Shown one piece after another: positions 1 through 64,000 of a DNA stretch of 64,000 nucleotides (its first letter is position 1; every line of letters begins with the position of its first letter). The notes under the pieces are model-generated. The model was not told where the DNA came from. It saw nothing but the letters and a program-made list of their open reading frames with translations, and ran no database searches. The stretch is from Ensifer adhaerens (lineage in GTDB: Bacteria; Pseudomonadota; Alphaproteobacteria; Rhizobiales; Rhizobiaceae). The stretch spans positions 1 through 64,000 of the forward strand of contig NZ_PNFP01000028.1 of assembly GCF_002940685.1 (NCBI RefSeq). The letters are read 5' to 3'. A program made the translations under genes and the position numbers.

Positions 1-88
1 AGGTGATCACACGCTCCGACTTGTACAACCCGGCCGTCTTCAGGCCCTCGAGTTCTAAACGGAGATGGGTGAGGAAGCGTTCGTTCAT
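1..88 (-). CDS. kbl: Glycine C-acetyltransferase (2-amino-3-ketobutyrate CoA ligase), N-terminal part
   Basis: Only the first 29 codons lie in the window. The ATG at 88 directly follows the TGA (91-89) of the upstream dehydrogenase gene, so the two are probably cotranslated. The peptide starts MNERFLTHLRLELEGLK and continues TAGLYKSERVIT, which fits the N-terminus of Kbl (pattern FxxxLxxELExxxxxGLYKxERxI). Kbl is a PLP enzyme that converts 2-amino-3-ketobutyrate and CoA to glycine and acetyl-CoA, the second step of threonine breakdown after threonine dehydrogenase. Its place at the end of an importer operon suggests the imported compound feeds amino-acid catabolism. The match is short, so the call rests on this N-terminal pattern. 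Confidence 0.75.
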   Translation of the reverse strand, partial: MNERFLTHLRLELEGLKTAGLYKSERVIT

Positions 89-1201
89 TCAGACGCGTCC
101 CTCGGCTCGATCGACGGCGGCGGCAATGGTCGGAAAGCCGGTGCGGCAGAGCGCGTCGAGGCCTTCGAGGCCCAGCCGCTCGAGACCCAGTTCCGGCAGG
201 AGGTCGTTCTCGCCCTCGAAGTCCCGGCCGTACATGGCAGAGAAGATGCGGATGCCCGATTCATGCAGGACTGCCGGGCAGCCCGCGAGACGTGCAAGCT
301 GCGCGGTGACCACCAAGCCGAACGGGACATCTTCCGTCACGTAGCGGCTGTCCGCCGTCGCGGGGCCGGTGCCGTTGTTTCCGGCCTGGTACATTTCCTG
401 GTTCATCTGCGAGATGGTGCTGACGGGCACATGGAACGACAGGTGGAAATGCTGGAAAATGTCGCGCACCTTCAGGTCCAGCTTCTCGGCTATGGCCAGA
501 CGCTCGCGGTCGAGCGTTTCCAGCAGGCGGCCGATGTTTGGGGTGACGTTTTGCGCCTGCACCCAGCTTTCGCCGCGCTCCATGCGCGACATGTTGCCGA
601 GCGCGATGCCGAGGTGGTTTTGCGGGTTCAGGTTCGAAAGCGCGATTGCCAGCAGGCTGCCGCGGTCAACGAAGTGTTCGCCGAACAGCGCCGTGCAGAC
701 CGCGTGCCCGCGTGCACTCTGTGACGCGGGAACGGTCGCGAGGTCGACCTGCTTGCGGATCGTATTTACGTGCACCAGCGCCGGGCCGAGCTTCCGGCCG
801 CTGACGATGGTTGTGCCCCAGGCAACGATCGGCACGGTGATGCCGCGCGCCGCCAGCAGCGACGAAAGATAGAGCGCTCCGAACGAGGTGTGCGAGCTGA
901 AGATCACCACCTGCCCGGCGGTCAGATGCGGCGCGATCGCGTCCAGCACGAACCGGTGACCGTAGGCCGGCAGCGCGACGAGGATCGCATCCGCGTCGCT
1001 GACCAGATCTTCCGCGCTTTCGGCAACGGCCGGAAGGAAGGTGCCTTCGATGGCACCCTCTGCCGTCAGGCTCTCACCCTCGGCCAGTGCCAAAGTCCCC
1101 GTGCCGGATGGCGACCAGAGCGTTGCCTTGTGTCCGAGTTTTTCCAGAAGGGCGGCAGTGCCGAAGGCAATAGAGCCAGCACCCGCGATACCTACACGCA
1201 T
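89..1201 (-). CDS. NAD(P)-dependent opine-type (octopine/nopaline) dehydrogenase family protein
   Basis: 370 residues starting MRVGIAGAGSIAFG. The GxGxxxxG dinucleotide-binding turn is at the very N-terminus, which decides this start over a longer frame. The C-terminal half has the helical opine-dehydrogenase pattern, with SNLNPQNHLGIALGN in the middle and a conserved histidine in the N-P-x-x-H context typical of the octopine/nopaline dehydrogenase domain. Such enzymes reversibly join an amino acid and a 2-oxo acid by reductive imine formation, or run in reverse to split opine-like N-carboxyalkyl amino acids. The gene follows the ABC ATPase gene after 61 bp and abuts kbl. The substrate cannot be read from the sequence; degradation of the transported compound is an inference from the operon. 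Confidence 0.8.
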   Translation of the reverse strand: MRVGIAGAGSIAFGTAALLEKLGHKATLWSPSGTGTLALAEGESLTAEGAIEGTFLPAVAESAEDLVSDADAILVALPAYGHRFVLDAIAPHLTAGQVVIFSSHTSFGALYLSSLLAARGITVPIVAWGTTIVSGRKLGPALVHVNTIRKQVDLATVPASQSARGHAVCTALFGEHFVDRGSLLAIALSNLNPQNHLGIALGNMSRMERGESWVQAQNVTPNIGRLLETLDRERLAIAEKLDLKVRDIFQHFHLSFHVPVSTISQMNQEMYQAGNNGTGPATADSRYVTEDVPFGLVVTAQLARLAGCPAVLHESGIRIFSAMYGRDFEGENDLLPELGLERLGLEGLDALCRTGFPTIAAAVDRAEGRV

Positions 1202-1262
1202 GTCGTTTTCCAATTCATCTGATAGTCGGTGACGGGCTCCGCCCGCCGTCGAGACGTCGTTG

Positions 1263-2345
1263 TTATGAAGCGTTGCGGGACGGAATGAGCGTGGTCGCCT
1301 CCGCCGACCAGCCAACCCAGATGTCGTCAAGGCTCAGGCCCTCCACTTCGCTCGGGTGAACGAGCGCGTTGAGCAGATGCCCCTCGCCGATCTCGACCTT
1401 GAGCGAAGTGTGGTTGCCCTTGAAAACGCGCTGGCGGATGCGCCCCTTTACCCGGTTGGCGACACCCGGTTCGCCGGCCGAGCATTGGATCGCTTCCGGC
1501 CGCAGCACGACGTAGATCGCGTCGCCCGCCTTGGGCGACAGCGCGCCGGCCGACGCCTTGATCGTCATGCCGTTCCACCGCACTGCGGCTTCGCCGGCGT
1601 CGGTGCCGACGACATCGGAGCGCAACAGGTTGGTTTCGCCGAGGAAGGTCGCCACGAAGGCGGAACCGGGGCGCTTGTAGAGGCTCGCCGGATCGCCCAT
1701 CTGCTCGATCCGGCCATTGTTCATGACCACGATCGTATCCGACATGGTGAGCGCCTCTTCCTGATCGTGGGTCACGAACATGAAGGTCTTGCCCGTCTGT
1801 TCCTGGATCGCCTTGAGTTCGATCTGCATCGTCTGGCGAAGCTTGGCGTCGAGCGCGGAAAGCGGCTCGTCGAGAAGCAGTACGTCGGGATCGGGCGCAA
1901 GGGCGCGCATCAGGGCAACGCGCTGACGCTGGCCGCCCGACAGCTCGGATGGAAGGCGGCTCGCGAATTCCTGCAGCTGCACGAGTTCCAGCAGTTCCGA
2001 TACGCGCCTCTGGATCTGTTTCTGGTCGACGCCCTTAAGCTCCAGCCCGAAGGCGATGTTCTTTGCGACCGTCATATGCGGGAACAGCGCGTAATCCTGG
2101 AACACGATGTTGACGTTGCGCCGGTTCGGCGGAACCATTGTCACGTCGCGGCCGGAGAGCAGGATGCGGCCCTCCGTCGGCGTTTCGAACCCGCCGAGCA
2201 TGCGCAGCGTCGTCGACTTGCCGCAGCCCGAGGGACCAAGCAGCGTGACGAACTTGCCGCGCTCGATGTTGAGGTTGAGATTATCGACCGCGACAAAGCT
2301 GCCGAAGCTCTTTCTGACATTTTCGAACTGAACAACCGGTTCCAT
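1263..2345 (-). CDS. ABC transporter ATP-binding protein, spermidine/putrescine (PotA) type
   Basis: 360 residues. Walker A GPSGCGKST is at about 37-45, the Q-loop at 83, signature LSGGQ at 135-139 and Walker B VLLLDEPLSALD from 155. A C-terminal extension of about 100 residues fits a TOBE domain, as in PotA-type ATPases. It energises the importer formed with the two permeases and binding protein encoded just upstream. The ATG at 2345 overlaps the TGA of the permease gene (ATGA), which shows translational coupling and fixes the start; a much longer open frame extends upstream but is out of register with the permease. Substrate class (polyamine or other small cationic/opine-like compound) comes from family only. 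Confidence 0.93.
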   Translation of the reverse strand: MEPVVQFENVRKSFGSFVAVDNLNLNIERGKFVTLLGPSGCGKSTTLRMLGGFETPTEGRILLSGRDVTMVPPNRRNVNIVFQDYALFPHMTVAKNIAFGLELKGVDQKQIQRRVSELLELVQLQEFASRLPSELSGGQRQRVALMRALAPDPDVLLLDEPLSALDAKLRQTMQIELKAIQEQTGKTFMFVTHDQEEALTMSDTIVVMNNGRIEQMGDPASLYKRPGSAFVATFLGETNLLRSDVVGTDAGEAAVRWNGMTIKASAGALSPKAGDAIYVVLRPEAIQCSAGEPGVANRVKGRIRQRVFKGNHTSLKVEIGEGHLLNALVHPSEVEGLSLDDIWVGWSAEATTLIPSRNAS

Positions 2346-3139
2346 CAGCGGATCCTCGAACGACGTGTGAGATATTCTGCGTAGAGCCCGACGACAGCCG
2401 TCACGACCAGGACGAGCGTCGCCATGACGTTGATCTCCGGTGACATGCCGGATTGCACCCGGGCGAAGATCAGCATCGGCAGCGTCGGGCGATAGCCGCC
2501 GAGGAAGAAGGTCCGGACGAAGTCGTCGCTCGACAGCAGCAGGCAGAAGATCATGCCGCCGAAGATGGCCGGTCCCAGGTAAGGCAGGGTGACGCGGAAG
2601 AAGGTGACGGTGCTGTCGGCGCCGAGATCGCGCGCGGCGTCGACCAGATTGCCGGGCATGGAGCGCAGCCGCGTCAGCACCATGACCACCACGAAGGGTA
2701 CGGCATGGACGACGTGGCCGAGAATGATGGCGACTGTCCCCGTCGGCAGGTCGATGGTGGTGATGAAGATGCGAAGCGAAATCGCCGAGATCATGCCCGG
2801 CACGACGGCCGGCAGGCAGGCGATGGCGAAGGCTACGTATTGAGTGGCACCGCGCAGCGATCCGATCAGCATCGCGATCCAGACCCCGATCACCGTCGCA
2901 ATCGCCGTCGTCGCCGCGGCGATCATGATCGTGTAGAGGCAGGCGTCCAGGAACTGCTTGTCCTGGATCACCTTGGCGTACCAGTCGATCGTCAGGTTTC
3001 CGAGCGGAAACGAGATGAAGCTCGCATCCTTGAAGCTGACGGCGACCATCAGCGACAGCGGCAGAAACAGGTACAGAACAAACAGCCAGTAGAAGGACTT
3101 GAGGGCCAGCCCCGGCCAATCGTGAAACATGGCGCGCAT
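2345..3139 (-). CDS. ABC transporter permease, PotC type
   Basis: 264 residues starting MRAMFHDWPG, chosen because this ATG overlaps the stop of the preceding permease gene (ATGA at 3139). About six hydrophobic segments are visible, beginning with SFYWLFVLYLFLPLSLMVAV. The cytoplasmic EAA loop that docks the ATPase reads NLVDAARDLGADSTVTFFRV. This is the second membrane subunit of a PotB/PotC-type heterodimer. It is followed by the ATPase gene with another 4-bp overlap, so stoichiometric production is likely. The longer upstream reading gives a basic non-membrane leader and is rejected. Confidence 0.92.
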   Translation of the reverse strand: MRAMFHDWPGLALKSFYWLFVLYLFLPLSLMVAVSFKDASFISFPLGNLTIDWYAKVIQDKQFLDACLYTIMIAAATTAIATVIGVWIAMLIGSLRGATQYVAFAIACLPAVVPGMISAISLRIFITTIDLPTGTVAIILGHVVHAVPFVVVMVLTRLRSMPGNLVDAARDLGADSTVTFFRVTLPYLGPAIFGGMIFCLLLSSDDFVRTFFLGGYRPTLPMLIFARVQSGMSPEINVMATLVLVVTAVVGLYAEYLTRRSRIR

Positions 3140-4125
3140 CAGAATGTCCTTTGTTTCGTGCCGCCGACGACCCGCATGAACAGACCGACGGTGACGAGGG
3201 ATGCGGCAAGCATGATCATCGCGAAGGCGGCACCGGCCGGCCAACGGCTGCTGGCGCCGTGGAAGAAACTGCTGATCGTTTCGGAGAACATGCTGGTGGT
3301 CGGCCCGCCAAGCAGAATGGGAGCGGCAAACACGCCCATGCAGGTGAGGAAGACCAGCGAGCAGCCCGACACGATGCCGTCGCGCGAAAGCGGCAGGATG
3401 ATGCGGCGAAAGCGCGTGAACGGTCCTGCCCCGAGATCGGCCGACGCATCGAGCAGCGACTTCGGAATCTTTTCGATCGCCGAATAGAGCGGCAGCAGCA
3501 TGTAGAGGCAGACCATGTAGACCAGGCCGAAGCTGATCGAGAAGGACGTGTAGAGCATCTGGATGGGACGCTCGGTCAGCCCGATTTCCCTGAGCAGCAC
3601 GTTGACGGCACCGCGATTGGCCAGAAGCATGATGACGGAGAAGATGCGGATGATCTCGCCGGCCCAGAACGGCGCCAGGAGCAGGAGCAGCGCGCGCGAC
3701 CGGCTGCCCGCCGAAACCACCTTCGCCACGTAATAGGCCACCGGGTAGACCACGACCAGGGTGACGGCGGTTGCGATGGAGGCATAGATGAAGCTGCGCA
3801 ACAGCGGCATCCAGTAGAGCTTTTCACTGAAGAAGAGCGCGTAGTTGTCGAGCGTGAAACGGGCTTCCACGCCCGGCTGCGGCGGATAGCTGGACAGAAG
3901 GCTGATGCGCAGCATCTCGTAGATCGGCCCGATATGCATCATCAGCATCCAGACAACCGGCACGCCGGCCAGAAGCAGGATGCGCCCATATCGCCACTCG
4001 GCAACAGCGCCCAAGGTGTAGCGATAGAGCGGCGAGTGGATCACCCTCGCGATACCGGTTGAATATTTCATCTGCGCGGCGCGGACGGGGATACCGCCAC
4101 CTGCCGCATGTGTTCCCACGGCCAT
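3139..4125 (-). CDS. ABC transporter permease, PotB type
   Basis: 328 residues with a hydrophobic anchor ILLLAGVPVVWMLMM and a total of about six membrane segments. The EAA-like loop is KSLLDASADLGAGPFTRFRR. The periplasmic loop after the first segment is long, as in PotB. The ATG at 4125 has GGGAT about 7 bases upstream; an internal Met at 4071 (MKYSTGI) is an alternative start without a clear ribosome site. The gene lies 109 bp after the binding-protein gene and overlaps the next permease gene by 4 bp. It forms the translocation pore with its downstream neighbour. Confidence 0.9.
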   Translation of the reverse strand: MAVGTHAAGGGIPVRAAQMKYSTGIARVIHSPLYRYTLGAVAEWRYGRILLLAGVPVVWMLMMHIGPIYEMLRISLLSSYPPQPGVEARFTLDNYALFFSEKLYWMPLLRSFIYASIATAVTLVVVYPVAYYVAKVVSAGSRSRALLLLLAPFWAGEIIRIFSVIMLLANRGAVNVLLREIGLTERPIQMLYTSFSISFGLVYMVCLYMLLPLYSAIEKIPKSLLDASADLGAGPFTRFRRIILPLSRDGIVSGCSLVFLTCMGVFAAPILLGGPTTSMFSETISSFFHGASSRWPAGAAFAMIMLAASLVTVGLFMRVVGGTKQRTF

Positions 4126-4234
4126 TGAATTATCCCAAGGCTTGTCCGCGACCCGGCGGGTATTGGCAGGACATGCGTCACCGTTCTGACCCCGCCGCCA
4201 CAGCGAGGTCAGTCAGTCATCACAATGCGATTGC

Positions 4235-5341
4235 TCAGGCCGCCTTCAGTTCGGCGACGGCGCGGTCGATGATCTCGTTCTTCATCGAGCGATTGAGCGA
4301 GCTGAAGAAGGTGACGCGCTCGAGCTCTTCCTGCGGCAGCGTCGATGCCAGCCGTTCCTTGTCGTTCAGCAGTTTGTCGACGCCCGAGATCGTCGAGCTG
4401 AAGCCGGAGGTGCGCGTCATCGCCGCGCCGACCTCGGGGTTCGCCAGGATCGCGTCGAACAGCTTGTAGGCATTCTCGGCGTTGGGCGCGTTGTTGACGA
4501 TGTTCAGCGTGTAGCAGAACCCGTAGGTGCCTTCCTTCGGCACGGAGAGCTTGACCGGCACGCCGTCCATGATCAGCTTGGCGGCGGGGCCCGACCAGGC
4601 CTGCGCCAGATGGATGTCCTCGTTGATGAACATCTGCTGCACTTCGCTGGCCGCATCGTAGTACTTGCGAACCATATGCTTGTGCTTGATCAGGTGGTCG
4701 CGCGCTTCGCTGGCGGCCTTCTGGGCCGCCTCGACCTTGTCGGTGTAGGTGACGAAGTCGCCGTCATGACCCAGATACTTCATGGTGATCGACATGAAAT
4801 CGCCGGCCATGTAGGCGGTCAGGCCTTCGTATTTCTCGTCGAACATGATGCCCCAGCTGTCGGCTTCCGGCACGTAGTCGGTGTTGCGCACGAGGCCTTC
4901 GTAGCCAGCAAGGATCGGCAATCCCCAGAGGTTACCTTCGTAACGAGCCCAGGCCGCGTCCTGATAGGCGGGATTGAGGTTCGACCAGTTGCGCAGCTTT
5001 GCCGTATCCAGCGCCTGCACCAGCTTCGAGCCGATGAACTGGCCGTAGCGGTGGCCGGCGACCGTGACGATATCGGTCGTCGGGTTTGCGCCTTCCGCCG
5101 TCAACAGGTTGTACTGCTTGCCCTGGTCGTCGGTCAGGCGGATGCGAACCTCGATACCGCTGTCCTTCTGGAACTGCTCGATGAAATCCTGCGGCAGGAA
5201 CTTGTCATAGGTGGTGATGTTGAGAACCGCGCCCTCAGCACGCGCCGACCGGATGATGTAGGGCGCGGCGAGCACCGTTGCGCCACCTGCACCCAAAAGC
5301 TTGAGCGCGTTCCTGCGATTGATCTTCTGCCCGAATACCAT
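4235..5341 (-). CDS. ABC transporter substrate-binding protein, PotD type, Tat-like signal
   Basis: 368 residues. The N-terminus NRRNALKLLGAGG carries a twin-arginine pattern (R9-R10) before a hydrophobic stretch and an Ala-x-Ala cleavage site near residue 35, so export of a folded periplasmic protein is likely. The mature part starts VLNITTYDKFLPQDF, typical of PotD/extracellular binding protein family 1 members. The start is fixed by a strong AGGAGG five bases upstream. First gene of the operon, which runs on through both permeases, the ATPase, the dehydrogenase and kbl. It captures the substrate in the periplasm; ligand unknown. Confidence 0.92.
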   Translation of the reverse strand: MVFGQKINRRNALKLLGAGGATVLAAPYIIRSARAEGAVLNITTYDKFLPQDFIEQFQKDSGIEVRIRLTDDQGKQYNLLTAEGANPTTDIVTVAGHRYGQFIGSKLVQALDTAKLRNWSNLNPAYQDAAWARYEGNLWGLPILAGYEGLVRNTDYVPEADSWGIMFDEKYEGLTAYMAGDFMSITMKYLGHDGDFVTYTDKVEAAQKAASEARDHLIKHKHMVRKYYDAASEVQQMFINEDIHLAQAWSGPAAKLIMDGVPVKLSVPKEGTYGFCYTLNIVNNAPNAENAYKLFDAILANPEVGAAMTRTSGFSSTISGVDKLLNDKERLASTLPQEELERVTFFSSLNRSMKNEIIDRAVAELKAA

Positions 5342-5641
5342 TGTTCCTCCTCGCGCCTCCCAGCGTGACTTGACGGCGCCGGTGCGCGCATGCGCGCTCT
5401 TTCGGTCCCGTCTCCAATCGTGCAATCGATCAACCCGATCGCAGCTCACACAAAGATTGGCGTAGCAAATTTGACCCGTCTAATTGTTTTTAAGCCTGCG
5501 TCCATTCCAAAAGGTTATACGTTCCAATCGCCTCCCCCTCGGCAGGCGACGTTATTTCGCAGGGTCTGCGGTTGGGTTCATTGTCAAGATCCGCAGGCAG
5601 CGATAGGTTTGACACGCATATGTCACGTGAGAAGTTATGGG
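5342..5641. promoter_or_regulatory. Divergent promoter region between importer operon and LysR gene
   Basis: This 300-bp stretch separates the ABC operon (minus) from the LysR gene (plus). It is more AT-rich than its surroundings. At 5456-5470 the sequence ATTGGCGTAGCAAAT has the T-N11-A form of a LysR binding box with four of five bases of each arm paired, so it is a candidate operator for the neighbouring LysR protein. No small gene with a convincing ribosome site was seen. Confidence 0.45.
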
Positions 5642-6556
5642 ATGAAACGCGCACCGAACCTGCGACAAATCGAGGCCCTGAAAGCCGTGATCGAGTGCGG
5701 CACCGTCAGCCGTGCCGCGGAGGTCCTGCATATCTCGCAGCCCGCGGTGAGCAAGCTCCTGGCGCATCTCGAAGAAGACACGGAGCTTGAACTGTTCGAT
5801 CGCATCAAGGGCCGGCTCATTCCGTCGGAGCATGGGATGCGGCTCTACAAGGAGATCGATCGTGTGTTTGCCGGCATCAAGCAGATCGAGCGCGCCGTCG
5901 ACCTGATCCGGCGCGAGGAACTCGGGCAGATCTCGGTCGGCGTGATGCCGGCGCTTTCCGGCCTCTTCATCAGCGACACCAACAAGCGTTTCCTTGCCGG
6001 GCACGGCGACGCCTACATCTCGGTGGTGATCCGCAGCTCGCAGTTCATCGTCGAATGGCTGCTTTCCAAGCAGGTCGATATCGGCCTCATCAACCGCAAT
6101 ACGGACAACCCCTATATCGAGTGCGTTCCGCTGCGCGGCGGAGACCTCGTCTGCATCGCGCCGCGCGACCATCGCTTCGCCGCGAAAGCGGAGATCGTGC
6201 CCTCCGACATCCATGGCGAACCTTATATCGGCTTTGCCGCCGACAACCGCATCCGGCAGAAGATCGAAAGCACGCTCGACAGCTACGGCACCCGCCTGAA
6301 CTACATCATGGACGCGACGCTTGCACCGGCCGTGTGTGAAATGGTCGCCAACGGACTGGGGATCGCCATCGTCGATCCGGTATTCGCCTTCGGCCAGCGC
6401 GACCGACTGACGATCCGACCTTTCCTCCCCAGCATCGCGTCGGATCTCAGCCTCTGCTGGCTGCGCGACACGCGAAACCGGCACCTGGTCGACGCCTATG
6501 TCGAGGCGACCCGCGCCACGGTCCAGGACATGCGGCAAGCGATGGATACCAACTGA
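5642..6556 (+). CDS. LysR-family transcriptional regulator
   Basis: 304 residues starting MKRAPNLRQIEALKAV. The winged helix-turn-helix covers about residues 5-65, with the recognition segment HISQPAVSKLLAHLEED. The rest is a type 2 periplasmic-binding-like effector domain (ISVGVMPALSGLFI onward). The longer upstream frame lacks any recognisable domain and is rejected. Divergent from the PotABCD-like importer operon, and so probably its regulator, responding to the imported compound or a breakdown product. Effector identity is not visible. Confidence 0.92.
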   Translation: MKRAPNLRQIEALKAVIECGTVSRAAEVLHISQPAVSKLLAHLEEDTELELFDRIKGRLIPSEHGMRLYKEIDRVFAGIKQIERAVDLIRREELGQISVGVMPALSGLFISDTNKRFLAGHGDAYISVVIRSSQFIVEWLLSKQVDIGLINRNTDNPYIECVPLRGGDLVCIAPRDHRFAAKAEIVPSDIHGEPYIGFAADNRIRQKIESTLDSYGTRLNYIMDATLAPAVCEMVANGLGIAIVDPVFAFGQRDRLTIRPFLPSIASDLSLCWLRDTRNRHLVDAYVEATRATVQDMRQAMDTN

Positions 6557-6642
6557 GACTGCGCGCGGTGGCCTGCCGGATTTCGCGGCTTTACAAGCTG
6601 CGATCAGCGGTTGAGATTGCGGCCCGACAAAGATGGTGAACC

Positions 6643-8420
<1,778 letters not shown>

Positions 8421-8479
8421 TCAATGGACAAAAGCGCCATGAAATTGCACAAATCGAACATGACTTCAGGATATGCGAC

Positions 8480-9367
8480 ATGAAGAAGGCGGTTCCGACC
8501 TACGAGCTCTACGGCGAGAGGACCGGGGAACGGCCGGATTTCTGGTTGCATTGCGAGACGATCCCGTCGCGAAGCAGCCGTTATCACTGGGAAATCGGGC
8601 TGCACCGGCACGACAGCTTCTTTCAGATCTTGTACATTTCCGGCGGCTCCGGCGATGCCGTCTTCGGCAATGCGGTCCATATGATCGAGCCCCCCGTGGT
8701 CATCACCGTTCCGCCGGCGCTGGGCCACGGTTTCCGCTTCTCGCGCGACATCGACGGTTTCGTCTTCACCATCCTTGCCTCGCACCTGAAGACGCCACCC
8801 GGCGAGCGCAGCCGTCTCGGCGCGTGGCTCGCCGCCCCGCACCTGACCCGGCTCGACGACCGCAGCGATGCGGCCTATATCGCAGCAACGCTCACGCGCC
8901 TGGCCAAGGAGTGGGAAACCAGCCGCAGCAACCGCGCCGATCTCCTGGACGCCTATCTGACCTCCGCTCTGATGCTGACGGCGCGCCTCGACGAGGCAGG
9001 CGACGAGCGGGATGACAGCGGCGAGAGTGAAAACGAAAGGCGGGTCCAACGCTTCCAGGCCCTCTTGCAGCAACACCACCACGCGCATTGGCCGGCCGCC
9101 GCCTATGCCCGCGAACTCGGCCTGTCGCAAACCCACCTCAACCGGATCACGCGCGCCGTCACCGGCCTCAGCGCCCACGAGATGATTTCGCGGAAACGCA
9201 TCGGAGAGGCGAAGCGCGAGCTCGTTTTCACCCGCGCCAGCGTGCAGGAAATCAGCTTCCGCCTCGGCTTTGCCGACCCCGCCTATTTCTCCCGCTTCTT
9301 CCTGCGCCAGACGGGCATGACGCCGCGGGCCTGGCGGCTTGCCGAGCGCGAACGGCTCGGCGCCTGA
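8480..9367 (+). CDS. pobR: AraC-family regulator of 4-hydroxybenzoate use
   Basis: 295 residues starting MKKAVPTYELYGE. The N-terminal cupin-like sensor domain includes HWEIGLHRHDSFFQILYI, and the C-terminal AraC domain has two helix-turn-helix units, with AYARELGLSQTHLNRI and VQEISFRLGFADPAYFSRFF. Rhizobial PobR proteins are AraC-type activators of pobA that respond to 4-hydroxybenzoate; the divergent position here supports that role. The longer upstream frame is not similar to the family. Symbol assigned by family and position. Confidence 0.88.
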   Translation: MKKAVPTYELYGERTGERPDFWLHCETIPSRSSRYHWEIGLHRHDSFFQILYISGGSGDAVFGNAVHMIEPPVVITVPPALGHGFRFSRDIDGFVFTILASHLKTPPGERSRLGAWLAAPHLTRLDDRSDAAYIAATLTRLAKEWETSRSNRADLLDAYLTSALMLTARLDEAGDERDDSGESENERRVQRFQALLQQHHHAHWPAAAYARELGLSQTHLNRITRAVTGLSAHEMISRKRIGEAKRELVFTRASVQEISFRLGFADPAYFSRFFLRQTGMTPRAWRLAERERLGA

Positions 9368-9488
9368 CCCGAGCGCAGCCCGGCGCCGGAATTGCATACA
9401 ATCCAAAAAGACTTTTGAAACGACTCAAAACGGGAGCAGAATCAGGGCCCGGATCCGAGGGGGACCCGGAGGGTATACGGAGGAAGAC

Positions 9489-10937
9489 ATGGCAGTACGC
9501 GATCCGTCGCCCTCGTTGTACAACGAGGATCTGGCACCGGCCGAGGAGCGCCGGTGGGGCGCTTTCAGCATCTTCAATGTGTGGACATCCGACGTGCATA
9601 GCCTGTGGGGCTACTACCTCGCAGCGAGCCTTTTCCTGCTTTGCGGCAGCTTCGTGAATTTCGTGATCGCGATCGGTATCGGGTCGCTGGTGATCTTCTT
9701 CCTGATGAGCCTTGTCGGCAATGCGGGCGTGCGCACCGGCGTGCCGTTCCCGGTTCTCGCCCGCGCCTCCTTCGGTACATTCGGCGCCAACGTGCCGGCG
9801 CTGGTACGCGCCGTCGTCGCCTGCTTCTGGTACGGCGCGCAGACGGCTGCCGCCTCCGGCGCGATCGTCGCGCTTCTCATTCGCAACGAAAGCATGCTGG
9901 CCTTCCACCAGAACAGCCACATGCTCGGCCATTCGACGCTCGAGGTCATCTGCTACGTCGTCGTCTGGTCGCTGCAACTGCTCATCATCCAGCGCGGCAT
10001 GGAGACCGTACGCAAGTTCCAGGACTGGGCGGGCCCGGCCGTCTGGATCATGATGCTGATCCTTGCCGTCTACCTCGTCGTCAAATCAGGAACCTTCTCC
10101 TTCGGCTCGGAAATTCCGCGCGACGTGCTGATCGAAAAGACCAAGGACGCGGGCGTCCCCTGGGAGCCCGGCACTTTCCCGGCGCTCGCGGCAGTCGCTG
10201 CCACCTGGATCACCTATTTCGCGGCGCTCTATCTGAACTTCTGCGACTTCTCGCGCTATGCGACCGACGAGAAGACGCTGCGCAAGGGCAACCTCTGGGG
10301 CCTGCCGATCAACCTGCTCGCCTTCTGCCTGGTTGCCGGCGTCACGACGACGGCCGCCTTTGCCGTCTATGGCGAAGTGCTGCTGCATCCCGATCAGATT
10401 TCGGCGAAATTCGACAGCTGGTTCCTGGCGCTGCTCGCGGCACTCACCTTTGCGGTGGCGACCCTCGGCATCAACGTGGTGGCGAACTTCGTGTCGCCCG
10501 CCTTCGATTTCGCCAACGTCTTCCCGCGGCAGATCAACTTCAAGCGCGGCGGCTACATCGCCGCACTGATCGCCCTCATCCTCTACCCGTTCGCCCCCTG
10601 GGAAACGGGTGCCGCGCACTTCGTCAACTTCATCGGGTCGACGATGGGGCCGATCTTCGGGGTTATGATGGTGGACTATTATCTGATCCGCCGCGGACAG
10701 CTGAACGTCGAGGCGCTCTACCACGAGGACGGCGAGTTCCGCTTCCAGGGCGGCTGGCACGGCAGCGCCTTCGTCGCCTTTGCCATCGGGGCGCTGTTCT
10801 CCTCGATCCTGCCGACGTTCACCAACATCCTGCCGGCCTGGTGGGGAATCTATGGCTGGTTCTTCGGCGTCGCCATCGGCGGAGCGATCTACTACGTCCT
10901 GAGGATCGGCGCCCGCAAGCCGGCCTTCGCGGCCTAG
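9489..10937 (+). CDS. NCS1-family permease (cytosine/uracil/thiamine/allantoin type)
   Basis: 482 residues with about 12 hydrophobic segments. The N-terminal NEDLAPAEERRWGAFSIFNVW and the following W-x-x-D pattern are typical of nucleobase:cation symporter-1 proteins, as is the length. The start is fixed by GGAGGAAGAC directly before the ATG; an earlier frame start has none. It is an inner-membrane symporter for a small heterocyclic compound, possibly hydantoin, purine or pyrimidine. Its position after pobR and a shared upstream 10-mer with the pobA-pobR region raise the possibility that it is coregulated with aromatic acid use, but NCS1 members are not known to me as 4-hydroxybenzoate carriers. 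Confidence 0.9.
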   Translation: MAVRDPSPSLYNEDLAPAEERRWGAFSIFNVWTSDVHSLWGYYLAASLFLLCGSFVNFVIAIGIGSLVIFFLMSLVGNAGVRTGVPFPVLARASFGTFGANVPALVRAVVACFWYGAQTAAASGAIVALLIRNESMLAFHQNSHMLGHSTLEVICYVVVWSLQLLIIQRGMETVRKFQDWAGPAVWIMMLILAVYLVVKSGTFSFGSEIPRDVLIEKTKDAGVPWEPGTFPALAAVAATWITYFAALYLNFCDFSRYATDEKTLRKGNLWGLPINLLAFCLVAGVTTTAAFAVYGEVLLHPDQISAKFDSWFLALLAALTFAVATLGINVVANFVSPAFDFANVFPRQINFKRGGYIAALIALILYPFAPWETGAAHFVNFIGSTMGPIFGVMMVDYYLIRRGQLNVEALYHEDGEFRFQGGWHGSAFVAFAIGALFSSILPTFTNILPAWWGIYGWFFGVAIGGAIYYVLRIGARKPAFAA

Positions 10938-10944
10938 CTGTTGC

Positions 10945-10977
10945 GCAGCATGCCCGGTTGAATGCCGGGCATGCTGC
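10945..10977. terminator. Hairpin between convergent NCS1 permease and hydroxylase genes
   Basis: A perfect 13-bp stem (GCAGCATGCCCGG at 10945-10957 pairing with 10965-10977) with a 7-nt loop lies in the 47-bp gap between two convergent stop codons. The uridine tract is poor on both strands, so it may act as a bidirectional terminator or as an RNA 3' end protector. Confidence 0.65.
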
Positions 10978-10984
10978 CGCACTT

Positions 10985-11926
10985 TCATAAGCCTCGCTTC
11001 GGGAGGCCGAGGATTTCGCGCACGCCGTTCTTGGTGAAGGGTTGCGCAAGTTGCGCCAGGAAGCCCCTGGCGATCCGGCCCTTGATGCCGATGTCGGTGG
11101 AGGATGGGCGGTCGGGGTTGTAGTACGTGCCGAACAAAAGGTCCCAGACCACGACGTTCTCGCCGTAGTTCATATTGCCTTCGCGAAGGTCTTTCGAATG
11201 ATGCCAGCGGTGAAGCCGCGGCGTGCTGAAGACATAATCGAACAGGCCGGTGCGCATGTCGACGTTGCAATGGGTGAGAATGCCCATGAAGGCCGTGACC
11301 GCGCCGAGCCACCAGAAAACCGGGAGCGGCGCGCCGAGGCAGTAGAGCGAGATCTGGCTCATGGCGATCTTGAACAGCGAATCGGCGACGTGAAAGCGGC
11401 CGGTATTGATGACCCAGAGCCGGACAACGCTATGATGCAGGGCGTGAAACCGCCAGAAGAACAGCTTTTCATGGGCAATGCGATGCGCCCAGTAGAGGCC
11501 GAATTCGGCAACGACCACTGCGAGCGCCACCTGAGCCACCATCGGCCAATCGGACGGCCAGATTCCGAACTTGAGCGCTGCGAGCGGCTGCAGGATGTTG
11601 GCGGCATACATGGGAAAGACGGCGGCGATCAGGCCAGCCAGTTGCAGCAGGCCCTTCGTCGCCAGCGTATGGCCGATGTCGTTCACCGTTTCGCCATCCG
11701 ACTGAAGCCAGCTCCGCTCATGGGGAATATAGCGTTCGAGAAGAAACAGGATGAAGACGGCGGCCGCATAGACCGCCACAAAACCGACCATCGGCCTTGC
11801 GCTCGCGAACGCGTAATACGCGCCGAGCAATCCACCGAAGAACACCAGCGGCCACGACAGGTACCCGAGCCCCAATCTGAAAACCTGTCCGAACTTCGAC
11901 ACGGTGCCTCTGCGCTCTGCCTTCAT
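10985..11926 (-). CDS. Sterol desaturase / fatty acid hydroxylase family membrane protein
   Basis: 313 residues starting MKAERRGTVSKFG. The three histidine clusters of the di-iron family are present: HRIAHE, HALHH and HRWHHSKD. Several membrane segments surround them (LSWPLVFFGGLLGAYYAF, VGFVAVYAAAVFILFLL, others). Members hydroxylate or desaturate sterols, fatty acids, carotenoids or sphingoid lipids in the inner membrane; the substrate here is not evident. The ATG at 11926 overlaps the TGA of the small secreted-protein gene (ATGA), which decides the start over a Met 18 bases earlier. The two genes are probably translated as a pair. Confidence 0.85.
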   Translation of the reverse strand: MKAERRGTVSKFGQVFRLGLGYLSWPLVFFGGLLGAYYAFASARPMVGFVAVYAAAVFILFLLERYIPHERSWLQSDGETVNDIGHTLATKGLLQLAGLIAAVFPMYAANILQPLAALKFGIWPSDWPMVAQVALAVVVAEFGLYWAHRIAHEKLFFWRFHALHHSVVRLWVINTGRFHVADSLFKIAMSQISLYCLGAPLPVFWWLGAVTAFMGILTHCNVDMRTGLFDYVFSTPRLHRWHHSKDLREGNMNYGENVVVWDLLFGTYYNPDRPSSTDIGIKGRIARGFLAQLAQPFTKNGVREILGLPKRGL

Positions 11927-12237
11927 CAACGACGCTCCATCCATTCAAGCAGTTCCCGGCATGTGCGCGGCCGGCCGTCGCTGACGCGGCCGTCGCTACA
12001 TGCATCCAGGCGATAGTCCTCCTCGGACCAGCCGCCGCTTCTTCCATGCCCGTACATGCGCTTGATCTCGGCGCAGGTTCGCGGCTTTCCATCACTTAGC
12101 CGACCATCACGACAGGGATCGTACAGAGGTTGCACGGCCCGATACGGATTGTCCGCAATCCACACTCCGTTTTCATCGGCATGGCTTGGGCCCACACCGA
12201 AAAGGATCAACCACATGGGTAAAATGGCCAGGCGCAT
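11926..12237 (-). CDS. Small secreted protein with a duplicated four-cysteine motif, function unknown
   Basis: 103 residues. MRLAILPMWLILFGVGPSHA is a Sec signal peptide with cleavage after residue 20. The mature part contains two copies of a motif of the form CxDGRxSDGxPRTC (about residues 42-55 and 80-93), giving four cysteines with identical 13-residue spacing, which could form two disulfides in the periplasm. AAGGAC lies upstream of the ATG. Its stop overlaps the start of the lipid hydroxylase gene. I do not recognise a named family; link to the hydroxylase is inferred only from coupling. Confidence 0.7.
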   Translation of the reverse strand: MRLAILPMWLILFGVGPSHADENGVWIADNPYRAVQPLYDPCRDGRLSDGKPRTCAEIKRMYGHGRSGGWSEEDYRLDACSDGRVSDGRPRTCRELLEWMERR

Positions 12238-12345
12238 CGACAACGTCCTTAGTTGAAACGTTGCCACGAGCTTTGCGGGGGGTGAGTTGCACCAGCATTG
12301 CAGGAGACGGGAAGATGCAATCAGACGCTCGGCGATGCAACCGCT

Positions 12346-12392
12346 CATTGACGATGAAAAGAGAATCATTCATTCTCTTTTCATCGTCAATG
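12346..12392. promoter_or_regulatory. Perfect 21-bp inverted repeat with 5-nt spacer upstream of amidase-tetR
   Basis: Arms 12346-12366 (begins CATTGACGATGAAAAG) and 12372-12392 are exact reverse complements, separated by CATTC. It is AT-rich in a GC-rich setting and ends 12 bases before the amidase start. The amidase is followed by an overlapping tetR gene, so the simplest reading is an operator for that TetR protein. As RNA it would also form a very stable hairpin just before the ribosome site, so an attenuator-like or translational role is possible. Confidence 0.6.
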
Positions 12393-12404
12393 GAAGCTGA
12401 ACAG

Positions 12405-13874
12405 ATGCGCGCCTCCAATCTCGAACTCTCGCAACAGGCATCGGACGCCCTTTCCGCGTTGGACGCCACAGCACAGGCACGTCTCGTTTCGACGGGGCAG
12501 GCCTCGCCGCTCGAACTCGTCGATGCCGCCATCCAGCGGATCGAACGGCTCGAGCCGCACATCAATGCGCTCGCATCCACGGATTTCGAGCTCGCGCGCG
12601 AATGCGCCAGAGATGCCAGGCCGCAAGCAGACATGCCGTTCCCGGGCGTGCCGACCCTGCTTAAGGACCTGCTGGCCTATCCGGGCCACCCGGCCGGCTT
12701 CGGCTCGCGGCTGTTCAAGGGACAACCCGCTCCAGGCGGATCGGACTATACGGACGCGCTCGACAGGGCCGGCCTGATCGTCCTTGGAAAGACGACGACA
12801 TCGGAGTTTGGACTGCTCGGCACCACCGAGACCCTCGCCCATGGCGCGACCCGCAATCCCTGGAATTTCGCCCTTTCGACCGGCGGCTCGTCCGGCGGTG
12901 CGGTGGCGGCCGTCGCCTCCGGCATGGTGCCGGTTGCCCACGCGTCCGACGGTGGCGGCTCGATCCGCGGCCCCTCCTCCTTCTGCGGGCTTTTCGGCTT
13001 CAAGCCGAGCCGTGACCGCACGGTGAATGCCGGCCTGCCGCCGACCATGCCGACGGCGCGGCTGATCAGCGATCATTGCGTCAGCCGTTCCGTGCGCGAC
13101 AGCGCCGCGTGGCTGGCCGCAACCGAACGGCGGGACCTGGCGCGGGTGCTGCCTGCGATCGACGATCTGCGCCGTGGCCCGCAGAAGCGGCTGCGGATCG
13201 GCGTCTATCGACACGATGTTTTCGGGCGCGGCGTGTCTGAAGCGGCCGAAGGCGCTCTGAAGACCGCCATTTCCCTTTGCGAAGCGCTCGGCCATGACGT
13301 CACTGCGTGTGATGGCCCCGACGTCGACGCGCCCGAAACCAGCCGCGCCTTCTTCAATCTGACGGGAATTGTTCTTTCCGGTCTGTTCGACCAGATCGCA
13401 GCCGCGATGGGCGGCGCCTTCGATGAGACCCGGTTCGAGCCCTACACGGTCGCGCTCGTCCGCCGCGCCAGGCGGCTGCCGGAGGCGGCAATTGCCGAAG
13501 CGATCGGCGCGACGACGAGGGCCGAGGCGCGTGCAAATCAGGCGATCTCCGCCCATGACATTCTGCTTTCGCCCACCGTTCCCTTCACCGCCTTTCCGCT
13601 TGGAACCAAGGGCCCGAGCGAGGATCCGGACCAACTCATCGCGTTTACGGAACGCCTCGCCGGTTTCACCAACGTTGCTTCCTTTGCTGGATGGCCCGCC
13701 ATGTCGGTGCCGCTCTTCTGGTCGCCCGAGGGGCTGCCGATCGGCTGCCATTTCGCCGCGGCAACGGGTGAGGACGCGCTGCTCTTCTCGCTTGCCTTCC
13801 AGTTGGAGGAAGCCGCCCCCTGGCAGCCGTGGTTGACCGCGCTTGCAGGGAGGCTCGCATGCCTCAACGCCTGA
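12405..13874 (+). CDS. Amidase signature family hydrolase
   Basis: 489 residues starting [16 protein letters not shown] with GGAAG about 8 bases upstream; an ATG at 12390 lies inside the palindrome arm and is less likely. The catalytic Lys / cis-Ser / Ser set is visible: K87 in TLLKDL, S162-S163 in GGSSGG and S186 in DGGGSIRGP. Amidase-signature enzymes hydrolyse amide bonds of small molecules such as indoleacetamide, aryl amides or omega-amino lactams; the cytoplasmic substrate here is unknown. The next gene, a TetR regulator, overlaps by 16 bp and probably controls the pair. Confidence 0.92.
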
Positions 13875-14506
13875 AGCTGGAAGTGCGTGAGCGGCTGCTT
13901 GCGGCAGCGGCAGCGGTGTTTGCCGAGCAGGGTTTCGAAAGGGCCCGGCTGGCCGATGTGGCGGAACGGGCGGGCACGAGTTCGAGCAACATCTACAAGT
14001 ACTTCGCCGACAAGGAGGCGCTGTTTGATGAGATCGTGACGCCGACGCTTGCCGGGCGATTGCTGCGCCTGCTGCGCGGCCGCATACGAGAACTGCGGGC
14101 GATCGGCAATTGGCTGCAGGCCGATGCGTCCGGATCTGAACGGGCGCGGGCGCTGCTGTCCTTCTGGATCGAACAGCGGCTCGTGGTCCTGATCCTGCTT
14201 CGCGGCGCGGATGGCACGCGCTACGCCCATGTGCGAAACCTGATGATCCGCGAGATGGTGCGGCTGGCCTCCGGCTACGTGACCGACAAGGCCGGCGCCG
14301 CTCCGACGCCACTGATGGATTTCATGCTCGAGCGTACCTTTACCCGAACGCTGGACACCATTGCCGACACGCTCAGTGCGTACCGCGACGCCCCGTCCAT
14401 CCAGTCGGCCATTTCGCTCTTCTGGCGCTACCAGCTTGCGGGGCTGCAATCGCTGCTGGACCCGGACGCGTCAGGCGGCGACCGACAAGCCTTCACGGGC
14501 CCCTGA
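13859..14506 (+). CDS. TetR-family transcriptional regulator
   Basis: 215 residues starting [14 protein letters not shown]. The N-terminal TetR helix-turn-helix spans about residues 8-55 (ADVAERAGTSSSNIYKYFADKEALF). The C-terminal ligand-binding part is helical and not assigned to a subfamily. Overlaps the amidase gene by 16 bp, so it is cotranscribed. It most likely represses the amidase operon by binding the palindrome at 12346-12392, released by an amide substrate. That is inferred from position. Its stop codon is directly adjacent to the stop of the convergent molybdoenzyme gene. Confidence 0.9.
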   Translation: MPQRLKLEVRERLLAAAAAVFAEQGFERARLADVAERAGTSSSNIYKYFADKEALFDEIVTPTLAGRLLRLLRGRIRELRAIGNWLQADASGSERARALLSFWIEQRLVVLILLRGADGTRYAHVRNLMIREMVRLASGYVTDKAGAAPTPLMDFMLERTFTRTLDTIADTLSAYRDAPSIQSAISLFWRYQLAGLQSLLDPDASGGDRQAFTGP

Positions 14507-15169
14507 TCAGTCGTCCGAATAGCGCTCCTCGCGCCACGGATCGCCGCGCATGTGATAGCCGTTGCGCTCCCAGAAGCCGGGGGTGTCACCGGCGCGGAAA
14601 TCGATGCGCGTCAGCCACTTGGCGCTCTTCCACAGATAGAGATGCGGAACGATGAGCCGCATCGGCCCGCCATGGGTGCGGCCGATCGGCTGGCCTTCCC
14701 AGTCGGTCGCAAGGATCGCATCTTCGGCCGCGAAATCCGCAAGCGGCAGATTGGTCGTGTAGCCATCGTAGCTTGTCAGAAGGACATGGCTCGCTTCAAG
14801 CTTCGGCATCACCTGGTCGAGCAGATCACGTGTGGCCACGCCCTGCCAGCGGTTGTCGTAGCGCGACCACGTCGTCACGCAATGCATGTCGGAGAGACGG
14901 TCGCTCTGCGGCAACGCCTTGAAGGCGGTCCAGTCGAGCGACAGGGGGTGTTCGACATGGCCGGTGATATCGAGACGCCAGCTTTCCGTCCGGATGATCG
15001 GCTGCTGGCCGAGATCGAGCACCGGCCAGTCCTTGACCAGATGCTGGCCGGGCGGCAGGCGCTCGTCTTCCGGCCGGGTGACCCGTCCGGTCAGGAACTT
15101 GCCGTCGGCCGCCCAGCGCCGCTTCGTCGTCGTGAGCTTGGTTTCCGGCGGATGCGCGTCGTCGGTCAT
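14507..15169 (-). CDS. Sulfite oxidase-like molybdopterin oxidoreductase (soluble)
   Basis: 220 residues, matching the short sulfite-oxidase-fold molybdoproteins (YuiH type). The probable Mo-ligand cysteine is in SDMHCVTTWSRYDNRW, followed by the GGPMRLIVPHLYLWKSAKW segment that binds the cofactor in this fold. There is no Tat or Sec signal, unlike MsrP/YedY, and no heme or membrane partner gene is next to it, so it appears cytoplasmic. The physiological substrate of this group is not established; sulfur- or nitrogen-oxide reduction is possible. Confidence 0.88.
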   Translation of the reverse strand: MTDDAHPPETKLTTTKRRWAADGKFLTGRVTRPEDERLPPGQHLVKDWPVLDLGQQPIIRTESWRLDITGHVEHPLSLDWTAFKALPQSDRLSDMHCVTTWSRYDNRWQGVATRDLLDQVMPKLEASHVLLTSYDGYTTNLPLADFAAEDAILATDWEGQPIGRTHGGPMRLIVPHLYLWKSAKWLTRIDFRAGDTPGFWERNGYHMRGDPWREERYSDD

Positions 15170-15257
15170 GATGCTCTCCTCCCCAACCCGAATTCACTCG
15201 CCAAGCGAAAGTAAGAAGGGCGCGACGGCGGAAGGTCAAGCGCAGCTTCAAAAGTTG

Positions 15258-16013
15258 CTATCGCAGAACCACGCGCAATGCGCCTTGCGTCTCTTTGAGC
15301 AGCGGCAGGTAGCGTGCCACCATTTCGGCTGCGGCCACATGCGCCGCCGGCGCACCGATGTTGAGCGCGGCAACGATCCGGCCGCGGTCGTTTTCAAGCG
15401 GCACGGCGATCGAGCAGAGACCGAGCTCCAGTTCCTGGTCGATCAGCGCGTAGCCCTGGTCGCGCACCCGACGGAACTCGGCGATCAAATCCTCCGGATC
15501 GATCTTGGTATAGGGTGTATTCGCCTTGAGGTTCGAGCGTGAAAGGATGTCTCGCGCCTCGTGCTCCGGAAGCGCCGCGAGCCACACCCGCCCCATGGAG
15601 GCACAATAGGCCGGCAGCCGCGACCCCGTCGTCAGGTTGATTGACATCACCCGCTTCTGCGAGGCGCGGGCGATATAGATGATTTCGGTGCCATCAAGCA
15701 CCGAGGCCGACGCGCTCTGGCCGGCCCGTTCCGAAAGCTGGTCGAGATAGGGCTGGATGATCGTCGGCAGCGGCGTTGCCGACAGATAGGCATGGCCAAG
15801 CCTCAGGATCTTCGGCGTCAGCGCGAAGAACTTGCCGTCATAGTCCGCGTAGCCAAGCTCGGACAGGGTGAGCAGCGAGCGGCGCACCGTTGCCCTATCG
15901 AGGCCGGTGATCTTCGACGCCTCGGCAATCGACAGCTTCGGCCGCGTTTCGTCGAAGGCCTCGATCACCGTCAGCCCCCGTGCAAACCCACTGACGAAAT
16001 CAGTCTCGCGCAT
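15258..16013 (-). CDS. pcaR: IclR-family regulator of pcaIJF
   Basis: 251 residues. The N-terminal winged helix domain (SIAEASKITGLDRATVRRSL) is followed by the IclR effector domain, with the typical VLDGTEIIYIARASQKRVM and GSRLPAYCASMGRVWLA segments. It closely follows the PcaR/PobR/PcaU subgroup pattern. PcaR proteins control beta-ketoadipate pathway genes in response to beta-ketoadipate. The gene is divergent from pcaIJF, and a long inverted repeat in the gap is a candidate site. The longer upstream frame runs antisense through pcaI and is not real. Confidence 0.9.
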   Translation of the reverse strand: MRETDFVSGFARGLTVIEAFDETRPKLSIAEASKITGLDRATVRRSLLTLSELGYADYDGKFFALTPKILRLGHAYLSATPLPTIIQPYLDQLSERAGQSASASVLDGTEIIYIARASQKRVMSINLTTGSRLPAYCASMGRVWLAALPEHEARDILSRSNLKANTPYTKIDPEDLIAEFRRVRDQGYALIDQELELGLCSIAVPLENDRGRIVAALNIGAPAAHVAAAEMVARYLPLLKETQGALRVVLR

Positions 16014-16040
16014 CCTTGCCTCCCAAATCACATCACCAAC

Positions 16041-16079
16041 TTTGTGCGATATACGAACAAAAGTCAAATATCGCACAAA
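16041..16079. promoter_or_regulatory. Inverted repeat in pcaR-pcaI gap (candidate PcaR operator)
   Basis: TTTGTGCGATAT (16041-16052) and ATATCGCACAAA (16068-16079) are exact reverse complements separated by 15 bp, with half-site centres 27 bp apart. The site lies 28 bp from the pcaR start and about 105 bp from the pcaI start, where an IclR-type regulator could both repress itself and act on pcaIJF. Confidence 0.6.
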
Positions 16080-16184
16080 CTGTTTGACCGGTCCGATCGA
16101 TCGGCGCTTATTGGCATGCGGAAGAGGAAGGCCGTTGCCGCCCGATGGCGCGCCAGCCGCCGCCAACAGACAAAGAGAGGAAAC

Positions 16185-17045
16185 ATGGCGAAGATCGTTT
16201 CGCTCGCCGAGGCCGTCGGCGACAATGTCAGGGATGGCGACACCGTCGCCATGGAAGGCTTCACCCATCTGATCCCCTATGCCGCAGGCCACGAGGTGAT
16301 CCGCCAGGGTCGCAAGGATCTCTATCTCGTGCGCATGACACCCGACATTCTCTACGATCAGCTGATCGGTGTCGGTGCTGCCCGTGGCATGAAGTTTTCC
16401 TGGGGCGGCAATCCCGGCGTCGGCTCGCTGCACCGTTTCCGCGATGCCGTCGAGAACCAGTGGCCGCGACCGCTCGAAATCGAGGAGCATTCCCATGCGG
16501 CGATGGCCAACGCCTACGAGGCGGGGGCTGCCAACCTGCCCTTTGCGACGCTGCGCGGTTACATCGGCGCCGACCTGCCGAAGGTGAACCCTAACATCAA
16601 GTCCGTCACCTGTCCGTTTACCGGCGAAGTGCTCGCCGCCGTGCCGGCGATCCGCCCTGACGTCACGATCATTCATGCGCAACGCGCCGACAGGAAGGGC
16701 AACGTGCTGATCGAAGGCATTGTCGGCGTGCAGAAAGAGGCGGTTCTCGCCGCCAAGCGCTCGATCGTCACGGTCGAGGAGATCGTCGACGAACTGAACC
16801 CACCCTCCCCGAATTCCCTCGTTCTCCCGAGCTGGGCCATTACGTCGGTTGCTCACGTTCCGGGCGGCGCCTTCCCGTCCTATGCACACGGATATTACCC
16901 GCGCTCCAACGCCTTCTACATCGGCTGGGACGAGATCGCCCGCGACCGCGACAGCTTCTCCGCCTGGATCAAGGAAAACGTACTCGACGCCAGGCCGGAA
17001 GATTTCGCCAGGCATGCCGGCAACAAGCCGGCCAAAGCGGCCTGA
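16185..17045 (+). CDS. pcaI: 3-oxoadipate CoA-transferase subunit A
   Basis: 286 residues starting MAKIVSLAEAVGDNVRDG, with GAGAGGAAAC directly upstream. The fold of CoA-transferase alpha subunits is recognisable: DTVAMEGFTHLIPYAAGHE and VGAARGMKFSWGGNPG. With PcaJ it forms the cytoplasmic heteromer that moves CoA from succinyl-CoA to beta-ketoadipate, giving beta-ketoadipyl-CoA. The pcaJ gene follows after 11 bp and pcaF overlaps that. Both subunits are about 260-290 residues, longer than the short E. coli AtoD/AtoA-type subunits but usual for rhizobial PcaI/PcaJ. Confidence 0.95.
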   Translation: MAKIVSLAEAVGDNVRDGDTVAMEGFTHLIPYAAGHEVIRQGRKDLYLVRMTPDILYDQLIGVGAARGMKFSWGGNPGVGSLHRFRDAVENQWPRPLEIEEHSHAAMANAYEAGAANLPFATLRGYIGADLPKVNPNIKSVTCPFTGEVLAAVPAIRPDVTIIHAQRADRKGNVLIEGIVGVQKEAVLAAKRSIVTVEEIVDELNPPSPNSLVLPSWAITSVAHVPGGAFPSYAHGYYPRSNAFYIGWDEIARDRDSFSAWIKENVLDARPEDFARHAGNKPAKAA

Positions 17046-17056
17046 GGGAGGATAGG

Positions 17057-17839
17057 ATGAGCGACTTCACCCCCACCGAAATGATGACGATCGCAGCCGC
17101 GCGGGCGCTTTCCAACGACGACGTCTGCTTCGTCGGCATCGGCGCGCCGTCGGCCGCCTGCAACGTCGCGCGGCTGACGCACGCGCCCGACATTACCCTG
17201 ATCTACGAAAGCGGCACGGTCGGAACCAAGCCCGATGTGCTGCCGCTTTCGATCGGCGACGGCGAACTTTGCGACACCGCCCTCTTCACCGTCTCGGTGC
17301 CCGAGATGTTCCGCTACTGGCTGCAAGGTGGCCGCATCACCACCGGCTTCCTCGGCGGCGCGCAGATCGACAGATTTGCCAACCTCAACACCACGGTCGT
17401 CGGCCCCTACGATCATCCGAAGGTGCGGCTACCCGGCGGCGGTGGCGCCCCCGAGATCGCCTCCAATTGCGGCCGCATCTTCATCACCATGGCGCTCTCC
17501 AAGCGCGGCTTCGTCGAAAAGCTGCCCTTCATCACCTCCATGGGCCATGGCGAAGGCGGCAACCACCGCGAGCGGCTCGGCATGAAGACCAAAGGCCCGA
17601 CACGCGTCATCACCGACCTCTGCATCCTGGAACCGGATCCGGAGACGAAGGAACTGACGGTCGTTTCGATCCATCCGGGCGTTACCCGCGAGCAGATCGT
17701 CGAGAATTGCGGCTGGGCGATCAAGTTCGCTGACGAAGTGATCGAGACGCCGGCACCGACGGCGCTGGAATTGACGACCCTTCGCGATATAAATGCCCGC
17801 ACCAAGAAGGCGCATCAGGGCGACAAGGAGGCTGCGTAA
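17057..17839 (+). CDS. pcaJ: 3-oxoadipate CoA-transferase subunit B
   Basis: 260 residues. The likely catalytic glutamate is E51 in LIYESGTVG, the ESG signature of CoA-transferase beta subunits, which forms the acyl-glutamyl/CoA thioester intermediate. A glycine-rich segment GGGGAPEIASNCGR follows. It works with PcaI in the second-last step of the beta-ketoadipate pathway. GGGAGGATAGG precedes the ATG, and the TAA overlaps the ATG of pcaF (TAATG), which shows translational coupling. Confidence 0.96.
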   Translation: MSDFTPTEMMTIAAARALSNDDVCFVGIGAPSAACNVARLTHAPDITLIYESGTVGTKPDVLPLSIGDGELCDTALFTVSVPEMFRYWLQGGRITTGFLGGAQIDRFANLNTTVVGPYDHPKVRLPGGGGAPEIASNCGRIFITMALSKRGFVEKLPFITSMGHGEGGNHRERLGMKTKGPTRVITDLCILEPDPETKELTVVSIHPGVTREQIVENCGWAIKFADEVIETPAPTALELTTLRDINARTKKAHQGDKEAA

Positions 17840-19044
17840 TGGCCGAGGCTTTCATCTGCGACTACATCCGCACACCGATCGGCCGCTTCGGCGGCTCGCT
17901 CTCATCGGTGCGAGCCGACGATCTCGGCGCGATCCCGCTCAAGGCACTGCTTGAACGCAACGCCGATGTCGACTGGGATGCGGTCGACGACGTCATCTTC
18001 GGCTGCGCCAACCAGGCGGGCGAGGACAACCGCAACGTCGCCCGCATGTCGGCGCTCTTGGCCGGCCTGCCGGTCGGGGTTTCCGGCACGACGATCAACC
18101 GTCTCTGCGGTTCCGGCATGGATGCCGTCATCGCTGCGGCCCGCGCCATCAAGGCGGGCGAGGCGGAGCTGATGATCGCGGGCGGTGTCGAGAGCATGTC
18201 GCGCGCGCCCTTCGTGATGCCGAAGGCCGACACCGCGTTTTCACGCAATGCCGAGATCTATGACACCACCATCGGCTGGCGCTTCGTCAATCCCCTGATG
18301 AAGAAGCAGTACGGCGTCGACTCCATGCCCGAGACCGGCGAGAACGTCGCCGCGGATTTCCACGTGAGCCGCGAAGATCAGGACGCCTTTGCCGTCCGCA
18401 GCCAGGCGAAAGCTGCCGCTGCGCAAGCCAATGGCCGGCTGGCCAAGGAGATCGTTTCGGTGACGATCCCGCAGCGCAAGGGCGAACCTGTGATCGTCGA
18501 TCGCGACGAGCACCCGCGCGCAACCACGATGGAAGCGCTTGCCAAGCTCGGCACGCCGTTCAAAAAGGAAGGCGGTACGGTGACCGCCGGCAACGCGTCG
18601 GGCGTCAACGACGGTGCGACGGCGCTCGTCATCGCCTCGGAAGCGGCCATCAAGAAATATGGCCTGCGGCCGATCGCGCGCATTCTCGGCGGCGCAACCG
18701 CCGGCGTGCCTCCCCGCATCATGGGCATGGGGCCGGCCCCGGCGTCAAAGAAACTGATGGCGCGCCTCGGCCTCAAGCAGTCGCAGTTCGATGTCATCGA
18801 ACTCAACGAAGCCTTTGCCTCTCAAGGGCTCGCCGTGCTGCGCGACCTCGGCATTGCCGACGACGACCCGCGCGTCAACCGCAACGGCGGCGCGATCGCG
18901 CTTGGCCACCCGCTCGGCATGTCCGGCGCCCGCATCACCGGCACGGCGGCACTCGAACTGCAGGAGACCGGCGGCCGCTACTCGCTCTCCACCATGTGCA
19001 TCGGCGTCGGCCAGGGCATCGCGGTGGCGCTGGAGCGCGTCTGA
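17839..19044 (+). CDS. pcaF: Beta-ketoadipyl-CoA thiolase
   Basis: 401 residues, standard thiolase length. The acyl-accepting C90 is in NRLCGSGMDAV, H357 in GHPLGMSGAR and the second catalytic C387 in TMCIGVGQG. It splits beta-ketoadipyl-CoA with CoA into succinyl-CoA and acetyl-CoA, ending the pathway. Last gene of pcaIJF, followed by a strong terminator. The family cannot be told from acetyl-CoA acetyltransferases by motifs alone; operon context with pcaIJ and pcaR supports PcaF. Confidence 0.95.
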   Translation: MAEAFICDYIRTPIGRFGGSLSSVRADDLGAIPLKALLERNADVDWDAVDDVIFGCANQAGEDNRNVARMSALLAGLPVGVSGTTINRLCGSGMDAVIAAARAIKAGEAELMIAGGVESMSRAPFVMPKADTAFSRNAEIYDTTIGWRFVNPLMKKQYGVDSMPETGENVAADFHVSREDQDAFAVRSQAKAAAAQANGRLAKEIVSVTIPQRKGEPVIVDRDEHPRATTMEALAKLGTPFKKEGGTVTAGNASGVNDGATALVIASEAAIKKYGLRPIARILGGATAGVPPRIMGMGPAPASKKLMARLGLKQSQFDVIELNEAFASQGLAVLRDLGIADDDPRVNRNGGAIALGHPLGMSGARITGTAALELQETGGRYSLSTMCIGVGQGIAVALERV

Positions 19045-19065
19045 ACCGTTTCGACCTCCCAGATA

Positions 19066-19100
19066 AAAAGAGCCCGGCTGTCCGACAGCCGGGCTCTTTT
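19066..19100. terminator. Bidirectional Rho-independent terminator between pcaF and GH42 gene
   Basis: A perfect 16-bp stem (AAAAGAGCCCGGCTGT at 19066-19081 pairing with 19085-19100) with a 3-nt loop, flanked by A tracts on one side and T tracts on the other, sits between the convergent pcaF and beta-galactosidase genes. It should stop transcription on both strands. Confidence 0.92.
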
Positions 19101-19137
19101 CTTTCAGTTCATCAAAGCGCGCTATCGCGGTGCCCGC

Positions 19138-21150
19138 TCACGCCGACCAGATCGCGATATCGACCGGGCCGAGCTTGCGGCCGCCGACGTGGAAGGTCGC
19201 GCCGGCCGGTGCCGGGACATCGACGGCCGACTTGCCGTAATTGAAGGCGAAGGCGAGCTTGCCGCGGCGGGTGATGCGCAGATCACCAAGATCCGGAAGC
19301 GTCTCGACCGAGGCCCAGCCGAGGGCATCGCCGATCACCTTGCCGAGGAAGTCACCCCGCGCGGCGGTTGCGAGGTAGCGCGCCTTGTCGTTGCCGACGA
19401 GCGCCGGGGCGCCATTGCGATAGTCGCCCTCGAAGGTCGCAAGCACGGTTTCGTTGGTGCGAACCGTCTCGCGCCAGACACCGGCCGGATAGGTCTCGTT
19501 GCCGTAGAGCACGCTTTCGGCGTGGAATTCCGGCAGCGACTCGACACGGGCGACGCTGACGTCGATCAGCGCGGCGAGCGGACCCGGCGGCAGGCCCTCG
19601 GGGATATGCATGTCCTCCGTCTTGCTGCCGCTGCGCGGTCCGAACAGCACCTTAGCGCCTGACGCGGCGAGCTTTTCGACGAAGGCCTGTTCCGGGATGA
19701 CGAGATCGGGCGCCAGGACGAGCTGGTAGCCGTCAAGGTCCGAATGCTGGCCGATGATGTCGACGTCGACGCCGAAGCGGGCGACGGTCGAATACCAGTC
19801 GAGCGCGATCTGCGAGGCCAGATAGGTGCGGCCCTGCGGTAGCGCCCGCGTCGCCCAGCGCGAGGTGTAGTCGAGCAGGATCGCGACCTTGGCCTTCTCG
19901 CGGCGCTCACCCTTCGGCAGACGCTTCATTTCCTCGGCAACCTGCGCGACTTCGAGATAGCCCTGGTCAGCCTCGCTGTTCGGAAGCAGCAGGCCGGCAT
20001 GGAACTGCTCCTGCGCAAACGGCACCTGGCGCCATCGGAAATAGGAGACCATGTCGACGCCGTGGGCATAGGCGAGCCAGGTCCACAGCCGCACCATGCC
20101 GTCGGCGGGCGACTGGTTGTGCGAGGCCCAGTTTACCGGGCCCGGCTGCTGCTCCATCACCCAGACGCGGCCGTTGCCGACGGCACGGTAGAGATCGTGG
20201 TTGAAGGCCGGCTGGTCGGGATCGCCGACGCGCAGGTAGCGACCCTTGTCTTCCGAGGAGAGGCGGCCGTTGAGCAGCCCGCCCATCGGATAGACGTCCC
20301 AGGAGGCGATATCGATGTCCTCGCCGACCTTGTAATGGTCGAAGTCGGTGTTCTGCGACATGAAGTTGTGCGTCACCGGACGACCCGGCGAGTGCTTGCG
20401 GATGATGTCGACCTGCGCCTTGTTGAAGCTCTTCACCTGGTCGGAGGAGAAGCGGATGTAATCGACGATATGGGTCGGGCTCGGCTCTTCGACGAGGTTG
20501 TTGGGAAGCTCGACCTCATCGAAGCTCAGGTAGTTCATCGCCCAGAAGGCCGTGCCCCAAGCGCGGTTCAGTTCCTCGACCGTGCCATAGCGGGCCTCAA
20601 GCCATTGGCGGAAGGCGCGCAGCGCCTCATCGGAATAGCTGTAGATCGTGTCGTGGTCGCCGTACTCGTTATCGGTCTGCCAAGCATGGACGAAGGCGTT
20701 CTTGCCATAGCGCTCGGCCATGGCTTCGGAAATGCGCGCCGCCTCGATGCGATAACGGCGGCTGGAGAAGCAGTAGTGGCGGCGGGCGCCGAACTTGCGC
20801 ACCACGCCCTTGACGTCGACGGGCAGGATGTCCGGATAGCGATCGATCAGCCACTTCGGCGGTGCGGCGGTCGGCGTTCCCAGAATGACCTTAAGACCGG
20901 CCTTGCCGAGCACCTCGATCGCGTCGTCCAGCCACTCCCAGTGGAATTCGCCCGAGCGGGGCTCGATCTTCGCCCAGGCGAATTCGCCGATGCGCACCCA
21001 GGCAAGACCGAGCTCGACCATACGGCGGGCATCCTCTTCCCATTTTTCGCGCGGCCACTGCTCCGGATAGTAGCAGACGCCGAGTTCCAGCATGTCGGTC
21101 TGCTGCTCTTTGGCGTTGAAGCGGTTCAATCTCGTCAGGGGCATGTGCAC
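19138..21150 (-). CDS. Beta-galactosidase, glycoside hydrolase family 42
   Basis: 670 residues, usual for GH42. The catalytic acid/base E162 is in WQTDNEYGDHD and the nucleophile E333 in WVMEQQPGPVNW. The N-terminal (beta/alpha)8 barrel is followed by the trimerisation and C-terminal beta domains. There is no signal peptide, so it acts in the cytoplasm on imported galactosides or arabinosides. Possible starts are 21150, 21144 or 21093 (MLELGVCYYPEQW, where family similarity begins). It lies behind its own 32-bp palindrome and next to a LacI gene, and belongs to the sugar ABC importer locus upstream. Confidence 0.94.
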   Translation of the reverse strand: MHMPLTRLNRFNAKEQQTDMLELGVCYYPEQWPREKWEEDARRMVELGLAWVRIGEFAWAKIEPRSGEFHWEWLDDAIEVLGKAGLKVILGTPTAAPPKWLIDRYPDILPVDVKGVVRKFGARRHYCFSSRRYRIEAARISEAMAERYGKNAFVHAWQTDNEYGDHDTIYSYSDEALRAFRQWLEARYGTVEELNRAWGTAFWAMNYLSFDEVELPNNLVEEPSPTHIVDYIRFSSDQVKSFNKAQVDIIRKHSPGRPVTHNFMSQNTDFDHYKVGEDIDIASWDVYPMGGLLNGRLSSEDKGRYLRVGDPDQPAFNHDLYRAVGNGRVWVMEQQPGPVNWASHNQSPADGMVRLWTWLAYAHGVDMVSYFRWRQVPFAQEQFHAGLLLPNSEADQGYLEVAQVAEEMKRLPKGERREKAKVAILLDYTSRWATRALPQGRTYLASQIALDWYSTVARFGVDVDIIGQHSDLDGYQLVLAPDLVIPEQAFVEKLAASGAKVLFGPRSGSKTEDMHIPEGLPPGPLAALIDVSVARVESLPEFHAESVLYGNETYPAGVWRETVRTNETVLATFEGDYRNGAPALVGNDKARYLATAARGDFLGKVIGDALGWASVETLPDLGDLRITRRGKLAFAFNYGKSAVDVPAPAGATFHVGGRKLGPVDIAIWSA

Positions 21151-21211
21151 GGGTCCGGTCCTTCGTCATGTCTTACGGTCGGTTGGGTCCGACCTCGGGT
21201 TTTGTCTGTGC

Positions 21212-21243
21212 GCCCTTGAATATAAACGTTTATATTCAAGGGC
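21212..21243. promoter_or_regulatory. 32-bp perfect palindrome, LacI-type operator upstream of GH42 gene
   Basis: The sequence is exactly self-complementary around 21227/21228, with core ATATAAACGTTTATAT and outer arms GCCCTTGA/TCAAGGGC. The AAACGTTT centre with a CpG at the dyad is typical of LacI/GalR operators. It lies between the end of lacI (21277) and the GH42 start (21150) and shares its core with the operator pairs at 28291-28325 and 35766-35802. Confidence 0.8.
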
Positions 21244-21276
21244 ATGAATGGGCGCCCTAAGCGGGCGCGAAGTTCG

Positions 21277-22329
21277 TCAACGGTTCGGGTTCAAGCGGTC
21301 GTCGCAGCGCTCGATCAGGTTCGGCATCAAAAGCGTCTGCAATGCCTCCGGCGGCTCGCCCTCCATGCGCCTGAGGATATAGGCGCCGAGCAGGCTGCTC
21401 GGCTCGCTGATCGGCAGGTAATAGGTGGTGATCGGCGGCGCGAAATACTGGCTGACGTTGAGATCATCGGTGGCGTTGATCACCGCGTCACGGCCATGCA
21501 CAAGTCCGCGCTCGTGAAAGCCCGAGAAGGCACCGAGTGCGGAGGCTTCGTTGGCGCAGATATAGGCGGTCGGCGGGTTGCTGAGCTCCGACATGGTCAA
21601 AACGTTCTCACGGCCGAAAGCCGGCGTCAGACGGCCATGGGCGACGAGCGCCGGATCATAGGGAAGCCCCGCGACATCAAGCGCATGCCTGTAGGCTTCA
21701 AGCCGGGTGATGCCGTAGCTTAAGTCCGAGAGCGGGTTAAGCAGCGCGATGCGGCGATGGCCGCGCTCGGTGAGCCGCGCCATCGACACCCGGATCATCT
21801 GCTCGTTGTCGGCATCGACATAGGCATGCGGCGCATTGTGGATGCTGGTGCCATAGGTGACGAACGGGAAATCGGCTGCCTGCATGGTGCGGATGCGCGG
21901 ATCGTCGGCGCGTGTTCCCGAGATGATGATGCCGTCGGCCTTCTTCAACGAGACGATCTGCTTGATGACCGCCTGGCTTTCCTCGAAATTGCGCACGGCA
22001 TAAAGCGAGACACGATAGGGGCTGTCTTCCAGCGCCCAGGAAATACCGCTGAGCAGCTGGGCGTATTCGACACCTTCCCATTCGTTCTGCTTCGGGCCCG
22101 GCGCAGTCATGATGGCGGCGACCTGATAGGTTTTGCCGGTGCGTAGCTGCACGCCATGCATGTTCAGTTCGTAGCCGACCCGTTCGGCCGCCTCGATCAC
22201 GATCGCGCGCGTTTCCGGGCGGACCTGAGGCGAGTGCTTCAGGGCCTTGGAAACGGTGGCGATGGAAAGCCCCGTCTCCTGCGCGATGGTCTTGATCGTC
22301 GGTCTCTGCATGGCGTCTCGGTTCGTCAC
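21277..22329 (-). CDS. LacI-family transcriptional regulator of the glycan locus
   Basis: 350 residues. The helix-turn-helix and hinge are in PTIKTIAQETGLSIATVSKAL, followed by the sugar-binding-protein-like domain (TYQVAAIMTAPG onward). The start could be 22329 or the Met at 22311. It is paralogous to the LacI protein at 34641-35714, sharing segments such as GVEYxQxLSGIS and PPITTxYxPI. It lies 11 bp after the GH63-like gene and likely represses the importer operon and the GH42 gene through AAACGTTT operators. Inducer unknown. Confidence 0.93.
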   Translation of the reverse strand: MTNRDAMQRPTIKTIAQETGLSIATVSKALKHSPQVRPETRAIVIEAAERVGYELNMHGVQLRTGKTYQVAAIMTAPGPKQNEWEGVEYAQLLSGISWALEDSPYRVSLYAVRNFEESQAVIKQIVSLKKADGIIISGTRADDPRIRTMQAADFPFVTYGTSIHNAPHAYVDADNEQMIRVSMARLTERGHRRIALLNPLSDLSYGITRLEAYRHALDVAGLPYDPALVAHGRLTPAFGRENVLTMSELSNPPTAYICANEASALGAFSGFHERGLVHGRDAVINATDDLNVSQYFAPPITTYYLPISEPSSLLGAYILRRMEGEPPEALQTLLMPNLIERCDDRLNPNR

Positions 22330-22340
22330 GGGTTGCTAGA

Positions 22341-24047
22341 TCACGAAGATTTGGGTCGGCTGAGCGATGCCGCCAGCTGAAGATAGACTGCGGATGTCCA
22401 GGCGAATGCCCGATCGCGAAGGCCCCTCCCCGAGCGCGCGTCGAAGTTTTCGGCCATACCGCTTTTGCTCGCAAGTGAACAGAACTTTTCCGCGACTTTG
22501 CGCGCGAGCTCAATCTTCCCTTGCTGGCGCAGTCCATCCCAGAGAAGCAGCGTCGTCGGCGCCCAGATCGGCCCGCGCCAGTAACCGTCGTCCTCGTAGA
22601 AGGAACTCTTCGGGCTTTCGGTCGCCGGCCCCCATTCGGTGATGAAGCCGCCAGCTACGAGCCGCGCGACAAGCTTCTCGCGCATGTCGGGCGTCAGACG
22701 CGATCCGAGCAGCAGCGGCATGAACTGGATGAGGTTTTCGCCCGGCAGTATCCGCTCCGGGTCCGCAGCGAGCCGGGCGCCAAAGGTCTCGCCGGTCCAG
22801 AGGCGCTCGAAAAGCAGCGCCTGCAGCTCGTCTGCCTTCTGCCGCCACACCGCCTGGCGGTCAGCGTCGTCTTCGAGAAGATCGGCAAGCGTCTCGCAGG
22901 CAAGGATCAGGAAAACGGGCAGATCCGGCGAGATCACCGGGCCGCCTTCGGCAAAGAAGGTGGCGTTGTCCCAGCCGCTATCATTGCCGTGGAAATAGGA
23001 CGGCAGGCTCGCCGCATCCTTACGGCCGTAGGTCAGCCAGTAGTCGACCTGGCGACCGATTGCGTCGCGCAGGTAAGACTTGCGCTCCACTGTGAGGAAG
23101 GACGGATCGGCAGCTGCGATCAGCGACACCGCCCAGCCATGCACCGGCGGCTTGGTGAAGGCGAAGAGCACGTCGCGGTCGTTGATATAGTCCGGCAGCA
23201 GGCCGGAGGCGTCCTGATGGTCGAAGATCGCCGCGAACTGGTCGAAGGCGAGATCCTGATCGAAGGCCGCCACACCGAGCGCGGAGAAGGCGTTGTCCCA
23301 GCTCCAGATGTTGATCATGTGGTTCTTCGACATGTAGATCGCCGGCCGCGTCAGCGCGCCACCAGCAGGAACGCCGTTCGCCCAGAGCAGGTAACTTGCG
23401 AGACGATGTGCATCGTCCTGGCCTTCCACACCCTTCGGAACACGTGCGTGCCATTCGCCGAATTCGGCCGCCGCATCCGAAAGCGCCTCGGCGAACCGGC
23501 CGGGCCGATCAGCAGGCGGCACGGTGCGGAAAAAATCGACATTGCCCTCGAAAATGTCCGCACCCGAAAAGGCGAAGGACACGTCTTCGGAATGGTCGCG
23601 CTGCCAGGCGCCAGCGACCTTCAGGTCACCAGTGATCGCCCGCGGGATGAATTTGACGTTTTCGACCGCGGCCACCAGGCAATCCTCGCCGCTTGGCATG
23701 CGGTAGACATAGTCGTAGCGCGAGCCCTCGAGATGGAAGCGCACGCCGGCCCGTTTGCCTGCGATGTACAGCCTTTCGCCGTCGCCAATGACGAAGCTCA
23801 CCTCGCCCTCGCCGATGCGAGCATCGAGCCGTTCCGGGGAAAGCACGAGCACAGGCGTCACGCTCGCGCCCTCAGCATCGAAAAACTCGACGCGGCAGAG
23901 ACGACCGAGTGACGGCCGCTCATCGCCGCCGGCGACATGGCGGAGATAAAGCGCACGCTCGCCGTCACGGCCGGGCACCCGCATCATCGAGAGCGTCAGG
24001 AAACGGCCCCTGCGGCTGAAGGGGACAAATTCGATATCGAACAGCAT
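22341..24047 (-). CDS. GH63-like (alpha/alpha)6-barrel glycoside hydrolase
   Basis: 568 residues without a signal peptide. The signature segments IWSWDNAFSALG, NDSGWDNATFFAEGG and DGYWRGPIWAPTTLLLWDGL are characteristic of GH63 / MGH1-like glycosidases (YgjK and mannosylglycerate hydrolase relatives). An N-terminal beta-sandwich-like region of about 200 residues precedes the barrel. It probably hydrolyses alpha-linked gluco- or mannosides in the cytoplasm after import. It lies 4 bp downstream of the second sugar permease gene and upstream of lacI, so it is part of the importer operon. Exact substrate is not deducible. Confidence 0.85.
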   Translation of the reverse strand: MLFDIEFVPFSRRGRFLTLSMMRVPGRDGERALYLRHVAGGDERPSLGRLCRVEFFDAEGASVTPVLVLSPERLDARIGEGEVSFVIGDGERLYIAGKRAGVRFHLEGSRYDYVYRMPSGEDCLVAAVENVKFIPRAITGDLKVAGAWQRDHSEDVSFAFSGADIFEGNVDFFRTVPPADRPGRFAEALSDAAAEFGEWHARVPKGVEGQDDAHRLASYLLWANGVPAGGALTRPAIYMSKNHMINIWSWDNAFSALGVAAFDQDLAFDQFAAIFDHQDASGLLPDYINDRDVLFAFTKPPVHGWAVSLIAAADPSFLTVERKSYLRDAIGRQVDYWLTYGRKDAASLPSYFHGNDSGWDNATFFAEGGPVISPDLPVFLILACETLADLLEDDADRQAVWRQKADELQALLFERLWTGETFGARLAADPERILPGENLIQFMPLLLGSRLTPDMREKLVARLVAGGFITEWGPATESPKSSFYEDDGYWRGPIWAPTTLLLWDGLRQQGKIELARKVAEKFCSLASKSGMAENFDARSGRGLRDRAFAWTSAVYLQLAASLSRPKSS

Positions 24048-24051
24048 GCCG

Positions 24052-24864
24052 TTATCCCTTCACCGACGAGCCGACGGCGCCATCCATGATGTAGCGCTGG
24101 GCGACGAAGAAGAGGGCGAGCGGCGGCAGGCAGAGGATCACCGTGATCGCGGCGATCGAGGTCACGTCCACCTCGTGCAGGCCCTTGAACATCGAGAGGC
24201 CGAGCGTCAGCGTGTACTTCGACTGGTCGTTGAGGAAGATCAGCGGTCCGAGATAGTCGTTCCAGGCGTTCATGAAGTGGAAGGTACCGACCAGCACCAG
24301 TGCCGGCATCATCAGCGGCAGATGGATGCGCCAGTAGATGTCGAAGGCGTTGGCGCCGTCCATGCGGGCTGCCTCGTCGATCTCCATCGGCACGGTCATG
24401 ATGTACTGGCGCAAAAGGAAGACGAAGAAGGCGTCGGCGAAATAGGCAGGTACGATCAGCGGCTTCAGCGTATTGATCCAGCCGAGCAGGTTGAACTCCA
24501 TGTAGAGCGGGATCATCTTCACGTCCCACGGGATCATCATGGTGGCGAGCAGCAGGATGAACAGCGGGTCGCGACCGGGGAAGCGGAAGCGGGCAAAGCC
24601 ATAGGCGACCAGCGACGAGGAAATCAGCTGGCCGATGGTCGACAACACCACCACGATCAGCGAGTTGGTGAGGTAGGTGCCAAAGGGCTGCTTGTTCCAG
24701 GCGGCGGCGAAATTCTCCCAGTGCCATTCCGACGGCCAGAACACCGGCGGGAATTGGTAAAGCTCGGCCGAGCTTTTGACCGCCGTCATGAAGGTCCAGT
24801 AGAACGGCGCGATGAACAGCGCCGACAGCAGGATCAGCGCGGAATAGAGCAGCGTCTTACGCAT
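24052..24864 (-). CDS. Sugar ABC transporter permease, MalG type
   Basis: 270 residues starting MRKTLLYSALILLSAL, preferred over a Met 15 bases earlier because GGAG lies 6 bases upstream. Six membrane segments are visible, and the EAA loop reads EIDEAARMDGANAFDIYWRI. It pairs with the MalF-type permease encoded by the overlapping upstream gene (24857). Carbohydrate uptake transporter-1 family; substrate probably an oligosaccharide cleaved by the GH63-like and GH42 enzymes. Confidence 0.93.
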   Translation of the reverse strand: MRKTLLYSALILLSALFIAPFYWTFMTAVKSSAELYQFPPVFWPSEWHWENFAAAWNKQPFGTYLTNSLIVVVLSTIGQLISSSLVAYGFARFRFPGRDPLFILLLATMMIPWDVKMIPLYMEFNLLGWINTLKPLIVPAYFADAFFVFLLRQYIMTVPMEIDEAARMDGANAFDIYWRIHLPLMMPALVLVGTFHFMNAWNDYLGPLIFLNDQSKYTLTLGLSMFKGLHEVDVTSIAAITVILCLPPLALFFVAQRYIMDGAVGSSVKG

Positions 24865-25813
24865 TGCGGTCTCCATCATTCTCGCGGACTTCGCCTTCGT
24901 AATAGACCCAGGCGGCCGACCAGCGCATGACGCCGAGGCTGAGCAGAAGCACGATGATGAACATCACCCAGGAGCCGGCGGCGGCGTAACCCATGTCGAA
25001 ATACTTGAAGGCGTTGTCGTAGATATACATGGCGAAGAAATAGGTGGAGCCGAGCGGTCCGCCCTTGGTCAGAAGCAGAGCGATCGTCAGCTGCTGGAAG
25101 GCAGAGATGATCGATGTGATGAAGGTAAAGAGCAGCATCGGGCCAAGCATCGGCAGCGTGATGAACACCATCTGCGCCCAGCCGGGAACGCCCGAGACGG
25201 TCGCCGCCTCATAGAGCTCCTTCGGGATGGCTTTCAGACCGGTCAAGAGGATCAGCATCGTGCCGCCAAGACCCCAGAGGCTGGCGATGATGATCGCGAC
25301 GATCGCAAGGTTCGGGTCGCCGAGCCAGTTCGGCCCGTCGATGCCGACGAAGGACAGCATGAAGTTCAAAAGGCCGTATTCACGGCTGTAGATCCAGCTC
25401 CAGATCGTCACAAGGGCGACACCGGAGATGACGCTCGGCAGGTAGAAGGCGGTGCGGAAGAAGCCGCTGGCAAACGTGATGTGGTGCAGCATCAGTGCCA
25501 GGAGGAACGACATGACGATGTTGAACGGCACGTAGATCGCCGCAAACTTCACCGTGATCCAGAGGCTTTCCCAGAACTGCGGGTCCTCGAACAGCATGGA
25601 ACGGTAGTTTTCGAGCCCGACGAACGTGCGTTCGCCGACGACCGGCCAGTCATAGAAGCTCATCGTCAACGAGAAGACGAGCGGGCCGAGCGTGAAGAAC
25701 AGGAACCCGAGGATCCACGGGGAGATGAACAGATAGGGTGCTGCATAGCGCGCGATGGCGGAGCGCTTGCGCCTTGCCACCTTTGGCTCTGCACCGGCAT
25801 AGGTCATATCCAT
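24857..25813 (-). CDS. Sugar ABC transporter permease, MalF type
   Basis: 318 residues with the first membrane segment YLFISPWILGFLFFTLGPLV and five more. The EAA loop is PKELYEAATVSGVPGWAQMV. The layout, with a long periplasmic loop after segment one, is typical of the MalF/UgpA branch. Located 19 bp after the binding-protein gene and overlapping the MalG-type gene. Together with the ATPase encoded at the head of the operon it forms the importer. Confidence 0.93.
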   Translation of the reverse strand: MDMTYAGAEPKVARRKRSAIARYAAPYLFISPWILGFLFFTLGPLVFSLTMSFYDWPVVGERTFVGLENYRSMLFEDPQFWESLWITVKFAAIYVPFNIVMSFLLALMLHHITFASGFFRTAFYLPSVISGVALVTIWSWIYSREYGLLNFMLSFVGIDGPNWLGDPNLAIVAIIIASLWGLGGTMLILLTGLKAIPKELYEAATVSGVPGWAQMVFITLPMLGPMLLFTFITSIISAFQQLTIALLLTKGGPLGSTYFFAMYIYDNAFKYFDMGYAAAGSWVMFIIVLLLSLGVMRWSAAWVYYEGEVRENDGDRNA

Positions 25814-25832
25814 CTCCCCGTACTCCCTATTC

Positions 25833-27062
25833 TTACTTGATCAGCCGCTTGGAGCGGTTGACCGCATCGTCGAGATGCTGCTTGGCATTGCCCTGGTCGA
25901 TCATCGTCGCCTCGATCGCGCGGGCGAGATTGTCCTGGACCTTGCCCCAATTGGCGTTCTTCAGAAACGCGTGGGTCTCGGTGTTGGAGGTCGCCAGAAT
26001 GTCGAAGAAGGGCTTGTAGATCGGGTCCTTGGTCATGCCCTTTTCTTCAGCAACGCTCGTGCGCACCGGCAGGTCGTTGACGCGCATGGCGACGGCTTCC
26101 GGCGAGGAGAAGAACTTGACGAATTCCCAGGCGAGATCCGGATGGGCCGCATCCTTGGCGATCGAGATCGCCGAGACGCCGAGTGCCGAGTGGGCGGTCT
26201 TGTCGCCGAACTTCGGCAGTGGTGCTACGCCATACTTGATGCCGGATGCGTCGATGCCCGACTTCGACCACATGGCGCTCTGGAACATGGCGATCTTGCC
26301 GCCCTTGAACAGCGTGCTGCCGGTCGTGTCGTCGCCGAGGTTCAGCGTGATCGCTTCCTGTTTCTTGGCCATGTCGCCGAACATGTCGAGCACCTGCGCT
26401 GCCGCGTCGCTGTTCATGTAGCCGTCGATCTTCTTGCCGTCGTCGGAAATGTACTTCGTGCCGTTCGACCAGAGGAACTGCTCGAAGTCATAGGGGTCCG
26501 GCTTGGCGTCGACGGCAAAGCCATAGACCTTGTTCGGCTCGTCGCGGAACTTGGCGGCCTTGGCGCGCAGGTCGTCCCAGGTCCAGCCGTCATTTGGTTC
26601 CTCGACACCGGCCTTGGCGAACATGTCCTTGTTGTAGAAAACCACCTGGGTGGTGAAGCCCGAGGGCATGCCGTAGGTCTTGCCCTCGACACGGACCGTG
26701 TTCATCAGGCCCTTCGGGAAATCGTCCGGCTTGATCTCGGCCGCGTCCTTGGCGATCAGGTCGTCGAGCGGCTTCAGCGACGTGTAATATTGCGGAAAGT
26801 TCCACATATACATGACGTCAGGCGGGTTGCCGGCGCCGAAGGCCGCGATCAGCTTCTGATCGTATCCATCTGCGTAAGGTTCGACCTGGACCTTCACGCC
26901 CGGATGCTTTTCCTCGAATTTCTTGGCGATTTCCTGCTGGATCGCCAAGCTTTCGTCCGTATCCCAGGTCGCAAAGCGCAAGGTCTCTTCTGCGCGAGCC
27001 GTTGCGGTTCCGGCGATCGCCAGAACCATCAGCGAGCCGATGATCGACTTCCTGTTGAGCAT
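25833..27062 (-). CDS. Sugar ABC transporter substrate-binding protein
   Basis: 409 residues. A Sec signal MLNRKSIIGSLMVLAIAG ends with an Ala-x-Ala site near residue 23 (TARA). The mature protein begins EETLRFATWDTDESL, typical of family 1 solute-binding proteins for oligosaccharides. The start is decided by AGGAGGAGAAAC before the ATG; a longer frame reaching 27182 enters the ATPase gene out of frame. It is periplasmic and delivers ligand to the MalFG-type permeases encoded downstream. Confidence 0.94.
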   Translation of the reverse strand: MLNRKSIIGSLMVLAIAGTATARAEETLRFATWDTDESLAIQQEIAKKFEEKHPGVKVQVEPYADGYDQKLIAAFGAGNPPDVMYMWNFPQYYTSLKPLDDLIAKDAAEIKPDDFPKGLMNTVRVEGKTYGMPSGFTTQVVFYNKDMFAKAGVEEPNDGWTWDDLRAKAAKFRDEPNKVYGFAVDAKPDPYDFEQFLWSNGTKYISDDGKKIDGYMNSDAAAQVLDMFGDMAKKQEAITLNLGDDTTGSTLFKGGKIAMFQSAMWSKSGIDASGIKYGVAPLPKFGDKTAHSALGVSAISIAKDAAHPDLAWEFVKFFSSPEAVAMRVNDLPVRTSVAEEKGMTKDPIYKPFFDILATSNTETHAFLKNANWGKVQDNLARAIEATMIDQGNAKQHLDDAVNRSKRLIK

Positions 27063-27082
27063 GTTTCTCCTCCTCGTTCGGG

Positions 27083-28231
<1,149 letters not shown>

Positions 28232-28290
28232 CGGGCCCTCCCTGCCGGCGGAGCGCTGCAATAGGGCCAAAGGCTCAAAAACAGCACCAA

Positions 28291-28325
28291 GTTAAACGTT
28301 TATATGCACGATAAAAACGTTTAAC
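28291..28325. promoter_or_regulatory. Paired LacI-type operators (21-bp spacing) upstream of sugar importer operon
   Basis: TAAACGTTTA at 28293-28302 and AAACGTTT at 28315-28322 have dyad centres exactly 21 bp apart (28297.5 and 28318.5), two helical turns, so both would face the same side of the DNA. The outer ends GTTAAACGTTT and AAACGTTTAAC are also inverted repeats of each other. It is located 60 bp before the ATPase start and probably bound by the LacI protein encoded in the same operon. Confidence 0.75.
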
Positions 28326-28387
28326 TTTCTTGTAAAGGGAAAAATCGCGTCGATCAGATTTTGCTGTTGAAGGCGATGCCCGACAGC

Positions 28388-28415
28388 AAAACGGCCACCA
28401 AATGGCGGCCGTTTT
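28388..28415 (-). terminator. Rho-independent terminator after the kinase/M23/PLP-enzyme fusion gene
   Basis: The stem AAAACGGCC (28388-28396) pairs with GGCCGTTTT (28407-28415) around a 10-nt loop that can itself pair in part. Read on the minus strand it ends in TTTT, 10 bp past the stop codon at 28426. It closes the 35714-28426 operon. Confidence 0.85.
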
Positions 28416-28425
28416 CGCTTTTGCT

Positions 28426-31400
28426 TCAGACGCTTAGGCGTCCCAGCGTCTCGTCGAGCGCGTTGAGGAAATAGTCACAATCCTCGACGCTGAAGGGTGC
28501 CGGCGGCTTCACCTTGAGCACATTGTGGTGCGGCCCCTCGCTGCTCAAGAGAATGCGGTGCTTCCGCTTCATCTCGGCGATGACGAAATCGAGCTCGCGC
28601 GCGGCCGGCTCCAGGGTCTCTCGATCCCGCACCAATTCGATGCCGTTGAAGAGGCCATGGCCTCTGACATCGCCGATGATCGCGTGCTTTTGGGCAAGCG
28701 CCCGCGCCCCGTCCATCAGCCTGTCGCCGACGACGCGGCAATGGTGCATCAGCCGCTCATCGCGGATGACGTCGAGCACCGCCAGGCCGATCTCGGCCGA
28801 GACCGGATTACCGCCGAAGGTGTTGAAGTATTCCATGCCATTGGCGAACGAGGCGGCAATCGCCTCCGTCGTGACGACGGCCGCCATCGGGTGGCCGTTG
28901 CCGATCGGCTTGCCCATGGTGACGATGTCGGGAACGACACCCTGCAACTCATGCGCCCACATGTGGCTGCCGACGCGGCCGAAGCCCACCTGCACTTCGT
29001 CGGCAAGGCAGAGGCCGCCTGCGGCGCGCACATGGGCATAGGCCTCACGCAGATAGCCTTCCGGCAGCGACAGCTGACCGCCGGTGCCGAGAATGCCTTC
29101 GCTGAAGAACAGCGCCGGGCGACGGCCGTCGGCGGCAAGCGCTGCCACCTGGTTGCGCACGTCCTCGGCATATTTCCGGCCCGCATCCGCATCGTCATAG
29201 CGATAGCGCCCACGATAGAGATCCGGCATTTCCGAGACCTTCACATGCGCCGCCTGGCCCTCGCCGCCCTTGCCGGCGAACTTGTAGGGGCTGACGTCGA
29301 TCAGGCTCGACAGATGGCCGTGATAGGCATGGTCGACGGTGATGATGTCGCGGTTGCCGGTATAGGCGCGCGCCAGGCGGATCGCGAGATCGTTCGCCTC
29401 GCTGCCGGAATTGACGAAGAAGCAGATGTTCAGCGGATCCGGGAACTGCGCGGCAAGCCTGCGGGAATATTCGACCAGCGAATCGTGCAGGTAGCGCGAA
29501 TTGGTGTTCAGCCGCTGCATCTGCGTCTGCGCCGCCTTGACGACGCGCGGGTGGCAATGGCCGACGTGGCAGACATTGTTGACCATGTCGAGCCAGCGCG
29601 TGCCGTCCTCGTCGATCAGATGCGCGCCCTCGCCGCCGACGATCTTCAAGGGGGTGGCGCTATAGGCAATGCTCAGCGACCGGCCGATGCGACGATGGCG
29701 CTCGCGCACCAGAAAGGCTTTGTCGCGCGGCACAATCACCGAGACCGGGACCGACAGCCCAAGCACGACGCTCGGGTCCGGGCTCACCTCGCGCCAGACC
29801 TGCCACTGGTCGCGCACGCCGACACCATGCATTTGGCCGCCAAGACCGAGATGATCGGTGACGACCTGGAAATGCAGATGCGGCGCCCAGTTGCCATTTT
29901 CGTTTGCGGAACCGAAGGCGGCGAAAACCTCGCCCTTGGCAATCGCCTGCCCCGCGGAAAGCTTCGCGACGCTGTCGCGCGAGAGATGACCGTAGAGCGT
30001 CCAGAAACGCGCACCGCCGTCGATCTCGTGTTCGAGAAGCACGGTTGGGCCGAACCCGTAGGCGACGGCGTCGTCGTGAATGAAGGCGACCTTGCCGGCA
30101 AAAGGTGCGGACACCGGCTCGCCGGCCGGGGCAAAAATGTCGACGCCGAGATGCACCGAGCGCCGAGCGCCCGCCGTCTCGTAGGCATCACCCTGATAGA
30201 TCCCGCGGTCCTCGCCATAAAGACCGACGCCGAAGGCCGCGCCCTCGCGGCCGACCTGCGCCATGATGCGGACTTCGGCTTCCGCCGCATCGAGGCTTGC
30301 CCACTGCGCGGCCTCCGGCCCGGTGGCCGAGAAATCGAACACCGTCACTTTCGGCTTGTCGACCGATGGACGAACGATCGGCGTGAAGTCATGCGCGTTC
30401 TTTTCAAGCCAGCGCACGACGGCGGCCGCATGCGGGATCGGCGCCAGACCGCAGGCGTCGCGGATGCGCGCGATGGCGATCGAATGGTTCTCGCCCTGCA
30501 GACGGTTCAACTCGCGCCAGACATCCTCCTGGCTGACGAGCAGATAGGTATTCTCAGGGTTTTCGCGGATCTGCTTTGCCGCCATGCACATGCTGACGGC
30601 GTAGCGGGTCATGACAAGATCGAAAACCAGTTCGACTTCCGTTTCGCTCAAGCAATTGACCTGGTGGTAGGCGCCGGCAAGGGCGGCAATCGTGCCGACC
30701 GGATCAGCCGAGCCGATCAGCGCATAGGCCGAAGCGACGGCGATTTCGATCACCCTGAAGGTTTCGACCATGTCGCCGAAATCGAGAAGGCCGCTGACCG
30801 TACCGTCCTTGTCGAGCAGCACGTTGTAGTCGTTGGCGTCGTTGTGAATGACCTGCATCGGGCAGGTCGTCAGGCGCGGCAGGACCGTCGAGGCGAAATG
30901 GTCGAGGATCGCGCCGACCGCCGCATGCTTGTCGGCACCATCGATCAGCTCGACATGCTTTCGATGCATGTCGGCGCGGCCGATGTCCCAAGCGTAGAGC
31001 CGCTTGGCACCGGCATGGGAGAAGTCCTCCAGACTGCGGTCGAGGCCGGCAAGCAACCGGCCGAGGCTTTCGGCACTCGCCGCCTCGCGCAGCGGCGCCT
31101 TGGCCCAGGTGTCGCCGGGCAGCCAGGACAGGAGCCGCGCCGTCCGCGAGCCGCGGAGCTCGATCTTGCTGGTAGCGCCGCCTGAGCGAGCGCGAAACGC
31201 CCGCGAGATCGGCAGAGCCGGTGCCTTGGCAGAGAGGTGTTCGAGCACCGCCATCTGCATGTCGAGTTCGTCCGCATCGCCGGCAGCATGCAGCTTCAGC
31301 AGGTACTCCTGGCCATCGGCAGCGGTGACGCGATAGTTGAGATCGTGCTCGCCCGGCAGCGGCGCGAGGTTCGCCTCGATGCCGTAGGTCTCCGTGAGCC

Positions 31401-31452
31401 AGGCGCGGATCGTCGCCAGTTCCCGCTCGGTTCTCAAATCTGTCTCTGCCAT
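28426..31452 (-). CDS. Fusion protein: APH-type kinase, M23 peptidase domain, class III PLP aminotransferase/phospholyase
   Basis: 1008 residues in three domains. Residues about 20-340 are an aminoglycoside-phosphotransferase/choline-kinase fold, with the catalytic VIHNDANDYNVLL near 201 and DFGD near 224. Residues about 420-560 form an M23/LytM-like domain that keeps all zinc ligands (HLGVD at 434-438 and HLHF at 525-528). From about 580 to the end is a class III aminotransferase fold, with GSEAND near 683, DEVQVGFGR near 818 and the PLP lysine in MGKPIGNG near 848. There is no signal peptide. Animal hydroxylysine kinase and phosphohydroxylysine/phosphoethanolamine phospholyases belong to the same two families, so phosphorylation of an amino-alcohol followed by elimination is the best inference. 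Start at 31452 has AGGG upstream. Confidence 0.88.
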   Translation of the reverse strand: MAETDLRTERELATIRAWLTETYGIEANLAPLPGEHDLNYRVTAADGQEYLLKLHAAGDADELDMQMAVLEHLSAKAPALPISRAFRARSGGATSKIELRGSRTARLLSWLPGDTWAKAPLREAASAESLGRLLAGLDRSLEDFSHAGAKRLYAWDIGRADMHRKHVELIDGADKHAAVGAILDHFASTVLPRLTTCPMQVIHNDANDYNVLLDKDGTVSGLLDFGDMVETFRVIEIAVASAYALIGSADPVGTIAALAGAYHQVNCLSETEVELVFDLVMTRYAVSMCMAAKQIRENPENTYLLVSQEDVWRELNRLQGENHSIAIARIRDACGLAPIPHAAAVVRWLEKNAHDFTPIVRPSVDKPKVTVFDFSATGPEAAQWASLDAAEAEVRIMAQVGREGAAFGVGLYGEDRGIYQGDAYETAGARRSVHLGVDIFAPAGEPVSAPFAGKVAFIHDDAVAYGFGPTVLLEHEIDGGARFWTLYGHLSRDSVAKLSAGQAIAKGEVFAAFGSANENGNWAPHLHFQVVTDHLGLGGQMHGVGVRDQWQVWREVSPDPSVVLGLSVPVSVIVPRDKAFLVRERHRRIGRSLSIAYSATPLKIVGGEGAHLIDEDGTRWLDMVNNVCHVGHCHPRVVKAAQTQMQRLNTNSRYLHDSLVEYSRRLAAQFPDPLNICFFVNSGSEANDLAIRLARAYTGNRDIITVDHAYHGHLSSLIDVSPYKFAGKGGEGQAAHVKVSEMPDLYRGRYRYDDADAGRKYAEDVRNQVAALAADGRRPALFFSEGILGTGGQLSLPEGYLREAYAHVRAAGGLCLADEVQVGFGRVGSHMWAHELQGVVPDIVTMGKPIGNGHPMAAVVTTEAIAASFANGMEYFNTFGGNPVSAEIGLAVLDVIRDERLMHHCRVVGDRLMDGARALAQKHAIIGDVRGHGLFNGIELVRDRETLEPAARELDFVIAEMKRKHRILLSSEGPHHNVLKVKPPAPFSVEDCDYFLNALDETLGRLSV

Positions 31453-31465
31453 TTTCCCTGTCCTG

Positions 31466-32158
31466 TCACCACGAAACCCGCTGCCCGTCATAGGCGCGAA
31501 AACTGCCGCTAGCGGCCAAATCTGCCTTGTCGATGATCGCCTTCAGCCCGGCCGCACTCGCCGCCACCGAAATGACGGCGTCGCTGCCGCCCATGTCCGT
31601 CTGCACCCAGCCGGGGTGCAGCGAGACGACGGAAATCCCGTCGCCCTTCAGATCCTGCGCGAGCTTGACCGTCGCCATGTTCAGCGCCGCCTTCGAGCAA
31701 CGATAGGCATAATCGCCGTCGTCGTCGTCGAGCGTGCCTTCGGCCAGCGACCCCGCCCTGCTGCTGATATTGGCGACGACCCGACGTTTGCCGTCCTTAA
31801 GGTTGGCAAGAAGCGCCCGCGTCAGCAGAAGCGGCGCGAGCGCATTGACGCGCATCACCTGGAGAAAGTCGTCTGCCTCAAGCGTCGCCAGACCGCCCGT
31901 GTCGCCGCGCACGGCCGCGTTGTTGATCAGCACATCGATCGCAACACCCCGGAGCGACCGCCCCAAGGCGTCGATCGATGCGGGATCGGCAACGTCCAGC
32001 GTCAGCCGATCTGTCGCATCTTCGACCGGAACAGCTGCCCGCTGGCAGGCGATCACCCGCCAGCCGTCTTCGGCATAGAGCCGCGCGAGTCCCGCGCCGA
32101 GCCCGCGGGAGGCCCCCGTGATCAGGACCGTCGGTCGCCTAGCGGTGCTTGATGTCAT
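31466..32158 (-). CDS. Short-chain dehydrogenase/reductase
   Basis: 230 residues. The cofactor turn TGASRGLG is near residues 14-21, NNAAV is in the middle and the catalytic YAYRCSK carries the YxxxK pair. It overlaps the upstream permease gene by 20 bp and is followed 13 bp later by the fusion gene. In this operon it could oxidise or reduce the aldehyde or semialdehyde released by the PLP enzyme, but SDR specificity cannot be read from motifs. Cytoplasmic, NAD(P)-dependent. Confidence 0.9.
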   Translation of the reverse strand: MTSSTARRPTVLITGASRGLGAGLARLYAEDGWRVIACQRAAVPVEDATDRLTLDVADPASIDALGRSLRGVAIDVLINNAAVRGDTGGLATLEADDFLQVMRVNALAPLLLTRALLANLKDGKRRVVANISSRAGSLAEGTLDDDDGDYAYRCSKAALNMATVKLAQDLKGDGISVVSLHPGWVQTDMGGSDAVISVAASAAGLKAIIDKADLAASGSFRAYDGQRVSW

Positions 32159-33794
32159 ATTTCCGCTCGACCATGTTGACGAGGCTTGCCGCGGCCAACG
32201 TCAGGAAGATGTAGAAGATCGCCGCCGAGTTATAGGGCGCAAACGGCAGGAAGCTTGCCGACTGGAACTCGCGCATCCGCTGGGTGATGTCGCGGATCGA
32301 GAGGATCGACAGAAGCGAGGTGTCTTTCAGGATCGCGATCAGTTCGTTGCCGAGTGGCGGAATGATGATGCGGAAGGCCTGCGGCAGGACGACGAGGCGT
32401 GCCGTCTGCCAGCGGTTGAGGCCGATGCTGCGCGCCGCCTCGACCTGGCCGACGGGAATGGCGTTGATGCCCGAGCGGAAGATTTCGGCAAGATAGGCCG
32501 AATAGGCGAGCGCCATGGCGACGATACCGCGCATCAGGTTCGGCGGATCGAGCACGCCTTGTGTTGCGTCCTTCAGCGCCCCGCTCAAGGGCAGGCCGAC
32601 ATAGAGCACGATCACCAGCATCGGAATGCCTCGGATCGTATCGACGATGAATTCCGAGCCGATCGCCAGCGGATGACGCTGGTGCAGGTAGCCGCCGAAG
32701 GTCAGCAGGCCAAGGATGATCGCAAGCACGGCGACGGTAATGCCGGCGGCGCGATCGCGGTCGTTGAGCGCCTCGGTCTTCCAGAGAACCGGCATGTCGG
32801 CGGGCGCGGCAGCGGCCGGCAACAGCGCCGCCGAAACCCCCTCACCCTTGGCGATCGAGGCCAGCGCCTCCTTGGGCCCGACGAAGGTGCGCACCGGCGT
32901 TTCCGTCTGCGGCGCGCCGTCATACTGGCCGAAACGCACCGCGCTAATCAGGCCCGCCGGCGTGTTGGTGATGATGCCGACCTTGCCGTCGAGCGTGCCG
33001 GCGAGCACATAGGTGTCGCGCGGCTGCATGAGGAACCAGCCGGCAGCAAGGGCGAGCACCAGGGTGGCGATCGCGAAGTAGAGGCTGGTCCGGACCGTCG
33101 AGTGCAGCTGCAGCAACCCGACCCAGACAAGCCCCATGAGCGCCGCGAGGATATAGGCGGCGATCGCCGCGCGAATGGTGGTGGCGACCCCGGCTGCAAA
33201 GGCGATATGGGCGAAGAAGAAAACGAAGACCAGACCCGTACCGTTGATGAGACCGATGATCCAGCGGGCGATGCGCCTCGTCTTTCCGTCGGGAGCGGCA
33301 TCGGAACGGCTGCTCAGGAAATGAAGCCCGAGGCCGACAAGCGTGATGGCCAGATAGGCGGGAAACAGCCAGGCCTCGACGCCCTGCACCATCAGATCCG
33401 CAGCCTCGGTCAATTGCCGTGGCGTCACGCCCTTGACGATCAGCGTCGACTTGAACGGGTCGACACCGTTGGCGACGACGGACGTGATGAAGGGATGGAT
33501 ATTGTGACCGATGACGAGAACAGCGGCCGCGCCGAGATTGAGGAGCGCCGCGACGTTGGCGAGCCGCGGACGCGGCGCCTTGGCGCGCGAGAACACGAGC
33601 ACCGCGATGCCCGATGCAAAGGCGATCGCCAGCGCCAGAAAGCCGGGCACGAAAGCGGACGAGCCGTTCTCGACGCCGAGGATCGCCCGCAGCGAGCGCT
33701 GATAGTCGCCGGAGGAAATGAAGAGATAGATGATGAAGGGCAGCGCGGTCAGGATGATCAGATTGCTCGGACGCACGCTTCTCAGGAACGACAT
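32139..33794 (-). CDS. Oversized amino-acid-type ABC transporter permease with extra membrane domain
   Basis: 551 residues, about twice the usual length. The C-terminal 200 residues are a HisM/GlnP-type permease with the EAA loop GQVEAARSIGLNRWQTARLV. Before it are about seven added hydrophobic segments (such as FVPGFLALAIAFASGIAVLVF-like stretches) and then a roughly 90-residue soluble stretch. That stretch (VGIITNTPAG, VRTFVGPKEALASIAKGEG) looks like part of a binding-protein lobe placed between the membrane parts. The start is supported by GGAGGAATG. No ATPase gene lies in the operon, so the importer must borrow one. Confidence 0.88.
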   Translation of the reverse strand: MSFLRSVRPSNLIILTALPFIIYLFISSGDYQRSLRAILGVENGSSAFVPGFLALAIAFASGIAVLVFSRAKAPRPRLANVAALLNLGAAAVLVIGHNIHPFITSVVANGVDPFKSTLIVKGVTPRQLTEAADLMVQGVEAWLFPAYLAITLVGLGLHFLSSRSDAAPDGKTRRIARWIIGLINGTGLVFVFFFAHIAFAAGVATTIRAAIAAYILAALMGLVWVGLLQLHSTVRTSLYFAIATLVLALAAGWFLMQPRDTYVLAGTLDGKVGIITNTPAGLISAVRFGQYDGAPQTETPVRTFVGPKEALASIAKGEGVSAALLPAAAAPADMPVLWKTEALNDRDRAAGITVAVLAIILGLLTFGGYLHQRHPLAIGSEFIVDTIRGIPMLVIVLYVGLPLSGALKDATQGVLDPPNLMRGIVAMALAYSAYLAEIFRSGINAIPVGQVEAARSIGLNRWQTARLVVLPQAFRIIIPPLGNELIAILKDTSLLSILSIRDITQRMREFQSASFLPFAPYNSAAIFYIFLTLAAASLVNMVERKYDIKHR

Positions 33795-33827
33795 TCATTC
33801 CTCCGGGGGCATAGTAGACGGACGGAA

Positions 33828-33855
33828 GACCCGGAACGCGGGCGCGCTCCGGGTC
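33828..33855 (-). terminator. Hairpin between binding-protein and permease genes
   Basis: GACCCGGA (33828-33835) pairs with TCCGGGTC (33848-33855) around a 12-nt GC-rich loop, in the gap between the binding-protein gene and the large permease gene. Such intercistronic hairpins often raise the ratio of binding protein to permease by partial termination or RNA protection. Confidence 0.5.
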
Positions 33856-33873
33856 CGGATCGGCAGGATGAGC

Positions 33874-34620
33874 CTACTTGAGGCCCCAGTACTTGTTGAT
33901 CAGCTGGTCGAGCGTGCCGTCGTCCTTGATCATCTTCAGGCCTTCGTTGAAGGCCGCGACGTTTTCGTCGCCCTTGCGGAAGACGAGACCGAGCGGATCG
34001 GATTCGAGGTCCTTGATGGCAACGACAAGCTCGCCGGCAAACTCGCGCTCGTAGGCGGCGGCGTTGGCGCCGTTGATGACGACGCCGTCGACGTCCTTGT
34101 TCTTCAGCGCGATGATCGCGGCGCTGAACGTGTCGTAAGCGGCAACGTTCTCCTTGCCGACGACGCTCTCGGCGACCTGGGCATCGGTGGTGTTCGCCTG
34201 GGCGGAGAGCTTTCTGCCGGCGTCCTTGAAGGCTTCGAGCGTGATGCCCTGGTCGTCAGCGCGCATCAGCACGGCCTGGCTGTTGACGATGTAGGGATCG
34301 GAGAAGTCCATCGCCTTCTTGCGCTCCTCGGTGATCGAGACGCCGGAGGCAACGAGATCGAAGCTGCCCTGGTCGAGCGCGGCGAAGATGCCGTCCCACC
34401 CCGTCGTGATGAACTCCGCCTGGCAGTTGATCTTGGCGCAGACCGCATTGACGACATCGACGTCGAAGCCGACGACCTGTCCGGTTGCCGGGTCGATGCT
34501 CTCCATCGGCGGCGAGGTCGTGTCGGAGCCGACCTTCAACAGCTTGCCGCCGAGGTCGGCGGCATGGGACACGCTCGAAGCAAGGGCTGCAACAGCCAGG
34601 GCAATCATCAGTTTTTTCAT
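33874..34620 (-). CDS. Amino-acid-type ABC transporter substrate-binding protein (family 3)
   Basis: 248 residues. The signal MKKLMIALAVAALASSVSHA is cleaved after residue 20. The mature part shows the family 3 pattern KLLKVGSDTTSPPMESID, VVGFDVDVVNAVCAKI and FDLVASGVSITEERKKAMDF. GGAGGAGAACC precedes the ATG. It is periplasmic and should present a polar amino acid or related amine to the large permease encoded next. It is the first structural gene after the lacI gene of the operon. Confidence 0.94.
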   Translation of the reverse strand: MKKLMIALAVAALASSVSHAADLGGKLLKVGSDTTSPPMESIDPATGQVVGFDVDVVNAVCAKINCQAEFITTGWDGIFAALDQGSFDLVASGVSITEERKKAMDFSDPYIVNSQAVLMRADDQGITLEAFKDAGRKLSAQANTTDAQVAESVVGKENVAAYDTFSAAIIALKNKDVDGVVINGANAAAYEREFAGELVVAIKDLESDPLGLVFRKGDENVAAFNEGLKMIKDDGTLDQLINKYWGLK

Positions 34621-34640
34621 GGTTCTCCTCCTTTTGATGA

Positions 34641-35714
34641 TTAATTTTGTGTCAGGCGGCCGCCGAGATTGTCGGGCTGGCGCGCGATCAGAGTCGGCCT
34701 GAAGACCTGCCTGAGCGCCTTGGGGTCCTCCCCCTCCATGCGGCGCAGCAGGAACTGTCCGAGGGTGCGGCCAAGCACCTCGATCGGCTGGTAGAAGGTG
34801 GTAATCGGCGGCGTGAAATAGGCGCTGACATTGATGTCGTCATAGGCGATGACGTCGACGTCGACACCGACCTGCCGCCCGAGGCTGCCAAGCCCCGAGA
34901 GCACGCCGAGCGTGGTGGATTCGTTGATGCAGACGAAGGCGGTTGGGGCGTCGTCCCGTTGCAGGAAGTCGATCACCGTCTGCCGGCCGAAATGGGTCGA
35001 GAGATCGCCCTCGGCGATCAGGTCCATCGGCGCATCGAGACCCGCCTCGCGAAACGCGCGGACGAAACCGTCGATCCTGTCGAGCGCATAGGAAAGCCGC
35101 CGTTCCGGATTGACGAGCGCGATCCGCCGGTGGCCGCCGGCGACCAGCCGCGCGGTCGCCGCATGCGCCGCCCATTCGTTGTCGATGTCGACATGGGCAT
35201 AGTCCAGTTCCTTGCGGCAGCGCCCCATCGAAACGAAGGGGAAATGCTCGGCGACGAGCAGGTCGATGCGCGGGTCCTCGGCAAGAATGCCGGAGAAGAT
35301 CAGGCCATCGGCAAGCCCCTGGTCGACGATGCGTCGCGCCGCGTCCGCGCCGTCGGCGGCGTCGCGGATCACATGCACGGACATGCGGTAGTCCGTGCCT
35401 TCGAGCGCCTGACTGATGCCGCTCAGGGTCTGGGTGTATTCGACGCCGTCCCATTCGTAGTCGCGCGCCGCGGTCACCGGCATCAGCACGGCGGCCTGAA
35501 AGCTCTTGCCGGTGCGAAGCGCCATGCCGCGCGCGTTCGCCTGATAGCCGACTTCACGCGCCGCCTTGTAGATGATGTCTCGAGTCGCAGGCGCGACCAC
35601 CGGAGATTCGCGCAAGGCCTTCGAGATCGTGGCGATGGAATAGCCCGTCATCTCGGCCAGGGTCTTGATCGTCGGCGTCGGCGCGCGCCGGGCCCTGTGC
35701 ATCTCAGTCGCCAT
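34641..35714 (-). CDS. LacI-family transcriptional regulator of the kinase/PLP-enzyme operon
   Basis: 357 residues. The DNA-binding part PTIKTLAEMTGYSIATISKAL is followed by a periplasmic-binding-like effector domain. It is paralogous to the LacI protein at 21277-22329. GGGAGGGTGC precedes the ATG. It is the first gene of the operon, lying 52 bp from a pair of AAACGTTT operators, so it is probably autoregulated and controls the transporter, SDR and fusion enzyme. A LacI regulator with an amino-acid-type importer is unusual, since LacI proteins mostly sense sugars. Confidence 0.93.
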   Translation of the reverse strand: MATEMHRARRAPTPTIKTLAEMTGYSIATISKALRESPVVAPATRDIIYKAAREVGYQANARGMALRTGKSFQAAVLMPVTAARDYEWDGVEYTQTLSGISQALEGTDYRMSVHVIRDAADGADAARRIVDQGLADGLIFSGILAEDPRIDLLVAEHFPFVSMGRCRKELDYAHVDIDNEWAAHAATARLVAGGHRRIALVNPERRLSYALDRIDGFVRAFREAGLDAPMDLIAEGDLSTHFGRQTVIDFLQRDDAPTAFVCINESTTLGVLSGLGSLGRQVGVDVDVIAYDDINVSAYFTPPITTFYQPIEVLGRTLGQFLLRRMEGEDPKALRQVFRPTLIARQPDNLGGRLTQN

Positions 35715-35765
35715 GCACCCTCCCAGGCTCGCAGCTTCTCCTGAACACAGAGGTAGCAGCCAATA

Positions 35766-35802
35766 AAAACGTTTTCAAGAAAAATAAAAACGTTTTTATT
35801 TT
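35766..35802. promoter_or_regulatory. Paired LacI-type operators (21-bp spacing) upstream of lacI
   Basis: AAAACGTTTT at 35766-35775 (centre 35770.5) and a perfect 22-bp palindrome at 35781-35802 (centre 35791.5, core AAAAACGTTTTT) are spaced 21 bp. The arrangement matches that at 28291-28325. The site lies upstream of the second lacI gene and is probably its operator. Confidence 0.78.
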
Positions 35803-35903
35803 GGGCGAAGCGTACGCGGAAGAACGCGATTGCCACGCGCGGCGCAGGGCCATGAGGCCCGAGAGAAGGGTAAGAAATTCAACGGCTGGGCGATGCAGCC
35901 AGC

Positions 35904-36659
35904 TCAGTGAGCGGTGTAGGCACCGTCGACGAGATGAACGCTCCCGGTGATGAAACTCGCCTGCTCCGACAACAGGAAACAGATCAGAGCAGCGACCTCC
36001 TCAGGCGTACCGAGGCGACCCATGGGCTGCAGAGACATGATGCGCCTGCTTCTTGCCGCGTCCGCATTCTCCGCCGAGAGCGGCGTATCGATCCAACCGG
36101 GCGCCACGGCATTGATGCGAATTCCCGTTCGGGCATACTCGATTGCAGCAGACTTCGTCAGCCCAACCACCGCATGCTTGGCGGCCGTATAGGCGGCGGC
36201 GGCCGGCAGAGCGACAGAACCCAAGATGGAAGACGTGTTGACGATGGCGCCCCCACCCTGGGCCGCCATGGCTGCGATCTCGTACTTCATGCAGTAAAAG
36301 ACGCCGTGCAGGTTCACATTCATCAATGCGTGCCAGCCATCGAGCGGATAGTCGGCGGTCGCCTTGCGGACGCCGTCGACGCCGGCATTGTTGACCGCCA
36401 GATGCAGACCGCCGCAGGTCCGCACGGCGAAGGTCACCAACTTTTCCACGGCGGCGGCGTCAGAAACATCGACGACCACGTCATGGGCCCTGCCACCGTT
36501 CGAGCGAATCTCTGCAACGACCCGACGCGCCGCTTCAGCGTCAACGTCGGCAGCCACCACTTCTGCCCCCTCGGCAGCGATCTGCCGACACACGGCTTTG
36601 CCAATTCCCGAACCCGCACCGGTCACGAGCGCTACCTTGCCAGCGAAGCCTAAATTCAT
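35904..36659 (-). CDS. Short-chain dehydrogenase/reductase (glucose/3-oxoacyl reductase type)
   Basis: 251 residues, classical SDR. TGAGSGIG is near residue 14, NNAGVDG near 92, the catalytic serine in NTSSILGS and the YTAAKHA tyrosine-lysine pair near 157-161. The acidic residue at the end of the second strand (AADVDAE) favours NAD over NADP. It stands alone on the minus strand, separated from lacI by the operator region, so it is not clearly part of the neighbouring operon. The specific substrate is unknown. Confidence 0.9.
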   Translation of the reverse strand: MNLGFAGKVALVTGAGSGIGKAVCRQIAAEGAEVVAADVDAEAARRVVAEIRSNGGRAHDVVVDVSDAAAVEKLVTFAVRTCGGLHLAVNNAGVDGVRKATADYPLDGWHALMNVNLHGVFYCMKYEIAAMAAQGGGAIVNTSSILGSVALPAAAAYTAAKHAVVGLTKSAAIEYARTGIRINAVAPGWIDTPLSAENADAARSRRIMSLQPMGRLGTPEEVAALICFLLSEQASFITGSVHLVDGAYTAH

Positions 36660-36996
36660 GCTGCCATTCCTAATTTACGCGTTTCGACTATTCGGGCACG
36701 CACGACATCGCAAGACATTTCATCAAATGCAACGTCAGGGCTTCACCTTCCATCCCTCTGCCGCAACAACACACAGGAATCGCAAGAATTCCTGCCTGGA
36801 ATCATGCGCCGCGCCCAGAACCCGCCCCCGGTTATACAATCCTTTCCATGCATTTCCCCGGTACAAGGCCCCACAAACTTGCGGCGCCATTTGCCTATCC
36901 TGTCGCCAAGCCCAGATTGATTTATTGGAACTTGGCCGAAGAGCATTGTAATGCTAAAAGCGAGTCGGGGCGTACCATTTTTCTCAGCAGGTAAAG
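36660..36996. other. Intergenic region between divergent SDR and L,D-transpeptidase genes
   Basis: This 337-bp stretch is noticeably AT-richer than the coding DNA around it and must hold the promoters of the minus-strand SDR and the plus-strand transpeptidase gene. I saw no convincing small gene, inverted repeat or RNA element in it. Confidence 0.5.
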
Positions 36997-37584
36997 ATGG
37001 ACAATCACCGCATTACACGGAGATTTCTGCTCGCCGGAAGTCTTAGCCTGTTGGCCGGGTGCAGTTCGACCTGGCAAGGCGTTTCCTTCCCATCCCTGTA
37101 CGGCGGCACGCCGGGCGTCGACCGCCGCTACCGAAAGCGGCACGTCCGATACGACGGCAACGAGCCGGCCGGCACAATCGTTGTCGACACATCGCAACGC
37201 TACCTCTACGCGGTCGAAAATGGCGGATGGGCGATGCGCTACGGAATCGGCGTCGGAGAGGAGGGCCTTACCCTCAAGGGGCGGGCCGTCATCGGAAGAA
37301 AAGCCGAGTGGCCGTCCTGGACACCCACGGCAAGCATGATCCGACGCAAACCGGAACTGGCGCAATACGCCGGTGGGGTTTCCGGCGGCCCTCACAACCC
37401 CTTGGGAGCGTCAGCCCTATACCTCTATCGCAACGGCCAGGACACCAAGTTTCGCCTCCACGGCACGAATGCGCCCTGGACGATCGGGCAGGCCGTTTCC
37501 AATGGCTGCATCCGGCTTACGAACGACGACATCGTCGATCTCTACGCCCGCACGCCAATTGGAACTCAGGTATTGATCATTTGA
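36997..37584 (+). CDS. L,D-transpeptidase (YkuD) lipoprotein
   Basis: 195 residues. A basic N-terminus and hydrophobic stretch end in the lipobox LLAGC (C22), so the protein is lipid-anchored, facing the periplasm. The YkuD domain carries H155 in RLHGTNAPW and the catalytic C171 in SNGCIRL. It forms or edits 3-3 cross-links in peptidoglycan, or attaches proteins to it. Rhizobia have many such enzymes, related to polar growth and outer-membrane anchoring. Cluster with two further lipoproteins downstream suggests an envelope module. Confidence 0.93.
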   Translation: MDNHRITRRFLLAGSLSLLAGCSSTWQGVSFPSLYGGTPGVDRRYRKRHVRYDGNEPAGTIVVDTSQRYLYAVENGGWAMRYGIGVGEEGLTLKGRAVIGRKAEWPSWTPTASMIRRKPELAQYAGGVSGGPHNPLGASALYLYRNGQDTKFRLHGTNAPWTIGQAVSNGCIRLTNDDIVDLYARTPIGTQVLII

Positions 37585-37774
37585 ACACTCACTCTATCTT
37601 ACTGCGGTATTGGAGTAGGGCCCACATGACTTTGATACACTGTTTGAAGTTCGGTAACGATAAGCCGACCAATGGGTGTGCTCTTTCCGCACTAGGCCGA
37701 ATCGCGAATTGCTACTAATACTGTGAGTGTTGCCTTCGAATAACCATTCCGATAACAGAGGAAAGGAAATATAG

Positions 37775-37906
37775 ATGAGCAGAATTCTAATCGTGACAGT
37801 TGCGTTGCTTTCCGTGGCCAGTCTCGCGGCTTGCGGAACGATCGGCAAAGGCAAGGGCAAGGCGCCACCACCGGTGGCCGAAGAACCAGCGCCCGTTTAC
37901 AAGTAG
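37775..37906 (+). CDS. Small lipoprotein, 43 residues
   Basis: The ATG at 37775 follows GAGGAAAGGAAAT. The peptide MSRILIVTVALLSVASLAAC has a lipoprotein signal with C20 as the lipidation site, followed by a short lysine-rich stretch (GKGKGKA) and a proline-rich tail ending PVYK. The mature peptide has only 24 residues. It resembles the small entericidin-like or anchor lipoproteins of alphaproteobacteria in form, but no family is assigned. A hairpin follows the stop, so it is probably a single-gene unit. Confidence 0.7.
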   Translation: MSRILIVTVALLSVASLAACGTIGKGKGKAPPPVAEEPAPVYK

Positions 37907-37922
37907 TTACCGACCTTAGTTC

Positions 37923-37946
37923 GGGGAGGATCTCACGGTCCTCCCC
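37923..37946 (+). terminator. Hairpin after small lipoprotein gene
   Basis: GGGGAGGA (37923-37930) pairs with TCCTCCCC (37939-37946) around an 8-nt loop, 17 bp after the stop of the 43-residue lipoprotein. The following T content is modest (GCCCTGTCTG), so termination may be partial. Confidence 0.6.
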
Positions 37947-38057
37947 GCCCTGTCTGATCGTGGCCGGCTTGGCCACACATCGCGGCGCGCGGATCGAAAA
38001 GCCACCTGGAGTGGCATAGTCACGGGCCCATCAGAACTCGGGAGAGATGACGCAATA

Positions 38058-38630
38058 ATGACGCGTTCACGAGGTCGCATTTCCTTCGCTGTCCTGGCCG
38101 CAATGGCGGTTACGGCGTGTCAATCGCAAGACAAGGCCCCGCAGCCACGATTTGTCTCAAGCTATGCGGGCACCACGTCACAGCAGCGCGATCAGGGCTA
38201 TTTCATCGAATTCCGCTCGCGTTATGCGCTCAGTTACGGCCACTCCTACGTGGTTTTCGGCCAGCTCAGCAAATCTGGAGCAATGGTCAATCCGGAAGTT
38301 GCAGGCCTTGCCCCCGCGACAAGCGACACCGCTCCCTATGTCATTGGTCACGTTTTGCCGGTTCCGGCCGAAACCGGCGCCAGCGACGGTGATCTGGAGG
38401 AACAATACAGGTCCGCGAGCTGGCGCGTCATGTTGACGGAGCCGGAGTATCGCGACGTCGTCGCCAAGATCCGAAAACTCAAGGCCGAAGCAAAGTTCTG
38501 GCAGGCGTCAGTCTACAACTGCAACGCGTTTGTCGCCGACATCGCGCGCTCCATGGGCTACAAGACACCAGGCATCTGGCTCAGGCCCCAGCAGTTCATC
38601 ACGAGGCTGCGCGAGATGAACGGCGGCTAG
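38058..38630 (+). CDS. Lipoprotein with permuted papain-like (His then Asn-Cys) motif
   Basis: 190 residues. The signal ends at a lipobox-like VTAC (C21). The mature domain has LSYGHSYVVFG with H62 and, later, SVYNCNAFVADIARSMG with C155. The order histidine first, then an N-C-N-x-F cysteine, is that of circularly permuted papain-fold hydrolases (PPPDE, LRAT/YiiX-like NlpC/P60 relatives). It could be a periplasmic peptidase or acyl-transfer enzyme acting near peptidoglycan or lipid. I do not recognise a named family; the motif reading is an inference. It stands between the small lipoprotein and the methyltransferase operon. Confidence 0.7.
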   Translation: MTRSRGRISFAVLAAMAVTACQSQDKAPQPRFVSSYAGTTSQQRDQGYFIEFRSRYALSYGHSYVVFGQLSKSGAMVNPEVAGLAPATSDTAPYVIGHVLPVPAETGASDGDLEEQYRSASWRVMLTEPEYRDVVAKIRKLKAEAKFWQASVYNCNAFVADIARSMGYKTPGIWLRPQQFITRLREMNGG

Positions 38631-38851
38631 GCTGAAGCAACGCACACTCCTCCAAACGGTCGACACGGATCGATTGCGCCAGCACCCGCTGCCACCAACA
38701 CCCTTGCCTGCTGACAATGGCTGCTGATCATGGCTACCGGTTGGCTGCTGACGTTCGATACCTTGTCAGGTCGAGGCGGCGCGTGGCAGTCTCATCTGCG
38801 CTTGCCGTTTCGGTGACCGAACCTGCAGCAAGAAAGCTTGGGTGATACAAC

Positions 38852-39445
38852 GTGAACATGTCTGTCGCTTCCATCGGCGAAATCGTCTGGGTCATAGGGA
38901 TCATTGCCTGGTACGTCATCCGTTATCCCTTTGAGCGCCGTGCAAAGCGCGTGCGGGTGATGAGCAGTCGCCGCTCGGCGACCGATACGATTGGCCTGGC
39001 TGCCGCGTTGCTCGGCCTTGCGATCCTGCCGGCATTTTATGTTGCAACGGGAATCCCCGCCTTTGCCGACTATCCCGCGTCTCCGTGGTTGGTGGTTCTT
39101 GGCGGCGTCATCTTTGCCATGGCTCTTTGGACGTTCCGCCGCACCCACAAGGAACTTGGCCGAAACTGGTCGATCTCACTGGAAATCCGCGAAAAACATC
39201 AACTGATCAGCAGGGGGCCATATGCCCTCGTGCGCCATCCGATGTACACCAGCTTCCTGCTCATGGGCGTTGGGCAAATGTTTCTGCTGTCGAACTGGGT
39301 GGCTGGCCTCGTCGGTGTCCTTGGCTTCGCTGTGCTTTTTTTCCTGCGTGTGGACAAGGAGGAGCGCCTGATGCTCGAATTCTTCGGCCCCGAATATCGC
39401 GCCTACATGGACAGAACGAAGCGAATTATTCCCTATCTTTACTAG
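38852..39445 (+). CDS. Isoprenylcysteine carboxyl methyltransferase (ICMT/PEMT)-like membrane protein
   Basis: 197 residues from a GTG, or 195 from the ATG at 38858; neither has a strong ribosome site. Four to five membrane segments are visible. The family motif is clear: LISRGPYALVRHPMYTSFLL, then KEERLMLEFFGPEYRAYM. Members transfer methyl from S-adenosylmethionine to lipidic or hydrophobic substrates within the membrane. In bacteria the substrate is rarely known. The gene begins an apparent operon with an E2-like acyltransferase and an SDR, both closely spaced. Confidence 0.85.
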   Translation: MNMSVASIGEIVWVIGIIAWYVIRYPFERRAKRVRVMSSRRSATDTIGLAAALLGLAILPAFYVATGIPAFADYPASPWLVVLGGVIFAMALWTFRRTHKELGRNWSISLEIREKHQLISRGPYALVRHPMYTSFLLMGVGQMFLLSNWVAGLVGVLGFAVLFFLRVDKEERLMLEFFGPEYRAYMDRTKRIIPYLY

Positions 39446-39455
39446 AGGTGGCACG

Positions 39456-40238
39456 ATGCGCGGCCGACCGGTCAAGCTTTCTGCGGCAAGACGCCTTGTC
39501 GGAGATCTGATGCGATTTTCGATCGGCGTTCCCCGGGTAACGGTGCAGCGACAGATGAACATCAGCGCGTTGCACAAAGCCCGCGCAGGCCGATCGGATC
39601 GGCCCTCGTGGATGGTGTTGTTTCTCAAGGGCTACGGGTTGCTTTCGACGGAGACACCGGAGCTTCGCCGGGCTTACGTCAAGCTGCCGAGACCGCAACT
39701 CTATGAATACCCCGGAAGCATCGCGTCCGTTGCCCACGAGCGCGAGCATGAAGGTGAACGGGTTGTGCTTCTCAATACGATCAAGACACCCGAACGGCGG
39801 TCCATTGCTGAATTGAGCGCCCTGCTCCAGGAGGCGCGGTCCCGTCCGGTGCTCGAGATCAGGGAATTCCGGCGGGCGCTGAAGATCGCGCGGTTGCCGG
39901 CGCCCTTGCGGCGGCTGCTGATGTGGCTCAGCCTGAACATGGGTCGTCAACGGGGCCACCGGTTCGGTACCTTCCAATTGTCCGTCTATTCCGGCCTGGG
40001 CGCGGAATCGCTCAATCCGCTGACGCCTTTGACGACGATCTTCAACTATGGGCCGATCGGTGACGACGGATCGGTCACCGTGAGAATCCACTATGACCAC
40101 CGCGTCATGGACGGCGCCAACGTCGCGCGCGCCCTGGCGCGTTTCGAGGAAATCTTGAACGGGCAGATCGCCGAGGAAGTGGCGCGCCTTTCCGAAGCCG
40201 ACAACCCGTCAAGCGCTGCGTCGGAGCCATCGGCATGA
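39456..40238 (+). CDS. Stand-alone 2-oxoacid dehydrogenase E2-like acyltransferase
   Basis: 260 residues. The C-terminal part contains HYDHRVMDGANVARALARF, the H-x3-D-G active site (H215, D219) of the E2/chloramphenicol acetyltransferase fold. There is no lipoyl domain and no peripheral-subunit-binding domain, so it is not a normal E2 and must take its acyl group from CoA or another carrier. N-terminal region with VTVQRQMNISALHKARAG resembles the start of E2 catalytic domains. It lies 10 bp after the methyltransferase gene and overlaps the SDR gene by 4 bp (ATGA). Confidence 0.82.
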   Translation: MRGRPVKLSAARRLVGDLMRFSIGVPRVTVQRQMNISALHKARAGRSDRPSWMVLFLKGYGLLSTETPELRRAYVKLPRPQLYEYPGSIASVAHEREHEGERVVLLNTIKTPERRSIAELSALLQEARSRPVLEIREFRRALKIARLPAPLRRLLMWLSLNMGRQRGHRFGTFQLSVYSGLGAESLNPLTPLTTIFNYGPIGDDGSVTVRIHYDHRVMDGANVARALARFEEILNGQIAEEVARLSEADNPSSAASEPSA

Positions 40239-41113
40239 CATCGCATCAATCAACTCGGCCCGCCATTGTCGTTGTCGGAGCGTCCCGGGGCATAGGCAGG
40301 GCGATTGCCGAGCTGGCGGCACGAGACGGCGCGCCGGTCGTTCTGGTCGCGCGATCCATCGAAGGGTTGCGCGTCGTGGAGTCCGCGATCAGGCAAGCGG
40401 GCGGCGAGGCATTCTCCCTGCCGGTCGATCTTTCCGGCCATGATGCGACGCGCATCCTCGAAGACTTTCTCTCACGCGAAGGCCTCGTCTGCGACGTGCT
40501 TGTCAACAGTGCCGGCTATGGTCTGCGTGGCGCTGCGACCGCTCTGCCGGTTGCCGACCAGGTTGGCATGATCGATGTCAATGTTCGCGCGCTTGCCGAC
40601 CTCACCCTGCACCTGTTGCCGGGCATGGTCGCGCGTCGTCGTGGCGGCATCATCAATCTAGCCTCCGTCGCGAGTTTTACGCCCGGTCCGTACATGGCGA
40701 TGTATTATGCGAGCAAAGCCTTCGTTCGCTCTTTTTCCGAAGCGCTGTACCAGGAGACGCGAAGGACGGGCGTAACGGTGACCTGCGTTGCGCCGGGGCC
40801 GGTATCGACCGAATTCCTCGAAAAGTCCGGCGCCAACAGGGCTGCCCTGTTCAAGGCTTTGCCGAAAGCCAGTCCGGAATATGTGGCAGATTGCGCCTGG
40901 CGCGGTTTCAAGGCCCGTCGCCGGCTGGTCATTCCTGGCATTTCCGCCAGATTGGCGATCCTGATGGCAGGCTTCCTTCCTTCCGCGGCGCTTTTGCCGC
41001 TGGTCGGCAAGCTGCAACTGCGCGGCAATGACCCCTGCCCCTGCGGATCAGGGAAGCAGCTCAAAAACTGCTGCCGCGCGGGCCACGCCAAAGGCGGAAC
41101 GGCCTCGGCGTGA
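40235..41113 (+). CDS. Short-chain dehydrogenase with C-terminal SEC-C zinc motif
   Basis: 292 residues. GASRGIG lies near 15-21, NSAGYG in the middle and the catalytic YYASKAF near 157; the C-terminal segment around RLVIPGISARLAILMAG resembles membrane-associated SDRs acting on lipids. After the SDR ends, the last 25 residues carry NDPCPCGSGKQLKNCC (268-280), a complete SEC-C motif (CxCx8CC) that binds zinc, as at the end of SecA. SEC-C on an SDR is unusual. Its start overlaps the acyltransferase stop, so the two proteins are made together. Confidence 0.88.
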   Translation: MTSHQSTRPAIVVVGASRGIGRAIAELAARDGAPVVLVARSIEGLRVVESAIRQAGGEAFSLPVDLSGHDATRILEDFLSREGLVCDVLVNSAGYGLRGAATALPVADQVGMIDVNVRALADLTLHLLPGMVARRRGGIINLASVASFTPGPYMAMYYASKAFVRSFSEALYQETRRTGVTVTCVAPGPVSTEFLEKSGANRAALFKALPKASPEYVADCAWRGFKARRRLVIPGISARLAILMAGFLPSAALLPLVGKLQLRGNDPCPCGSGKQLKNCCRAGHAKGGTASA

Positions 41114-41186
41114 TCCGCCTGCGCAGCCAGCTTGGGACAATTCGCCAAAGCGCGCACCAACGACCGGATTTCTACCATTGCCCCGA

Positions 41187-41870
41187 TCACTGGGTTTTGG
41201 CGTCAGCGGAGAGGAAATGCGCCTCCCACTCGCTTTCCGGAATTTCATCACCAACCTGGAACTCGAAGGCGATGACGCTCTTGATATCCGGCGCCACAGC
41301 GCAGCCGAACTTGATGTTGAACCAGCGGCCCTTGCTGCGAAAGGCGGCCCCATCGGCGCGGAGGTTCCGGCCGGCCAGCCTGATCTTGGCCATTGCGTAG
41401 GCGGTGAGCGTGTCCGGCCTGAAGTCCGCCTTCCAGCGATGGACCTGCTCCATTGCCTCGAGATTGCAGAGCTGGACGATCCGCTCATCGGCTGCAAGCT
41501 GCGAGAGCCCTTCCAGCGCCTGCCTGCTACGCGGGTCGGCGAGTATCGCCGCCGAAAAGAACTGCTTTGCTTGAATGATCGGCAAGGTATCCGGTGGCGG
41601 CGTGGCTGCTTCCACAGCCGTCTTCGTTTCCGGAACCGGCTGCGCCGCAGGCGGTGCATCCTGCAGTCCGGACGCTGGCTGCACCACGTCAGGGCGAAGC
41701 GGCGGCAAGTCCAGGATCTCAACGGCGATCGCCTCGTCTGGGGTCGCGACGGGTTGCTGAGGTGGTGGAAGGAAGAAAAGCGCCAAGACGGCGATGGCAT
41801 GAAGGATGAGGGCAACCGCTAGGCTTCGCCAGAGCGTTGTCTCATTGCGGTGATGCGCCACTGCTTGCAC
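41187..41870 (-). CDS. DUF930 protein with TonB-like N-terminus
   Basis: 227 residues from a GTG. One membrane segment (SLAVALILHAIAVLALFFLP) is followed by a proline-rich linker as in TonB/TolA-type proteins, then the DUF930 domain: SAAILADPRSRQALEGL, RIVQLCNLEAMEQVHRW and DGAAFRSKGRWFNIKFGC. DUF930 proteins are known from rhizobia and relatives and their role is not known. Topology suggests an inner-membrane anchor with a periplasmic domain. Convergent with the SDR gene, separated by 73 bp without an obvious hairpin. Confidence 0.88.
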   Translation of the reverse strand: MQAVAHHRNETTLWRSLAVALILHAIAVLALFFLPPPQQPVATPDEAIAVEILDLPPLRPDVVQPASGLQDAPPAAQPVPETKTAVEAATPPPDTLPIIQAKQFFSAAILADPRSRQALEGLSQLAADERIVQLCNLEAMEQVHRWKADFRPDTLTAYAMAKIRLAGRNLRADGAAFRSKGRWFNIKFGCAVAPDIKSVIAFEFQVGDEIPESEWEAHFLSADAKTQ

Positions 41871-41960
41871 CGATCAGATCATCCCATGCGCGACATCCGG
41901 GCCGGAAGCATCGCAACCACGCCTGGCGCACGCGACACTACCACCAACTCCAAGATAGAA

Positions 41961-41993
41961 AAGCCGCCGCCAACAACCTGTCAGCGACGGCTT
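41961..41993 (-). terminator. Rho-independent terminator after ftsK-type gene
   Basis: On the minus strand a 10-bp stem with one mismatch (AAGCCGTCGC pairing with GCGGCGGCTT) closes a 13-nt loop and is followed by TTTTCT. It starts 38 bp after the translocase stop codon at 42031. Confidence 0.8.
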
Positions 41994-42030
41994 GAAATCC
42001 GTGTTTTTGAGGCAGCGCCTACGACCGGTA

Positions 42031-44901
42031 TCAATCCATGTCGTCGTTGTCGGGGGCGCTCATGTGGTCGCGGTTGCCGTAGATGATCTCGCGCTTGCCG
42101 ACATGGTTTGCCGGGCCGACGAGGCCTTCCTTTTCCATGCGCTCGACCAGCGAGGCGGCGCGATTGTAGCCGACGCCGAGACGGCGCTGGATGTAGGAGG
42201 TCGAGCACTTCTTGTCGCGCAGTACCACCTTGACCGCCTGGTCGTAGAGTTCGTTGCCGTCTTCCGACGCAAGCGCGCTCTTGTCGAACACCGGCGTCTC
42301 TTCCTGCGGCTCCTCTTCCTCTTCTTCCGCCGTGACGGTTTCGAGATATTCCGGTCGACCTTGCGTCTTCAGGTGCGCCACGACGTGTTCGACTTCCAGG
42401 TCGGAAACGAACGGGCCGTGCACGCGGGCGATGCGTCCGCCGCCCTGCATGTGCAGCATGTCGCCCTGCCCGAGCAGCTGTTCAGCACCCTGTTCGCCGA
42501 GAATGGTGCGGCTGTCGATCTTCGAGGTCACCTGGAAGGAGATGCGGGTGGGGAAATTGGCCTTGATCGTGCCGGTGATGACGTCGACCGAGGGACGCTG
42601 CGTCGCCATGATCAGGTGGATACCGGCGGCGCGCGCCATCTGCGCCAGCCGCTGGATCGCGCCTTCGATCTCCTTGCCGGCAACCATCATCAGGTCGGCC
42701 ATCTCGTCGACGATGACGACGATGTAGGGCATCGGCGCGAGATCCATCTCCTGCTGCTCGAACAGCGGCTCGCCGGTACCCTTCTCGAAGCCGGCCTGGA
42801 CGGTGCACATCACAGGCTCGCCCTTCTCGCGAGCGGCAGCGGCACGCTGGTTGTAGCCGTCGATGTTGCGAACGCCGAGCCGCGACATCTTGCGGTAGCG
42901 GTCCTCCATCTCGCGCACGGCCCATTTCAGCGCCATCACCGCCTTCTTCGGATCGGTAACGACGGGCGTCAAAAGGTGGGGGATGCCGTCATAGACGGAG
43001 AGTTCGAGCATCTTCGGATCGACCATGATCAGGCGGCACTCTTCCGGCTTCAACCGGTAGAGCAGCGACAGGATCATGGTGTTGATCGCCACCGACTTGC
43101 CCGAGCCGGTGGTGCCGGCGACGAGCAGATGTGGCATCTTCGCAAGCTCGGCGATGACCGGTTCGCCGCCGATCGTCTTGCCGAGGCAAAGCGCCAGCTT
43201 GTAGCCGGTCTTGCGGAAATCGACGGACTCGATCAGCTCGCGGAAATAGACGGTCTCGCGGGTCGCGTTCGGCAGTTCGATGCCGATGACGTTGCGGCCG
43301 GGCACGACCGCAACGCGCGCCGAAAGCGCCGACATGGAGCGGGCAATGTCGTCGGCAAGGTTGATGACGCGCGACGACTTCACGCCCGGTGCCGGCTCGA
43401 ATTCATAGAGCGTGACGACCGGACCGGGGCGAACATGAATGATCTCGCCCTTGACGCCGAAGTCCTCAAGCACGCTTTCAAGCAGGCCGGCATTCTGCTC
43501 CAGCTGCTCCTGCGTCATGAAGAAGCCCTGGCCGACAGGCGCTTCCTGCAGGAGGTCCTCGGACGGAAACTCGTAGGCATCCCCGGCAAATGTGCGTTCA
43601 ACCACGCCGATCGCCGGCATCGTGTTCGGCGCGCGGGTAACCTGTGCCGGCATGGTGATTGCGGCTTTCGACGCGACAGGTGCCGGCTGTTCGATCTCGA
43701 CCGGCTCGACCTCGATGATTTCCGGCTCGGCCGCAGCCATGGCTGCAGGCGCATCGGCAACGACAGTGTGCACCGGCGTTACGACCGGATCTTCCGCAGC
43801 CGCGGAAGCCTGTTCATGCGAAATCGCGACAGTCTCGACCTTTGCGCCGCGGACGTCGACGACGCGGAACAGCGAGGTGATCGCCGTCGGCGGCATGCGG
43901 CGGATTTCGACCGAGCGCACGGGCACCGGCGGCGCAACCACAGCGACAGGAGCGACGACGGGCGTCATCGGTGCCGGGGCCGGCGTCTCGACAAAGGGCT
44001 TCGGATGCGCGGTTTGCGCGTCGGCAACGTCGGCATCGTCGGCCGGGCCGAATTCGAAGAACGCAAAATCCGACAGGAAGACAGAATGCTGGGCACCCGG
44101 ATCGGCGGACGTAGCGGCTGCCGCCTGCGCCACCGGCTCGGTCACGGCGATCGGCGTCGTGAGAACCGGCGCAAGCGCAACGCTGTCCTCGGCGGCGGCC
44201 TCGGCGTGCTCGAGCATGGCCGGCTCGATGGTGTTTTGCGCCGCGGTCCACGTCGGCAGCTGGTTGGTCAGCATGCGCAACAGTTCGGACGGGCTATAGG
44301 ACGGCAGTGGGACCTCGACCTGCGTCGCCTCGTCCGTGGCGGAGGCAGAGGCCTCGACCAGCGCAGGCTCGACCGGGGCCGTCACGACGGCCTCGGCAGT
44401 TTCCACGGAAACGGGCGCAGGCTCCGCCGCCACCGCGCCGATGGTCTCCTCGACCTCGGCTGTCGTTTCGCTTTCTTCGACCTGCGGCGCGCGCCGCTTC
44501 ATGAATTCGCGTTCGGGCGTGCGGGTGAAGCGCACGTTCGGCGCCAGAAAGAAATGGCTCTCCCAGGTGCTGTCGCCGTAGTGGCCGGCAATCTCCGAAA
44601 GGGTCGGCAAGGGTTCGCTCATCGTCGACGTCACCTGTGCAGGAGCGTAGGCGGAACCCTGCCCGTAGAGGCGGGTCGCACGGTTCATGGTTTCGACCTG
44701 CTGGTTTGCCGGCCGGCGGGGCGCCGACGGCGCCTCGTACAACTGATAGGGATCGGCGGTTTCCGCCTCATGGGTGGGCATACCGCTCAACGCATCATCC
44801 TGCGGACCATCGAAATAATCCGCCTGGTTTGCATCATGCAAAGCAGCCTGTGAGAAGTTTGTCCTGGGAATACGCATGGGTCCTGGAAGAGCTAGAGACA
44901 T
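42031..44901 (-). CDS. ftsK: FtsK/SpoIIIE-type DNA translocase lacking visible membrane anchor
   Basis: 956 residues from [29 protein letters not shown] (44877) is an equally possible start. The first 440 residues are alanine-, proline- and acid-rich with no hydrophobic segments long enough for membrane helices. Then come the alpha/beta motor domains with Walker A GTTGSGKS near 597 and Walker [11 protein letters not shown] near 728, and the winged-helix gamma domain ([18 protein letters not shown]) near 885-950, which reads KOPS-like sequences. FtsK pumps DNA at the septum and activates XerCD. A usual FtsK has four N-terminal helices, so this protein appears soluble. It is downstream of repAB but has its own spacing and terminator. 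Confidence 0.9.
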
Positions 44902-45218
44902 CGCCGCGGGGCCTTCTAACCGATAGGAAATGAAGGTTAACAAGTCCCTTCCAACGCCCCGTTTCGAGCCGGGACCCGCGGTCGATTAGCGCCTTTCTGT
45001 GGGCTTCCTGCAACGGCAAGGCCCGACGCCTCAAGGGCGCCGCGACCTCCTGTCGCCGCCCTGACGCGGCCGAAAATATTTCTTGGATGGAGGTGATATC
45101 CGCGCCCGGAAAGGGCTGCCCGCGGCGACCTGCCACCGGCGCCTTCTGGAAAACGAATCGGACCTGCGTGAGAGCGTCACGCAGGCCCGATTGGAACCTT
45201 GAAGAAGCCGGGCTTAGG
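44902..45218. other. Intergenic region between repB and ftsK; no repC
   Basis: In repABC replicons repC, preceded by a small antisense RNA region, would begin here. This 317-bp stretch holds no replication-initiator gene, only the terminator hairpin at 45156-45192 and the upstream region of the ftsK-type gene. I could not identify a counter-transcribed RNA or a parS palindrome in it. Confidence 0.6.
45156..45192 (-). terminator. Strong terminator after repB
   Basis: AATCGG-A-CCTGCGTGA (45156-45171) pairs with 45177-45192 over 15 of 16 positions around a 5-nt loop. On the minus strand the stem is followed by CGTTTT. It is 27 bp past the repB stop and separates repAB from the translocase gene. 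A hairpin of this type is found at the equivalent place in repABC plasmids as the end of the antisense RNA, but here it points along repB. Confidence 0.85.
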
Positions 45219-46295
45219 TCAGCCTTCGCGGCCTGCCGCGAAGACTGCATGCCGCTTGGCAAGCAACTCGACGACCTCGTCGATGAAGGCGGGATCGACA
45301 TCGGCTGAGAACTCGATGCGGGCATTCTTGCCGTCGCGCTTGAGCTTGGCGAAGGCGCGACCGCCCGCGTCAAGCAGCGTTTCCGGCTTCGCCGCTGCCT
45401 CCGGCTTCGGCTTGCGCGACAGGCGAGTGAAGACGATCTGGAACCGCTGGTCGCTTTCGGCTTCGAGGAAGCGGCGCGAGCGGCATTCCTCCTGCGCCGT
45501 TTCCACGGCGGCCAAATCCTCAAGCAGCGCGCCGAACGCCATCCAGCGCTCGCGGCCGACCTTCGGCGCCGGGCCGATGGCCCGGGCGATGACCGGCGGT
45601 ACGCCTTCGGCCACCTGCAAAAGACGGGAAAGCTCGCTCTTCTGCACGGCAAGCGCCTCGCCGATCACCTTGCGGTCGAAGCCGCGATCGGCCAGGGCAG
45701 AGGCAAACATCGCCCGCTCGATGAAGGAAAGGTTGCGCCGCTCAGCGTTTTCCTTGCCCTGGGCGAGCACCAGCTCGTCATCGGAAAGCGGGCGGACGAT
45801 CGCCTTGACCTTGATGCCGAGGCTGCGCACGGCGTTGAGACGACGGTGACCGTAGGCGGTCTGGTAGCGGCCCTGCTTCTCCGGGTGCGGGCGCACCAGG
45901 ATCGGCGACTGCTGACCGCTGTCGCGGATGCTGTCGGCGAGCGCCAGGAACTCGGGATCGTCGGTCTCGCCATCGGTCAGGCGGTCGCCGACGAAGGAGG
46001 CATCGATCAGATCCGGATCAAGCTCGACGACGCGCTCGCCCTGGTGCAAAGCCTCGCGCAGCGCGCGTGCCTCTTCCGCCTCGCGGGTGATGCTGCCGAG
46101 CGAAAGCCCCATGGCCTTGATCGCGCCGGAGGCCGCCCGCGGCACATCGGCCTGGGCGGCAGGGACGACCACGGGCTTTACCGGCTGCACGCCGGTTGCC
46201 GCCGGCGCCTTGTCGTCAGCCTCCGCAGCAGGGGCCGTCGGGGCGACGTTGCCGGAAAAGAGCGCACGCAGTTCGTTCTTGCGGTTGCCAGCCAT
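45219..46295 (-). CDS. repB: Plasmid partitioning protein RepB (ParB family)
   Basis: 358 residues starting MAGNRKNELRALFSG, a normal RepB N-terminus; the frame is also open to a TTG at 46313. The ParB/Srx CTPase-type domain includes RVVELDPDLIDASFVGDRL, SIRDSGQQSPILVRPHP and GRYQTAYGHRRLNAVRSLG. The helix-turn-helix follows (FDRKVIGEALAVQKSELSRLL). RepB binds centromere sites and works with RepA ATPase to segregate the replicon. It begins 5 bp after repA. The usual third gene, repC, does not follow. Confidence 0.93.
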   Translation of the reverse strand: MAGNRKNELRALFSGNVAPTAPAAEADDKAPAATGVQPVKPVVVPAAQADVPRAASGAIKAMGLSLGSITREAEEARALREALHQGERVVELDPDLIDASFVGDRLTDGETDDPEFLALADSIRDSGQQSPILVRPHPEKQGRYQTAYGHRRLNAVRSLGIKVKAIVRPLSDDELVLAQGKENAERRNLSFIERAMFASALADRGFDRKVIGEALAVQKSELSRLLQVAEGVPPVIARAIGPAPKVGRERWMAFGALLEDLAAVETAQEECRSRRFLEAESDQRFQIVFTRLSRKPKPEAAAKPETLLDAGGRAFAKLKRDGKNARIEFSADVDPAFIDEVVELLAKRHAVFAAGREG

Positions 46296-46300
46296 GCCGA

Positions 46301-47560
46301 TCAGCGCCCCCAAGCCGCGTGAATGAGCGTTTCGATCTCGCCGTTGACGGCGTTCAGCGATTCAATCGCCCGGTCATAGGTGGCGCGGGTGAAATTCTCG
46401 CGCCCGACTTCGTAGAGCGTCTGCTTCGTCAGGCCGGCGTCGGAAACCGCCGTCGATTTCACCATGGCCGAGGTCAGCACGCGATCGCCGAAGAGCGAGC
46501 GCATGAAGCCGACGATCTGCGCCTGCGGCCCGTCATTCGGCTCGAAGCGGGTGACGAGGTAGCGCAGGAAGTCGAAGTTGAGTTCGCCGCCGGCCTCGCG
46601 CACGACGCTCAAGAGGTCCGAGGTCATGTAGAGGAACTGGTTCATCGAGGCGACGTCGAGCATTTGCGGATGAACGGTCACCACAACGGAGGTCGAGGCG
46701 CAGAGCGCCGACAGCGTCAAATAACCGAGCTGCGGCGGGCAGTCTATGATGACGACGTCGTAGTCGTCGGCAACGCTGGCAAGCGCCGCCTGCACGCGGG
46801 CAAAGAACAGCGGGCCGGCATCGGCGCCGTTGTGGCGGGCGCTGAGCGCCTGCGGCGTCGTGTGCTCGAATTCCTGAAGCTCGAGGTTTCCGGGCACGAG
46901 GTCGAGGCCGTCGAAATAGGTCTTGCGGATGATGTCCTTCAGCGGCCGCGCCTCGGCATCGTAGCGGATCGCGCCATAGAGCGTGTCGTTGCCGGTAAGG
47001 TCAAGTTCCGGCTGGTAACCGAAGAGTGCGGACAGCGACGCCTGCGGGTCGAGGTCGACGGCGAGCACGCGGTGGCCGGTCAACGCCAGATATTGCGCGA
47101 TATGCACCGACGATGTGGTCTTGCCGGAGCCGCCCTTGAAGTTGGTGACCGAGATCACCTGCAGGTGTTCGCCCGCTTCCGCATCGCGCCACTTGAGATA
47201 GCTGCGCGCCTTGGCGGCATTGCCCTTGGCAAGCGCCTGTTCGGCCAAGTGCCGGCGAAGCGCATTGATGTCGGAGAGCGAATAGGAGCGGCGGCCGCCA
47301 AGCCCGGTATCGGGCTGCGGGCCTTCACCGGCAAGCGAGAGCTGGCGCAGATAGCCGTCAGAAACGCCGATCAGCTTGGCCGCCTCGCCCGAGGTGAAGC
47401 TGCGCAAGGTCTTCATCGCCGTCGGCGCGAACAGGCGCTCACGCATCGCCTTCAACTGTTCGGAAAGCGCGCGAGCATCGGCCGCGATCGCTTCGTCGGC
47501 CGGACGGCGTGCCTGGGAGTGACCCGCGTCCTGTCTTGCCTGGGTTGCCGTCATATTCAT
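46301..47560 (-). CDS. repA: Plasmid partitioning protein RepA (ParA-type ATPase)
   Basis: 419 residues. The N-terminal winged-helix part typical of repABC RepA proteins is seen in TLRSFTSGEAAKLIGVSDGY and GGRRSYSLSDINALRRHL. The deviant Walker A KGGSGKTT is at 142-149, and the A' motif VVIIDCPPQLGYLTLSAL follows near 265. RepA drives segregation and represses its own operon. Translated first and directly followed by repB. Upstream (47561-47761) is the promoter region, bounded by the terminator of the M20 gene; I found no clear operator palindrome. Confidence 0.95.
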   Translation of the reverse strand: MNMTATQARQDAGHSQARRPADEAIAADARALSEQLKAMRERLFAPTAMKTLRSFTSGEAAKLIGVSDGYLRQLSLAGEGPQPDTGLGGRRSYSLSDINALRRHLAEQALAKGNAAKARSYLKWRDAEAGEHLQVISVTNFKGGSGKTTSSVHIAQYLALTGHRVLAVDLDPQASLSALFGYQPELDLTGNDTLYGAIRYDAEARPLKDIIRKTYFDGLDLVPGNLELQEFEHTTPQALSARHNGADAGPLFFARVQAALASVADDYDVVIIDCPPQLGYLTLSALCASTSVVVTVHPQMLDVASMNQFLYMTSDLLSVVREAGGELNFDFLRYLVTRFEPNDGPQAQIVGFMRSLFGDRVLTSAMVKSTAVSDAGLTKQTLYEVGRENFTRATYDRAIESLNAVNGEIETLIHAAWGR

Positions 47561-47761
47561 TCTGCCATACTCCTTGCGCGCGTCAGCGGCTCAACGGCGC
47601 CACATCGCGCTAACAGAGATTCAATTCAAATACGGCCAATCGGCACTTATTCGGAAAACTCCGTAACAGAGATGCCGGAGCTTGCGATTCGCGTCAAGAG
47701 TCGGACGGCATTCGGCGCCGCAGGCGTCCGGCAGACGGACGTGCCAGACGTCAGAAAACGA

Positions 47762-47787
47762 AACGCCCGCGTCACTGCGCGGGCGTT
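47762..47787 (-). terminator. Terminator after M20 amidohydrolase gene
   Basis: AACGCCCGCG (47762-47771) pairs perfectly with CGCGGGCGTT (47778-47787) around a 6-nt loop. On the minus strand the stem is followed by TCGTTTTC. It lies 23 bp past the M20 stop and isolates repA from the peptide transporter operon. Confidence 0.88.
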
Positions 47788-47809
47788 AGGGACCATCAAA
47801 AAAATGAAG

Positions 47810-49249
47810 TCAGAGCTTGGGGCCGATGTGGTCCGGAATCGGGCACTGGTAGGGTTTGCCCTCGGTCTTTTCGCGCCACTCGGCCTTAGCCCGCGCAAGA
47901 AGATCAGGGTCGAGAATCAGGTCGAGACCGGTCGCGGCCAGCGATTTGGCCGCATGGGCGAAAGCCTTGTGGGCCGCCGGGCTCTTGCCCTGCGCCACCA
48001 CCTGCCAGGTGTGCGGCGCGGTGCCGATCGCCCAGGCGGGCGCCCAGCATTGCGCCGTCGGGGTGATCCAGCTGACGTCGCCGACATCGGTCGAGCCGGC
48101 GCGGAAATGTGACTGGCCCTCGAAGTCGCGAAGGCCGAGATGCAGGCCAGTCGAACCGTCCATGCGGCTGTTGGCAAAGACGTCGCCCTTGATCTGGTAG
48201 AGCCGGATGCTGCTCGAAATCGCCTCCGGCGTGAGCGTCTTCTGGATCTCCTTGGCAAAGGCGATGTCCGCTTCGTCGAAGGGCACCGGGCCGAGCGCCA
48301 CCATGTTTTCGTGGATCGCCGTTTCGAGCGTGATGTTGGGCAGAAGGTTGGTCGCGGCTCGGTCGAAGACGATCTCAACCTCGGTCTCCGTCATCATCGC
48401 CGCCCCCTTGGCGATCTTGTCGATACGGGCGGCGAGCGCCAAGGCCTCCGGCATCTGCGGCGCGCGCACCAGATAGAGCGCCTCGGCACGGGCCTGCACG
48501 ACGTTTGCCGCCTTGCCGCCGGCATCGGTGATCGCATAGTGCACACGGCAATCCTGCGGCATGTGCTCCCGGAGGAAGTTGACGCCGACATTCATCAGTT
48601 CCAGCGCATCGAGCGCGCTACGACCGAGATGCGCTCCGTTCGACGCGTGCGCGGCAACGCCCTTGAAGCGGTAGTAGATTTCGAGAACGGCGAGATTGTT
48701 GGTCGAGCGCACGCCGTTGAAAGGTGCGGGATGCCAGGTGAGCGCCGTGTCGACATCGGCAAAGATCCCGGCGCGCGCCATGAACGTCTTGCCGGAGCCA
48801 CCCTCTTCGCCCGGACAACCATAGTACCGAACAGTGCCCGGCAACTTGTTGTCCTTGAGGTAACGGGCAAGTGCTGCGGCGGCGAGCAGCGAGCCGGTGC
48901 CGAGCAGGTTGTGACCGCAGCCATGCCCCGTAGCACCTTCGATCTCCGCCCGCGCCTCCGCCACGCCGGCCACCTGGCTCAAGCCCGCGAGCGCATCGAA
49001 TTCGCCGAGGAAGGCGATCACCGGACCGCCCTCGCCCGTCTCCCCGACGAAGGCGGTGTCGATGTCGGCCAGCCCGCGCGTCACGCCAAAGCCGTGCTTT
49101 TCCAGCATCGCGATCTGCGTCGCGACCGACTTTTCCTCGTGGAAGCTCAGTTCCGCATGCGCCCAGATGGTGTCGCTCATCGCGGCGAATTCGGGTTTCA
49201 GCGCTTCGATGGTGTCGACAAGGGCGGTCAGTGCGGCTGGCTTGGGCAT
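47810..49249 (-). CDS. M20D amidohydrolase (AbgB/p-aminobenzoyl-glutamate hydrolase type)
   Basis: 479 residues without a signal peptide. The metal-binding motifs of the M20 family are GATGHGCGHN (about 107-114) and PGEEGGSGK (about 146-154). The dimerisation domain interrupts the catalytic part in the usual way (VAAHASNGAHLGRSALDALE). AbgB-like enzymes hydrolyse N-acyl or aminobenzoyl amino acids and dipeptides in the cytoplasm. It follows the peptide-binding-protein gene after 111 bp and probably processes the imported peptide. Confidence 0.9.
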   Translation of the reverse strand: MPKPAALTALVDTIEALKPEFAAMSDTIWAHAELSFHEEKSVATQIAMLEKHGFGVTRGLADIDTAFVGETGEGGPVIAFLGEFDALAGLSQVAGVAEARAEIEGATGHGCGHNLLGTGSLLAAAALARYLKDNKLPGTVRYYGCPGEEGGSGKTFMARAGIFADVDTALTWHPAPFNGVRSTNNLAVLEIYYRFKGVAAHASNGAHLGRSALDALELMNVGVNFLREHMPQDCRVHYAITDAGGKAANVVQARAEALYLVRAPQMPEALALAARIDKIAKGAAMMTETEVEIVFDRAATNLLPNITLETAIHENMVALGPVPFDEADIAFAKEIQKTLTPEAISSSIRLYQIKGDVFANSRMDGSTGLHLGLRDFEGQSHFRAGSTDVGDVSWITPTAQCWAPAWAIGTAPHTWQVVAQGKSPAAHKAFAHAAKSLAATGLDLILDPDLLARAKAEWREKTEGKPYQCPIPDHIGPKL

Positions 49250-49360
49250 GAATCTTCCTTTTGCGACGGCGAGCGCGATCGCATCGGTGTGTTTGTGAAT
49301 GAAATGAGGAGGGCGGCTGATCCGCCGCCATCCCGTCGTTGATGAGCGACCGAAGCCGGA

Positions 49361-50905
49361 TCAGTCGTCGAGCGTCACTTCCCAGAGGCGGGTGTTCGAC
49401 TGCCAGACCGGCTGGCCGTGCAGTTTCTTGGTCGCGCCCCAGATGTCGACCATGTCGTACATGAAGATGCCGGGGACTTCGTCGAGCATCAGCTGATGGA
49501 ACTCGTCGAAGATCGCCTGGCGCTTGGCCGGGTCGGCCTCGACATAGGCGGCCTTCATCAGTTCGACCGCCTTGGGGTTGTCCCACATCAAGGAGGCGTT
49601 CTTGTCCTTGTTGCCGACATAGAAGCTGTACATCAGCGCCGGATCGAGGCGCGGCGACACCGACTGCGAGATCACCTGGTAGTTGCCGGAGCGGCGGCGA
49701 TCGACCTGGGTCGCATAGTCGAGCACTTCGATCTGCACGTTGAGGCCAACCTGCTGCATCATCGCCTGGGCGATGACGGCGGCAGGGAAGCTCGGCACGT
49801 TGCCGCGCTTGTTGGCGATGATGGTGATCGGTTCGCCATTGTAGCCGGCGTCAGTGAGGTTCTTCTTCGCCTTTTCCAGATCCATCGGAATCTTCTTCTT
49901 CTGGACGTCGGAGTAGAAGATCGAGTCGGCCGAGACCATCGAGGCGTTGGCCTCGCCTGTGCCGTTGGAGACGGCGGCGACGAGCTGGTCGAGGTCGAGC
50001 GCCTCGGCCATGGCGCGGCGGACCTTAACGTTGCTCAGGATCTTGTCGCGGGTCTGGAAGTAGAGCAGGTTCTTGCCGTTGTTGCGCTTGACGATGAGCT
50101 GCATCGTGTCGCTGTCCTTGAACTCGGCGATGAGATCGGCCGAGACTTCGGCGGTGTCGAGCGCGCCCGAAAGCAGGCCGGTCTTCACGGTCGAGGCGTC
50201 CGGGATCACCATGAACTTGATGCCGTCGACGAGCGGCCGCTTCGAACCGACCATGCCATCCGGCTTGCCGTCATTGGCGGGCGAAAGGTAGTCGGCGTTC
50301 TTTTCGAGCCGGACATACTCACCCTTCGTCCATTCGGCCCACTTGAACGGGCCGGTGCCGATGGGCGCGACATAGGCACCATCGGCGCCGACGGAATCCT
50401 TGGAGACGATGCCGGTGTAGCCGCATTCGGGGCGCGCCATCAGGCCAAGGAACACGGCCGACGGCTTCTCGATGCTCATGGTGACGGTCGAAGCATCGAC
50501 CGCAGCGACGTTCGTCACCTTGATCGACTTGCTGCCGTCGAAATCGCCGGCGCAAGTCCACTTGGTCTCCGGCTTCATGTAGCGGTTCCAGCTCCAGACC
50601 ACGTCGTCAGCGGTCAGCGCCTTGCCGTTGTGGAACTTCACGTCGTCGCGCAGCTTGAACGTATAGGTCAGGCCATCGGCGGAGGCCTCAAAGCTTTTCG
50701 CCAGCAGCGGCTTCACTTCGCCGTTTTCGGCATAGCCGACGAGACCTTCGACGATGTGGAAGATCACCGAGTCGGTGTTGCCGTCCCGGTTGACGCCGGG
50801 CTCATTGCTGCGGATGTCCGAGCTCTGGGCGACTGTCAGATCGCGGGCATGGCCGAGTGCGATCGCGCTCATCAGCATGGTGCCGGCAAGAAGTATGGTT
50901 TTCAT
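49361..50905 (-). CDS. Dipeptide/oligopeptide ABC transporter substrate-binding protein (family 5)
   Basis: 514 residues. The signal MKTILLAGTMLMSAIALGHA is cleaved after residue 20. The mature part has the family 5 segments VIFHIVEGLVGYAENGEVKP, SADGLTYTFKLRDDVKFHNG and TGPFKWAEW. It is periplasmic and captures peptides, or possibly other DppA-type ligands such as nickel, heme or glutathione. It is encoded after the permease, ATPase and beta-lactamase-like genes, an order less common than binding protein first. 24 bp separate it from the beta-lactamase-like gene. Confidence 0.93.
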   Translation of the reverse strand: MKTILLAGTMLMSAIALGHARDLTVAQSSDIRSNEPGVNRDGNTDSVIFHIVEGLVGYAENGEVKPLLAKSFEASADGLTYTFKLRDDVKFHNGKALTADDVVWSWNRYMKPETKWTCAGDFDGSKSIKVTNVAAVDASTVTMSIEKPSAVFLGLMARPECGYTGIVSKDSVGADGAYVAPIGTGPFKWAEWTKGEYVRLEKNADYLSPANDGKPDGMVGSKRPLVDGIKFMVIPDASTVKTGLLSGALDTAEVSADLIAEFKDSDTMQLIVKRNNGKNLLYFQTRDKILSNVKVRRAMAEALDLDQLVAAVSNGTGEANASMVSADSIFYSDVQKKKIPMDLEKAKKNLTDAGYNGEPITIIANKRGNVPSFPAAVIAQAMMQQVGLNVQIEVLDYATQVDRRRSGNYQVISQSVSPRLDPALMYSFYVGNKDKNASLMWDNPKAVELMKAAYVEADPAKRQAIFDEFHQLMLDEVPGIFMYDMVDIWGATKKLHGQPVWQSNTRLWEVTLDD

Positions 50906-50929
50906 GGGTTCCTCTCTCTTGTTGTTGGT

Positions 50930-51787
50930 TCAAAAGGCGCGCCAGCAGGCCTGCGAGAGCTTGCCGATGGTTTCGAGCGCGATGGTGTAGCCGGGCGTGC
51001 CGTCAGGCATCAGCGCGGGGACGCCGTCGGTAAAGGCGGCAATCGCATAGAGCGGCCTGCCGTCGCGATAGACGACGCCGGCATCCATGCGGCCGCGTTT
51101 GCCGCGACCACCCTTGCAGGCCGCCACCGTATCGAAGGGAAGGCGCGAGCGGATGCCGTAGCGCAGCACCTGGCTCTTCAGCGTCTTCAGGGCGAAGGCG
51201 GCGAGCTCGACGGAGATGCCGAGCCTCGCGGCCGCACCGACGTCGTCCTGCGCCGCCAGGATCAGTTCCAGCAGCATCACCTGGTCGGCGGCCGTCGTCG
51301 TCGTGACGTCGGCCAGCGAATGATCGGGCTTCAGCGCCAGCGGCGGGATCAGGAAGCGATGGTGGGTACCCACCATGCCGAGCGCCTTGCAGTAGCGATC
51401 GACCTCTTCGAGCGTCAGCCGTTCGAACACCATCTTGGTGCAGACATTGTCGCTCAGCACCATCATGCCGACGATGGCGTCGCGCAGCGAGATCACGATG
51501 CCGGGCGTCAGGTAGCGAAACATGCCGCTTGCCACTTCCTCAGCGAAACGCGCTTCGTAGGTGATGCGCTCGTCAAGATTAAGCCGCCCCTCGGCCACCG
51601 CCTTCAAGGCCGCCATCATGATCGAGGTCTTGCGGGTGCTCGCCGACGGTGTCTCCTCGCGCTCGCGGCGTCCGATCGTTTCCCCGGTCACGAGATTGCG
51701 CACCAGGAAGCGGGTGACGAAGGGCTCGGCATCGGCGATCGCATGGAGTTCGGCCGCGATCGCGGCTGCCTTGAGTTCGGTCGTCAT
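50930..51787 (-). CDS. Class A beta-lactamase-like serine hydrolase
   Basis: 285 residues starting MTTELKAAAIAAELHAI. The three active-site elements of the penicilloyl-serine fold are visible: S50-x-x-K53 (SASTRKTS), S112-D-N114 (VLSDNVCTKM) and a KGG at 225-227 (VAACKGGRGK) in the KTG position. No export signal is seen, so unlike true beta-lactamases it seems cytoplasmic. The start codon lies one base after the stop of the fused ATPase gene. In a peptide importer operon it might act as an amidase or peptidase on imported peptides; lactam hydrolysis is also possible. Confidence 0.82.
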   Translation of the reverse strand: MTTELKAAAIAAELHAIADAEPFVTRFLVRNLVTGETIGRREREETPSASTRKTSIMMAALKAVAEGRLNLDERITYEARFAEEVASGMFRYLTPGIVISLRDAIVGMMVLSDNVCTKMVFERLTLEEVDRYCKALGMVGTHHRFLIPPLALKPDHSLADVTTTTAADQVMLLELILAAQDDVGAAARLGISVELAAFALKTLKSQVLRYGIRSRLPFDTVAACKGGRGKRGRMDAGVVYRDGRPLYAIAAFTDGVPALMPDGTPGYTIALETIGKLSQACWRAF

Positions 51788-51788
51788 G

Positions 51789-53432
51789 TCAGGCCTCCAG
51801 CCGCCATTTGAGGGTAACGCCGCCGGTCTGGTTGAGGTCGAGCGCCGGGATCGCCGAGAGCAGCTTGCGGGTATAGGCTTCCTTCGGCGCATCGAAGATA
51901 AGGTCGCGATCGCCCTCTTCGATGATGCGCCCGTCCTGCATGACGATGACGCGGTCGGCGACCTGCTCGACGACGCCGAGATCGTGGCTGATGAACAGGC
52001 ACGAGAAGCCGTAGCGCTTCTGCAGGTTGGAGAAGAGCTCCAGCACCTGCGCGCGGACCGTGACGTCGAGCGCCGACACCGGCTCGTCGGCGATCAGGAA
52101 TTTCGGCCGCCTTGCGATCGCACGGGCGATCGCCACGCGCTGGCGCTGGCCGCCCGAGAGCTCATGCGGATAACGATTGGCGAAATCTGCGCTGAGACCC
52201 ACTTCCTCCAGCGTTTCAAGCGCACGACGGCGCTTGGCTGGCGTATCGAGATCCGGCACCAGTCGGAGCGCCTCCTCGACCAATGCCTGGATGGTCATGC
52301 GAGGATCAAGCGACGAATAGGGATCCTGGAACACCATCTGGCAGTTCAGGCGGTAGTCGCGCCAGTCGGCACTGCGCTCGCGTCCCTGGAACAGGATCTC
52401 GCCTTCCGTCTGCTGCACCAGGCCTGCAATCGTCCGGCCGAGCGTCGTCTTGCCGGAGCCGGAGCCGCCGACCAGCGCCACGACCTCGCCGACATGGATG
52501 TCGACGCTGACGCCGTGCAGCGCGCGCTTCGGCGCGTGTTTACGGAACAAGCCCTTGCGGCCGGGATATTCGACGACGATGTTGCGCGCCGACACCATCG
52601 GCGTGCGGGTCATGTCGAGTTCACGGGCGGTGCCGCGATAGGGCAGCGACGACAGCAGCTTGCGGGTGTAGGGATGCTGCGGCGCCTGGAGGATCTCTTC
52701 GGTCAGCCCCTGCTCGACGACGACGCCCTTTTCCATGACGACGAAGCGGTTGGTGTAGCGGGCAACCATCGGCAGGTCGTGGCTGATCAAGAGCACCGCC
52801 GTGCCTTCGGCCTGGGTCAATTCGACCATCAGTTCCATCACGTCGCGCTGGACGACGGCATCGAGCGCCGTCGTCGGCTCGTCGGCGATCAGCAGAGCCG
52901 GCTTGAGCAGCATGACCGAAGCCAGCATGATGCGCTGGCGCATGCCGCCGGAGAACTCGTGCGGGTACGCCGTCAGCGCCCGCTCCGGCTCGCGGATGCC
53001 GACACGCGTCAGCATCGACAGGATCGCGGCGCGACGCTCCTCGACCGACATCTTCGTGTGCAGGATCAGCCCTTCCTCGAGCTGCCGGCCGATGGTCATC
53101 GACGGGTTGAGCGAGGTCATCGGCTCCTGGAAGACGACGCCGACCTCGCCGCCGCGAAGCTGACGCAGGTCCCGGTCCTTCATGCCGAGCACATCCTTGC
53201 CCCGATAGAGGATCGTGCCGCCGACATGGCGGACGGCCGGCGGAATGAGGCCGATGATCGCCCGTGTCGCCAGCGTCTTGCCGGAGCCGCTCTCGCCGAC
53301 GATGCCGACGATTTCGCCGGGAGCGATGTCGAAGCTGACGTTCTTCACCACCTGGTTGCCCGAGTGGGTGACGGCAAGCGAGAGACCCCCAACGCTCAGA
53401 AGAGGGGTGCTGAGAGGAGTTTTTCCGGTCAT
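51789..53432 (-). CDS. Fused dipeptide ABC transporter ATPase (DppD-DppF in one chain)
   Basis: 547 residues with two complete ATPase units. The first has Walker A GESGSGKT at 46-53, signature FSGGMRQ near 160 and Walker B LLIADEPTTALD near 180. The second has GGSGSGKT at 322-329, LSGGQRQRVAIARA and LIADEPVSALD. Each is followed by the oligopeptide-type C-terminal segment (HPYTRKLL and EAYTRKLL). The ATG at 53432 overlaps the permease stop (ATGA). It energises the Dpp-type importer of this operon. Confidence 0.94.
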   Translation of the reverse strand: MTGKTPLSTPLLSVGGLSLAVTHSGNQVVKNVSFDIAPGEIVGIVGESGSGKTLATRAIIGLIPPAVRHVGGTILYRGKDVLGMKDRDLRQLRGGEVGVVFQEPMTSLNPSMTIGRQLEEGLILHTKMSVEERRAAILSMLTRVGIREPERALTAYPHEFSGGMRQRIMLASVMLLKPALLIADEPTTALDAVVQRDVMELMVELTQAEGTAVLLISHDLPMVARYTNRFVVMEKGVVVEQGLTEEILQAPQHPYTRKLLSSLPYRGTARELDMTRTPMVSARNIVVEYPGRKGLFRKHAPKRALHGVSVDIHVGEVVALVGGSGSGKTTLGRTIAGLVQQTEGEILFQGRERSADWRDYRLNCQMVFQDPYSSLDPRMTIQALVEEALRLVPDLDTPAKRRRALETLEEVGLSADFANRYPHELSGGQRQRVAIARAIARRPKFLIADEPVSALDVTVRAQVLELFSNLQKRYGFSCLFISHDLGVVEQVADRVIVMQDGRIIEEGDRDLIFDAPKEAYTRKLLSAIPALDLNQTGGVTLKWRLEA

Positions 53433-54247
53433 TTCAGGCCTCGCATGCGGGGGTCGAGCTTGTCGCGCAGCGCATCGCCCAGAAGGTTGATGCCAAGCAG
53501 AGTGAGCGCGATGCAGAGACCGGGGAAGAAACCGAGCCAGACGGCCTGTTCGATGAAGGGGCGGCCGGCGGCGAGCATGTTGCCCCAGGTCGGTGCCGGT
53601 GGCGGCACGCCAAGGCCGAGGAAGGATAGCGCGCTTTCCGAGAGGATCGCCCAGCCGAACATCGAGGTCGCAAGCACCGTGATCGGGGCGACGCAATTGG
53701 GCAGGATGTGGCGCAGCATCGTGTAGATCTCGCCATTGCCCATGACGCGCGAGGCCTCGATGAACTCGCGTTCCCGCAGCGACAGCACCGCGCCGCGCAC
53801 CACACGCGCCATCGACGGCGTGTAGGCGATGCCAAGCGCGAAGATGATGCCGTACTGGTTGGCGCCGAAGACGGCGAGCAGTCCGAGCGCCAGAAGAATG
53901 CCGGGGAAGGCGAGCAGCGCGTTGTTGATCGCCATGATCACGCCATCGACCCAACCGCGGGCATAACCGCTGACAATGCCGATGAAGGTGCCGCAGACGA
54001 CGGCGAAGGTGACGGTGAGGAACCCGATCCAGACGCTGGCGCGGGCGCCGACCATCAGGCGGCTCGCGACATCGCGGCCGAACTCGTCGGTGCCGAGCCA
54101 GTGCGCGACACCGGGTGCAGCAAGCCGTGCGGTAAAGCCGAGCGCCATCGGGTCATAGGGCGTCCAGACGAGGCCGATAAGGGCGACGAGAACAAGCAGC
54201 CCGATCAGGCCGCCGCCGATGACGCCGTTGAAAGTGAGCTTTCTCAT
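53429..54247 (-). CDS. Dipeptide ABC transporter permease, DppC type
   Basis: 272 residues starting MRKLTFNGVIGGGLIGL. DppC features are the N-terminal membrane segment, then LGTDEFGRDVASRLMVGAR, and the EAA loop REREFIEASRVMGNGEIYTML. The ATG at 54247 overlaps the TGA of the DppB-type gene. About six membrane segments are visible. With DppB it forms the pore of the importer. Confidence 0.93.
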   Translation of the reverse strand: MRKLTFNGVIGGGLIGLLVLVALIGLVWTPYDPMALGFTARLAAPGVAHWLGTDEFGRDVASRLMVGARASVWIGFLTVTFAVVCGTFIGIVSGYARGWVDGVIMAINNALLAFPGILLALGLLAVFGANQYGIIFALGIAYTPSMARVVRGAVLSLREREFIEASRVMGNGEIYTMLRHILPNCVAPITVLATSMFGWAILSESALSFLGLGVPPPAPTWGNMLAAGRPFIEQAVWLGFFPGLCIALTLLGINLLGDALRDKLDPRMRGLK

Positions 54248-55188
54248 TCTGCCACCACCCGCGGATCGAAGAGAGGATAGAGAAGGTCGACCACCAGGTT
54301 GACGACGACATAGGAGAAGGCGACGAGCAGCAGGCAGCCCTGAATGACCGGGTAGTCGCGCTGGAAGATCGCATCGACCATCAGCCGGCCGAGGCCAGGA
54401 ATGGTGAAGACCGTCTCGATCACCGCGATGCCGCCGAGCAGATTGCCGAGGATCAGGCCGATCATCGTCCAGGTCGGGCCGAAGGCATTCTTGAAGGCAT
54501 GCCGCCAGAGAACGGCACTTTCTGAGAGACCCTTGGCGCGGGCATGGGTGATGTAGTCGAGCCGGAGCACTTCGAGCGTGGAGGCGCGCGCCATGCGGAT
54601 GATCACGCCCATCTCGTGGATGACAAGCGTCATGACCGGCAACACCATATAGAGCAGCCCGGCCTTCCAGTTCTCCGAGATCGGCACATAGCCGAGCACC
54701 GGCAGCCAGCCGAGCTTGAGACCGAAGGCGAGCAGAAGAAGAAGGCCGAGCCAGAAGGTCGGGATCGACAGAAGCACGGTCGCCGTGCCGACGAGCGCAA
54801 GGTCGGTCAGGCTGTTTTGCCGCCAGGCGGCGATGACGCCGGCCGGCACCGCAATGAGACTTGCGAGAAACACGGCGATGACGACGATCTCGGCGCTGAC
54901 GAAGAAGCGGCTGACGACCAGATGCAGCACCGGCTCTCCGGTGACGATCGATGTGCCGAAATCCCCCGAGAGGATGTTGCCGGCCCAGATGACGAATTGC
55001 TCCGGGATGCTGCGGTCGAGACCGAGCTCCGTTCGCAACGCGGCGATCTGCTGCGGCTCGGCCATGTCGCCGAGCATCAGCGCGGCAGGGTCGCCGGGAA
55101 TGAGGCGGATGAGCGTGAAGACGGCCACCGAGACGATGACAATCGTCGGTATCGCCATCACGAGGCGATTGAGAATGAACTTGATCAT
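54244..55188 (-). CDS. Dipeptide ABC transporter permease, DppB type
   Basis: 314 residues starting MIKFILNRLVMAIPTIVIV. DppB features include IRLIPGDPAALMLG, LGLDRSIPEQFVIW and the C-terminal EAA-like loop DYITHARAKGLSESAVLWRH. First gene of the operon dppB-dppC-dppDF-lactamase-like-binding protein-M20. A longer upstream frame to 55287 gives a non-membrane leader and is rejected. The 212-bp gap upstream must hold the operon promoter; I saw no clear operator. Confidence 0.92.
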   Translation of the reverse strand: MIKFILNRLVMAIPTIVIVSVAVFTLIRLIPGDPAALMLGDMAEPQQIAALRTELGLDRSIPEQFVIWAGNILSGDFGTSIVTGEPVLHLVVSRFFVSAEIVVIAVFLASLIAVPAGVIAAWRQNSLTDLALVGTATVLLSIPTFWLGLLLLLAFGLKLGWLPVLGYVPISENWKAGLLYMVLPVMTLVIHEMGVIIRMARASTLEVLRLDYITHARAKGLSESAVLWRHAFKNAFGPTWTMIGLILGNLLGGIAVIETVFTIPGLGRLMVDAIFQRDYPVIQGCLLLVAFSYVVVNLVVDLLYPLFDPRVVAE

Positions 55189-55400
55189 GGGTTCCCCGTA
55201 CTGAGGCTGGGCGCACGCGCTAGCGCGATTCTCCTGCCCGTCGGCTTTTGTTATCGAAACTATGACCGAATGAAAAAAATCGCGCAATATTATGAGTAAA
55301 CGTCATACATCTATGAAAGCGGCACGCAACTCCAACGCGGCCGGCGAGCACTGCGCGGCTGCTCTCTGGCGACGACCCTTCGCGATCGCGCTGGTGTCTG

Positions 55401-56519
55401 TCAGGTCAGATGAAGAAAATCGGCAAGCTCGCGGGCGGCGGCACCTCCCGCCCGGTTCGCACCGATGGTGGAAGCCGACGGCCCGTACCCGACGAGATGG
55501 ATCCGCGGGTCTTTTGCCACCTGCGTCGCCAGCCGACCGGTCATCAGGATACCGCCGTCAACATTGCGCAACTGGAGCGGCGCCAGGTGATCGAGCGCGC
55601 TTCTGAAGCCGGTGCTCCAGAGAATGACGTCGACGGCCAGTTCGCGGCCGTCGGCCCAGCGCACGCCGTGTTCGGTCATTTCGGCAAACATCGGCTGGCG
55701 CTCAAGCACGCCGCGTGCGCGTGCGGCAATGATCGCAGGCGTCACCGGAATGCCGGTCACGGAGACAACCGAGCCCGGCGGCAGACCGCGGCGAACGCGA
55801 TCCTCGACCATCGCCACGGCGGCGCGTCCAACGTCTGGTGTAAACGGCTCGTCGCGGAAGGCAGGCTCCTCCCGTGTTACCCAAGTGGTCGACGTCACCT
55901 TCGATATTTCATCGAGCAGCTGGATGGCGGAGATACCGCCCCCGACGACCAGCACATGCTGCCCCGCAAACTGCCCGGCCGCCTGATAATCCTTCGTGTG
56001 CAGCTGGCGTCCCTTGAAGCGTTCCGCGCCCGGATAGGGCGGAATATAGGGAGCCTCCCAGGTGCCGGTCGCGTTGATGATGCCGCGGGCGGCGTAGGCG
56101 CCGTCATCCGTCTCGACCCTGAAGCGTTCACCCCGCTCGCACACGACTTTGACAGCCACCGGCCGGCGGACCGGGAGGTCGAACGCCTTCTCATAGGCGC
56201 CGTAATATTGCGGCACCGCGACAGCCGCATGGACCTCGCCCTTGCTGGTATCGACCGCTTCGGAAAATTTCATGCCGGGAAGATCATGAATTCCGTTGAC
56301 GGTATTCAAGGTCAGCGACGGCCAGCGAAACTGCCAGGCCCCGCCCGGCTGCGGCGACTGATCGACGACAACATATTGCCTGTGAGGCGTCAGCCCGAGC
56401 CGAGCCAGATGGTAGGCGGAGGACAATCCCGCCTGCCCGGCACCGATGACGACGACATCGATCTTGCGCGCCACGCGCGCGTGCGTTTCGACAGCGACGG
56501 GCGAAGCGGCATCCGTCAT
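55401..56519 (-). CDS. Flavin-containing monooxygenase-like NAD(P)/FAD oxidoreductase
   Basis: 372 residues. The FAD-binding GAGQAGLSSAY is at about 26-36, the second dinucleotide fold VVGGGISAIQ at about 190, and the ATGTWEAPYIPPYPG segment in between resembles the FMO ATG/FATGY region. Related to CzcO-type and indole-pyruvate monooxygenases, which add oxygen to nitrogen, sulfur or carbonyl carbon. The ATG overlaps the TGA of the free-methionine-sulfoxide reductase gene, so both are made together. A sulfur-centred substrate is possible given that pairing, but unproven. Confidence 0.88.
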   Translation of the reverse strand: MTDAASPVAVETHARVARKIDVVVIGAGQAGLSSAYHLARLGLTPHRQYVVVDQSPQPGGAWQFRWPSLTLNTVNGIHDLPGMKFSEAVDTSKGEVHAAVAVPQYYGAYEKAFDLPVRRPVAVKVVCERGERFRVETDDGAYAARGIINATGTWEAPYIPPYPGAERFKGRQLHTKDYQAAGQFAGQHVLVVGGGISAIQLLDEISKVTSTTWVTREEPAFRDEPFTPDVGRAAVAMVEDRVRRGLPPGSVVSVTGIPVTPAIIAARARGVLERQPMFAEMTEHGVRWADGRELAVDVILWSTGFRSALDHLAPLQLRNVDGGILMTGRLATQVAKDPRIHLVGYGPSASTIGANRAGGAAARELADFLHLT

Positions 56520-57064
56520 CGTGCGGCCCGAAGCGAGAGCCGGCCAATCCTTGCCAGATCATCCACGGCGGCGGCTTGCGCGATCGCCGCAGCGAAGATC
56601 GCCGCGAGCTTTTCGATACCGATCCGGTCGTCGTGGTCGAAGCGCGCAGGCTCCGGGCTGTCGAGATCGATGACGCCGATCACCCGCCCGTCACGCCGGA
56701 TCGGAACGACGAGTTCCGAGCGCGAGGCCGCATCGCAGGCGATGTGACCCGGAAAGGCATGGACGTCTTCCACGAGGATCGATCGGTCTTCCTTGACGGC
56801 CGTGCCGCAGACGCCACGGCCGACGGCGATGCGCACACAGGCAGGCTTGCCCTGGAACGGCCCGAGCACGAGTTCGTCGTCGGTTTCGAGGAAATAGAAC
56901 CCCGCCCAATTGAGGCTCGGCATGGTCTGGAACATCAGCGCCGACATATTGGCCGCGTTGGCGATCAGGCCCGTCTCGCCCTGAAGCAGCGCGTCGAGCT
57001 GCTGGGCGAGTTCCGCGTAGAAAACGCCCTTGTCGCCTGCGTCGATCGCGGCTGCCTGAAACAT
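56516..57064 (-). CDS. msrC: Free methionine-(R)-sulfoxide reductase (GAF-domain fRMsr)
   Basis: 182 residues forming a single GAF domain. The three redox cysteines typical of fRMsr are present: C76 in GKPACVRIA, C86 in GRGVCGTA and C110 in HIACDAASRSEL, followed by VVPIRRDGRVIGVIDLDS. The enzyme reduces free methionine-R-sulfoxide in the cytoplasm using thioredoxin. The start at MFQAAAIDAG fits the family length; a longer frame is unrelated. It precedes and overlaps the flavin monooxygenase gene, and a LysR gene lies upstream on the same strand. Confidence 0.9.
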   Translation of the reverse strand: MFQAAAIDAGDKGVFYAELAQQLDALLQGETGLIANAANMSALMFQTMPSLNWAGFYFLETDDELVLGPFQGKPACVRIAVGRGVCGTAVKEDRSILVEDVHAFPGHIACDAASRSELVVPIRRDGRVIGVIDLDSPEPARFDHDDRIGIEKLAAIFAAAIAQAAAVDDLARIGRLSLRAAR

Positions 57065-57161
57065 GATCTCATTCACTCTTCTGTTCGTTTCGTCCGAAGA
57101 CGTAGTGTCGCTCCGGCCATATTGCCAATGGCGCCATGCCCGCAGCCGACAGGCCATCGTC

Positions 57162-58088
57162 TCACGGCTGCTGCGAAGCGGCGACCTGCCGCTTCAGGCA
57201 GTCGATCATCGCCTGCGCCGCAAGCGACAGGGGGACGCCTGCCGCGGTGGCGACGCCGAAATCCTGGGTGAGATGCGGCGAAAAAGGACGAATCTCGATC
57301 GGCAGGTGGCGATGCAGGTTGGCAAAGAAACTGCTGATGATCGCGACCCCGAGGCCATAGGCCGCATAGGCGCAGGCCGAGCTGTTGCTGTGGGTCTCGA
57401 TCTTGACCTTCTGCGGCACGCCAGCCTTGCGGAAGATCTCGTCGAGCATCACCCGCGTCGGTCGGCGGCGGCCGATCAGGATCAAGGGCACGCCGCGCAA
57501 CTCCTTGGGCGTCACGGTTTCGTGCGCCGAAAGCGCATGCCCCTTTTCCATGACGCAGACGCTGACGCCGGTCGCGACCGGCTGCATTTCGAGGCCAGCA
57601 CTCAGTTGCCCCTCGTAACGCAGGAAGCCGAAATCGATGACGCGCTGCTCGACCAGCCGGGCGATCGCGACCGTCGTGTCGAAAAACGTCTCGACCCGTA
57701 CACCGGGAAAATCCCGGGCGTAGTCGGCGAGCATCGCCGGGGCGAAGGTTTCGGACATGCTGTTCGGCAGGCCGATGCGCACGACCTCAGGCCCGACGGC
57801 ACCGCTGCGCAGATCCTGCGCCAGATTGGTGAAGCGGTCGATGCCGAGCAGAATGTGCTCTGCATCCTCGGCGAGCTTCACCGCCTCGGGCGTCGCAATC
57901 AGCCGGCCCTTGTCGCGGGCAAAAAGCGTCAGCGACAACTCCTCTTCGAGTTGCTGCAAAAGCCGGCTGACGCCGGACTGGCTGAGCCCCATGGTCTTGG
58001 CGGCAGCGATCGTCGACCCTGTCGCCAACAGCGTGCGCAGCACTTCCAATTGTCGAAAATTCACGCCGCCCCCGGTCCGCTCGAACAT
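57162..58088 (-). CDS. LysR-family transcriptional regulator
   Basis: 308 residues from the ATG at 58088, or 300 from a GTG at 58064, where the family pattern starts (VNFRQLEVLRTLLATGS). The helix-turn-helix has AAAKTMGLSQSGVSRLLQQLEEEL, given here in part as LSQSGVSRLLQQLEEE, and the effector domain follows from VVRIGLPNSMS. CysB/GbpR-like features such as a long SNSSACAYAAYGLGVAI segment are present, but the subgroup is unclear. It may regulate the downstream msrC and monooxygenase genes, from which it is separated by 97 bp. Confidence 0.9.
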   Translation of the reverse strand: MFERTGGGVNFRQLEVLRTLLATGSTIAAAKTMGLSQSGVSRLLQQLEEELSLTLFARDKGRLIATPEAVKLAEDAEHILLGIDRFTNLAQDLRSGAVGPEVVRIGLPNSMSETFAPAMLADYARDFPGVRVETFFDTTVAIARLVEQRVIDFGFLRYEGQLSAGLEMQPVATGVSVCVMEKGHALSAHETVTPKELRGVPLILIGRRRPTRVMLDEIFRKAGVPQKVKIETHSNSSACAYAAYGLGVAIISSFFANLHRHLPIEIRPFSPHLTQDFGVATAAGVPLSLAAQAMIDCLKRQVAASQQP

Positions 58089-58186
58089 CCGCTTGCTCTC
58101 TCCCCCCGTGTTTACGGGAAGGCGCACCGGCAAGGAAGGGCTATGGAACCGGGCGCAACGAATTAGCCTGTGGCCCGCCCGCGGAT

Positions 58187-58210
58187 GAGGAGCGCGCGAG
58201 CGCGCTCCTC
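58187..58210. terminator. GC-rich hairpin after the 128-residue orphan gene
   Basis: GAGGAGCGCG pairs with CGCGCTCCTC, giving a stem of about 10 bp and a 4-nt loop, 14 bp past the stop of the orphan gene at 58224. There is no T tract on either strand, so it may be a weak or Rho-dependent end. Confidence 0.5.
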
Positions 58211-58223
58211 TTGGCACTATCGA

Positions 58224-58610
58224 TCAGGCGCCGGCATGCAGCGGATGATTGAAGCGCTCGGCAAAGACCTCGATCGAGCCGCTGCCGAAGCTGCGCAGCT
58301 GTCGCCGCGTCAGCACAGACATGACACGCGCCGCCGTCGAGACGGTCATGGCGTCGAGCGGTCCTTCACCGCTCCAGGGCTTGTTCAGCCTGTCCGTGAC
58401 GATGCCGATGAGGTTTGCCGGCATGATGTCGGTGCAAGGTTTCATCCAGTCGAAGACCTCGCTGATCGGAATGCGCTTGCCTTCGAACGCAACGATGGGC
58501 TCGGGCATGTTGGCGCCCCAGTCATCATAGGCCTCCAGAGCATCACGAAACAGGTTCTGCAGCGTGATGGAGGCGTGCCCTTCATGGAGAGCAGGCAGGA
58601 AATTCGTCAT
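58224..58610 (-). CDS. Hypothetical protein, 128 residues
   Basis: The ATG at 58610 has AAGGAG seven bases upstream, which supports a real gene. The product starts MTNFLPALHEGHASITLQNL, has no signal peptide or membrane segment and one cysteine (KPCTDIMPAN). It seems a small soluble protein with mixed helix; no family is recognised. It lies upstream of the LysR gene on the same strand but a hairpin separates them. The 396-bp gap on its 5' side separates it from the divergent SfnB-type gene. Confidence 0.65.
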   Translation of the reverse strand: MTNFLPALHEGHASITLQNLFRDALEAYDDWGANMPEPIVAFEGKRIPISEVFDWMKPCTDIMPANLIGIVTDRLNKPWSGEGPLDAMTVSTAARVMSVLTRRQLRSFGSGSIEVFAERFNHPLHAGA

Positions 58611-59006
58611 TTGTGTCTCCTTCAGTGGTTAAGGCCGGGAAACGCGAATGGCCAATTCTGTCAGCATGTATTTGTGTTCGTGCCGGGTGGCCGATACTCT
58701 CAGGCCACGCGACGGGTCAAACTGCAGGCGATGAGGCAAATGCACAAATCGGGTGATGGTTCCCTGAGCCGCAGTCAATTTTGGCGGGAAATCGGCAGGC
58801 ATACACGCCGCCTACCGTCACCGGGATCTTGTTTCCCGGCCTTCCCCCGAATCGATTTTACCCATCCAGCCCCGAAGGTAAACACCAAGTCGCCCTCGCG
58901 GCCGAAACGAAATACTCAATTCGATAATTTCTATAGAATATACTATCTTACCCGATCAGGCCAGATAATTCACTGATATGCACCTCAATCGACAGGGAGC
59001 AGTCAC
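58611..59006. promoter_or_regulatory. Divergent intergenic region upstream of SfnB-type gene
   Basis: A 396-bp stretch without a gene. It contains a hairpin GTGGCC-N10-GGCCAC near 58687-58708 and, close to the SfnB-type gene, the AT-rich element at 58923-58947 centred on the palindrome TTCTATAGAA (58929-58938). The 11-mer TCTATAGAATA in it recurs in the same orientation upstream of the flavoprotein gene at 63007. It probably holds the promoter and regulator site for the organosulfur genes. Confidence 0.5.
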
Positions 59007-60224
59007 ATGGGAACGATCTCGCGGCTTTCCGAGAAAACAAGGGCCCCGGCGCACCGGATCGAAAGCGAGGAAGAGGCGCTGTCGATCGCACGCGAGCTGG
59101 CGGCGGAATTTGCAGGGAGTGCCAACGAGCGGGACACGGATCGCATTCTGCCCTTCGACGAGCTCGATGCGCTGGCCCAGTCCGGCCTGCTCGCGATCAC
59201 CGTGCCGCCGGAATATGACGGCATCGACGTCTCCAATGCCGTTCTCGCCGAGATCACCGCCATCCTTTCGGAAGCAGACTCCTCGATCGGCCAGATCCCG
59301 CAGAACCATTTCTACATTCTGGAAGCCCTGCGCAACGATGGCACCGAGGAGCAGAAGGCCTTCTTCTTCGGCCGGGCGCTCGCCGGCGACCGCTTCGGCA
59401 ACGCCCTTTCCGAGCGCGGCACGAAGACCGTCGGCGACTATGAAACGCGGCTTAGCCCCGACGGCCCCGGATTCCGGCTGAACGGGCGCAAGTATTATTC
59501 GACCGGCGTGCTCTTTGCCGAATGGATCGTCGTCTTCGCCCTCGATCCCAACGACAAGCTGACGATGGCCTTCGTACCGCGCGGCGTTGAAGGGTTGCAG
59601 ATCATCGACGACTGGGACGGCTTCGGCCAGCGCACGACCGGCAGCGGCACGACCGTGCTGCAGAATGTCTATGTCGCCGCCGACGCGGTGGTGCGCCATC
59701 ACCGCGGTTTCGAACGGCCGACGACGATCGGCTCCGTCGGCCAGATCATCCATGCCGGCATCGACCTCGGGATTGCCCGGGCGGCTTTTGCCGAGATGCT
59801 GGATTTCGTGCGCAACCACGCCCGTCCCTGGATGGACAGCGGCGCAGAAAGGGCGGCCGACGATCCCCTGACCATCGCCCGCATCGGCCAGCTCGCCATC
59901 CGCCTGGAGGCGGCAACCGCAACCGTCGAGCGCGCCGGCAAGAAGGTCGACGTCGCCCAGATCAACGGCACCGAGGAAAGCGTGATCGAGGCGACGCTTG
60001 CCGTTGCCGCGGCCAAGGTCCTGACGACCGAGATCGCCCTGGACGCGAGCAACACGCTCTTCGAACTCGCCGGCACCGCATCGACGAAGATCGGCCTCAA
60101 CCTCGACCGCCACTGGCGCAATGCCCGCACCCACACGCTGCACGACCCGGTGCGCTGGAAGCATCACGTCGTCGGCAACTACCACCTGAACGGCATCAAG
60201 CCGCCGAAGAACGGCGCACTCTGA
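59007..60224 (+). CDS. SfnB-type acyl-CoA dehydrogenase-like flavoprotein
   Basis: 405 residues. It has the acyl-CoA dehydrogenase fold with ALAQSGLLAITVPPEYDG at the N-terminal domain, a middle beta domain (FGNALSERGTKT, KYYSTGVLFAEW), and the C-terminal HWRNARTHTLHDPVRWKHH typical of the SfnB/DszC group. These are FMN/FAD-dependent oxygenases or oxidoreductases acting on sulfur or amine compounds (sulfone monooxygenation, dibenzothiophene oxidation). It is followed 79 bp later by an NtaA/DszA-type monooxygenase gene, a pairing usual in sulfur-scavenging loci. Confidence 0.88.
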   Translation: MGTISRLSEKTRAPAHRIESEEEALSIARELAAEFAGSANERDTDRILPFDELDALAQSGLLAITVPPEYDGIDVSNAVLAEITAILSEADSSIGQIPQNHFYILEALRNDGTEEQKAFFFGRALAGDRFGNALSERGTKTVGDYETRLSPDGPGFRLNGRKYYSTGVLFAEWIVVFALDPNDKLTMAFVPRGVEGLQIIDDWDGFGQRTTGSGTTVLQNVYVAADAVVRHHRGFERPTTIGSVGQIIHAGIDLGIARAAFAEMLDFVRNHARPWMDSGAERAADDPLTIARIGQLAIRLEAATATVERAGKKVDVAQINGTEESVIEATLAVAAAKVLTTEIALDASNTLFELAGTASTKIGLNLDRHWRNARTHTLHDPVRWKHHVVGNYHLNGIKPPKNGAL

Positions 60225-60303
60225 GCCCAACGACCGCGCGCGATCGGCCCGAGGCGCGACCGGCGCTTCGGGCAACGCCCAACCTTGCCCGAAGGAGAGC
60301 CCC

Positions 60304-61701
60304 ATGAGCCGCGAAATCCGGCTGAACGCCTTTGACATGAACTGCGTCGGCCACCAATCGCCGGGGCTTTGGACCCACCCGCGCGACCAGTCCTTTCGCT
60401 ACAAGGATCTCGACTACTGGGTGCATCTGGCAAAGACCCTCGAGCGCGGCAAGTTCGATGGCCTGTTCATCGCCGACGTGCTCGGCGTCTATGACGTGCT
60501 GAACGGCAATGTCGACGCAGCCCTTCGGCATTCGGCCCAGGTGCCGGTCAACGACCCGCTGCAGCTGGTGCCGACCATGGCTCACGAGACCGAACATCTC
60601 GGCTTCGGGCTGACGGCATCGCTCTCCTTCGAACACCCTTACACCTTCGCCCGTCGCCTCTCGACACTCGACCACCTGACCCGCGGCCGAGTCGGCTGGA
60701 ACATCGTCACCTCCTACCTCAACAGCGGCGCGCTCAACGTCGGCCAGGCGCAGCAGGCGCGCCACGACGACCGCTATGACCTCGCCGAGGAATATCTGGA
60801 GGTCTGCTACAAGCTCTGGGAAGGAAGCTGGGAGGACGGCGCGGTCGTCCGCGACCGGGCGACCGGCATCTTCACCCATCCCGACAAGGTGCACCCGATC
60901 AACCATCATGGCCGCCACTTCACCGTTCCCGGCATTCACCTCAGCGAACCGTCGCCGCAGCGCACGCCGGTGCTCTACCAGGCCGGGTCCTCGAGCCGGG
61001 GCAAGGACTTTGCCGGTGCCCACGCCGAATGCATCTTCGTCGCCGCACCGTCGAAGACGGTGCTCAAGCGCTATGTCGCCAATGTCCGCGAGGCGGCAGC
61101 GCGCGCCGGCCGCAACCCGCGCGAAATCCTCGCCTTCAACCTGCAGACGGTGATCCTCGGCGAAACCGACGCGGAGGCGAAGAAGAAGTTCGACGAGTAC
61201 CGCAGCCACGTCTCCTACGAGGGTGCCTTGGCGCTGATTTCCGGCTGGACGGGCATCGATTTCGGGCAGTTCGCGCCGGACGAGCCGCTGCGCCACCGCT
61301 ACACCAATGCGGTGCAATCGGCGGTCGAGACCTTCACGACCATCGACCCGGACCGGGTGTGGACCGTGCGCGAGATGGCCGACTGGGTGGGCATCGGCGG
61401 CTTCGGTCCGGTCTTCGTCGGCTCGCCCGCAACGGTCGCCGATCTGCTGCAGGAATGGGTCGAGGACACCGATGTCGACGGCTTCAATCTCGCCTATGCG
61501 GTCACGCCCGAGAGCTTCGAGGACACGGTTGACCTGCTGGTGCCGGAACTGCAGAGGCGCGGCGTCTACAAGACCGACTATCGGACGGGAACGCTCCGGG
61601 AAAAACTCTTCGGCGCGGGCCCGAGGCTTGCAGCACCGCACCCGGGCGCGGGCTACCGCGACCTCGCCGCGCAGCGGCATGCGATCGCGGCCTCCGCCTG
61701 A
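60304..61701 (+). CDS. NtaA/SnaA/DszA-type FMN-dependent monooxygenase
   Basis: 465 residues of the bacterial luciferase-like fold. Family segments are LNAFDMNCVGHQSPGLWTHP, RGKFDGLFIADVLGVYD, HLTRGRVGWNIVTSYL and VLYQAGSSSRGKDFAG. Members use reduced flavin from a separate reductase to cleave C-N or C-S bonds of chelators, sulfones or sulfonates. No flavin reductase gene is in this window. It follows the SfnB-type gene and ends before a strong bidirectional terminator. Confidence 0.92.
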   Translation: MSREIRLNAFDMNCVGHQSPGLWTHPRDQSFRYKDLDYWVHLAKTLERGKFDGLFIADVLGVYDVLNGNVDAALRHSAQVPVNDPLQLVPTMAHETEHLGFGLTASLSFEHPYTFARRLSTLDHLTRGRVGWNIVTSYLNSGALNVGQAQQARHDDRYDLAEEYLEVCYKLWEGSWEDGAVVRDRATGIFTHPDKVHPINHHGRHFTVPGIHLSEPSPQRTPVLYQAGSSSRGKDFAGAHAECIFVAAPSKTVLKRYVANVREAAARAGRNPREILAFNLQTVILGETDAEAKKKFDEYRSHVSYEGALALISGWTGIDFGQFAPDEPLRHRYTNAVQSAVETFTTIDPDRVWTVREMADWVGIGGFGPVFVGSPATVADLLQEWVEDTDVDGFNLAYAVTPESFEDTVDLLVPELQRRGVYKTDYRTGTLREKLFGAGPRLAAPHPGAGYRDLAAQRHAIAASA

Positions 61702-61716
61702 ACGAAGACATCAAAG

Positions 61717-61750
61717 AAACGCCGCCGGAACTTTTGTTCAGGCGGCGTTT
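61717..61750. terminator. Bidirectional terminator between monooxygenase and flavoprotein genes
   Basis: AAACGCCGCCGGAAC (61717-61731) pairs with GTTCAGGCGGCGTTT (61736-61750) with a single mismatch and a TTTT loop. It is flanked by TTC on the plus side and a T-rich end on the minus side. It lies between the convergent genes ending at 61701 and 61781. Confidence 0.88.
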
Positions 61751-61780
61751 TTCTAGGCACAGGCACCCTATGCGTCAGTT

Positions 61781-63007
61781 TCAGCTGTAGAGGCTTACCG
61801 GCGGGATGCGCCCGTTGAGCGCGAAGTCGCCGACCTCGCGGGCTTTGTAGGCGACCGGATCGTGCAGCGTGTGGGTGCGGACATTGCGCCAGTAGCGGTC
61901 GAAGCGATAGTGCCCGGCCGTGGCGCGCGCGCCCATCAATTCGAACACCCTTGCCGTCACGTCGAGCGCTACATGGGTCGAATGAACCTTGGCCGCATAG
62001 GCCTCGATCGCCGCCGCGCCCCGCGCCTCGGCCGTGACAGAACTGCCCTTTGACAAGGCCGCTTCAACTGCTACGGCTGCCGCATCGGCGAGCGCGACCG
62101 ACGCCTTCAGCTTTGCCTGGAGCTCACCGATCGCTTCGAGAATATAGGGGTCGTCGCCGGCGCGTTCGACGCCCGATGTCACCCAGGGGCGCGTCGTTTG
62201 GCGGACGTAATCGAGCGCCGACGCGAGCGCCCCTTCGGCCGTGCCGAGATAGAAGTTGACGAAGACGAGCTGGATCAGCGGCGTGTTGAAGGTCGCCTGC
62301 ACCGGTGGCGGATCCAAGGGATCGGCAAGCGGCTGGATGAAGTCGCGCCCATAGACCGGAAAGTCGCGGAACTCGACGCTGCCGCTGTCCGACAGCCGCT
62401 GGCCGATATTGTCCCAGTCGTCGTTGACGACATAGCCGGGGCGGTCGGTGGGCACGACGAAATTGGCGATCTTGCCGTCGAGCGTGGCATTGACGTTGAT
62501 GCGGTCGGAGACATGTGCCCCGGTCGAAAACGTCTTGCGGCCGTTGAGCACATAGTGACCGCCGCGCCGCTCCAGCGTCAGGCCGGGATCGCGCGGATTG
62601 ACGGCTGCACCCCAGTAGAGCTGCCGTTCGACGGTCTCGGCGCCCAGCACCCAGGCCTGTCGGGGATCGGCCGCGGCCCAATAGATGTACTGGCTGTTGA
62701 CGTAGTGGTAACCCAGCAATTGCCCGATCGAGCTTTCGCCGCGCGCGAGAATGCGCACCAGCCGCAGCCCGTCGACCCAGCTCAAACCGGCCCCGCCGAT
62801 CTCCGGCGAATGCAGCGCCGCCAGGAGGCCGGCCTGGCGGAGCGCCTCGATCTCCTGGCGCGGCGGCGCCCCCACCCGGTCAAGCTCGGCGCCCCGCCGG
62901 GCAAGATCGTTTGACAACGCCTCGGCGCGGGCAAACAGATCCCGGCGCCTTTCGTCGTGCTCGGCATTCACCGGCGCCGGTTCCCTGAGAAAGTGTACGT
63001 TGCTCAT
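61781..63007 (-). CDS. DszC-type acyl-CoA dehydrogenase-like flavin monooxygenase
   Basis: 408 residues. It is a relative of the SfnB-type protein at 59007-60224, with corresponding segments ALRQAGLLAALHSPEIGG, GRKTFSTGAHVSD, WDNIGQRLSDSG and the C-terminal YWRNVRTHTLHDPVAYKARE. The middle part ESSIGQLLGYHYVNSQYIYW favours DszC-like oxygenases. It probably hydroxylates a sulfur- or nitrogen-containing compound with reduced flavin. Convergent with the NtaA-type gene; the two transcripts share an upstream 11-mer element. Confidence 0.88.
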   Translation of the reverse strand: MSNVHFLREPAPVNAEHDERRRDLFARAEALSNDLARRGAELDRVGAPPRQEIEALRQAGLLAALHSPEIGGAGLSWVDGLRLVRILARGESSIGQLLGYHYVNSQYIYWAAADPRQAWVLGAETVERQLYWGAAVNPRDPGLTLERRGGHYVLNGRKTFSTGAHVSDRINVNATLDGKIANFVVPTDRPGYVVNDDWDNIGQRLSDSGSVEFRDFPVYGRDFIQPLADPLDPPPVQATFNTPLIQLVFVNFYLGTAEGALASALDYVRQTTRPWVTSGVERAGDDPYILEAIGELQAKLKASVALADAAAVAVEAALSKGSSVTAEARGAAAIEAYAAKVHSTHVALDVTARVFELMGARATAGHYRFDRYWRNVRTHTLHDPVAYKAREVGDFALNGRIPPVSLYS

Positions 63008-63042
63008 CCGCCTCTCCTTGGTTGAAGCGAGATAATGAACTT

Positions 63043-63053
63043 ATTCTATAGAC
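63043..63053 (-). promoter_or_regulatory. TCTATAGAATA element upstream of the DszC-type gene
   Basis: On the minus strand TCTATAGAATA lies 36 bp before the start at 63007. The identical 11-mer in the same gene-relative orientation is at 58930-58940, 67 bp before the SfnB-type gene. It is AT-rich and could be part of a promoter or a common regulator site. Confidence 0.45.
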
Positions 63054-63150
63054 AATAACAGCAAATGGGTTCCGACTTCGACGGAAGGCCGAGAAAGTCC
63101 TACCCGCCCAGCCGACGTCCCACCCCGCCAAGGCAACGAGGCCATCCAGC

Positions 63151-63726
63151 TCAGGCGCGGCCGCGTGAAATGCGATAGACGCTGGCAGGCGGCAGATTGA
63201 GCGGCACCCAGCACCGGAAGGAGGCCTTGAGACCAAGCTCACCCAGAACCTGGGGCGAGATCGGGCATCGCGGTCCATAGGTGAACTGGAACAGGCTTCC
63301 GTCTTCGGCGAGGTGATGAAAGACCGAGGCTAGGATGGCCCGCACCGATTGCACCGGCATGGAGAGCAGTGGCAGGCCGCTGATCGCCGCCCCGACCGGC
63401 TTCACCGCCGGCAAAGCCAGGTGCTGTGCGTCGCCCTCGATCAGGGTCGCGCTTGGAAAGCGCTCACGCAACAGCGTCGCGAAGGTCGGATTGCGCTCCA
63501 CCAGGATGAGATTGTCCTCGTAGACGCCGTTTCGCAGCAGCGCCCGCGTGAAGGCCCCGGTGCCGGGCCCAAGTTCGAGCACATTGCCTGAGAGTGGACC
63601 GATCTCCGTGGTCATGGCGACCGCCAGCCGCCGGCTCGAAGGCGCGATGGCGGCAACCTCCAGCGGTCTCGCCGCCCAGGACCTGAGGAAGAGCAGGAAA
63701 TCCGATGCCGTTTTCTGTGTGGTCAA
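63151..63726 (-). CDS. PmtA-like phospholipid N-methyltransferase (SAM-dependent), TTG start
   Basis: 191 residues when read from the TTG at 63726, which has GGAGG six bases upstream; the next start (TTG at 63747) lacks one. Motif I of class I methyltransferases is NVLELGPGTGAFTRALL, with the acidic LVERNP after it. The C-terminal part GSLFQFTYGPRCPISPQVL and the ending VYRISR fit the PmtA group, which methylates phosphatidylethanolamine on the way to phosphatidylcholine. Rhizobia carry such genes, but similar short proteins have rRNA-like or unknown targets, so the substrate is not certain. Confidence 0.75.
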   Translation of the reverse strand: MTTQKTASDFLLFLRSWAARPLEVAAIAPSSRRLAVAMTTEIGPLSGNVLELGPGTGAFTRALLRNGVYEDNLILVERNPTFATLLRERFPSATLIEGDAQHLALPAVKPVGAAISGLPLLSMPVQSVRAILASVFHHLAEDGSLFQFTYGPRCPISPQVLGELGLKASFRCWVPLNLPPASVYRISRGRA

Positions 63727-63783
63727 GATGAGCCTCCGTTCTGACAACGGTGGCCGGTATCGCGCCTTGTCGGATGCCGCGCA

Positions 63784-64000
63784 TTAACCCGGGTTAAGCC
63801 TGGCCGTCGCCTCGGTCCGCACACGCTTGGCGATGCGGCTGAGGCCAACCGGCGTGATGCCGAGATAGCCGGCGAGATCCTTCTGCGGCAGGCGCGCGAC
63901 CACCTCCGGTTCCTCGACGAGCAGCGCGCGATAGCGCTCCTCGGGGTTCAAGGTCAGGAACTGGCGCTCGCGCCGCTCCTTGCGCTCGGCAAGCATCATC
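63784..64000 (-). CDS. Crp/Fnr-family regulator, C-terminal part
   Basis: Only the last 71-72 codons are inside the window; the gene continues past the right edge. The visible part has a helical linker (AERKERRERQFLTLNPEERY) and the helix-turn-helix RLPQKDLAGYLGITPVGLSR, typical of Crp/Fnr proteins. The cyclic-nucleotide-binding-like sensor domain would be outside. The stop codon TAA at 63784 is inside the palindrome TTAACCCGGGTTAA. It lies 57 bp upstream of the PmtA-like gene on the same strand and might regulate it. Confidence 0.8.
   Translation of the reverse strand, partial: MMLAERKERRERQFLTLNPEERYRALLVEEPEVVARLPQKDLAGYLGITPVGLSRIAKRVRTEATARLNPG

What the first reader, a model, noticed from the sequence alone, without database searches (positions are those of the whole stretch)
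28426..31452. Three-domain enzyme joining a kinase, an M23 domain and a PLP phospholyase-like domain
One cytoplasmic chain holds an APH-fold kinase with intact HND and DFGD motifs, an M23 domain with all zinc ligands (H434, D438, H525/H527) and a class III aminotransferase fold with its PLP lysine. In animals hydroxylysine kinase and phosphohydroxylysine/phosphoethanolamine phospholyases come from the first and third families. The fusion may phosphorylate an amino-alcohol and eliminate phosphate and ammonia. A zinc-peptidase domain between them, without export signal, has no obvious job and may be a novel amidase, scaffold or channel.
Basis: partly seen in the sequence, partly recalled or inferred. 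Interest (0 to 1): 0.8.

Follow-up and report, generated by a model that had tools for sequence, protein, structure and literature searches.

The report
Amino-alcohol kinase–peptidase–phospholyase fusion enzyme
A bacterial protein joins a kinase, a zinc peptidase-like domain and a phosphate-eliminating enzyme in one chain, and the sugar-cutting enzymes encoded around it suggest that it breaks down a sugar-decorated amino-alcohol, perhaps the hydroxylysine of collagen.

Summary
The minus-strand ORF at 28426-31491 (1021 aa; the finding's start is an internal ATG) encodes APH, M23 and class III PLP domains. The architecture is catalogued but functionally unnamed (NCBIfam PRK06148, 'hypothetical protein') and is seen in records from many phyla. 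The PLP domain is closest to human phosphoethanolamine phospho-lyase (51-52% identity, TM 0.96), well ahead of the next enzymes. The APH domain resembles homoserine and aminopropanol kinases. The M23 zinc site is intact in 80 of 82 sequences compared, so it is probably a working hydrolase. The new part is context. In Ensifer, Sinorhizobium and Rhizobium the gene sits with a MalEFGK-type sugar importer, an MGH1-like glycosidase and a GH42 beta-galactosidase, partly interleaved. In Gellertiella and two Paracoccaceae MAGs a GH1 beta-glycosidase sits in the same gene row. The same genome also carries an unfused kinase-like, lyase and aldehyde dehydrogenase cluster. Best reading: glycosidases and the M23 domain free an amino-alcohol, the kinase phosphorylates it, and the PLP domain eliminates phosphate and ammonia. 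My favoured substrate is glycosylated 5-hydroxylysine. Distant lineages show no consistent context, and nothing was assayed. Known kind, unexplained variant.

The parts
28426..31491 (-). fusion gene, 1021 aa (alternative start at 31452, 1008 aa)
   Evidence: ORF; NCBIfam PRK06148; relatives
30664..31353 (-). APH-fold kinase domain (residues 47-276; HND 216-218, DFGD 237-240)
   Evidence: Pfam PF01636; conservation; Foldseek homoserine kinase 2ppq TM 0.79, aminopropanol kinase 6ef6 TM 0.68
29857..30156 (-). M23 zinc peptidase domain (residues 446-545; H447, D451, H502, H538, H540)
   Evidence: Pfam PF01551; ligands intact in 80 of 82 sequences; PDB relatives 2hsi, lysostaphin
28447..29655 (-). 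class III PLP phospholyase-like domain (residues 613-1015; PLP Lys861; NVLKVKPP 990-997)
   Evidence: Pfam PF00202; 6tor 51-52% identity, TM 0.96; alignment
31466..32158 (-). short-chain dehydrogenase, overlaps the fusion ORF
   Evidence: Pfam; beside the fusion in related loci
32139..33794 (-). polar-amino-acid-type ABC permease with a long N-terminal part (551 aa)
   Evidence: Pfam BPD_transp_1 at 359-546; NCBIfam hits below cut-off
33874..34620 (-). family 3 solute-binding protein
   Evidence: Pfam SBP_bac_3
34641..35714 (-). LacI-family regulator (LacI_B)
   Evidence: Pfam
27083..28270 (-). MalK/UgpC-type ABC ATPase
   Evidence: NCBIfam PRK11650 458.4 bits, cut-off 432
25833..27182 (-). 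MalE/GanS-like sugar-binding protein
   Evidence: NCBIfam hits below cut-off
24857..25813 (-). ABC permease
   Evidence: Pfam BPD_transp_1
24052..24879 (-). ABC permease
   Evidence: Pfam BPD_transp_1
22341..24047 (-). MGH1-like glycoside hydrolase (GH63 placement recalled)
   Evidence: Pfam PF22422
21277..22329 (-). LacI-family regulator (LacI_A)
   Evidence: Pfam
19138..21150 (-). GH42 beta-galactosidase
   Evidence: Pfam PF02449, 519.6 bits

Best explanation
The protein is a cytosolic enzyme for breaking down an amino-alcohol that carries a hydroxyl next to a terminal amine. Steps: (1) the APH domain transfers the ATP phosphate to the hydroxyl (inferred from fold and motifs); (2) the PLP domain forms an aldimine with the terminal amine, eliminates phosphate, and the enamine hydrolyses to an aldehyde and ammonia (inferred from its closeness to human phosphoethanolamine phospho-lyase); (3) the M23 domain is a working zinc hydrolase that frees the amine-bearing residue from an imported peptide or amide before phosphorylation (inferred). 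In the window's cluster the substrate reaches the cell as a glycoside, and the MGH1-like enzyme and GH42 (GH1 in other genera) strip the sugars first (inferred from gene order). The favoured substrate is 5-hydroxylysine delivered as galactosyl- or glucosyl-galactosyl-hydroxylysine, free or in a short peptide, giving 2-aminoadipate semialdehyde. My estimates: kinase-phospholyase coupling 0.85, active M23 hydrolase 0.6, glycoside-linked substrate in this clade 0.6, hydroxylysine specifically 0.35. (The M23 figure and the overall figure were lowered slightly when rechecking showed an opposite-strand ORF between the kinase-less relative and its neighbouring peptide-importer genes.)
For: PLP domain: 492.7 bits to 6tor, 314.1 to 5g4i, 191 to dialkylglycine decarboxylase; Foldseek TM 0.96, rmsd 1.3; NVLK motif shared with both lyases where the decarboxylase reads VFRIAPP. 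Kinase: homoserine kinase best, aminopropanol kinase rank 12. M23: ligands intact in 80 of 82 sequences. Own genome contig C8 has, on one strand, two class III PLP proteins (one phospholyase-like, 518 bits to the lyase part of PRK06148), an APH-like stretch (tblastn 25%, E 2e-4) and an aldehyde dehydrogenase. Genome G054 has a 692-aa M23-lyase without kinase, M23 ligands intact. Glycosidases: 12-gene collinear cluster shared with S. meliloti 1021; Rhizobium loci L038 and L058 read permease-MGH1-LacI_A-SBP3-permease-SDR-fusion-GH42; GH1 between permease and SDR in L028, L091, L036, L039. With GH42, two MGH1 and GH1 queries, 24 of 33 window-type loci carry one, against 2 of the other 46. Roseibium L025 has Rbs-type sugar ABC genes just upstream on the same strand.
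Against: No activity was measured. The 24 loci are related species, so they amount to a few events, and three of the four query proteins came from the window's own clade, which favours it. MGH1-like and GH42 genes are common: 33 of 46 and 28 of 46 genomes searched have at least one match. Of 105 neighbour proteins of distant relatives no family was enriched (largest 4 members; 25 of 144 families shown). 9 of 33 window-type loci show none of the three glycosidase types. In Gellertiella an MGH1-GH42 pair lies away from the fusion locus, so that module can live alone. Nothing here distinguishes hydroxylysine from ethanolamine or aminopropanol; linkage preferences are recalled. In the kinase-less relative the peptide-importer genes are separated by an opposite-strand ORF, and that lyase's source of phosphorylated substrate is unexplained. 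Paralogue L004 has lost the M23 site. I know of no report that rhizobia use collagen.
Confidence: 0.4

Rival explanations
1. Same kinase-phospholyase chemistry, but the substrate is ethanolamine, 1-amino-2-propanol or another small amino-alcohol, and the sugar genes serve an unrelated or differently linked glycoside.
For: The closest solved lyase is the ethanolamine-phosphate enzyme and the kinase hit list includes aminopropanol kinase. Relatives in other phyla show no consistent sugar genes nearby. The own-genome paralogue L002 lies beside a family 3 binding protein; none of the nine neighbours scanned there is a glycosidase.
Against: In the window's clade glycosidases sit inside or interleaved with the gene row in several genera. 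A free small amino-alcohol would not need a peptidase domain.
Confidence: 0.34
2. The M23 domain no longer hydrolyses anything; it is a structural or substrate-channelling piece between kinase and lyase.
For: APH and M23 are predicted as one well-ordered unit (pTM 0.92). Own-genome paralogue L004 keeps kinase and lyase but has lost the M23 ligands, so M23 activity is dispensable in at least one relative.
Against: Ligands kept in 80 of 82 sequences from many phyla, and kept with the lyase where the kinase is missing.
Confidence: 0.25
3. The PLP domain is an ordinary omega-transaminase (database label 4-aminobutyrate transaminase) with a kinase attached for another purpose.
For: The class III fold is shared; S. 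meliloti SMb20973, which I believe from recall of locus numbering to be the orthologue (not verified), is listed as 4-aminobutyrate transaminase (PMC12542648, passages).
Against: The two phospholyases outscore the next enzyme by more than 120 bits. PbfA shows that such labels can be wrong for lyases (PMC8154272, passages).
Confidence: 0.05

Closest known systems
NCBIfam NF004799 / PRK06148 ('hypothetical protein', subfamily)
   Same: Whole three-domain chain, residues 20-1017, 1360.6 bits over a 1128 cut-off
   Different: The model carries no function. The window protein belongs to a divergent clade (16 of 61 tree rows, support 100); the own-genome paralogue L002 scores 1659.9
NCBIfam NF004800 / PRK06149 ('aminotransferase')
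   Same: Aligned over residues 29-1016 at 709 bits
   Different: Below its 973 cut-off
Human ETNPPL (AGXT2L1) and PHYKPL (AGXT2L2) phospho-lyases with hydroxylysine kinase HYKK (AGPHD1)
   Same: PLP domain 51-52% identical to ETNPPL, TM 0.96; the lyases act on phosphoethanolamine and phosphohydroxylysine (PMC9283133, one passage); that HYKK is an APH-family kinase is recalled
   Different: Separate proteins in animals without an M23 domain (recalled); HYKK and PHYKPL sequences were not compared here
Aminopropanol kinase of the aminoacetone (RMM) microcompartment of Mycobacterium smegmatis (6ef6)
   Same: APH-fold amino-alcohol kinase (paper seen only as a title in a reference list)
   Different: Only 15% identity in the structural match; no microcompartment gene among the window genes that I scanned
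M23 peptidases: 2hsi, lysostaphin (4qp5), LytM
   Same: Pfam family and zinc ligand pattern; APHLHFQ stretch shared with lysostaphin
   Different: Those are exported cell-wall enzymes (recalled); this domain is internal to a cytosolic-looking chain

Membership tests
PRK06148 three-domain family | Full-length match above the curated cut-off | tested here: met
   1360.6 vs 1128 bits
ETNPPL/PHYKPL-type phospholyase | Class III fold with PLP lysine, closer to phospholyases than to other class III enzymes | tested here: met
   Lys861 in 82/82; 492.7 and 314.1 bits vs 191
ETNPPL/PHYKPL-type phospholyase | Eliminates phosphate and ammonia from a phospho-amine | not testable with these tools
   needs an assay
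Hydroxylysine kinase (HYKK) | APH fold with catalytic HxD and DFG motifs | tested here: met
   D218 and D237/G239/D240 in 82/82; H216 in 71, Tyr in 11
Hydroxylysine kinase (HYKK) | Specific for 5-hydroxylysine; orthology to HYKK | not tested
   no HYKK sequence held; no assay
M23 metallopeptidase | H-xxx-D and HxH zinc/catalytic residues | tested here: met
   80 of 82 sequences; Pfam 63.9 bits vs 28.7
M23 metallopeptidase | Exported to the envelope | tested here: inconclusive
   M23 lies behind a kinase domain with no obvious N-terminal signal by eye; no predictor run
Omega-transaminase | Closest to characterised transaminases | tested here: not met
   phospholyases score highest
Omega-transaminase | Carboxylate-binding Arg near the C-terminus | tested here: inconclusive
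   Lys993 stands where dialkylglycine decarboxylase has Arg; no transaminase alignment was printed and the Arg's role is recalled
RMM aminopropanol microcompartment | Microcompartment shell genes nearby | tested here: inconclusive
   none among the neighbours scanned; the whole window was not scanned

The most novel reading that the evidence does not exclude
The cluster is a complete salvage route for collagen-type glycosylated hydroxylysine. Two importers take up the glycoside or glycopeptide, an MGH1-like alpha-glucosidase and a beta-galactosidase (GH42 or GH1) remove Glc-alpha-1,2-Gal, and one cytosolic protein then cuts hydroxylysine out of its peptide with its M23 domain, phosphorylates it and eliminates phosphate and ammonia: an M23 peptidase working as part of a catabolic small-molecule enzyme.
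Probability: 0.21. Interest if true: 0.75.

Novelty: new variant of a known kind. Interest (0 to 1): 0.52.

Why it matters
A family seen in records from many phyla is catalogued as 'hypothetical protein' (PRK06148) or 'aminotransferase' (PRK06149); naming its reaction would correct many annotations. It also poses a clear question: what does a conserved zinc-peptidase site do inside a small-molecule enzyme? S. meliloti 1021, a genetically tractable laboratory strain, carries the same 12-gene cluster, so the hydroxylysine-glycoside idea can be tested by growth and induction experiments.

Tried and rejected
Microcompartment aminopropanol pathway as a direct match: only the kinase fold fits. Transaminase: disfavoured on score. 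Ectoine/hydroxyectoine use: the permease's best NCBIfam hit is EhuD at 112 bits against a 205 cut-off, and the M24 gene of Gellertiella scores higher for a PepQ-type model (186 bits, cut-off 630) than for DoeA (62 bits, cut-off 613); not supported. A lactose operon reading of the S. meliloti cluster was considered because of GH42 and LacI; the order differs from the lacEFGZK order that I recall, and it leaves the fusion unexplained. Literature: ten searches of this open-licence library showed no title or abstract on the three-domain fusion; I saw listings only, and some were cut (40 of 73, 15 of 52, 30 of 110). The key 2012 paper on hydroxylysine kinase and the 2018 aminopropanol kinase paper are not held. 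I have an uncertain memory that the 2012 paper used bacterial gene fusions as a clue; I could not check it. Passages only were read of PMC8154272, PMC9283133, PMC12542648, PMC4207490 and PMC8007038. Whether the M23 pocket faces the other sites could not be judged: I had no coordinates.

Dead ends and slips: one search aligned a wrongly chosen L012 stretch and was not used. In one search the tenth protein was a wrong reading frame and its empty result was ignored. One search crashed half-way after printing what was needed. Neighbour genes come from a simple longest-ORF picker and include some false ORFs (the GH1 gene of L028 was first hidden by an antisense ORF). One search left out 28 loci (mostly Rhizobiaceae and near-duplicates) and listed 165 neighbour ORFs, 150 of them printed; 105 went into searches were left out (short, already annotated, or not chosen). 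Alignment A1 used 59 of the 82 sequences, the tree 61.
Full report
Observation. The gene is real and as described. The minus-strand ORF 28426-31491 encodes 1021 residues; the finding starts at an internal ATG, residue 14. Pfam places APH at 47-276, Peptidase_M23 at 446-545 and Aminotran_3 at 613-1015, all above cut-off. The chain matches NCBIfam PRK06148 over residues 20-1017 (1360.6 bits, cut-off 1128), a model named only 'hypothetical protein'; PRK06149 'aminotransferase' scores 709 bits, below its cut-off of 973. So the architecture is known to databases, while its function is not named there.

Distribution and conservation. In a phylum-wide sample 8 of 299 genomes matched PRK06148 at E <= 1e-250, so it is widespread but patchy. 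Among 82 full-length sequences (window, 79 loci, two own-genome paralogues) the kinase Asp218 and Asp237/Gly239/Asp240 and the PLP Lys861 are 82/82. The M23 set His447, Asp451, His502, His538, His540 is intact in 80; the exceptions are L026 (His502 to Tyr) and the own-genome paralogue L004, which lost the site. This argues that the zinc site is used.

What the domains are. The PLP domain scores 492.7 bits against human O-phosphoethanolamine phospho-lyase (6tor), 314.1 against an Arthrobacter phospholyase (5g4i) and 191 against the next enzyme, a decarboxylase. The predicted structure (pLDDT 89.6, pTM 0.83) gives 6tor at TM 0.96, rmsd 1.3 and 51-52% identity. Window, 6tor and 5g4i share NVLK followed by KPP or RPP, where the decarboxylase reads VFRIAPP. 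The kinase part alone has no PDB sequence hit at E <= 0.01, and in NCBIfam after the two fusion models its best hits are homoserine kinases below cut-off. By structure (APH plus M23 model, pLDDT 93.3, pTM 0.92) the first hit is homoserine kinase 2ppq (TM 0.79) and rank 12 is the microcompartment aminopropanol kinase 6ef6 (TM 0.68); the 50 rows shown are kinases, so the M23 part was not seen there. By sequence the M23 part matches 28 distinct solved sequences at E <= 0.1, led by 2hsi and lysostaphin.

Two further clues on how the parts work together. First, the same genome has, on contig C8 and on one strand, a class III protein (PRK07481, above cut-off), a phospholyase-like protein (518 bits to the lyase part of PRK06148), an APH-like stretch (tblastn 25% identity, E 2e-4; no NCBIfam match at E <= 1e-20) and, about 1 kb further, an aldehyde dehydrogenase: the expected chain in unfused form. 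Second, genome G054 (same class) has a natural 692-aa M23-lyase protein without kinase, with intact zinc ligands. Genes like those of Dpp, Opp or Nik importers lie 1.5 kb upstream on the same strand, but all score below cut-off and an opposite-strand ORF lies between, so a link to peptide uptake is only suggestive. It also leaves open where that lyase gets a phosphorylated substrate.

Neighbourhood. In the window twelve genes on one strand run LacI_B, SBP3, permease, SDR, fusion, MalK-type ATPase, sugar-binding protein, two permeases, MGH1-like glycosidase, LacI_A, GH42 beta-galactosidase. All twelve are collinear in S. meliloti 1021 pSymB at 68-93% identity. In Rhizobium loci L038 and L058 the order is permease, MGH1, LacI_A, SBP3, permease, SDR, fusion, GH42, so the sugar genes flank the fusion on both sides. 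In Gellertiella (L028), a second genome of the same genus code (L091) and two Paracoccaceae MAGs (L036, L039) a GH1 beta-glycosidase lies between permease and SDR. In L028 and L091 an M24 peptidase gene lies downstream of the fusion. In Roseibium L025 the genes just upstream on the same strand are of an Rbs-type sugar ABC transporter, then a 182-aa ORF without a Pfam match. In the Bacteroidota loci L077 and L081 an MGH1-like gene is the next gene upstream on the same strand.

Counts and control. With the window GH42, the window and L077 MGH1 and the L028 GH1 as queries, one or more is found in 24 of 33 window-type loci (identity to the window fusion 54% or more) and in 2 of the other 46, L077 and L081. 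The 9 without are L025, L026, L027, L029, L031, L033, L034, L035 and L037; L021 counts by a partial GH42 at its contig end. The control is lenient: three of four queries come from the window's clade, and many loci are cut short. Closeness of species means few independent events. In one search seven Ensifer, Sinorhizobium and Rhizobium genomes have their best GH42 within about 8 kb of the fusion by contig coordinates (contig identity assumed; six have no other match). It is seen directly in L019, L020, L021 (partial), L024, L030, L038, L058, L062, L090, L093 and L094 (L093 and L094 repeat the regions of L009 and L010).

Against the reading. In the Gellertiella, Roseibium and Paracoccaceae genomes searched, GH42 is present but not in the fetched fusion stretch. 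MGH1-like genes occur in 33 of 46 and GH42 in 28 of 46 genomes searched. 105 neighbours of distant relatives show no enriched family: the largest has 4 members, and 25 of 144 families were shown.

Tree. The window sequence falls in a clade of 16 of 61 rows with support 100 (Rhizobiaceae, Stappiaceae, Paracoccaceae, Actinomycetota), apart from the own-genome paralogue L002. In 199 genomes of the family, 29 hold a match at E <= 1e-200; 5 have the window type (68% identity or more) and 24 only a 39-45% type. L002 lies next to a family 3 binding protein and, by eye, opposite an Lrp-like coding stretch.

Interpretation. The kinase-phospholyase pairing is the strong part: it follows from domain identity and from the unfused cluster. 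A glycoside-linked substrate in the window's clade follows from differently built glycosidase associations. Hydroxylysine is the best single guess because its phosphate is a natural substrate of this lyase subfamily in animals (PMC9283133 passage), because collagen hydroxylysine carries beta-galactose and alpha-1,2-glucose (recalled), and because it is found in peptides, which would give the M23 domain a job. Ethanolamine and aminopropanol remain open.

Verdict. A catalogued but unexplained fusion, not a new kind of enzyme; the M23 role and the sugar link are the interesting, testable parts.

Noticed in passing
L088 10038-12962 (own genome C45): A second fusion of kinase and lyase with a ruined M23 domain (L004), beside a GntR/UTRA regulator and a HutF-like amidohydrolase; it lies about 1.2 kb from the L002 fusion.
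   Followed up: partly
L095 6217-8295: Natural M23-phospholyase protein without a kinase; Dpp/Opp/Nik-like ABC importer genes lie upstream beyond an opposite-strand ORF.
   Followed up: partly
L089 1072-7324 (own genome C8): Unfused cluster of two class III PLP proteins, an APH-like kinase stretch and an aldehyde dehydrogenase; probably another amino-alcohol route.
   Followed up: partly
window 32139-33794: ABC permease with about 350 extra residues before the permease domain, conserved with the fusion; no amino-acid-type ATPase among the neighbours scanned.
   Followed up: no
L019 and L030, about 2270-2490: Only short matches (38 and 71 aa) to the MGH1-like glycosidase remain before LacI_A, while GH42 is kept beside the fusion.
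   Followed up: no
window 36997-37584: Best NCBIfam hits are L,D-transpeptidases (76 bits, below cut-off), on the plus strand.
   Followed up: no
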